NCBI GenBank assembly: GCA_902406105.1
Contig: CABPCP010000034.1
Span: forward strand, 1-28,263
Direction: 5' to 3'
DNA from: an uncultured Mordavella sp.
GTDB taxonomy: Bacteria; Bacillota; Clostridia; Lachnospirales; Lachnospiraceae
DNA: 28,263 nt
Shown: positions 1 to 28,263 of the stretch, piece by piece
How the letters are laid out: each line of letters begins with the position of its first letter
How positions within the stretch are numbered: the first letter of the stretch is position 1
Notes under the pieces: model-generated
Told to the model about the DNA's origin: nothing
Databases searched by the model: none
Seen by the model: the letters and a program-made list of their open reading frames with translations, nothing else
Translations under genes and position numbers: made by a program

Positions 1-444
1 GTATGTCCCGGTACGGCCCGCCATTACATTGGTGTCTACATAGACCGGATACACCGGGTCGCATACCGCGATCTTATTCTCTTTGGCGAAAATCTCCTGG
101 ATATTTCCAGAGTCACACTTTGCCCCGTCAGAAATGAAGATCTCGTCTGCCTGGATATCACAGCCTTTATCCTGGTAATCGTTTTTTGCCATAGCGCTTC
201 TTAGGAACTCATATCCAAGATCCGGCGCGTACCCGTGGAAGGTCTCCGCGTGGGCCATCTCGTCTACCGCTTTGTGGAGACTGTCTATGATGGCCGGCGC
301 CAAAGGCTGGGTCACATCCCCGATGCCAAGGCGGATGATACTCTTATCCGGATTCGCTTCTTGATAAGCCGCCACCTTCTTTCCGATGGTAGAGAAAAGA
401 TAACTCCCCGGAAGTTTTAAATAATCTTGGTTCACTTTAAACAT
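1..444 (-). CDS. dapL: LL-diaminopimelate aminotransferase, N-terminal part (cut by window edge)
   Basis: The 148 visible residues begin [20 protein letters not shown] and contain the dapL-type N-terminal stretch [11 protein letters not shown], then [14 protein letters not shown] and the [11 protein letters not shown] region of fold-type I PLP aminotransferases. The enzyme converts tetrahydrodipicolinate and glutamate directly to LL-diaminopimelate in the cytoplasm. The active-site lysine lies beyond the window. I place the start at 444 because the AGGAG motif at 451-458 is at normal spacing from it; an in-frame ATG at 450 sits almost on the motif. The gene lies 101 bp downstream of dapF, the enzyme using its product, so the two probably form an operon. 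Identity is fairly certain. Confidence 0.93.
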
Positions 445-545
445 ATGCATCTCTCCTTTTTGCTGTTCTGCTCTTGCTGTATTGCCGCTTTTTCCCAAAC
501 TGAAACGCGGCTTTTCACGCCAACGCTTCTCTCAGGCGCCTCCGG

Positions 546-1427
546 CTACTCCTTCCTGGCCGCTTCTTCCAGCGCCTCCAGATCGATCTCCCCGTCAAAT
601 ACAGTCCGGGCTGGTCCGGTCATGAAGACGTGTCCGTCTTCCCCATCCCACTCGATCTTCAGGTCGCCGCCCAAAAGGCGTACCGTCACCTCTTGTTCTG
701 TCAGACCGTTCAAGATGGAAGCCACCGCCACAGCGCAGGCCCCTGTCCCGCAGGCCAGCGTCTCGCCGGAGCCCCGCTCCCACACCCGCATCTCCACGGT
801 GTGACGGTCGATGACACGGGCAAATTCTGTATTGATCCTCCTTGGGAATCTGGGATGATTTTCAAAGGCGGGCCCGATCTTTTCAAGCTCCAGGCCCTGT
901 ACATCTTCCACATAGACTACCGCATGGGGATTGCCCATAGACACTCCGGTCATGCGATACTCCCTGCCCTCTACCAGGAGCGGCTCGTCCACTACGCTTC
1001 GCTTCTCCATCTGAGCGCCAGATTCTCCCAGGATCGGGATTTCCCCCGGCATGAGCACCGGAGCCCCCATGTCTACCCTGATCTGATCCGCCTTCCCGTT
1101 TTTGGGGAAAATATCCAAGTGTTTGATGCCTCCCAGTGTTTCTACAGTAATGCTGGACTGATCTGTCAGACCATAGTCGTAAACATACTTTGCCACACAG
1201 CGTATGCCGTTTCCGCACATCTCCCCTCTGGATCCATCCGCGTTATACATGCGCATCTCAAAATCCGCCGCTTTGGACGGACAGATCAAGATCAATCCGT
1301 CTGACCCGATCCCGAAATGCCGGTCACTGACCAGCTTGGCTGCTTTTGACGGCTCTTTCACCTCTTCTTTCAAACAATTGACATAGACATAATCATTGCC
1401 CAATCCCTGCATTTTCGTGAATTTCAT
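546..1427 (-). CDS. dapF: diaminopimelate epimerase
   Basis: This 293-residue protein converts LL- to meso-diaminopimelate, for peptidoglycan and lysine. Both catalytic cysteines are visible: Cys71 in MCGNGIRC and Cys226 in ACGTGACA. The conserved GNDYV motif (residues 10-14) and SMGNPHAV (163-170) are also present. An upstream in-frame ATG at 1460 exists, but the ATG at 1427 has a GAGGAGAG ribosome site and gives the family N-terminus MKFTKMQGLGNDY, so I prefer it. The C-terminus is about ten residues longer than many homologues and acidic. dapL follows. A terminator-like hairpin lies directly upstream of the ribosome site, so expression may depend on read-through. Confidence 0.96.
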   Translation of the reverse strand: MKFTKMQGLGNDYVYVNCLKEEVKEPSKAAKLVSDRHFGIGSDGLILICPSKAADFEMRMYNADGSRGEMCGNGIRCVAKYVYDYGLTDQSSITVETLGGIKHLDIFPKNGKADQIRVDMGAPVLMPGEIPILGESGAQMEKRSVVDEPLLVEGREYRMTGVSMGNPHAVVYVEDVQGLELEKIGPAFENHPRFPRRINTEFARVIDRHTVEMRVWERGSGETLACGTGACAVAVASILNGLTEQEVTVRLLGGDLKIEWDGEDGHVFMTGPARTVFDGEIDLEALEEAARKE

Positions 1428-1449
1428 GCTGTCTCTCCTCGTAAAAATG

Positions 1450-1477
1450 GGCGTTCTCATCCTGCAATGAAAACGCC
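1450..1477 (-). terminator. terminator-like hairpin in the dapF leader
   Basis: Read on the minus strand, GGCGTTTTC pairs with GAGAACGCC over 9 bp (one G-U) around a 10-nt loop and is followed by CATTTTTA. It ends about 20 nt before the dapF start at 1427. It lies between the small membrane protein gene and dapF. There is no room for a promoter between hairpin and dapF, so it could terminate the upstream gene partially or act as an attenuator. Confidence 0.6.
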
Positions 1478-1508
1478 TTTGTTTTTCTTTCTAATCCCTT
1501 AATTCTAT

Positions 1509-1718
1509 TTATTCCTCTTCGTCCAGCCAGTAGTCGTCCTCCAGCTGATTATAGGTATTGCCGTTATTATTCCCACAAGCAATTCCCCTTTTTACCGGGG
1601 CCAGAAGGAAACCTTTCACCACCCCAAGCAGCAGACAGCAGAGAATGACCAAAATCTTCTCCGCCGGCGTCCAGTCTCTTTCAAAAAATTCTTTGATGCC
1701 TTCCCAGACCGCTTTCAT
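1509..1718 (-). CDS. small single-pass membrane protein, unknown function
   Basis: This 69-residue protein has a charged amphipathic N-terminus (MKAVWEGIKEFFERDWTP), one hydrophobic segment at about residues 21-42 (ILVILCCLLLGVVKGFLLAP), then a hydrophilic, acidic C-terminal tail rich in Asn and ending DEEE. The AAGGAGGTAG ribosome site spaced 6 nt before the ATG supports translation. I do not recognise a family. It is encoded upstream of dapF in the same direction, separated by a terminator-like hairpin, so it may share transcripts with dapF-dapL, but nothing ties it to lysine synthesis. Confidence 0.7.
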   Translation of the reverse strand: MKAVWEGIKEFFERDWTPAEKILVILCCLLLGVVKGFLLAPVKRGIACGNNNGNTYNQLEDDYWLDEEE

Positions 1719-1847
1719 AACTCTACCTCCTTATTATTTTATACTCACCACACTATTCTTACCTGTATCGGAACGATACCGGACGAAAGATTCCGCCCTT
1801 GGTACCATTATAAAATATTTCCCTTCAAAATGAAAGGGGAAATGTAA

Positions 1848-1876
1848 TTGAAAAATAGAGTCCGCTCTGTTAAAAT
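1848..1876 (+). promoter_or_regulatory. sigma-A-type promoter for pduL
   Basis: TTGAAA (1848-1853) and TAAAAT (1871-1876) are separated by 17 bp. The expected transcript start near 1883 leaves a short leader of about 30 nt before pduL. Confidence 0.75.
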
Positions 1877-1911
1877 GAAAATATTCTATAATCCAGAAAG
1901 GGGATATGAAC

Positions 1912-2556
1912 ATGAGTCTTGCAATACCAATCGAAACCAGCGCCCGGCACATTCATCTTTGTGAAGAGGATTTTCATATTCTCTTTGGAGAAGGCGGCGC
2001 TCTTACTTATAAAGCTGATCTGAGCCAGCCCGGCCAGTATGTCTGCGAGGAGCGGCTTACAATAAAGGGACCAAAAGGAACCTTTGAGAATGTAGCCGTC
2101 CTTGGTCCTTTTCGTAAAGAAACCCAGGTGGAGATCTCCATGACCGATTCCCGCAAACTCGGAATCCCTGGTATGATCCGTCAGTCTGGGGAGACAGAAG
2201 GCACTCCCGGCTGTACGCTGGTCGGCCCTGCCGGAAGTTTGGAGCTGGATCATGGTGTGATCGTAGCCAAAAGGCACATCCACATGACTCCCGTCCAGGC
2301 TGTCCAGCTCAATGTCCGGGATAACGATGATGTGTTTGTGATCATGGAAAGCTATGAACGCTCTTTGATCTTTGCCGATGTGGTAGTCCGGGTCAGCCCG
2401 GATTACGCCCTTGCTATGCATGTAGACACCGATGAGGCAAATGCCTTCGCAAATGAAAATAACCCCACCGGGGTTATTCTCAAACTCTTTGGCGGCCGCA
2501 CCTACAATCTGCAAAAATGGGCAGAAGAACTGCAAAGCGGCATCCACCGTCTATAA
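1912..2556 (+). CDS. pduL: phosphate propanoyltransferase, PduL type
   Basis: The 214-residue protein has the two PduL signature repeats SARHIHL (His13, His15) and KRHIHM (His122, His124), whose histidines bind the metal centre in the family. It exchanges phosphate and CoA on acyl groups (propanoyl or acetyl), allowing ATP formation with an acyl kinase. No microcompartment shell genes, aldehyde dehydrogenase or kinase are adjacent and no encapsulation peptide is obvious, so it may be the cytoplasmic acetyl/propanoyl phosphotransferase. An ATG at 1906 is also in frame, but the AAAGGGG motif ending at 1903 is 2 nt from it and 8 nt from 1912, so I prefer 1912. Confidence 0.9.
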   Translation: MSLAIPIETSARHIHLCEEDFHILFGEGGALTYKADLSQPGQYVCEERLTIKGPKGTFENVAVLGPFRKETQVEISMTDSRKLGIPGMIRQSGETEGTPGCTLVGPAGSLELDHGVIVAKRHIHMTPVQAVQLNVRDNDDVFVIMESYERSLIFADVVVRVSPDYALAMHVDTDEANAFANENNPTGVILKLFGGRTYNLQKWAEELQSGIHRL

Positions 2557-2560
2557 ATTC

Positions 2561-2806
2561 TTATAGTTTTGCGCTCAGCGTTTTCGCCGTCACGCCTTCC
2601 ACCATGCCAAGCTTCCCGGACAGGGAGCTGGCGGCATCCTGGGGCGCGTCGATCACTACGCTGATGATCGAAACACCTCTCTGTCTGTACGGGAGCCCCA
2701 TACGTCCAACAATATAATGCCGGTACTCATGAAGCAGGTCATTGACTGTTACTGCCGCTTCTTCATCCTTGACGATGATACTGATCACCGATACTCTGTT
2801 TTCCAT
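2561..2806 (-). CDS. TM1266-family putative iron-only hydrogenase system regulator
   Basis: The 81-residue protein begins MENRVSVISIIVKDEE and has the pattern of the small ferredoxin-like/ACT-like TM1266 family: two beta-alpha-beta halves with GRMGLPYRQRGVSIISVV in the middle and LSGKLGMVEGVTAKTL at the end. Members often lie beside [FeFe]-hydrogenase maturation genes and are annotated as putative regulators; their biochemistry is not established. Here the neighbour is a Tim44-like gene, but a hydrogenase-like gene occurs at 21020-22270. The longer frame reaching 2938 overlaps the upstream gene, so I start at 2806, preceded by AGAGGATG. It converges with pduL with only 4 bp between stop codons. 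Confidence 0.82.
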   Translation of the reverse strand: MENRVSVISIIVKDEEAAVTVNDLLHEYRHYIVGRMGLPYRQRGVSIISVVIDAPQDAASSLSGKLGMVEGVTAKTLSAKL

Positions 2807-2843
2807 TTTATCATCCTCTATCTTCCGTTCTTCTCCTCTGGCC

Positions 2844-3581
2844 TTATTTCGAAAACTGCCGGATATCCATCTCGTTTTTCTGCCGGATCTCATGCAGGAC
2901 CCAGCATCCTTCCTCATAGATAAACAGCCAGTATTCATAGAATCTTTCCGGCCGGGTATTGCCCCGCAGCACTTCTTTTGTCTGCCGGTCCACGTAATAT
3001 CCGATCATGCTTCCATGGATCAGATACCAGATCCGGTCGTCCGATTCCCCTTCCCGATCCACAGCCTGCACCGGGACCGCGCTCAGAAGCTTCACATTCT
3101 TCTGGACCACTTCCTCGCCCCGGATGACCATCCATTCCAGTTTTGCCTGCCACTGCTCCTTCAATTCCCGGCTTAGATACTCAGCGGCATAATCCGCGTC
3201 CTGTCTGCGCCAGCACTCCTGGATCTCATAGTACGCCTCTTCGATCCGTTTCTGGATCTCCCGATAGTTCCAATTCTTTCCAACTTTTTCATAGGCTTTC
3301 ATCAGCCGGACGCTCTTTGCCTTCGCCTTCCGCGCCCGGTATACGAATACGATCGTACCCCCGGCCGCTATGGCGATCCCGATCCCGGTATTTAAAATGG
3401 AGCTGATGGGATTGGACCGTCTGGTCCCCGTATCTGAATACATGTGTCTGGAAGAGCCTCCTCCGCTGCTTCCACCGCTACTTCCACTGCTTCCGCCTCC
3501 GCCCGCTCTCGCATAGGCACTGAAGCCAAATACCAGAGATAAGAGCAGCGCGCACAAAAGCAGACGCAACCCTTTTTTCAT
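2844..3581 (-). CDS. secreted or membrane Tim44-like domain protein
   Basis: The 245-residue protein has a signal peptide or anchor (MKKGLRLLLCALLLSLVFGF), a Gly/Ser-rich linker of roughly 25 residues, a second hydrophobic segment near residues 62-82 (NTGIGIAIAAGGTIVFVYRA) and a basic then helical region. The C-terminal half (about 105-245) reads like a Tim44-like/NTF2-fold domain: WNYREIQKRIEEAYYEIQECW, a mixed sheet, and a final YEYWLFIYEEGCWVL strand pair. The family includes mitochondrial import factors, but bacterial members are uncharacterised. The start at 3581 is chosen because AGGGGG lies 7 nt upstream; an ATG at 3599 lacks a site. Confidence 0.75.
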   Translation of the reverse strand: MKKGLRLLLCALLLSLVFGFSAYARAGGGGSSGSSGGSSGGGSSRHMYSDTGTRRSNPISSILNTGIGIAIAAGGTIVFVYRARKAKAKSVRLMKAYEKVGKNWNYREIQKRIEEAYYEIQECWRRQDADYAAEYLSRELKEQWQAKLEWMVIRGEEVVQKNVKLLSAVPVQAVDREGESDDRIWYLIHGSMIGYYVDRQTKEVLRGNTRPERFYEYWLFIYEEGCWVLHEIRQKNEMDIRQFSK

Positions 3582-3643
3582 ACTTTTCCCCCTGCTCATT
3601 TTCCGGCGCCGGCCTTCTTACGGCCCACCGGACGAATTGTCCT

Positions 3644-4843
3644 CTACAAAGCCTCTTTGATCTGCTGGGCGAAGTTCTCCAGATCTTCCGCCCGGTCGCT
3701 TTTCAACGTAGACTTCAGAGACAGAGAGCCTTCCAAAATCCGCATTTCTTTCATTTCCTCCAACCGCTTCAAAATCTGCTTTCCGGCAGCCGCGGCCCAA
3801 GTTCCATTTTCCATCAGGGCGACCGTACGTTTCTGCACCGAAAGCGCTTTCATATCTGCCAGCAGATTTTCCATTGGCGGATAGATTCCTGCATTGTAGG
3901 TAGGACACGCCAGCACAAGATGGCTGACCCGGAAGATTTCTGAAATCAGATCTGACACATGGGTTCTTGATACGTCATAAACGGCAATATTTTTCACGCC
4001 TTTCTCGGCAAGCTGGCAGGCCAGCGCGTTTACCGCCTGCTCCGTATGGCCGTAAATGGAACCGTAGATCACCGCCACTCCTTTTTCTTCCGGCTCGTAT
4101 CTGCTCCATTTATCATATTTATCGATAAACCAATCGATCTCCGTACGCCAAATGGGGCCGTGAAGCGGGCAGATCATCTGGATATCCAGGGCAGATGCTT
4201 TCTTTAGGAGCGCCTGCACCTGGGCGCCGTATTTGCCGACGATATTGGCATAATATCTCCGGGCTTCTGCCAGGTATTCCTTCTCAAAATCCACCTCATC
4301 GTTGAAAATAGTTCCGTTCAGCGCCCCAAAGGTTCCAAACGCATCGGCGGAAAACAGGATTTTCTCTTTCTCATCATAGGTTACCATAACCTCCGGCCAA
4401 TGGACCATAGGCGCCATAGCAAAACGAAGGGTATGGCTGCCTACAGAAAGGGTATCCCCTTCCTTCACCGTCATTGTGCGTCCTTCCATCTCTATATCGA
4501 AGAACTGTCCGATCATCTGGATCGCTTTGGCGCTGCCCACTACCTGCATCTGGGGATATTTCTCCATCAGAAGCCGGATATTTGCGCAGTGGTCCGGTTC
4601 CATATGATGTACGATCAGATAGTCAATGGCGCGCCCTTCCAGAGCTCCCTCCAGGTTCTCCAGAAATTGTCCGGTAACGGACTCGTCTACCGTATCCATC
4701 AGAGCCACTTTCTCATCTATGAGCAGATAAGAATTATAAGATACGCCCTTAGGAACTGGGAACAAATTCTCAAACAGCGTGATCCGTCTGTCATTGCAGC
4801 CGACCCACAGAATGTCTTCGGTTACTTTCCTTATACTCTGCAT
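3644..4843 (-). CDS. FprA-type flavodiiron protein (A-type flavoprotein)
   Basis: The 399-residue protein has a metallo-beta-lactamase-fold diiron domain followed by a flavodoxin domain. Diiron ligands are visible: His80, Glu82, Asp84 in HHMEPDH, then His148 (MVHWPE), Asp167 (FSADAFG) and His228 (CPLHGP). The FMN-binding loop GSIYGHTE starts near residue 261. Such proteins reduce oxygen to water and/or nitric oxide to nitrous oxide, protecting anaerobes; electrons usually come from rubredoxin or a flavin reductase, neither encoded next door. It has its own promoter overlapping the stop of the upstream gene and an AGGAGGG ribosome site. Length and motifs are normal. Which of O2 or NO is the substrate cannot be read from the sequence. 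Confidence 0.95.
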   Translation of the reverse strand: MQSIRKVTEDILWVGCNDRRITLFENLFPVPKGVSYNSYLLIDEKVALMDTVDESVTGQFLENLEGALEGRAIDYLIVHHMEPDHCANIRLLMEKYPQMQVVGSAKAIQMIGQFFDIEMEGRTMTVKEGDTLSVGSHTLRFAMAPMVHWPEVMVTYDEKEKILFSADAFGTFGALNGTIFNDEVDFEKEYLAEARRYYANIVGKYGAQVQALLKKASALDIQMICPLHGPIWRTEIDWFIDKYDKWSRYEPEEKGVAVIYGSIYGHTEQAVNALACQLAEKGVKNIAVYDVSRTHVSDLISEIFRVSHLVLACPTYNAGIYPPMENLLADMKALSVQKRTVALMENGTWAAAAGKQILKRLEEMKEMRILEGSLSLKSTLKSDRAEDLENFAQQIKEAL

Positions 4844-4898
4844 TCGGTATCCCTCCTGAATCTATTTTTCTATAAGAACTCTCAAAAATGCATCCCAC

Positions 4899-4927
4899 AT
4901 TATACCATACTTTGATGCCAGGGTCAA
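4899..4927 (-). promoter_or_regulatory. promoter of the flavodiiron gene
   Basis: On the minus strand TTGACC (4927-4922), a 17-bp spacer ending TGG (extended -10) and TATAAT (4904-4899). The -35 box overlaps the stop codon of the deacetylase gene at 4924-4926. Confidence 0.8.
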
Positions 4928-5706
4928 AAGGTCTGGCGGTTCCGGATCTGCCTTCCTTTTACGTCCATATGATACTCCTCCCGGTAGATCAAACCGGAAA
5001 GAGGGGTGATCTCATACCCTTGTTCCTGAAGTCCCTGGATCACTTCCCCCAGCGCTTCCGCCGTATACTTTGTACCGCAGTGGAACCGTATGATAGAACC
5101 ATTCGCCAGATCTTCATGACGCAGCACCGTATTTACAATCTGGTCCTTTCCATAGTCTTTCCAGTCCATACTGTCCACATTCCACAAAACGGTATCATAT
5201 CCCTGTTCTTTTGCTCTCAGGATCACTTCATCATCATAGTCTCCATAAGGCGGCCGGAACAGATCCATCTGGATTCCCGTCAGCTTCTCTATCCTTTGAT
5301 GGGCTTTCTGGATTTCCAGGTCCTTTTCTTCCAGAGACAGTCCCTTCATATTTTTGTGGTCTTCACTGTGGTTTCCAAGATCATGGCCCTTATCTTGGAT
5401 AGCTTTTACTTCCTGCGGATATTTCTCCGCCCACATCCCCGTGACAAAAAAGGAAGCTCGCGCCTGATAGATTTCCAGAATATCCAGGATTTTATGTATA
5501 TCTTTATTTCCCCATGACACATCGAACGTCAGCGCCACTTTTTTCTCCTGCGTCTCTACAGAACAGATCGGCATTTCCCGCCCGTTTACATTATTGGAAA
5601 TGCTGACATACTCCTGGACGTATCTCCACAAACCAGCCGCCATGAGCAAAACCAGCATGGCCGCAAGTCCTCTGGTCCGCCATTTCTTTTTCCTCAGGGT
5701 TTCCAT
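4924..5706 (-). CDS. membrane-anchored polysaccharide deacetylase (PdaB-like, CE4)
   Basis: The 260-residue protein has an N-terminal basic stretch and one transmembrane anchor (residues about 12-29), then a NodB-homology domain. Visible motifs: TFDVSWGN (60-67) with the catalytic-type Asp62, metal-binding His113 and His117 in GNHSEDH, RPPYG (151-155), and a late RFHCG near the place of the LHD motif. TFDxSWGN rather than TFDDG is typical of the PdaB group linked to spore cortex maturation in Bacillus; the role here is inferred from that similarity. It probably acts outside the membrane on peptidoglycan or another N-acetylated polymer. The ribosome site is GGGGAG, 6 nt before the ATG. Confidence 0.88.
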   Translation of the reverse strand: METLRKKKWRTRGLAAMLVLLMAAGLWRYVQEYVSISNNVNGREMPICSVETQEKKVALTFDVSWGNKDIHKILDILEIYQARASFFVTGMWAEKYPQEVKAIQDKGHDLGNHSEDHKNMKGLSLEEKDLEIQKAHQRIEKLTGIQMDLFRPPYGDYDDEVILRAKEQGYDTVLWNVDSMDWKDYGKDQIVNTVLRHEDLANGSIIRFHCGTKYTAEALGEVIQGLQEQGYEITPLSGLIYREEYHMDVKGRQIRNRQTF

Positions 5707-5766
5707 AGAAAACTCCCCAGTCTATACCATTACTGATAAGATATGCCGCTGGATTTTGTCCGGTTC

Positions 5767-5810
5767 CAAATAGGGACGGGGGATTTTTAATTTTCCCCCG
5801 TCCCTATTTG
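5767..5810. repeat. 44-bp palindromic repeat (family copy 1)
   Basis: Perfect 16-bp arms CAAATAGGGACGGGGG and its complement flank a 12-nt AT-only centre. The same design (C-AAT-T/A-GGG-N-C-GGGGG, then ATTTTTAA) recurs at 10327-10374 and 28237-28263. The right arm and centre encode the last seven residues and the TAA stop of xth. The T-run lies in the loop, not after the stem, so it is not a normal terminator. Confidence 0.9.
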
Positions 5811-6551
5811 AAGTTCTACCGGACAGTGGTCGGAACCCATCACGTCCGTTAAAATTTTGGCGTCGATCAAACGGTCTTTTAAGCAGTCTGACACACAGAA
5901 ATAGTCGATGCGCCACCCCGCGTTTTTCTCTCTTGCCTTAAACCGGTAAGACCACCAAGAATAAATCCCCGTCTCCTCCGGATAGAAGTACCGGAAGGTA
6001 TCAACAAATCCGGCTTCCAGGACTTTTGAGAATTTCTCTCGTTCTTCGTCTGTGAACCCCGCGTTCTTCCGGTTGGTCTTGGGATTCTTCAGATCGATCT
6101 CCTTGTGAGCCACGTTCAGGTCCCCGCAGAAAACAACGGGCTTCTTCTCTTCCAGCTTCTTCAGATACGCAAGGAAATCTTCATCCCACCGCATCCGGTA
6201 AGGGAGTCTGGCCAGTTCGTTCTGAGAATTAGGGGTATACACCGTCACAAAGTAAAAGTCTTCATATTCCAGTGTGATCACCCTTCCCTCCTTGTCGTGT
6301 TCCTCGATCCCAATGCCCATAGCCACGCTCAGGGGTTCTTTCTTCGTAAACACAGCGGTCCCGGAATAGCCTTTGCGCTCCGCATAATTCCAATACTGAT
6401 AATATCCCGGAGTCTCCAGTTCAATCTGGCCCTCCTGGAGCTTGGTCTCCTGAATACAGAAAATATCCGCATCCGCTTCTTTAAAGAAGTCCAAAAATCC
6501 TTTCTGCACACAAGCCCGGATTCCATTTACATTCCATGAAATGAATTTCAT
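5787..6551 (-). CDS. xth: exodeoxyribonuclease III / AP endonuclease (ExoA/XthA family)
   Basis: The 254-residue protein shows the EEP-nuclease motifs in order: [10 protein letters not shown] at the N-terminus, IQETKLQ with the metal-binding Glu, CGDLNVAH, and GSDHCPV with the catalytic Asp-His at the C-terminus. It cuts DNA at abasic sites in base excision repair. The start at 6551 has GGAGGAAAACAG before it and gives the family N-terminus MKFISWN; the longer frame to 6620 overlaps truA. The seven C-terminal residues QIGTGEN and the stop are encoded by the palindromic repeat at 5767-5810, beyond the point where relatives usually end, so the native end was probably replaced by the repeat. Confidence 0.95.
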
Positions 6552-6572
6552 CTGTTTTCCTCCACTTTCAAA

Positions 6573-6596
6573 TACACCCGGAGAAGTCCGGGTGTA
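6573..6596 (-). terminator. hairpin between truA and xth
   Basis: TACACCCGGA and TCCGGGTGTA form a perfect 10-bp stem with a 4-nt loop. On the minus strand it is followed only by TTTG, so termination may be weak. It begins about 20 nt after the truA stop. Confidence 0.6.
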
Positions 6597-6616
6597 GATT
6601 CTTTCTTTATCTTGCA

Positions 6617-7351
6617 TCAATAATATACTTTCCGCAGAAACAGCCCTCTCGCGGGCGCCAGGAATCCGGCCAAAGACCGATCCTCCGCCGCGATCACCAC
6701 TGGAAGCATATCGGCATCTCTTTCTCCGGTCCCGATCTCCAGAAGCGTCCCCGTCAGGATGCGGACCATATGATATAGGAAGCCGGTCCCATAATAAGTG
6801 ATCCTTACCTTCTCCCCGGTGCTTACGATCTTGATATTGGTGATCCGCCGCACTGGGTCTTTACAGTCTTTGTCGTCTGTAAAGCTGGTAAAGTTCTTAG
6901 GCCCGATCAGATATTTTACCGCGTCCCGCATAGCTTCAATGTCCAGCTTCACCGGGTAGTGATAACAGTACCTTCTGGAAAATACATCTGGCTTCTCCCT
7001 GCAGTCGATATAGTATTCGTATTTCTTTCCTTTGGCGCTCTTTCTTGCGTGAAATCCATTTTTTACCAATTCCACCTTCACGATCCTGATATCTTCCGGG
7101 AGATACCGATTCAGCGCATCTTTAAATTCCTTAGGATCATACAGCTTTGACAGTCTTACACTGGCCACCTGCCCTCTGGCATGGACTCCTGTATCCGTTC
7201 TGCCTGAACCGTCCACCTGAACCCGATATCCCACCAGCTTCCCGATGCTCCACTCCAGAACAAACTGGATGGTATTGTCGGTCGTCGCCTGCCGCTGCCA
7301 CCCTTGATATCTGCTCCCATCATAGGAAATCGTCAGTTTATAAGTCCTCAT
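6617..7351 (-). CDS. truA: tRNA pseudouridine(38-40) synthase
   Basis: The 244-residue protein begins [20 protein letters not shown], the TruA N-terminus, and has the catalytic Asp53 in [16 protein letters not shown]. Later [15 protein letters not shown], also conserved, is near residue 200. It isomerises uridines 38-40 of the tRNA anticodon arm. It follows nrdR after 36 bp. The ribosome site (GAGAAGAG) is modest, consistent with translation from a polycistronic transcript. Length and motifs are normal. Confidence 0.96.
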
Positions 7352-7387
7352 TTTCTCTTCTCACCCAACCCGCTGTACTTTCAATCT

Positions 7388-7837
7388 CTATTTCAAAAAT
7401 TTCTTCAGCTCGTCCATAAAGGTATTTACATCTTTAAACTCCCGATATACAGACGCAAATCTGACATAAGCCACTTCGTCTAAGTCTTTCAGTTCGTCCA
7501 TAACAATCTCTCCAATAGCGCTGCTGGGAATCTCCTTTGCCTCCAGACTGAAGATCTTCGTCTCAATCCTGTCAATGGCCCGCTGGATATCTCCCGCGGA
7601 CACCGGCCGCTTATAGCATGCCTGAAGGATTCCTTTCTCGATTTTCCCCCGGTTATATTGTTCCCGGTTGTTATCCTTCTTAATAATGATCAAAGGGATC
7701 GTCTCGATTTTCTCGTAAGTAGTGAACCGTTTCCCGCACATGTCGCAGGACCGCCTTCTCCGAATGGAATTGCCGTCCTCCGCCGGCCGGGAATCGATGA
7801 CTCTAGTATCAGGATTGCTGCAGTATGGACACTTCAT
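7388..7837 (-). CDS. nrdR: transcriptional repressor of ribonucleotide reductase genes
   Basis: The 149-residue protein has an N-terminal zinc ribbon (Cys3, Cys6, Cys31, Cys34 in MKCPYC and CDMCGKRF) followed by an ATP-cone domain from about residue 49. The conserved RRRRSCDMCGKRFTTYE segment matches NrdR closely. It binds NrdR boxes upstream of nrd genes and responds to ATP/dATP. No nrd gene is in the window. The AAAGGA ribosome site is about 13 nt from the ATG, slightly long. truA follows in the same direction. Confidence 0.97.
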   Translation of the reverse strand: MKCPYCSNPDTRVIDSRPAEDGNSIRRRRSCDMCGKRFTTYEKIETIPLIIIKKDNNREQYNRGKIEKGILQACYKRPVSAGDIQRAIDRIETKIFSLEAKEIPSSAIGEIVMDELKDLDEVAYVRFASVYREFKDVNTFMDELKKFLK

Positions 7838-7928
7838 CTTGTCTGAATTCCTTTCTTTTATCGTATATTATAGAGTATATCTTCCGCAAACCCAGAAGTC
7901 AAATCAATGAAACCGTTTTTCTTCCAAA

Positions 7929-8171
7929 TTATCGCGGCTCTTCATGGATCTCCACCAGGATGATATCCGGCCCGATCTTTCTTACACACCGAAAAGGGAT
8001 CACATATTCCCCGCCGTCACAGAAAATCCCGCAGAACTTTCCTGTTTTCGGTATAATAATAGCCTCAATACATCCCTGACATTCGTCTATGATTAAATCT
8101 ACCACATATCCCAGCTTTTTACAATCACATGCGTTGATAACTTCTTTATCTTCCAATTCAGAAAGCCTCAA
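7929..8171 (-). CDS. YlmC/YmxH family PRC-barrel sporulation-type protein, TTG start
   Basis: Starting at the TTG at 8171, the 80-residue product reads MRLSELEDKEVINACDCKKL, the standard N-terminus of the YlmC/YmxH family, followed by a PRC-barrel-like beta sheet (VVDLIIDECQGCIEAIII, YVIPFRCVRKIG, ILVEI). AGAAGGA lies 7-8 nt upstream of the TTG, and the length fits the family. The frame stays open to an ATG at 8288, but that would overlap the stop of the ABC permease and span a strong hairpin, so I reject the longer form. Members are small proteins conserved in spore formers; their molecular role is not established. Confidence 0.85.
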   Translation of the reverse strand: MRLSELEDKEVINACDCKKLGYVVDLIIDECQGCIEAIIIPKTGKFCGIFCDGGEYVIPFRCVRKIGPDIILVEIHEEPR

Positions 8172-8200
8172 ATCCAGTTCCTTCTTTCCTGGATGCGCAA

Positions 8201-8240
8201 ACATCCGCATATACTTCTTATAGACAGTATATGCGGATGT
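8201..8240. terminator. strong hairpin after the ABC permease gene
   Basis: A perfect 15-bp stem (ACATCCGCATATACT with its complement) surrounds a 10-nt loop, 19 bp after the permease stop on the minus strand. It is followed by TTTGCG on that strand and by CGTATTTTCG on the plus strand, so it may act as a weak terminator or processing site. Confidence 0.6.
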
Positions 8241-8259
8241 CGTATTTTCGTCATTCTCC

Positions 8260-9474
8260 CTAGGCCGACATGATCTTTTCACTCTCAAACGCCTTCACGA
8301 TCACCGCCAGAAGCGCTCCGCCAAGGACAAGAGTCTCCGCAAGAGCGACCCCATACTGCGCGGCTGTCACCTCCTGGCTTAAGACGCCCTGCAGAGCCAG
8401 CGCGTTATTATAAAGGGGAATCACAAAATCCTGCATCTGCGGGCTTCCAGAGGTAAACATGGTGAAAAGTCCTATGATCAGTATCAGCATATAGATCGGC
8501 ATCACATAAGTATTGGCTTCCTTCACTGATTTCGCAAATACAGAGATCAGAGCGATAATGCTGGCATACAAAAACGCGATAGCCACCAGCATGGCTCCCA
8601 GCATCACGATCTGAACCGGGCTGAGACTAATATTAAGATCTTCCAAAGCTCCCATCCCCATGCTGTTCTTCATGACCGGCGCGCAGATCACCATAGCCGC
8701 CACATAGATCAGAGAAGACGCTCCAGCCACCAGCATCAAGGCAAACACTTTCCCAAGGGCGATCGAGCTTCTTTTCACCGGCGATACCAGGAGACTTGCC
8801 ATTGTTCCGCGCTCCTTCTCTCCAGCGATCATATCCGTTCCAATCCCCATTGCTCCAGCGAAAAGCAGGATCGTGATAAAATAGGGCAGCATCATTCCCA
8901 CCGCCTTATTGCTGGCCTTTGCCTCATCCTGGATCACCATATCCGGATTGTCTGAATTCACTTGAAATACCGTCAGCTCTGACAGATCTTCCACTCGCTG
9001 GGCCAACAGGGTCTGCCGGTAACCTTCCAAAGTCTGGTTCATACTGTCAAAGGCCGCGGCGGAATAATTTTCCGATGGATTGTAATAGGTCTTGATCTGA
9101 GGAATTTCATTTCCCGGTTCATAGGTTTCTATCTTTTGCTGGAAATCTTCCGGAAATTCTACGATCAGATCCGCTTCTCCGGCCAGGATCTCACCCTTGG
9201 CCGCCTCCATTTCTTTCGCTCCAGCAAGAGTTGCCGTCTGCCAGGAACCTTCCGCGCTTTCTAAAAATTTGTCAAAGGATTCCGGGCTGTTCCATAGATA
9301 TACCTGGGCCTTATGGCTGCGGATGTCTTCTTCCATATTGGAGGCCAATGTATTGACCACCGTAAGGATCACGACCATGATCAATACCGGAAGCAGAAAT
9401 ACAGAAAACATCATTTTCTTATCTTTGAAGATCCGGGCCATCTCTTTCCCAAAAATCTGCTTGATCCCGTTCAT
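8260..9474 (-). CDS. ABC-2 type exporter permease (NatB-like)
   Basis: The 404-residue protein has one N-terminal transmembrane segment (MMFSVFLLPVLIMVVILTVV), a large extracytoplasmic domain (about 45-190) and a C-terminal cluster of five or six membrane segments beginning AVGMMLPYFITILLFAGAMG. The segment GEKERGTMASLLVSPVKRS is the coupling region typical of NatB/ABC-2 permeases. Its ATG follows the TAG of the ATPase gene directly, with GGGGGAGG inside the upstream gene as ribosome site, so translation is coupled. It probably exports ions or small molecules with the partner ATPase; the substrate cannot be read from sequence. Confidence 0.88.
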   Translation of the reverse strand: MNGIKQIFGKEMARIFKDKKMMFSVFLLPVLIMVVILTVVNTLASNMEEDIRSHKAQVYLWNSPESFDKFLESAEGSWQTATLAGAKEMEAAKGEILAGEADLIVEFPEDFQQKIETYEPGNEIPQIKTYYNPSENYSAAAFDSMNQTLEGYRQTLLAQRVEDLSELTVFQVNSDNPDMVIQDEAKASNKAVGMMLPYFITILLFAGAMGIGTDMIAGEKERGTMASLLVSPVKRSSIALGKVFALMLVAGASSLIYVAAMVICAPVMKNSMGMGALEDLNISLSPVQIVMLGAMLVAIAFLYASIIALISVFAKSVKEANTYVMPIYMLILIIGLFTMFTSGSPQMQDFVIPLYNNALALQGVLSQEVTAAQYGVALAETLVLGGALLAVIVKAFESEKIMSA

Positions 9475-10248
9475 CTACGCCTCCCCCTTTCTCGCTTTAT
9501 AGAGCTCGAAAAAAGCGTCCTCTAAGTCGTCCGCCCCAGTCCTTTGCAGCAGTTCTTCCAGTGTTCCTTCCGCCACTTTACATCCGTCGATGATGATTCC
9601 AATCCTGTCGCAAAGCTTCTCAGCCTCTGACATGATATGGGTGGACACGATGATCAGCTTTCCTTCTTCTTTAAGCTTCCGCAGGTAATCAGTCACACTT
9701 CTGGCCGTAATGATATCCAGGCCATTGGTGGGCTCATCAAAAATGATCACCTGAGGATCGTGGCTCAGACTGACCGCGATCGCCGCTTTCTGCTTCATGC
9801 CTGTAGACAATTCTTTGATTGGTTTATGGGCAAACTCCTGGATCCCAAAATATGTAAACAACTCCTTTTTTCGTTTTTCCAGGACTTCCCCCGGCACATT
9901 GCGGAGCCTTCCAAAGAAATCAAACATATAATCCGGATCAAACTGTTCGTCCAGCTTAATATCACTGGTGAGAAACCCGATGGAATTCCTTACCGCCTCC
10001 GGCTCTTCCTGAACCTCATGGCCCTCCACGTAGATCTGGCCTTTGGAGGGTTTTAACAGCGTGGAAATACACCTGAGCGTGGTCGTCTTCCCGGCTCCGT
10101 TAGGCCCCAGAAGACCGTAGATCTCTCCCGGCCTGGCGGTGAAACTCACATCATCCACCGCTGTTTTCAAGGGATTTTTCGTCTTTAACTCCGCCATCTG
10201 CTTCTTATTCAGCTTAAAGACTTTCGTCAGCCCTTTGATCTCGATCAT
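9475..10248 (-). CDS. ABC transporter ATPase (NatA-like)
   Basis: The 257-residue nucleotide-binding subunit has Walker A GPNGAGKTT, signature LSTGMKQ, Walker B VIIFDEPTNGLD and the H-switch in VSTHIMSEAE. The insertion near the N-terminus (FKLNKKQMAELKTKNPLKTA) is common in NatA-type proteins. It drives the permease encoded immediately downstream. The start at 10248 is chosen for its GGGGAGG site and the usual MIEIKGLTKVF beginning; an ATG at 10266 is also in frame. A consensus promoter lies about 50 bp upstream. Substrate unknown; NatAB in Bacillus exports sodium, but sequence similarity alone does not prove this. Confidence 0.92.
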   Translation of the reverse strand: MIEIKGLTKVFKLNKKQMAELKTKNPLKTAVDDVSFTARPGEIYGLLGPNGAGKTTTLRCISTLLKPSKGQIYVEGHEVQEEPEAVRNSIGFLTSDIKLDEQFDPDYMFDFFGRLRNVPGEVLEKRKKELFTYFGIQEFAHKPIKELSTGMKQKAAIAVSLSHDPQVIIFDEPTNGLDIITARSVTDYLRKLKEEGKLIIVSTHIMSEAEKLCDRIGIIIDGCKVAEGTLEELLQRTGADDLEDAFFELYKARKGEA

Positions 10249-10292
10249 GGCAATCTTCCTCCCCATAATTATTGTATTAATAAATTAGTATA

Positions 10293-10321
10293 ATAATATA
10301 ATCAAGGGTGGGATTTGTCAA
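10293..10321 (-). promoter_or_regulatory. promoter of the NatAB-like operon
   Basis: On the minus strand a consensus TTGACA (10321-10316), 17-bp spacer and TATTAT (10298-10293). The 48-bp palindrome begins 5 bp upstream of the -35 box. Confidence 0.82.
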
Positions 10322-10326
10322 GAACA

Positions 10327-10374
10327 TTCAATTGGGGCCGGGGGATTTTTAAAAATCCCCCGGCCCCAATTGAA
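10327..10374. repeat. 48-bp perfect palindrome (family copy 2)
   Basis: All 48 bases are self-complementary with no spacer: each half reads TTCAATTGGGGCCGGGGG then ATTTTT. It belongs to the same family as 5767-5810 and 28237-28263. A further half-site, GTCCCTAATTGA, lies at 10383-10394 and supplies the last codon and stop of the ferredoxin gene. The T-run is central, not terminal, so intrinsic termination is unlikely to be its main role. Confidence 0.92.
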
Positions 10375-10386
10375 AATGCCCTGTCC

Positions 10387-10569
10387 CTAATTGACATCAA
10401 TCACGGACACCGGGCAGCTGTCTTTTGCTTCCACTACCGCCGCTTCACATTCCGGCGGCACGCTTGCGTATGCTTCTGCCAGACCGTCGTCGTTAAACCG
10501 GAATACTTCCGGGCAGGCGGCTACGCAGGCGCCGCATGATATGCACCCGTCGTTGACTTTTGCTTCCAT
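10387..10569 (-). CDS. ferredoxin with a single [4Fe-4S] cluster
   Basis: The 60-residue protein has CISCGACVAACPEVF at residues 9-23 and a late SCPVSVI, giving the four-cysteine ligand set (C-x2-C-x2-C plus the distant Cys) of monocluster ferredoxins; the additional Cys19 in AACPEV is part of the usual C-x2-C-x2-C-x3-C-P pattern. It is acidic and should be a soluble low-potential electron carrier. The start has a strong AAGGAGGAAGG site. Its final Asn codon and TAG stop come from a half-site of the palindromic repeat family. Partner enzymes cannot be assigned from position. Confidence 0.93.
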   Translation of the reverse strand: MEAKVNDGCISCGACVAACPEVFRFNDDGLAEAYASVPPECEAAVVEAKDSCPVSVIDVN

Positions 10570-10700
10570 GGGCCTTCCTCCTTACGCTTTTTGCCCTTAG
10601 TATGACCCACTTAAGCTGATTTTAAACCGATCTGGACCAATTCCTCCGGTATTTCTCGTATTTGTCTCTATGTACCTTTGCCGTCTGCCATTCCAGGCGA

Positions 10701-11633
10701 TCATGCATGGATGATCGTCCCGGTCTTTCCTTTCAGAGCCTCTGCCAGTTTATCAAAAGAAGTGATCAGCGCTCTTCTTCCTTCCCTCTTCTCAATGAAC
10801 GATAGAGATGCGCTGAATTTTGGCAGCATATTGTACTCTCCAAAATGGCCTTCCTCCATATAATTCCTAGCCTCTTCCACAGAAATCTCTCCCAGTTCTT
10901 CTTCCTCCGGCCGTCCCATATTGATCTTGACTTTCTCTACGCTGGTCAGAATGATCAATTCATCGGCATCGATCTCTTCGGCCATCTTTCCAGCCGCCAG
11001 GTCTTTTTCGATCACCGCGCTGGCACCTTTCAGATGGTTGTCCTGCTGAAGCACCGGAATTCCGCCTCCGCCGCAGGCGACTACGATCTGGTCCGCATCC
11101 AGGAGGGCGCGGATCGCGTCGATTTCCACGATGCTGACTGGATGAGGCGCTGATACGATCCGCCGGAATCCTTTCCCCGGCTCTTCCACTACATAATTGC
11201 CTTTCTTGCGCTCTTCATTAGCTTCTTCCGCATTCATATAGCGCCCCAGCACTTTGGTGGGCGTATAAAACGCATCGTCATAAGGGTCAACGATCACCTG
11301 CGTCAAGATTGTGCTCACTGTCCGATAAATCCCGCGATTCAGCAATTCTTCCCGGATACTGTTCTGAAGATCGTATCCGATATATCCCTGGCTCATGGCC
11401 GAGCACACAGACATCGGCGCGGCCGTGTAGTCCTGATGGGCCTTTCCAAACTCATTCATAGCGGTATGAATCATCCCTACCTGAGGCGCGTTGCTGTGTG
11501 TGATCGCAACCTGGTACCCATGCTCGATCAGATCCGCGATCACTTTTGACGTATGTTTTACTGCTTCTTTCTGCTCTGGGAGCGTCGTCCCCAGCGCACG
11601 ATGGCCAAGGGCCACCACGACTCTTTTTTTCAT
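10701..11633 (-). CDS. arcC: carbamate kinase
   Basis: The 310-residue protein has the carbamate kinase hallmarks: an N-terminal MKKRVVVALGHRALG, THSNAPQVGMI, SAMSQGYIGYDLQN, VSAPHPVSIVE and VACGGGGIPV of the amino acid kinase fold. It makes ATP and carbamate from carbamoyl phosphate in arginine, agmatine or purine catabolism. The usual neighbours (arcA, argF, carbamoyltransferases) are absent, so it is encoded alone with its own promoter (11686-11714) and a GAGGT ribosome site. About 130 bp without a gene separate it from the ferredoxin gene; I see nothing definite there. Confidence 0.95.
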   Translation of the reverse strand: MKKRVVVALGHRALGTTLPEQKEAVKHTSKVIADLIEHGYQVAITHSNAPQVGMIHTAMNEFGKAHQDYTAAPMSVCSAMSQGYIGYDLQNSIREELLNRGIYRTVSTILTQVIVDPYDDAFYTPTKVLGRYMNAEEANEERKKGNYVVEEPGKGFRRIVSAPHPVSIVEIDAIRALLDADQIVVACGGGGIPVLQQDNHLKGASAVIEKDLAAGKMAEEIDADELIILTSVEKVKINMGRPEEEELGEISVEEARNYMEEGHFGEYNMLPKFSASLSFIEKREGRRALITSFDKLAEALKGKTGTIIHA

Positions 11634-11685
11634 AATCTTTACCTCTGTTCTCCGGTGTTTTACTTGCGGCTTCTCTTTTCCTTCT

Positions 11686-11714
11686 ATCTTAGCATACTGA
11701 AAATTTTCTGTAAA
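11686..11714 (-). promoter_or_regulatory. promoter of arcC
   Basis: Minus strand TTTACA (11714-11709), 17-bp spacer ending in TGC (extended -10) and TAAGAT (11691-11686). Confidence 0.7.
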
Positions 11715-11745
11715 TCTTTATTCCCTTCCCAAAGCTTTTTGAATT

Positions 11746-11782
11746 AAAAAAAGGCTCCCTCTCCATTTCGGAGATTGAGCCT
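11746..11782 (-). terminator. terminator, probably the original tRNA-Pro terminator
   Basis: On the minus strand AGGCTC pairs with GAGCCT around an inner TCTCC/GGAGA stem and is followed by seven T. It starts 6 bp beyond the element-distal 23-bp repeat. Before insertion it would have lain just after the tRNA-Pro 3' end, so the element has separated the tRNA from it by 8.1 kb. Confidence 0.7.
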
Positions 11783-11787
11783 ATGCG

Positions 11788-11810
11788 TCGGGGTAACAGG
11801 ATTCGAACCT
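11788..11810. repeat. attachment-site repeat, integrase-proximal end
   Basis: This 23-bp sequence, beginning TCGGGGTAACAGGATTCG, is identical to 19898-19920. It equals the discriminator, 3' acceptor strand and T-arm/T-loop of tRNA-Pro, but the sequence beyond it (ATTCCTAG) is not tRNA. It marks the far junction of the integrated element. Confidence 0.92.
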
Positions 11811-11901
11811 ATTCCTAGCTTCTATGATGATTGCTTTCACGTCAGTCCGTACTGACCAGAAAAGCGTCATCTTTTGATGAATGATTCTTTTCTTTTATCA
11901 C

Positions 11902-11918
11902 GTCGCCATCTTGTCGCC
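11902..11918 (+). repeat. two GTCGCC repeats near the integrase-side junction
   Basis: GTCGCC occurs at 11902-11907 and 11913-11918, spaced 11 bp (one helical turn). The second reads TTGTCGCCGTG, identical to one near the opposite junction (19748-19758). Likely arm-type integrase or accessory-protein binding sites. Confidence 0.6.
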
Positions 11919-12023
11919 GTGATTTTTTCTGATCATTCACCTATTATCCCGACTTGATACGAGGGAATCTCTGTCTCGTACCCCGATCCATTTTACTGTA
12001 GTATTATAGTCTACACTTAAGAA

Positions 12024-12070
12024 AAATGCAAGCTCTTTTTTCTCGCCTCCTTCCTTCGAAGCTTGCATTT
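12024..12070 (-). terminator. terminator of the integrase operon
   Basis: AAATGCAAGCT and its complement form a perfect 11-bp stem around a 25-nt loop; on the minus strand the second arm ends in a five-T run. It lies 25 bp after the integrase stop. The remaining 11811-12023 has no gene; it holds the GTCGCC repeats and small hairpins, including GTCAGTCCGTACTGAC near 11841. Confidence 0.7.
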
Positions 12071-12094
12071 CACTCTTCCTGCCCTCTGTTGCAT

Positions 12095-13291
12095 TTAGCT
12101 GTTTACTACGCTTTTAGCCTTCTCGAACTCCTCATTCAATCTGCCTGCATCCGCCTTCACTCTTGACTGAATTGAATGCTGATACCTGCGTGAACTCTTG
12201 ATACTGCTGTGTCCGCCCATGCTAATCATGGAGAGGTCGCTGAATCCTTCAATGCTAGAACACAACGAAAAGTAGGTATGTCTGAGATCGTGAAGTCTGT
12301 AGCATGGCAGGTCTGGACAGCTCTTCTGCATGAATGTCTTGAACGTTTTGTATATCCTGTTTGGCTTCATAGGCGTATACGTATCATGCTGTAAAATCAG
12401 AACGTGATTTTCCCCCTGGAAATCTGGTGCTTTTGCCTGTAGTCTGAAATATCTCTTACGTGCTCTCACGAGAATTTTGTAGAGCGTTCCATTTACTACT
12501 AAGGGAACTTTTCTTGTTCCGGCTTCTGTCTTTGTTCCTTTTTCAATCACCCCTTCCTTTGTCGAAACCTCCGCACGTTGTATCATTATGCATGGATTTT
12601 CTTCATCAAGTGAAATGTCCTCCCATCTCAAGCCTGCAAGTTCTGAACGCCTAAGTCCGCCTCCGAGGCAGGTCAGTCCTACGATCAGTTCAACGTTAAT
12701 GTTCTTTTCCGCTCTAGCTCGTGCCAGCATTGTCTTGACCTGTTCCATTGTATACGTATGCCCCACTGTCTCAGCTTTTCTAGGCAATCTGATGTATGTG
12801 GTAGGAAGTATACCCGTTAGTTGTAAATAGTTATCACTGATTGCCTGCTTTAATACTACTGACACAAAAGAAACGTGATTCCGAATAGTCTTAGGAGCTT
12901 TACCTGTTGCTATGTAATGGTTCACCATGTCCTGTACAGCCTCTGTCGTTATCTCACTCAGGAAAAGTTCTCCCAAATGACGCCTGATTCCATCCTCTGC
13001 CAAATACATCTGTTCATAGTTCTGTCGTGTGGTCGGAGAAAGAAATCCCATGTACTTCTCTCTGTAGACCTTTTCGTAGTATTCACGGAAAAGCATTTTC
13101 TCTTTGTCAAGGTAGTTTCCGTACTCAATGTTTAAACTCATCTGACAGCAGATTCTGTCTGCCTCAGCTTTTTTTGTTCCTGCCGGAAGCATTTTGTAAC
13201 TTCTCCGGCGTACTCCGTCACGAGTCCAGTCTCGGACGATCCTGTATCTGATCCCAGACGGACGCTTTACTTTTTCAACGTATAGCTTCAT
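12095..13291 (-). CDS. int: tyrosine recombinase (integrase) of the element
   Basis: The 398-residue protein has an N-terminal beta-rich arm-binding domain (about 1-65), a SAM-like core-binding domain (about 70-175) and a catalytic domain. Catalytic residues visible: Arg214 (GLRRSE), Lys254 (KGTKTEAG), His334 and Arg337 (LHDLRHT), His361 (GGHSS) and nucleophile Tyr370 (RRYQH). It should insert and excise the element at the tRNA-Pro site, whose repeat lies only 0.3 kb beyond its stop. The start at 13291 has AGAAGGTGAT before it; the ATG at 13339 would overlap the upstream gene. It follows the Xis-like gene by 13 bp. Confidence 0.96.
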   Translation of the reverse strand: MKLYVEKVKRPSGIRYRIVRDWTRDGVRRRSYKMLPAGTKKAEADRICCQMSLNIEYGNYLDKEKMLFREYYEKVYREKYMGFLSPTTRQNYEQMYLAEDGIRRHLGELFLSEITTEAVQDMVNHYIATGKAPKTIRNHVSFVSVVLKQAISDNYLQLTGILPTTYIRLPRKAETVGHTYTMEQVKTMLARARAEKNINVELIVGLTCLGGGLRRSELAGLRWEDISLDEENPCIMIQRAEVSTKEGVIEKGTKTEAGTRKVPLVVNGTLYKILVRARKRYFRLQAKAPDFQGENHVLILQHDTYTPMKPNRIYKTFKTFMQKSCPDLPCYRLHDLRHTYFSLCSSIEGFSDLSMISMGGHSSIKSSRRYQHSIQSRVKADAGRLNEEFEKAKSVVNS

Positions 13292-13304
13292 CTGTATCAC
13301 CTTC

Positions 13305-13517
13305 TTAATATGGGCTGATTTCAAATTCAACCTGTTCATCTGAGAGCAAGAGGCTTTCTACTTCAGCTCTCGAATAAAAATACGTATTTCCGATTTTCTT
13401 GTAGTTGCATTGAGAGTTCAGGAATGCTCTAAGTTTTCTGCAATCCATATTTAGGTATTCTCGCTGAATATCCTGAACGCTTAAAAGCTTACGTGCTATT
13501 TTCTTTTTATTGGTCAT
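13305..13517 (-). CDS. excisionase-like winged-helix DNA-binding protein
   Basis: The 70-residue protein reads LLSVQDIQREYLNMDCRKLR then a predicted wing and YFYSRAEVESLL, the layout of small MerR-type winged-helix proteins used as excisionases or as directionality factors. I infer that it controls the direction of the recombination catalysed by the adjacent integrase. It has a strong GAGGAGGATG ribosome site and overlaps the preceding gene by 4 bp (ATGA), showing translational coupling. A plain transcription regulator is the alternative. Confidence 0.72.
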   Translation of the reverse strand: MTNKKKIARKLLSVQDIQREYLNMDCRKLRAFLNSQCNYKKIGNTYFYSRAEVESLLLSDEQVEFEISPY

Positions 13518-13864
13518 TGTTTTTCATCCTCCTCAAAAATATAATATATCTCTTCAAGCTGTTGCTTTGTGATTTTGATGAACCCCGTTCTCTTAACCAG
13601 TCTATTGCCCGTACCGCATTTTTGACAGCATTTTCCAATTTGGGGGTTTCTGCAGATGAGCCTCCCTGCTTTTCTCAATTCCGCCGGAGTAATGCTTCCG
13701 ACTACCAAATAACTTTTTGGATAAATGAGAATTTCTACCCTCTTGTCAACTACCTCTTCGTATGCTTCTCTGATCCCATCTTCAAAAAGTTTCAAATTGA
13801 TTTCCTGTTTGTAAATCTCATCTATGAGTTCGTATTTCCTGATGCTAATTATTCCTCTCTTCAT
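13514..13864 (-). CDS. unrecognised element protein with a cysteine cluster
   Basis: This 116-residue basic protein has an alpha-beta N-terminal half (KYELIDEIYKQEINLKLFED, ILIYPKSYLVVGSI) and a central Cys-rich stretch LICRNPQIGKCCQKCGTGNR with spacing C-x7-C-C-x2-C, suggesting a zinc ribbon, followed by helices (FIKITKQQLEEIYYIFEED). I recognise no family. It is the first gene of the xis-int operon, with GAAGGGAG before the ATG, and is preceded by a 150-nt structured leader. A role in recombination or in its control is possible from position only. Confidence 0.75.
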   Translation of the reverse strand: MKRGIISIRKYELIDEIYKQEINLKLFEDGIREAYEEVVDKRVEILIYPKSYLVVGSITPAELRKAGRLICRNPQIGKCCQKCGTGNRLVKRTGFIKITKQQLEEIYYIFEEDEKQ

Positions 13865-13880
13865 GTTGACTCCCTTCTAT

Positions 13881-14020
13881 GCAAAGGCAACCTTTCCTGT
13901 GTCATTCCTTCTCTTCTCCCCTGTAGTCCCCTCAAGGGGATAGCATCCGCTCGCCTCCTCCCGTCGGCTCTCGTCTGTTTTATGCAGGCATTGAATCAGG
14001 ATGACACGTTTGCCTTTTGC
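13881..14020 (-). other. 140-nt structured leader, long-range hairpin
   Basis: Two nested arms pair across about 90 nt: GCAAAGGCAA (13881-13890) with TTGCCTTTTGC (14010-14020), and GTGTCATTCC (13899-13908) with GGATGACAC (13999-14007), each with one extra base. The enclosed part is purine-rich on the minus strand and contains CCCCTTGAGGGG. A likely promoter begins just outside it, so the transcript of the xis-int operon would start with this hairpin and end at the ribosome site of the 13514-13864 gene. A DNA role such as an origin is possible too. Confidence 0.55.
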
Positions 14021-14048
14021 ATTCTAATCGACTAATTTTTTTTGTCAT
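14021..14048 (-). promoter_or_regulatory. likely promoter of the xis-int operon
   Basis: Minus strand ATGACA (14048-14043), a 16-bp spacer and TAGAAT (14026-14021). Transcription would start near 14014, about 150 nt before the first gene. Confidence 0.5.
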
Positions 14049-14050
14049 CT

Positions 14051-14107
14051 TTTATTGTGGGGGGGGGATGACGCTTGATTTTTCTCTTCATCCCCCTAGC
14101 AGAAAAA
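14051..14107. repeat. motif Y, copy 1 (structured non-coding repeat)
   Basis: It shares with 17814-17867 the ordered blocks TTTATTGT, ATGAC, TTG, TTTTCTCTTCATC, CCTA and AAAA. In this copy GGGGGATGA (14063-14071) pairs with TCATCCCCC (14088-14096), inside a run of nine G. It lies 10 bp from motif X copy 1. Confidence 0.6.
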
Positions 14108-14117
14108 CCACACAATC

Positions 14118-14178
14118 ACCGTCGGTATCGCCTATTGCGGCTTGACGCCTTGATTTCCTTGTGATTACGGCTGACGGT
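14118..14178. repeat. motif X, copy 1 (61-nt structured repeat)
   Basis: Aligns without gaps to 18005-18065 with 50 of 61 bases identical. The ends pair as an 8-bp stem (ACCGTCGG with CTGACGGT). It begins 7 bp after the stop of the replication ATPase on the minus strand, in a 320-bp gap (13865-14184) otherwise holding motif Y, a promoter and the long hairpin. Confidence 0.75.
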
Positions 14179-14184
14179 TTTCTG

Positions 14185-15633
14185 TCAATTTTTTAATTTT
14201 CTCTGCTTCGGTGTCTTTCGCCAAATGTGTATCTGCCTGAATGCACCGATATTTTTTATGTCAAAAAATATTCCTGCACCTTCGAGATTCGATTTTAACT
14301 CGTTCAACCGGCGAGAAAGTATGTTCGGTTGCCCCGGAAGTAGTGACGCTTTTATCGCATTTTCCCCTGCTATGTCGCAGAGATCGCCAAGCAACTGTGT
14401 TACTGAGCCAAAATACTCATTCCTTGAACTCATCAGTTCTATAAGGCACTGTGCTACCAAATTTTCTCCAAGCGTCTCTTTATTTACCGCTTTATGATTT
14501 TTCCAGATCATCTCTGCCGTCTTCTCGTCTTCCAGTCCAAAAATACGTCCTACCTTTACGGCTAACTCGAACCAATCTGCCATCCGGGTTTTTTTCTGAA
14601 CTACTATAGGTTGATCGTCAGCAAGTACTTCTGAAATGCAGAGAAAAATCGCACCAATAAATTTGGGCAGGTCACCTTCAAAGGACTCCTTGAGCTCCCT
14701 CTCGGTTTTTATCTCCGACTGTGGAATGCGCTGAAGTTTAAAAACGATCGCGCGGTCAAGAAGGTCCGCCTCCGTAGCAACCATTCCGATCCCATTCAAC
14801 GCAATCACGCAACTCAAGTTTAACGTAAGCTCATTTGCATCAGTATAGAGCTGTCGTCTGGATGTCGAACCTCCAGTTATTGCTCTTGCCAAGAGGTCAC
14901 TCGTCCTTTTTTTAAGGAAGGAAAGGTTGTCAAACGTACTGAAATAATTATTGTTTAGCCGGATTTCCAGATCAGAATCACTACGAGGTGCGCCCATAAT
15001 ATCCGTAGTCTTTGGATCGACAATCCGCTCGATTCGACGTAAGATGCTCGATTTACTGCTCCCCTTCTCTCCTTGCAAAATCAGCAGTGGAACGTTAACC
15101 AACGGCTTAAGAAACGCTGTCACGAGATAAATGCCAAACAACACTTCATCTTCCTTTGTCCGCAATCTGAAATGTTTGTGAACCAATTCCGGCAGTTCTT
15201 CGGCTTCCGTTTCTCTATCCGGCTCAACCTGTGGAGCATACGTCGGATTTTGCAAAAAAACTTTTTGAGGGGTTTGAATGTCTTCATATCCTTCAGCGCT
15301 GATCTTGTACGCTCGCCTTCGTGTTGCATTTAAATCATAGCAAATCCAGCCATCTAAGTGATATGCCACACGAATCCGAAGATTTCTTTTCAAAGGATGC
15401 CGATACGCAAAATATTGTATTTCTTCAATGTATTCCGCAACCCTCCTGCCTGACGGCAATTTTCCAGTCGTCTTTTTGATTACGTCTCTCAAAATCATCT
15501 GAAATCTGGTGTCATCAGGGTGAAACGTTTTGAGCGACTCTCCCATCGCCACCTCCACCCAAAGTTGTCCGTCCGCTGTAGAAAAGAGCGTCAAAACACC
15601 GTCTTGAATTAAATTTTTTATATCTTTTGTCAT
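14185..15633 (-). CDS. primase-helicase-like AAA+ ATPase, probable replication protein
   Basis: The 482-residue protein has an N-terminal domain (about 1-155, including RIRVAYHLDGWICYDLNATR) seen at the front of the helicase part of many phage and island primase fusions. The ATPase domain follows: Walker A GEKGSSKS (188-195), Walker B-like STFDNLS (232-238), GGSTSRRQLYTD (254-265), sensor VIALNGI (276-282) and LLDRAI with a likely arginine finger. It probably unwinds DNA for replication of the excised element. No separate primase active site is visible. The ATG at 15633 lacks a good ribosome site; an AGAAGGAGGT motif lies about 40 nt further upstream, so the true start or its control is uncertain. 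Confidence 0.83.
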   Translation of the reverse strand: MTKDIKNLIQDGVLTLFSTADGQLWVEVAMGESLKTFHPDDTRFQMILRDVIKKTTGKLPSGRRVAEYIEEIQYFAYRHPLKRNLRIRVAYHLDGWICYDLNATRRRAYKISAEGYEDIQTPQKVFLQNPTYAPQVEPDRETEAEELPELVHKHFRLRTKEDEVLFGIYLVTAFLKPLVNVPLLILQGEKGSSKSSILRRIERIVDPKTTDIMGAPRSDSDLEIRLNNNYFSTFDNLSFLKKRTSDLLARAITGGSTSRRQLYTDANELTLNLSCVIALNGIGMVATEADLLDRAIVFKLQRIPQSEIKTERELKESFEGDLPKFIGAIFLCISEVLADDQPIVVQKKTRMADWFELAVKVGRIFGLEDEKTAEMIWKNHKAVNKETLGENLVAQCLIELMSSRNEYFGSVTQLLGDLCDIAGENAIKASLLPGQPNILSRRLNELKSNLEGAGIFFDIKNIGAFRQIHIWRKTPKQRKLKN

Positions 15634-15693
15634 TTTTTCTTTTTTAGAAATCCCGGGAAGTCTATATTTTACCTCCTTCTATTTTTTGCACGC

Positions 15694-15753
15694 AAAAAGA
15701 CGCACTCCACCTGTAATTTTGATTGTTATCAAAACCACAAAGTGAAATGCGTC
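15694..15753 (-). promoter_or_regulatory. terminator-like hairpin in the leader of the replication gene
   Basis: On the minus strand GACGCATTTCAC pairs with GTGGAGTGCGTC (12 bp, two G-U) and is followed by TTTTT. The loop holds a second small stem, TTTTGAT with ATCAAAA. It lies between the promoter at 15881-15909 and the gene start at 15633, so it fits a transcription attenuator. Confidence 0.65.
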
Positions 15754-15880
15754 CTTTCATTTTCGACGATTTAAAAAACTCACTTATTATCCTCGCCCAA
15801 TCTCAAAAATATGCGAAGAATTGTTATATAGTTCGATTACTTTATTAACTTTTCAAAGCATCTTCTTGCAATGCCATTTT

Positions 15881-15909
15881 ATTTTATCTCACCATACAAA
15901 ATTTGTCAA
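15881..15909 (-). promoter_or_regulatory. consensus promoter upstream of the replication gene
   Basis: Minus strand TTGACA (15909-15904), 17-bp spacer and TAAAAT (15886-15881). The predicted leader to 15633 is about 240 nt and contains the hairpin at 15694-15753. Apart from these I see no gene between 15634 and 15948. Confidence 0.85.
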
Positions 15910-15948
15910 GATTTCCTGTGCATTTTTCCAATTTTCTGTTATTTTCTA

Positions 15949-16077
15949 TTATTGCCAATTCTTCCTTTTTCGTGTTCTATGATTTCCTGTACGAGCTACT
16001 GTGTAGAAAGAAAGCATGATAGAAATTCCTTCCATGAAGATTTTAAAAAGAACTTCTCTATTCTGTTTATCCATCAT
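15949..16077 (-). CDS. small open reading frame, 42 residues, unknown
   Basis: The reading frame begins with two adjacent ATG codons 1 nt after the stop of the 28-residue gene, and AGGAAGGGG lies 5 nt upstream inside that gene, so it is well placed for coupled translation. The product (MMDKQNREVLFKIFMEGISI then a basic tail ending RTRKRKNWQ) has a short hydrophobic stretch that is weakly membrane-like. I recognise no family, and it could be a chance frame; the ribosome site and spacing are the only support. Confidence 0.45.
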   Translation of the reverse strand: MMDKQNREVLFKIFMEGISIMLSFYTVARTGNHRTRKRKNWQ

Positions 16078-16078
16078 C

Positions 16079-16165
16079 TTATCCCCTTCCTCGTTCTATC
16101 GCCTCAACGATACCTATAATTGCCAATCCCAAAGCAAAGCCACCTAGAAGAACCAAATATTCCAT
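16079..16165 (-). CDS. tiny membrane peptide, 28 residues
   Basis: The product MEYLVLLGGFALGLAIIGIV followed by EAIERGRG is a single hydrophobic helix with a charged C-terminus. Its GAGGAGGAG ribosome site is formed by the glutamate codons at the end of the upstream gene, whose stop lies 4 nt before this ATG, so the two are coupled. Tiny one-helix proteins of this type occur in toxin-antitoxin systems, phage lysis and regulation; nothing here decides between these. Confidence 0.6.
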   Translation of the reverse strand: MEYLVLLGGFALGLAIIGIVEAIERGRG

Positions 16166-16169
16166 TCTA

Positions 16170-16529
16170 CTACTCCTCCTCTTCTTGCGGTGAGATGATT
16201 GTTATTCCATAATCATTCGTAATTATATACAGCCTGACCTCCCATGTCTCTTCTGACTGACTTTCAATATTCTCTCGGTATTCGACTTCATCACTGCGCA
16301 CGTGATATTTTTCAAGAACCTCCTTCAAATCATTGTCTCTCACTGGTTCTGTGCAAAAAAGAATGAATCCTCCATCATCTTTCTGTGCCTCCCTCAAATC
16401 ACCATACACATTATCCAAAATCCCCAGTATGCGCTCTGTCTCTTTTCGGACTGCATCAGGCGCACCGCATTGATCGCACAGGACGTTTACCTCATCCATC
16501 TGTCTTTTTGTCCAAAATACTTTTTTCAC
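16170..16529 (-). CDS. unrecognised acidic element protein, GTG start
   Basis: This 119-residue acidic protein starts with GTG (GGGAGG lies 8 nt upstream). It begins MKKVFWTKRQMDEVNVLCDQ, with a CDQCG pair of cysteines, has a central helical region and ends in a beta-rich part (TWEVRLYIITNDYGITIISP) plus a run of four glutamates. No family is recognised. It sits 17 bp after the preceding gene and its last codons form the ribosome site of the next tiny gene, so it is part of one operon. Confidence 0.7.
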   Translation of the reverse strand: MKKVFWTKRQMDEVNVLCDQCGAPDAVRKETERILGILDNVYGDLREAQKDDGGFILFCTEPVRDNDLKEVLEKYHVRSDEVEYRENIESQSEETWEVRLYIITNDYGITIISPQEEEE

Positions 16530-16546
16530 TGTTCATGCCTCCCTCT

Positions 16547-17128
16547 TTATAGAATTATAAATTCATCATTCAAAGCATCTATAAATAGTTCTCTTCCACC
16601 AAACCGTGACTCATCAAGTTCTCCTACACACCTGATATTTACGCTCTGCACCTCCCGGTCTGCCAAAGCCAAAATTTCAGGCTTTATCTGTTCTTCAAGA
16701 TATCTCTGTCTGCTTTTTCTGTCCTTGGCGCAGTATGACTCATATCGTTCAAAATTCCAAATGCCTGTCTGGATTATGGCATCACCCATTCTTTCAAGCA
16801 AAGCAAGGTCAGCATTCTCACCGAGATCAATCAAAAGGTATACGTCCTGTTCATTATCTCTTCTGATCTCGCCCTCGTCCGTTATGTAGTAGTCCAGTCG
16901 TTTTACCGAATGCTTCCCAGTCTGTTGTGACTCGTACTCCTGCACGATCACCTTCCACTCTCCCTGATGCAGGAACTGAAATGTTAGTAGCTCACGTATC
17001 CAGTCCGCTTTACTCTGTGTGTATCCAGACGGTGGGCTATTGATGTCAGCAATGTCAAGGCATGGGGTTTCTTTATTCCATCTATCCTCACGCAAAAACC
17101 ATTCTTCTATTGATGTGTACTCTGTCAT
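16547..17128 (-). CDS. unrecognised element protein, 193 residues
   Basis: The ATG at 17128 overlaps the stop of the DUF1643 gene as ATGA, so translation is coupled; the longer frame to 17203 would overlap more. The product begins MTEYTSIEEWFLREDRWNKE, is mixed alpha/beta and acidic, and includes KRLDYYITDEGEIRRD and DVYLLIDLGENADLALLERM. I see no membrane segment and no catalytic motif that I can name. Co-transcription with the DUF1643 gene suggests a joint function. Confidence 0.75.
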   Translation of the reverse strand: MTEYTSIEEWFLREDRWNKETPCLDIADINSPPSGYTQSKADWIRELLTFQFLHQGEWKVIVQEYESQQTGKHSVKRLDYYITDEGEIRRDNEQDVYLLIDLGENADLALLERMGDAIIQTGIWNFERYESYCAKDRKSRQRYLEEQIKPEILALADREVQSVNIRCVGELDESRFGGRELFIDALNDEFIIL

Positions 17129-17745
17129 TTTTTCTTTCCTCCTCGTTCTCTCTCTGCAAGGATTTTCAGTTCTTTCTTGGTGGGGAACGTTCCCAACTTC
17201 CATTTAGCATTGCTATGCCGGATGCCCATATACAGCGGATGCACTCCCGAAATCTCTTTGGGAAGTCCGTCAGTCACGATCTGTTTCAGGGCTACTGCCG
17301 GATGTGTTTTCGTCCAGATTTCAAGAATGCGTTTCTTCGCAGTATTTACTGCCTTTGAAGTCAAGTGTGAATTTCCCCATGCAATGATGACTTCCGTATC
17401 CTCAGTGTTCACCTGCTCAAAAATTTCTTTCTCCAGAAATTCCAGATTATCAGTGTCTACGAGAAGCCCTCTTGTGCTCAATCTGGTCGCTGTGACTTTC
17501 GAAAAAAGGTTCACCACCGAGTAAGCTCTCAGCCCCAGTTCCCTCATGTGGTTCTGGATGTGTACGTTTGTAGAATCTTCCACGAAGAAGTTCTCCTGAT
17601 TTCTTGTCGGGTAAAGCATGATGAAAATCCCGTTTTTCCCTTCCATCCCGTTCAGTTCTTTTGTGTAGAGATATGTGTATTTTCCATCCTCCGAGGTTAC
17701 TATCTTTGAAGTTGTCTGAATCTCTTTTTGTACTGTTTTTGCCAT
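17125..17745 (-). CDS. DUF1643 family protein
   Basis: The 206-residue protein matches the DUF1643 layout: a hydrophobic strand then YPTRNQ (45-50) in place of the usual NPSTA, a DSTN segment (57-60), SVVNLFSKVTAT (76-87) and VIIAWGNS (119-126). The family is common in phages and defence or mobile regions; its activity is not established. The start has AAAGGATG 8 nt upstream and, just before that, a strong terminator-like hairpin. It heads a run of at least five closely spaced or overlapping small genes (17745 down to 15949). The basic C-terminus ends GGKKK. Confidence 0.8.
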   Translation of the reverse strand: MAKTVQKEIQTTSKIVTSEDGKYTYLYTKELNGMEGKNGIFIMLYPTRNQENFFVEDSTNVHIQNHMRELGLRAYSVVNLFSKVTATRLSTRGLLVDTDNLEFLEKEIFEQVNTEDTEVIIAWGNSHLTSKAVNTAKKRILEIWTKTHPAVALKQIVTDGLPKEISGVHPLYMGIRHSNAKWKLGTFPTKKELKILAERERGGKKK

Positions 17746-17765
17746 TGTATTTTCATCCTTTCATC

Positions 17766-17807
17766 AAAAAATACGGGCAAACTGACTTTACGCATCAGTT
17801 TGCCCGT
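17766..17807 (-). promoter_or_regulatory. terminator-like hairpin directly before the DUF1643 gene
   Basis: ACGGGCAAACTGA and TCAGTTTGCCCGT form a perfect 13-bp stem with a 9-nt loop, followed on the minus strand by ATTTTTT. It ends about 20 nt before the ATG at 17745, leaving no room for a promoter, so downstream expression needs read-through or antitermination. Confidence 0.75.
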
Positions 17808-17813
17808 TCGTTC

Positions 17814-17867
17814 TTTATTGTAAGAGAATGACTATTGTGTTTTCTCTTCATCTTCCTATCGCAAAAC
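17814..17867. repeat. motif Y, copy 2
   Basis: Shares ordered blocks with 14051-14107, including TTTATTGT, ATGAC and TTTTCTCTTCATC. Its hairpin is weaker than in copy 1. It lies next to the attenuator-like hairpin, on the side away from the gene. A degenerate X-like fragment (ACCGCCAGTCG) follows near 17877. Confidence 0.55.
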
Positions 17868-18003
17868 CGCCTGACTACCGCCAGTCGTTGAATGCTCTTT
17901 TTTCTTTGGTCTATCCATTTTTGTCGGTTCTGTCGATATGATTGCTGAAATTTTTATCTTTTCAATTTTTTCATTCTTCTTTAAGAAAAAATTTTCTCTG
18001 CTT

Positions 18004-18066
18004 TATCGTCAGTATCGCCAAGTGCGACTTGACGCCTTGATTGCCTTGCGGTTTCAGCTGACGATA
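18004..18066. repeat. motif X, copy 2 (structured repeat)
   Basis: Ends pair as a 9-bp stem (TATCGTCAG with CTGACGATA). The inner 61 nt match 14118-14178 at 50 positions without gaps. It lies in the 392-bp gap 17746-18137, which contains no convincing gene and is otherwise AT-rich, with motif Y copy 2 and the hairpin at 17766-17807. Confidence 0.75.
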
Positions 18067-18137
18067 CTGTTGTCGATTTTTCGGTTTCTATGTTCCCTGC
18101 CTCTTTCTCACACAAAAAGAAGAACGACTTTTCTAGT

Positions 18138-18803
18138 CTAAGCGTTCTCCTTTAGCGAATCTAATGTGCCTTTGCAGGCATCATATTTTAATAGGACTTT
18201 TCCCCTGATGCCCTTTGAACCTGTCAAAAACTTTTCACACGGCTTCATCAATTGCTTTAACGTCAGCAGGTTCTCAGGCAGGTCTTGGTATGCTAGAGCA
18301 AAATCATTATTGCAGACACCGATTATCAGTCTATCCATGCCGAACTGTCTGCAGGTCTGTTCCAAAACCTTTGTAGAAAATGCTCCTACTGCTGCCCGAA
18401 TTCCGAGTGTACCTGTGATGCAGAATGGTTGATGTTCTTTGTCCAGACTTTCCATTTTATCTGCCAATGCTCTAATCACCCTGTATCGGTCGGCGTTGAT
18501 CGGGTCATGTTCCATCTCTTTGAAGTATTCTGCAAGAGGCTTCCCCCTTATCTCAAAAATATTGACTGTATTATCAAGTGTCTTTTCAAATAGCTCTTCT
18601 CTGTTCCACCTACTTAAGTACAAATCAAAATCAGCATTGTGGAAATGGATGGGTTCTACTATCCCCCGTTCTATCAGCATGAGGTCAAGCATATAGTAAA
18701 CCACATTAACTCCCCACTTCGTTTCCTGTCTGTATGTATCAACATCCAGATTGACGGTTTCCAACTCCATTGTTACTAAATCCAGTTCTTTTTCTGTTAG
18801 CAT
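18138..18803 (-). CDS. unrecognised element protein, 221 residues
   Basis: The ATG at 18803 has GGAGGACA upstream, so I prefer it to the longer frame reaching 18866. The product begins MLTEKELDLVTMELETVNLD, is largely helical in its first half (ETKWGVNVVYYMLDLMLIER) and has a second half with strands and glycine turns (PFCITGTLGIRAAVGAFSTK, DRLIIGVCNNDFALAYQDLP). I name no family. It is the second gene after the regulatory region and ends just before the structured 392-bp gap. A DNA-related or regulatory job is a guess from position. Confidence 0.72.
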   Translation of the reverse strand: MLTEKELDLVTMELETVNLDVDTYRQETKWGVNVVYYMLDLMLIERGIVEPIHFHNADFDLYLSRWNREELFEKTLDNTVNIFEIRGKPLAEYFKEMEHDPINADRYRVIRALADKMESLDKEHQPFCITGTLGIRAAVGAFSTKVLEQTCRQFGMDRLIIGVCNNDFALAYQDLPENLLTLKQLMKPCEKFLTGSKGIRGKVLLKYDACKGTLDSLKENA

Positions 18804-18892
18804 TCTTCTGTCCTCCAATTTTTGAAATTGAAAAAGCCAACGCAATTTTACTAATGTAAGATGCATTGACTCTCTTTTTCTCTATTATTCCT

Positions 18893-19318
18893 TTATGGTT
18901 CTAAAATTGTATCATATTTTAAGTCTATCGCAGGTTCTGGTTCATCTCCTCCTGAAACTCTAAGTAATTCTATCCGTTCTTTAGCTTTATTATCTTTTAT
19001 CTTATAATACTTAAAATTTTTCCCAGCTCCAGCTTTTCCCACTAAGTAATAAATAGCGCCCACTACTATTACGGGAATACCAGCGAGTCCTGCTCCAGCC
19101 GCTCCCACTGCCAGCACACCAAACCCGCCAAGCCCCATCATTGCTTTTCCTGCTACTCGTCCAAACCTACCTTTATTCTTGTCTCTTTTTATTTCTTCCT
19201 TTGTTTCTTTATATGCATCTTTAACTATATATATTGCTAATTCTTTCCTATTGATAGCCCGAGCTGCATCATTATATGACGTAGCTACAAATGGTTTTAT
19301 ATTTCTACGTTCTCTCAT
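18893..19318 (-). CDS. glycine-rich membrane protein, unknown
   Basis: This 141-residue protein has a basic soluble N-terminus (about 1-55), a long Gly/Ala-rich hydrophobic region (about 57-95, including GLGGFGVLAVGAAGAGLAGI), consistent with one or two membrane helices, and a charged C-terminus. It has an AGGAGGAT ribosome site and an extended -10 promoter at 19366-19394, next to the divergent XRE regulator gene, so it is the first gene of the leftward block and likely under XRE control. Pore-forming or holin-like roles are conceivable but unproven. Confidence 0.75.
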   Translation of the reverse strand: MRERRNIKPFVATSYNDAARAINRKELAIYIVKDAYKETKEEIKRDKNKGRFGRVAGKAMMGLGGFGVLAVGAAGAGLAGIPVIVVGAIYYLVGKAGAGKNFKYYKIKDNKAKERIELLRVSGGDEPEPAIDLKYDTILEP

Positions 19319-19365
19319 AGTATCCTCCTAAATGAAATTAATCCTTTGAGTATTATTTTCTCGTA

Positions 19366-19394
19366 ATTATACCAATATTTTATTCGAATTGCAA
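19366..19394 (-). promoter_or_regulatory. leftward promoter of the element
   Basis: Minus strand TTGCAA (19394-19389), 17-bp spacer ending TGG and TATAAT (19371-19366), an extended -10 promoter. It faces away from the XRE gene and would drive 18893-19318 and possibly the genes beyond. Confidence 0.8.
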
Positions 19395-19413
19395 TCTACA
19401 ACTTTGTAATCAC

Positions 19414-19447
19414 AATATTATAGATAGTTTATGCAGTCAATAATATT
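19414..19447. promoter_or_regulatory. possible XRE operator
   Basis: AATATTAT (19414-19421) and its complement ATAATATT (19440-19447) form an inverted pair 26 bp apart centre to centre, between the leftward promoter and the XRE gene. Sequence is AT-rich, so chance cannot be excluded. Confidence 0.4.
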
Positions 19448-19475
19448 ACTTATCATTTTTATATGGAGGTAGTTT

Positions 19476-19715
19476 ATGGCTGAGAAATACAAACATCAAG
19501 AAAAATATACTCGTCTAGGATTAAATATAGCGTATCGTCGAAAATTAAAGGGAATGACTCAACTGGATCTTGCTGAAGCTGTGAACATCAGTCGGACGCA
19601 TATAAGCAATATTGAAGCTCCCAATGTTCCCACTTCTGTTTCTCTTGAGACTCTTTTTGATATTGCTGATGCTTTAGACGTTTCGGTTGACGTGCTTTTT
19701 CGATTCAATGACTAA
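19476..19715 (+). CDS. XRE-family helix-turn-helix regulator
   Basis: The 79-residue protein is a single Cro/CI-type HTH domain: LGLNIAYRRKLKGMTQLDLA, then AVNISRTHISNIEAPNVPTS and the usual ETLFDIADALDVSVDVLF end. It is the only plus-strand gene of the element and lies divergent from the main gene block, with a TGGAGGTAG ribosome site. The arrangement fits a repressor or control switch acting on the leftward promoter 19366-19394. No peptidase or sensor domain is attached, so it is unlikely to be an ImmR/ImmA-type pair by itself. Confidence 0.92.
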   Translation: MAEKYKHQEKYTRLGLNIAYRRKLKGMTQLDLAEAVNISRTHISNIEAPNVPTSVSLETLFDIADALDVSVDVLFRFND

Positions 19716-19733
19716 TGAATAGCTGATTTACCC

Positions 19734-19787
19734 GTCGCCCCACTCTTTTGTCGCCGTGGAGACGCCACTTATACGGCGACGGTCGCC
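19734..19787. repeat. cluster of GTCGCC-type repeats near the tRNA-side junction
   Basis: GTCGCC at 19734-19739, 19750-19755 and 19782-19787, GACGCC at 19761-19766, and the inverted form GGCGAC at 19775-19780. Together with the two copies at 11902-11918, this gives five sites near one junction and two near the other, as expected for integrase arm-type sites. Confidence 0.65.
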
Positions 19788-19858
19788 ATTGGATTTATTC
19801 ATATGTACTTACTTGTATTAAGGGTTCTTTTTCAGAAACCCTTGCTAGTAAAGTTAAA

Positions 19859-19890
19859 GGGCTAGACTTCCTTGTGTTGAAGTCTAGCCC
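19859..19890 (-). terminator. element-supplied terminator after tRNA-Pro
   Basis: GGGCTAGACTTC and its complement form a perfect 12-bp stem with an 8-nt loop, 7 bp after the tRNA 3' end on the minus strand, followed by TTTAACTTT. It belongs to the element and appears to replace the tRNA's original terminator at 11746-11782. Confidence 0.75.
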
Positions 19891-19897
19891 TATTATA

Positions 19898-19920
19898 TCG
19901 GGGTAACAGGATTCGAACCT
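19898..19920. repeat. attachment-site repeat, tRNA side
   Basis: The 23 bp are identical to 11788-11810 and form the 3' part of tRNA-Pro (T-arm half and acceptor). Insertion therefore left the tRNA gene intact. Confidence 0.92.
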
Positions 19921-19972
19921 GCGACCTCACGGCCCCCAGCCGTGCGCTCTAACCAAACTGAGCCATACCCCG
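19898..19972 (-). tRNA. tRNA-Pro(GGG)
   Basis: The 75-nt cloverleaf is complete: acceptor CGGGGTA/TACCCCG with discriminator A, D-stem GCTC/GAGC, anticodon arm CACGG-CTGGGGG-CCGTG with anticodon GGG, and T-loop TTCGAAT. CCA is not encoded. It has a promoter at 19981-20009 on the same strand. The last 23 nt double as the attachment repeat of the integrated element. Confidence 0.96.
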
Positions 19973-19980
19973 ATAGAGAT

Positions 19981-20009
19981 ATTCTATCGAAAATTGTCGG
20001 AGATTGCAA
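19981..20009 (-). promoter_or_regulatory. promoter of tRNA-Pro
   Basis: Minus strand TTGCAA (20009-20004), 17-bp spacer and TAGAAT (19986-19981), placing the transcript start a few bases from the tRNA 5' end at 19972. Confidence 0.75.
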
Positions 20010-20101
20010 GCATTATTTTTGGTATTCTTTTCCATAAGGATATGCTAAAATAAGATTATTATACATGAACCCGCGAAATTCGTGGAAAGGAGCTGTATTT
20101 T

Positions 20102-20902
20102 ATGAAAGTCATCGTTATTGCCCCGCGTGGGAAAATGGGTAAATTGATCACTCAGGCCGCTGCCGCCCGCGAGGATCTGGAACTGGTCGCCGGCATCGGC
20201 CCCAAGGGCAGAGATTATATTGGAGAGGATCTTGGAACCGTGGCAATGACCGGCCAGACTCTGGGCGTTCCTGTCACCGACAATCTGGAAGCGGTCATCG
20301 ATCGCTGTGACGTTATCATTGATTTCTCCACCAGAGAAGTCTCTATGGAGGTCTTAAGCGCCGCCATTGCCCACAAAAAGGCGCTGGTCTGCGGCACCAC
20401 CGGGTTCTCGGCGGAAGAAATGCACAGATTCCAGGAGGCCGCCGGGGAGATCCCTATGCTTTACGCCGCCAACACCTCTAAACTGGTCAATGTCATGAAT
20501 AAACTGTTGGAATTGGTGGCGCAGACAGTCGGCAGCGATCTGGATATCGAAATCCTGGAAATGCATGACCAATGGAAAAAAGATGTCCCCAGCGGAACTT
20601 CCAAAGAAATGGGTGAGATCATGGCCCATGCCTTAGGAAAAGAGCTGGACGACATTGCCGTTTACGGCCGGGAAAAAGGGGAGAATCCCCGCAAGCCCGG
20701 AACCATCGGCTATCACTCTCTGCGGGCCGGAAATATTCCCAGCAGCCACACCGTGTATTTTGGCGGCCTTGGAGAGAGACTGGAGATCACCCACCACTCT
20801 TATAACTGGGAGTGCTTTGCCCGAGGCGCCTGCGACTGCGCCGCATATTTGGAAGAAAAAGGACCTGGGTACTACACGATCCAGGATGTGCTGCATTTGT
20901 AA
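20102..20902 (+). CDS. dapB: 4-hydroxy-tetrahydrodipicolinate reductase-like protein (divergent DapB)
   Basis: The 266-residue protein has the DapB Rossmann start (VIAPRGKMG), VIIDFST, CGTTGF (97-102) and the C-terminal catalytic segment EMHDQWKKDVPSGTS. His155 and Lys159 match the catalytic His and Lys of E. coli DapB, and PSGT is kept. Several otherwise conserved positions differ: the second His is Asp156, the NFS motif is NTS (124-126), and the THKASSR region reads THHSYNW. DapB reduces the dipicolinate precursor with NAD(P)H in lysine synthesis; this copy may be the main enzyme or a paralogue with shifted substrate. A good AGGAGC site precedes the start, with an extended -10 (TGCTAAAAT) near 20044. 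Confidence 0.85.
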   Translation: MKVIVIAPRGKMGKLITQAAAAREDLELVAGIGPKGRDYIGEDLGTVAMTGQTLGVPVTDNLEAVIDRCDVIIDFSTREVSMEVLSAAIAHKKALVCGTTGFSAEEMHRFQEAAGEIPMLYAANTSKLVNVMNKLLELVAQTVGSDLDIEILEMHDQWKKDVPSGTSKEMGEIMAHALGKELDDIAVYGREKGENPRKPGTIGYHSLRAGNIPSSHTVYFGGLGERLEITHHSYNWECFARGACDCAAYLEEKGPGYYTIQDVLHL

Positions 20903-20946
20903 AATCCGGTCTGTCAAGATCAGATCCGTACAAAGATACAAAGAGA

Positions 20947-20977
20947 CCGGGATGGATGCCTCGCTACTCCATCCCGG
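20947..20977. terminator. hairpin between converging dapB and hydrogenase-like genes
   Basis: CCGGGATGGA and TCCATCCCGG form a perfect 10-bp stem with an 11-nt loop. Neither side has a clean T-run (TCTCTT on the minus strand), so it is a probable but imperfect bidirectional terminator. Confidence 0.6.
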
Positions 20978-21019
20978 CCTTCGCTGTGCGCTCCCGATCC
21001 AGGCGAACTTCTGGGAGAT

Positions 21020-22270
21020 CTACACAAAGCTCCGTGTCAATAGCCCTTCTTCCTCCAGCAGCTCTTCCACAGTCTCAAATCCAAGCCGTTTTAAGATCTC
21101 TTTTACGTAAGGATTTTCCAACGGTGTCTGAAAGGCCGAGTTTTCGCCATAATCGTCTACCATTTTCTTCCCCTTTTCTTTGTCCAATATGGCTTTTGGG
21201 CCGCCCACGCAGCCGCCTATACATCCCATTCCCTCGAAAAAGTTTGCCTTTGTCTTTCCTTCTTTTATCCGCTTTATCATCTCCATACACGCCTTCGTCC
21301 CGTCAGCCCGCTCTGCCCGGACCTGTACGCCGCGGTCCGGTTTTAACTGCCGCACCATTTCTTCCACCGCTCGGCTCACCCCGCCTGAACGGGCGTAAAG
21401 CCTGCCTGCTTTGGAAGCGTGTTCTTTGGGATCTTCCTCCTGCTCTTCCGGCCGGATCTTCACAGCTTCAAATAAATCTTTTATCTCCTGAAAGGTAAGA
21501 ACATAATCTACCGCATCACAGATATCCGGCTCTCTTGCTTCCTGTTTCTTGGCTAGACACGGACCGGCAAATACCGTCAGCGCTCCGGGATATAGTCTCT
21601 TTATAATACGTCCGCAGGCAATCATGGGCGAAACAGCCCCGGGCACATGGGGCATAAGCTCATGATAGCTCTTCCGGATCATGGCGATCCAAACCGGGCA
21701 GCAGCAGCTCGTAAGCTGGAAATCTCCTGTTTTCTCTATATGCCGGTCAAATTCCAATGCTTCCTTTAACGTCAGGATATCCGCAAAAAGAGCCACCTCC
21801 ACCATTCCCGCAAATCCCAGGGCTTTAAAAGCGCTCCTTAACTTACCCGGTGTCACCCCTTCTTGAAATTGTCCAAGAAAGGCCGGCGCGACCAGCATAT
21901 AAGCAGGCCTTTTGGACTCTCTGACCGCCTTCATTGCCGCAAGCACGTCCTTATTTCCTGTAAGTTTTTTATCCCTGCATGCTTCCACACAGGCTTCACA
22001 TCCCGTACATAGCTCAGGATCGATCCACAGCTCTCCATTTTCTTTCCTGCGGATCGCCTCGAATATGCAATTGCGCCGGCAGGCTTCACCTTGGCCGCAT
22101 TGGCGGCATTGGCTGACTGGAATTACCGGAGCATATCGCTCTGGATGCAAAAGACAGTCCAGATGTTTCGGATCATATTTGTCCGGCAATGGTTCCTCCA
22201 GCGACAGCTTCCTCTGCAGAAGCGCCTGGTAAAGTTCTTCAAAACTTTTCTCTTCTTTTTTACCTGCCAT
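21020..22270 (-). CDS. [FeFe]-hydrogenase-like protein, group D type
   Basis: The 416-residue protein has two N-terminal iron-sulfur motifs (CRQCGQGEACRRNC at 55-68; CTGCEACVEAC at 88-98) and an H-cluster domain with altered but recognisable motifs: L1 TSCCCPVW (187-194), L2 GPCLAKK (236-242) and L3 EGMGCIGGCVGG (346-357), all cluster cysteines present. It lacks the extra N-terminal domains of bifurcating or PAS-containing sensory enzymes, so it fits the group D class, whose function is not established; hydrogen sensing or turnover are candidates. No maturation genes (hydE, F, G) are in the window. The ribosome site is weak (TAGGGA). Confidence 0.87.
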   Translation of the reverse strand: MAGKKEEKSFEELYQALLQRKLSLEEPLPDKYDPKHLDCLLHPERYAPVIPVSQCRQCGQGEACRRNCIFEAIRRKENGELWIDPELCTGCEACVEACRDKKLTGNKDVLAAMKAVRESKRPAYMLVAPAFLGQFQEGVTPGKLRSAFKALGFAGMVEVALFADILTLKEALEFDRHIEKTGDFQLTSCCCPVWIAMIRKSYHELMPHVPGAVSPMIACGRIIKRLYPGALTVFAGPCLAKKQEAREPDICDAVDYVLTFQEIKDLFEAVKIRPEEQEEDPKEHASKAGRLYARSGGVSRAVEEMVRQLKPDRGVQVRAERADGTKACMEMIKRIKEGKTKANFFEGMGCIGGCVGGPKAILDKEKGKKMVDDYGENSAFQTPLENPYVKEILKRLGFETVEELLEEEGLLTRSFV

Positions 22271-22424
22271 TTCCCTATAAATCCTCGAATTCTTTTCTAT
22301 CTATTATGGCCCGTTCCCTTTGTTTTCATGCTTATCATTCTTTCTTCCGATTTTCTTAAGAATTTTTATAAACATTTTCAGGTTCCGACATATTTGGGTC
22401 ACATCTTCTTTGTATAATGAATTT

Positions 22425-22566
22425 ATCAATTAAAGAAGACGGCGGCTGTGCTCATGATTCTTTGTCTGTATGGCTGTTGGTCTTCGCCTAACAATAAGTT
22501 AAATTTTAGATAGATTTTTTCATCCCCTCCGGGCCGGCATTGAAAAGCCGGCCCTCTCTCTTTTTT
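22425..22566 (+). ncRNA. candidate small RNA with strong terminator
   Basis: A TATAAT (22413-22418) is followed by GC-rich sequence in which GAAGACGGCGGC (near 22436-22447) can pair with GCTGTT(G)GTCTTC, then an AT-rich stretch, and finally a terminator: GGGCCGGC (22531-22538) with GCCGGCCC (22547-22554), 8-nt loop, then TCTCTCTTTTTT. No reading frame on this strand has a ribosome site. The -35 region is poor, so a promoter is not certain. I do not recognise a known RNA family. The rest of the gap 22271-22622 holds the hydrogenase leader and tRNA-Ser promoter. Confidence 0.4.
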
Positions 22567-22622
22567 GAATTTGGGTATTCCTCTCTCTTCCCACTTATGC
22601 TATAATACATTACAGTGCTTTT

Positions 22623-22709
22623 GGAGACGTATCGAAGTGGTCATAACGAGCCGCACTCGAAATGCGGTTGTCCTTTTTGGGCACGTGGGTTCGAATCCCA
22701 CCGTCTCCG
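22623..22709 (+). tRNA. tRNA-Ser(CGA)
   Basis: The 87-nt class II tRNA has acceptor GGAGACG/CGTCTCC with discriminator G, anticodon arm CCGCA-CTCGAAA-TGCGG with anticodon CGA, a long variable arm and T-loop TTCGAAT. CCA is not encoded. An extended -10 promoter (TGCTATAAT, 22598-22606) lies just upstream. Confidence 0.95.
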
Positions 22710-22717
22710 TTTTCAGA

Positions 22718-22753
22718 AAAAGTCCTCAAACGGTTTCCTGTTTGAGGACTTTT
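22718..22753. terminator. terminator after tRNA-Ser
   Basis: AAAAGTCCTCAAAC pairs with its complement over 14 bp around an 8-nt loop, ending in TTTT on the plus strand and in the mirror T-run on the minus strand. It can serve both tRNA-Ser and the ABC operon whose last stop is at 22782. Confidence 0.85.
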
Positions 22754-22781
22754 GTATTCTAATGTTCTGCTGTCAGGGATC

Positions 22782-24617
22782 CTACTGGGCGAACTGACTG
22801 TTATACAGTCTGGCGTAAGCGCCGTCCGCTTCCAGAAGCGACTGGTGTGTCCCCTGTTCTATGATCGTCCCATTCTGCATCATCAGGATTCGATCCGCAT
22901 CCACAATAGTGGAGAGCCGATGGGCGATCACAAAACTGGTGCGCCCCTTCATCAGCTTTTTCATAGCTTTCCCAATCTCGATCTCTGTACGGGTGTCTAC
23001 GCTGGACGTAGCTTCGTCCAGGATCAACACCGCCGGGTCGCACAGGAAAACCCTTGCGATCGTCAGCAGCTGACGCTGTCCAATGGAAATATTCTCCGCA
23101 TCATTACTCAGAACCGTATCATACCCTTCCGGCAGCGTTCGGATGAAGAAATCTGCCCTGGCCGCCTGGGCCGCCCGGACGATCTCTTCCCGGTCCGCCT
23201 CCGGCCTTCCATAAGCGATATTCTCTGCGATCGTTCCTTCAAAAAGCCAGGTGTCCTGGAGCACCATTCCGAAATTCTCTCTAAGCCGCGGTCTGGACAT
23301 CCTTCCTGTGTCGCTGCCGTCTAAAAAGATCTGGCCGCCATTTACCTCATAGAAGCGCATCAGAAGATTGATGAGCGTCGTTTTCCCTGCTCCGGTACTT
23401 CCCACGATCGCGATCTTTTCCCCTGGCCTGGCGTTAAAACTCACATCCCGCATCAGGATACGGTCAGGCGTATAGCCAAACTTCACATGACAGAATTCCA
23501 CATGTCCCAGGGTCCTCTCAACCTTGACAGGAAACTCCGGGTCCGGGGTAATTTCCGGCTCATCCAGCAGAGCGTACACCCGCTCCAAAGAAGCCAGAGA
23601 AGACTGCATTGAGTTCAGCATGAAAGCCAGCTGAGTCAGTGGTTCTGCCGCCTGGTTGACATATTGGAAGAAAGCCTGGAAGACCCCGATGGTCATGGTC
23701 CCGTTAAGCAGCATGCCGCCTCCCAGAACGGCGATCAGAATCAACCCCAGCCGGTTAATAAACCGGATTCCAGGGTTGATGGCATTGATAAGGAAATCCG
23801 CTTTCCAGGAAGCATCCGTCAGCCGCTGGGAAGCTTCATGCAGCCGGGCGGAACTATGTTCCTCCTGGTTAAACGTTTTGATGACCATACGGCCGCTGTA
23901 GCTTTCCTCCACCAGCGCTGTCACCTCGCTTACGCACTCCTGCCTCTTCAGCGCATACTTAAGCGTCCGGTCAGAAACGAATTTCGTGGCGGTCAGGGAC
24001 AGGCACATAAATAACAGAAATACCGCCGTCAGTAATATACTGAACCGGAACATCATCACCAGAGAACCGATCACCATTCCAAACGCGGTAAACAACTTCA
24101 GCACTCCCGTCTGGAAAGCCTCCGACATTTTGTCCAGGTCATTAGTGATCCGGCTTAAGATCGCGCCTGGCTGATGTCCGTCAAAGAACGCCAGAGGAAG
24201 CCGGTTCAGTTTCTGGCCAATCTCCCCCCGCAGGCGGCAGGCCAGATTCTCCGCGAAGCTGGCCATCAGAAAAGACTGGATGAAATACAGTCCTGCCGCC
24301 GCCAGGTAGATCAGCAGCAGAAGCAAGATATCCCGGCCAGCCTCCTCCCAGGTCACGGAAAAAACTATCTCCTGGGCGAAGGCCGCCTGGATCTTCTCCC
24401 ACAGCAGATCCACGATATAGGCGCTGTACAGAGGGGCCGCGACAGCCAGGACGGTATAAAGAGCCACAGAGATCAAGACCACACACAGCCGCACGCGCTG
24501 GTCGCTGAGCGAATCCCACAGTTTTCTTACGGTCTGCCTGGTATGTTCCGGCGAGGAAGCGTCAAACTCTTCTCCCAATCCTGCCGCTTCCTGTGCGTTT
24601 CTCTCATCATTTTCCAT
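22782..24617 (-). CDS. ABC exporter half-transporter, catalytic-site partner
   Basis: The 611-residue protein has a hydrophilic N-terminus, a six-helix membrane domain (about 40-335) and an ATPase domain with Walker A GSTGAGKT (406-413), Q-loop Gln454, Walker B LILDE (531-535, catalytic Glu present) and His566. Its signature motif is degenerate, ISIGQ (510-514) instead of LSGGQ. The upstream gene has the complementary defects, so the two form a heterodimeric exporter with one active and one degenerate ATP site. Its ATG overlaps the upstream gene by 11 bp with AAAGGAGGG before it. The substrate, likely a drug or peptide, is unknown. Confidence 0.93.
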   Translation of the reverse strand: MENDERNAQEAAGLGEEFDASSPEHTRQTVRKLWDSLSDQRVRLCVVLISVALYTVLAVAAPLYSAYIVDLLWEKIQAAFAQEIVFSVTWEEAGRDILLLLLIYLAAAGLYFIQSFLMASFAENLACRLRGEIGQKLNRLPLAFFDGHQPGAILSRITNDLDKMSEAFQTGVLKLFTAFGMVIGSLVMMFRFSILLTAVFLLFMCLSLTATKFVSDRTLKYALKRQECVSEVTALVEESYSGRMVIKTFNQEEHSSARLHEASQRLTDASWKADFLINAINPGIRFINRLGLILIAVLGGGMLLNGTMTIGVFQAFFQYVNQAAEPLTQLAFMLNSMQSSLASLERVYALLDEPEITPDPEFPVKVERTLGHVEFCHVKFGYTPDRILMRDVSFNARPGEKIAIVGSTGAGKTTLINLLMRFYEVNGGQIFLDGSDTGRMSRPRLRENFGMVLQDTWLFEGTIAENIAYGRPEADREEIVRAAQAARADFFIRTLPEGYDTVLSNDAENISIGQRQLLTIARVFLCDPAVLILDEATSSVDTRTEIEIGKAMKKLMKGRTSFVIAHRLSTIVDADRILMMQNGTIIEQGTHQSLLEADGAYARLYNSQFAQ

Positions 24618-26373
24618 AGTTTTTCCCTCCTTTCATCTGAGATCTGACAATTTCCCGGTAAACAGGACAGGAGTCAAGCAGTGACTGGTGAGTGCCGATT
24701 CCCACGACTCTTCCGTCCTCCAACACAAGGATCTGATCTGCGTTCACGATAGTGCTGACCCGCTGGGCAACGATCAGCACCGCGGCCTCCTTTGTCTGCA
24801 TCGTTAATGCCCTGCGCAGAGCCGCATCGGTCTTAAAATCCAGGGCGGAAAAGCTGTCATCAAAGATGTACAGCTCCGCATCTTTCATCAGCGCCCGGGC
24901 TATGGACAGCCTCTGTTTCTGCCCGCCGGAAAAGTTTGTCCCGCCCTGGGCTACACGAGACTTTAAGCCGCCCCGCAGTTCGCTGACAAACCCTGCCTGG
25001 GCCACATCCAGAATCTTCCACATTTTCTCCTCTGAAGCTTTCTCGTCCCCATGGCGCAGATTGTCCGCGATGGTTCCCGCAAACAGCCATGCCTTCTGAG
25101 GCACATAGGCAATCTGACTTCTTAAGTCTGCCTGACTCATATCCTGGATATCCGTTCCATTCATCAATATCTTTCCCTCTGTCACATCATGCAGTCTGAG
25201 GATCATCTTTGTCAGCACAGATTTTCCGCTTCCGGTGCTGCCTATGACCGCTGTCGTCCGTCCTCTTTGACAGGCAAAATCCAGTCCTCTTAAGGTATAC
25301 TCATCCGCATCCTTGAACCGGAAGCTGACATTTTTGAAACAAATCACCGGCGCTTCCTCATTTGAAGAAATGTCCTTCACATTTCCCCCTCCGTCTGTTT
25401 TCTTCCCGCAGGCTGTCCCGTCCTGGATCTCCGGCTCCAGCTCCAGCACTTCCTGGATTCTTTCTATACATACCAGCGCCCTTGGCAGCATTACCATGAC
25501 CATCTGCGCCATGACCAGATAAAACAGAATCATGATGGCATACTCTGTGAGCGCCGTAATATCACCGATCTCCATAGCCCCGGCTCCGGTCCTGTTCCCT
25601 CCCATATACAGGATCACTATGATGATCAGATTGATCACCAGTACGGCCGAGCTCTCCAGGCCGGCAAAGAGGCGGCACACCTGGATGGAAACATTACGGT
25701 AATCCTCAAAGACGCCGTCCATCCTGCCTTCCTCGTAAGTTTCCTTATCAAAGGCCCGGATTACCCGGACCCCTGTCACATTCTCACGGATCACCACATT
25801 CATCCGGTCAAGGAACCGCTGCATCCGTTCAAACATGGGCGCCGCTTTCTTTACTACCAGCACCGCCAGCAGCAGGACGACAATCGTAACTCCCATCAGG
25901 ATTCCGCCCATCACCACATCTATGCGGAAAGCCATTACGATCCCCAGTACACACACCACCGGCACAGGCAGGATCATCTGGGCCACCATGATCACTGACT
26001 GCTGGATCACATTGACATCATTCAAAGTCCGCGTGATCATGGACCCGGTACCGATACTCTCCATATCGGAAGCGGAGAAATTCAGTGACTGGTCATAAAC
26101 CGCGTTGCGGATATCCCGGCCGACCCGAGCTGACAAGACCGCGCACAGGTAGCTTCCTGACAGCGCTCCAAAACTGGTAATGAGCGCGATCACCAACATG
26201 AGCAGTCCCTGCCGGATGATATAAGGCAGATTGCCTCCGCCGATTCCTTTGTTGATGATATCCGCTGTAATCGTGGGAATCAGAAGTCCCCCCGCCACAT
26301 CAAGGACCATGACCAGCAGAACAAACAGCATTAATTTTCGGTATGGTTTGATAAATTTCAGCATCAGTTTCAT
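24607..26373 (-). CDS. ABC exporter half-transporter, degenerate-site partner
   Basis: The 588-residue protein has six membrane helices (about 15-310) and an ATPase domain with Walker A GSTGSGKS (378-385), a good signature FSGGQ (481-485) but Walker B IFDDS, where Asp506 replaces the catalytic Glu, and Gln537 replaces the H-switch His (IVAQRVS). Such changes mark the degenerate half of heterodimeric exporters (TM287/288, BmrCD, LmrCD types). It is the first gene of the operon, with a promoter carrying two MarR-type operators, so expression probably rises when the divergent MarR regulator is released by a ligand. A linker rich in Gly and Asp lies between the domains (about 318-340). Confidence 0.94.
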   Translation of the reverse strand: MKLMLKFIKPYRKLMLFVLLVMVLDVAGGLLIPTITADIINKGIGGGNLPYIIRQGLLMLVIALITSFGALSGSYLCAVLSARVGRDIRNAVYDQSLNFSASDMESIGTGSMITRTLNDVNVIQQSVIMVAQMILPVPVVCVLGIVMAFRIDVVMGGILMGVTIVVLLLAVLVVKKAAPMFERMQRFLDRMNVVIRENVTGVRVIRAFDKETYEEGRMDGVFEDYRNVSIQVCRLFAGLESSAVLVINLIIIVILYMGGNRTGAGAMEIGDITALTEYAIMILFYLVMAQMVMVMLPRALVCIERIQEVLELEPEIQDGTACGKKTDGGGNVKDISSNEEAPVICFKNVSFRFKDADEYTLRGLDFACQRGRTTAVIGSTGSGKSVLTKMILRLHDVTEGKILMNGTDIQDMSQADLRSQIAYVPQKAWLFAGTIADNLRHGDEKASEEKMWKILDVAQAGFVSELRGGLKSRVAQGGTNFSGGQKQRLSIARALMKDAELYIFDDSFSALDFKTDAALRRALTMQTKEAAVLIVAQRVSTIVNADQILVLEDGRVVGIGTHQSLLDSCPVYREIVRSQMKGGKNYGK

Positions 26374-26401
26374 AGTATTTTCCTGCCTCTTTATAATTTA
26401 A

Positions 26402-26413
26402 TCCGATTTCGGA
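26402..26413. promoter_or_regulatory. MarR-type operator 1
   Basis: TCCGATTTCGGA, a palindrome with 5-bp arms, identical to 26439-26450. It lies downstream of the exporter promoter, in the early transcribed region, where bound repressor would block elongation. Confidence 0.75.
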
Positions 26414-26431
26414 CTTTATGGGTACAGGAAG

Positions 26432-26460
26432 AATATACTCCGATTTCGGATAAAAGTCAA
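26432..26460 (-). promoter_or_regulatory. promoter of the ABC exporter operon
   Basis: Minus strand TTGACT (26460-26455), 17-bp spacer and TATATT (26437-26432). Operator 2 fills the spacer. Confidence 0.85.
26439..26450. promoter_or_regulatory. MarR-type operator 2, within the exporter promoter
   Basis: A second identical TCCGATTTCGGA sits between the -35 and -10 boxes of the exporter promoter, so binding would exclude RNA polymerase. Its start is 37 bp from that of operator 1. Confidence 0.8.
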
Positions 26461-26478
26461 TACAATTTTATCAGGATA

Positions 26479-26508
26479 TTGACTTCTTCTTTTTGGCAAA
26501 ATTATAAT
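26479..26508 (+). promoter_or_regulatory. promoter of the marR-type gene
   Basis: TTGACT (26479-26484), an 18-bp spacer and TATAAT (26503-26508). Its -35 box is 29 bp from operator 2, so autoregulation is plausible but weaker than control of the exporter. Confidence 0.75.
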
Positions 26509-26542
26509 AGATATCAGGAAAATAATCAGGAGGTTCATGTAT

Positions 26543-26995
26543 ATGGAAAAAAACGCTGAGAATCCGCTGGAAATCTTGAATCAATTGAACAAAGAAATGG
26601 ATGAAATCTACCACAGCTACGCAAAGGACCGGGACGTCTCAGACAGCGCTCTTTGGCTGATGTATTCCATATACGAGAGCAGCGTTCCCTGTACCCAGAA
26701 GGATCTGTGCGCGGCCTGGCATTACCCTCCCCAGACGGTGAACTCTATACTGAAAGGGCTGGAAAAGAATGGTTACGTCACCCTGGAAACCACTCCAGAA
26801 AACCACAAGAATAAGCTGATCTTTCTGACGAAACAAGGGCGAAAACTTCTGAAAGAAGTCATCGCCCCTTTGATCCATGCGGAAGAACAGGCCTTTCAGT
26901 ATCTGACGAAAGAAGAACAGGCTTTTCTCCTAAACCTTACCCGTAAATACATAGAATCCCTTCGGAAAGAAGTCTCCCGGATCTATCGGGATTAG
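26543..26995 (+). CDS. MarR-family transcriptional regulator
   Basis: The 150-residue protein has the MarR layout: N-terminal dimerisation helix, a winged HTH with CTQKDLCAAWHYPPQTVNSI as recognition region and LKGLEKNGYVTLE leading to the wing, and C-terminal helices. It is divergent from the exporter operon and likely represses it through the two TCCGATTTCGGA sites, releasing on ligand binding. The ATG at 26537 is only 3 nt from AGGAGG whereas 26543 is 9 nt, so I prefer 26543. Confidence 0.93.
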   Translation: MEKNAENPLEILNQLNKEMDEIYHSYAKDRDVSDSALWLMYSIYESSVPCTQKDLCAAWHYPPQTVNSILKGLEKNGYVTLETTPENHKNKLIFLTKQGRKLLKEVIAPLIHAEEQAFQYLTKEEQAFLLNLTRKYIESLRKEVSRIYRD

Positions 26996-27120
26996 AATGC
27001 TCCTTATTATGCTTTCTCCACAATCTTATTGCAGGGAAAGCTCCTTATTTTCGGACTTGGGCGCCTATAGAATAATAATAAAAGCTTACTTTGAACAGAC
27101 GAAGTGAAAGGAGCACAAAG

Positions 27121-28224
27121 ATGTACTATAAAGAGTTTAAGGGAAATAAGATCTCCGCTCTTGGCCTTGGCAGCCTCCGCCTTCCTGCAATTTCTGGGAA
27201 TCCCAACAAAATTGACCGTCGGAAAGCCCAGCAGGTCATCGACCAGGCTTTCGCAAGCGGCATCAATTACTTTGACACCGCTTACACTTATCACGGCGGC
27301 GATTCAGAACGTTTTCTGGGAGAAACGCTGTCCAGATATCCAAGGGACAGCTATTATCTGGCCACGAAATTTTATGCGGCCGTCACCACAGATATCGAAA
27401 AAGTGTTTGAAGAACAATTGAAACGCTGTCAGACAGACTATTTTGACTTTTATCTGCTGCATGGAATGCAGGAACAGTACATAGAAAAATATATGGATCC
27501 CCAGAAAGACTATATTGGTTACCTTCTCAACCAGAAAAAAGCGGGCCGAATCCGCTATCTGGGATTCTCTTCCCACGCGGCGCCGGAGGCCCTGGAGCGG
27601 TTTGTGGACTGGTGCCCGGATTTCGACATGGCTTTGATCCAGCTCAACTATCTGGACTGGAGCCTGCTGGATGGGGAGCGTCAGTACCAGATCCTGACCG
27701 ACCATGGAATCCCTGTCTGGGTTATGGAACCGCTCAAAGGCGGACGCCTCACTCATTTGAGCGAGAAGGCGGAAGCCATCTTACGCGGCGCGGCCCCGGA
27801 GCGTTCCATCCCTTCCTGGTCCTTCCGCTATCTCCTGGGCCTTGATAATGTGCAGTGCGTCTTGAGCGGCATGGCATCCCCAGAACAAATCCTGGAAAAC
27901 GCCTCAATTTTCGAGGCCCATGATCCGCTCTCCCGTCAGGAGGAGGCCGCGCTGCGGGAAGCCGTCCAGGTATTCAAAAACGAGCTTGGCGTCCCCTGTT
28001 CTGCCTGCCGGTACTGCTGTCCTGTCTGTCCAGCCGGGCTTGATATCCCTCTGCTGATCCAAGGCTACAATGAGCTTACCATCAGCGGCGAGACCTGGAA
28101 GATCTCCAGTCTGTCACAGACCAAAGGCCCTTCCGCCTGTCTTCAGTGCGGCGCCTGCGCAAAGCGGTGTCCCCAGAAGATCGATATACCGGGAGTAATG
28201 AACGCATACGCGGACCGGTTCTGA
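27121..28224 (+). CDS. aldo/keto reductase with C-terminal 4Fe-4S ferredoxin domain
   Basis: The 367-residue protein has an aldo/keto reductase barrel with the catalytic tetrad visible as Asp52, Tyr57, Lys83 (ATKF) and His114 (YLLHG), then a C-terminal ferredoxin-like segment with two cysteine clusters (293-303, CSACRYCCPVC; 340-350, CLQCGACAKRC). Such proteins are common in clostridia; the iron-sulfur part suggests electron exchange with ferredoxin, but the substrate is unknown. The start at 27121 has AAAGGAGC 6-7 nt upstream; an ATG at 27091 is in frame but poorly placed. A palindromic repeat follows the stop after 12 bp. Confidence 0.92.
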   Translation: MYYKEFKGNKISALGLGSLRLPAISGNPNKIDRRKAQQVIDQAFASGINYFDTAYTYHGGDSERFLGETLSRYPRDSYYLATKFYAAVTTDIEKVFEEQLKRCQTDYFDFYLLHGMQEQYIEKYMDPQKDYIGYLLNQKKAGRIRYLGFSSHAAPEALERFVDWCPDFDMALIQLNYLDWSLLDGERQYQILTDHGIPVWVMEPLKGGRLTHLSEKAEAILRGAAPERSIPSWSFRYLLGLDNVQCVLSGMASPEQILENASIFEAHDPLSRQEEAALREAVQVFKNELGVPCSACRYCCPVCPAGLDIPLLIQGYNELTISGETWKISSLSQTKGPSACLQCGACAKRCPQKIDIPGVMNAYADRF

Positions 28225-28236
28225 CTAAATCCATCA

Positions 28237-28263
28237 CAATCGGGGCCGGGGGATTTTTAAAAA
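28237..28263. repeat. palindromic repeat (family copy 3), left half, cut by window edge
   Basis: From 28237 the sequence reads CAATCGGGGCCGGGGG then ATTTTTAAAAA, differing from the left half of 10327-10374 at one position (CAATC against CAATT). The matching right arm must lie just beyond the window. Confidence 0.85.

Follow-up and report, generated by a model that had tools for sequence, protein, structure and literature searches.

Why does a small integrated element carry the same non-coding segment twice, once at its replication gene and once upstream of the DUF1643 operon? The window, by which we mean the whole 28,263-nucleotide stretch analysed (an uncultured Mordavella sp., contig CABPCP010000034.1), contains an element that is probably bounded by a 23-bp repeat and whose size, taken between these boundaries, is ~8.1 kb. 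Its genes include an XRE-type regulator, a DUF1643 gene, a P-loop rep and a tyrosine integrase. No packaging or interference gene was recognised among 10 proteins searched with Pfam, NCBIfam and PHROGs. Papers on staphylococcal cassette elements also name DUF1643. The landmarks of the element are as follows.

11788..11810: likely far attachment site, a 23-bp exact repeat of the tRNA-Pro 3' end
12095..13339, minus strand: tyrosine integrase of the element
14185..15633, minus strand: rep, encoding a 482-aa P-loop helicase-like protein
17125..17745, minus strand: DUF1643 gene, downstream of what is called module copy 2 below
19898..19920: likely near attachment site, the identical 23-bp sequence, inside tRNA-Pro(ggg)

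The two segments, X1 (14118-14178) and X2 (18005-18065), align gap-free with 50 of 61 bases identical, as an earlier note on this DNA had reported from the letters alone. This is the top 61-nt self-match of the element, and the best such match in 20 dinucleotide shuffles of the element reaches 35-39. Gene positions bear out that both copies are intergenic, and that one sits at the 3' end of rep and the other upstream of the DUF1643 operon. The companion motif Y beside each X is likewise a real repeat, though a weaker one (39 nt, 77% identity). The earlier note had also read the segments as a stem with paired changes. The switch of pair 2/60 from C-G to T-A between X1 and X2 is present in the sequences; the G-U/A-U change of pair 7/55 holds when the plus strand is read, and on the gene strand X1 has an A-C mismatch there.

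On one rival reading, the two downstream operons are transcribed with X as a structured leader RNA, either an attenuator or a put-like antiterminator. In its favour, the genes that follow the two copies share one strand, and a T-run hairpin stands between Y2 and the DUF1643 start. Of the four X copies available, two of which come from the relative described below, three show somewhat better folding than shuffled sequence whichever strand is taken (z -1.6 to -3.2). The fourth (8441-8501 of locus L009), however, has no such advantage (z -0.31 and +0.44), and its pair 2/60 is broken (C-A). The argument from G-U changes to a transcribed strand was rejected: in X1 these changes point to the plus strand, in the fourth copy to neither. 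Compensatory change across homologues, the mark of a structured cis-regulatory RNA, was not found over the four copies: the observed score for pair changes was reached by 254 of 500 shuffles, in a test of low power. Rfam at the gathering score finds two tRNAs only, and between 13850 and 18140 gives three sub-threshold matches (E 0.15-0.62), one of which (RefA9, 17773-17846) overlaps Y2. An RNA stem would moreover leave unexplained both the repeats inside each arm and the similar length of spacers with unrelated sequence in relatives. Four copies weigh little by themselves, but with the repeats in X read as iterons nothing speaks for an RNA. We consider a leader RNA extremely unlikely. The apparent covariation between X1 and X2 can arise because both arms copy one protein site; the case illustrates how inverted protein-binding repeats may mimic RNA covariation between two copies.

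The nature of X becomes clearer in a close relative. L009 is a Mediterraneibacter MAG locus with a Rep 70% identical to that of the window, and alone among 21 loci with Rep relatives (8 + 13) it matches X in sequence. It does so in the same two places, at 4515-4575 (95% identity to X2) and 8441-8501 (83% to X1 over 54 nt). Each L009 copy is a complete module running from X through an A-rich tract to Y, and the rep-side copy overlaps the rep stop, as window copy 1 does. X and Y are thus parts of a single longer module, which is full at X2 and in both L009 copies. Comparison with the L009 module and X2 shows that ~128 nt between X and Y are absent at X1.

The complete module comprises ~215 nt, in which two sets of inverted tandem 9-bp repeat pairs flank an A/T-rich tract. 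Each set consists of tandem 9-bp repeats, a ~36-nt spacer and inverted tandem repeats, and X, with its arms built from 9-bp repeats in inverted orientation, is one half of the module; together with its upstream flank it makes up the first set. In the full module, set 1 (left pair, 36 nt, right pair) is followed by 65 nt of 78% A+T and then by set 2, which has the same 36-nt spacing; the right pair of set 2 is weaker and lies where Y begins. The parts are located in the window as follows.

14051..14107, minus strand: Y1, which closes module copy 1 on the right; neither the A/T tract nor a second iteron set lies between it and X1
14117..14134, plus strand: copy 1, right iteron pair (inverted), degenerate, with units of 2.3 and 5.2 of 14.3 bits
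14135..14170: copy 1, 36-nt spacer
14171..14190, minus strand: copy 1, left iteron pair, overlapping the rep stop codon
17814..17867, minus strand: Y2, right end of module copy 2
17865..17884, plus strand: copy 2, iteron set 2, weaker right pair after a 36-nt spacer; the same sequence in L009 scores 10.6 bits
17921..17938, minus strand: copy 2, iteron set 2, left pair, with the top matrix score of the 28-kb window
17939..18003: copy 2, 65-nt tract with 78% A+T (element 59%), proposed unwinding region
18004..18021, plus strand: copy 2, iteron set 1, right pair (inverted, 9-nt step)
18022..18057: copy 2, set 1, 36-nt spacer
18058..18078, minus strand: copy 2, iteron set 1, left pair (12-nt step)

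The geometry is nearly constant. Spacers measure 36 and 36 nt in window copy 2, 36 in the single set of copy 1, 36/36 and 36/35 in the two L009 copies, and 38/37 in the more distant locus L010. In both the window and L009, set 1 has its left outer repeat shifted, the step being 11-12 nt and not 9. The complete window copy, at X2, lies ~2.2 kb from rep on its 5' side.

We checked the repeats with a 9-bp iteron matrix (consensus TATCGACAG) built from 29 units of seven loci, with the window and L009 excluded; a weakness of this check is that the training units had been picked by eye. Four of the seven window sites scoring at least 14 bits group at 17921-18078 (two share one 9-mer). This is the only cluster in the window, and none of 100 shuffles placed more than two sites together. 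The top window score of 19.9 was reached by 1 of 100 shuffles and a score of 18.1 by 9 of 100; it is the cluster, not a single site, that carries weight, since single top scores also occur in shuffles. In L009 all seven matrix sites fall within its two modules, and in each of the seven training loci, when left out, the top site lay at or just past the rep end. The matrix finds no strong site at X1, where the units score 5.1, 2.5, 2.3 and 5.2 of 14.3 bits, compared with 5.7-14.3 bits for the six listed units of copy 2. Window copy 1 looks decayed because of these poor scores.

At loci with a Rep 33-45% identical to that of the window, this inverted double repeat is often present in the rep 3' flank, with a spacer of unrelated sequence and similar length. 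A scan for 19-nt arms recovered sites with 15-17 of 19 matches and spacers of 36-39 nt in L011, L012, L015, L016, L017, L018, L020 and L002, as well as in L019 (spacer 33). In each of these nine loci the site was reached by 0 of 60 shuffles, and in L011 by 2 of 100 in a further run. The site was not singled out by this ungapped scan in X1, X2, L009, L010, L013, L014 or L021; both window copies are missed because of the shifted left outer repeat of X2, with its step of 12 nt and not 9. In one run 8 of 23 loci were left unscored, as rep was not located by the P-loop pattern.

A matrix-free search of 24 sequences gave a top site better than all eight shuffles in 16. In nine of these (L010, L011, L012, L015, L016, L017, L018, L020 and L026) an iteron-like double repeat located 3' of rep comes out on top; in L010 it lies 350 nt past rep, beyond another ORF. 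In L009 and the window the top site is the DUF1643-side copy, and the search lists neither X1 nor the rep-side copy of L009. The top site of L035 is just upstream of rep, L027 and L028 show different repeats within the rep ORF, and L014 and L033 beat shuffles with unrelated sites only. The remaining eight (L013, L019, L021, L025, L029, L030, L031 and L032) were no better than shuffles. The count of independent loci is smaller than these numbers, because near-duplicates occur among them (L012/L018 and L016/L017/L020). L034, which lies on the L009 contig, had been dropped before counting, along with L001-L008, L023 and L024 as duplicates (of L010, L029, L025, L030, L031, L033, L032, L013, L009 and L035) and L022, the lone match of a pattern scan of viral contigs, which was taken as chance as the ORFs of its contig look unrelated. 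A search for the X2 region in relative genomes found it in 0 of 61; it was run without a positive control and carries no weight.

Taken by position, window copy 1 and the L009 rep-side copy lie 3' of rep, and the sites of L011, L012, L015, L016, L017, L018, L020 and L026 are on the same side. Taken by structure, two sets flank an A/T-rich tract in window copy 2, in both L009 copies and in L010, and not in window copy 1; L011, L012, L015, L016, L017 and L018 have one set only beside rep at 13 bits or more. L010 (3000-3413, with a two-set array) and L013 (2560-2860) are two related elements in one MAG. The L013 site is only a shortened remnant, apparently two collapsed sets, and can be compared with window copy 1.

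The repeats could also bind another protein of the element, such as a regulator, excisionase, partition or transfer factor. Inverted double repeats are typical of operators too, copy 2 heads an operon, and DUF1643 and a gene for a 119-aa protein accompany rep in 8 of 11 compared loci of at least 9 kb. The DUF1643 gene, the gene for this unknown 119-aa protein and rep occur together in L009, L011, L012 and L014-L018, with differing recombinases and gene order. The site, however, stays at the rep end while DUF1643 and the 119-aa gene shift position, and it accompanies Rep across two recombinase classes. L010, L019 and L026 have only rep in common with the window, on what are short contigs or flanks. 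We regard a partner other than Rep as very unlikely.

At E 0.01 the window's Rep protein itself matches nothing in Pfam, NCBIfam or PHROGs. Metagenome contigs encode further Reps (P0007-P0028) of 50-96% identity. Its structure model predicts a winged-helix-like C-terminus (residues 406-472) and a fold of the kind seen in the self-loading helicases of SaPIs. Among the chains compared, the predicted fold is nearest to the SaPI5 primase-helicase; Foldseek places SaPI5 Rep at rank 25, behind ASFV PrimPol and NrS-1. A Rep-like match of less than 60% identity was found in 28 plasmid and 2 phage records, the module DNA matched none of the plasmid or phage records, and no case of Rep in viral contigs was confirmed. 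Co-evolution of the iterons with parts of Rep was not significant: similarity over 10 loci gave no significant correlation for the C-terminus (Spearman 0.24, p 0.15), the AAA part (0.30, p 0.051) or the N-terminus (0.07, p 0.33).

According to the account in PMC7581432, SaPI Rep recognises an iteron origin directly downstream of its own gene via its C-terminal domain. PMC6092414 places PICI origins directly after the 3' end of rep and describes them as an AT-rich region with an iteron set on either side. This published layout agrees with the architecture of the module, with its presence beside rep in several relatives and with the predicted Rep fold. X very probably represents one of the halves to which Rep binds in a SaPI/PICI-like replication origin, and not an RNA. 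The earlier note had proposed a regulatory RNA pair, a protein-binding cruciform or an origin/transfer site, and of these the origin is supported. It had known no described family; for the whole module that statement fails, given the published PICI layout. The element resembles SaPI5 and the E. coli PICIs in having short iterons in two sets around an AT-rich tract, a helicase-type rep with the origin at its 3' end, and int with a divergent regulator gene. Unlike in SaPIs and PICIs, the iterons of the window are tandem 9-mers in inverted pairs with a ~36-nt spacer, Rep is helicase-only (482 aa), there are two origin copies and no recognised packaging or interference gene; unlike in Gram-positive PICIs, int is oriented the same way as rep. 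The site type is thus already known from phage satellites, and two copies in one element are unusual. The core origin (site II) of SV40 large T antigen also has paired short inverted sites beside an AT tract, a likeness that serves as a works-like analogy only. T antigen binds through its N-terminal domain, in contrast to the C-terminal domain proposed for Rep. A functional parallel between SaPI Rep and T antigen is drawn in PMC7581432. The same source describes the putative origin of SCCmec cch2, where the C-terminal domain of the initiator helicase, a relative of SaPI5 Rep, binds direct repeats that follow the helicase gene. That origin differs in its AAGTG iterons within a 23-bp direct-repeat region and in inverted repeats that are dispensable for binding, and the 36-nt inverted geometry does not figure in what PMC7581432 describes for cch2.

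On the origin reading, the element would circularise once excised, Rep would bind the iterons via its C-terminal domain and assemble into helicase rings on the inverted sites, and the A/T-rich tract would melt, allowing theta replication to begin. We infer Rep binding, melting and replication, as well as the choice of working copy. The complete X2 copy (17865-18078) is the likelier working origin of the two, and window copy 1, which has lost the A/T tract and the second set, is probably weak or dead. This yields a concrete candidate origin for mobile elements of Lachnospiraceae and relatives with an unannotated Rep, and predicts which of two copies is active. The 9-bp matrix and the near-constant geometry could be used to find origins beside other unannotated helicase-type Reps.

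L009 and the window are mostly 85-100% identical across the element (one 150-column stretch, 76%), apart from a sharply bounded block of 52-85% identity (window 14040-16230, L009 6350-8706) that contains rep and module copy 1; module copy 2 sits in the conserved backbone. The block would reflect either exchange of a rep-origin cassette or a fast-evolving cassette. The element may keep two origins that respond to Rep. One would travel with rep as an exchangeable cassette; the other, in the conserved backbone at the head of the DUF1643 operon, might let Rep binding couple replication to operon expression or help rep cassettes recombine between elements. We put this forward as speculative and rather unlikely. 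Alternatively, the module is a true origin and its second copy a functionless passenger duplication, which is a sub-case of the origin reading with overlapping probability. In all seven other DUF1643 loci scanned there is no module-like cluster upstream of DUF1643 (L016 and L017 have one weak site each; the L015 scan covered 387 nt only), and the window's copies are unequal, one being decayed. However, L009 has both copies complete, and in the window it is the DUF1643-side copy that is better kept. A passenger copy thus seems possible, if somewhat doubtful.

Three further features were noticed. A run of nine Gs (14059-14067) lies within the Y1 hairpin, and its L009 counterpart is shorter. At 17765-17808, between module copy 2 and the DUF1643 start, the minus strand has a strong hairpin followed by a T-run, which looks like a terminator or attenuator. 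In L009, a strong hairpin with a T run (6868-6938) is found immediately upstream of rep.
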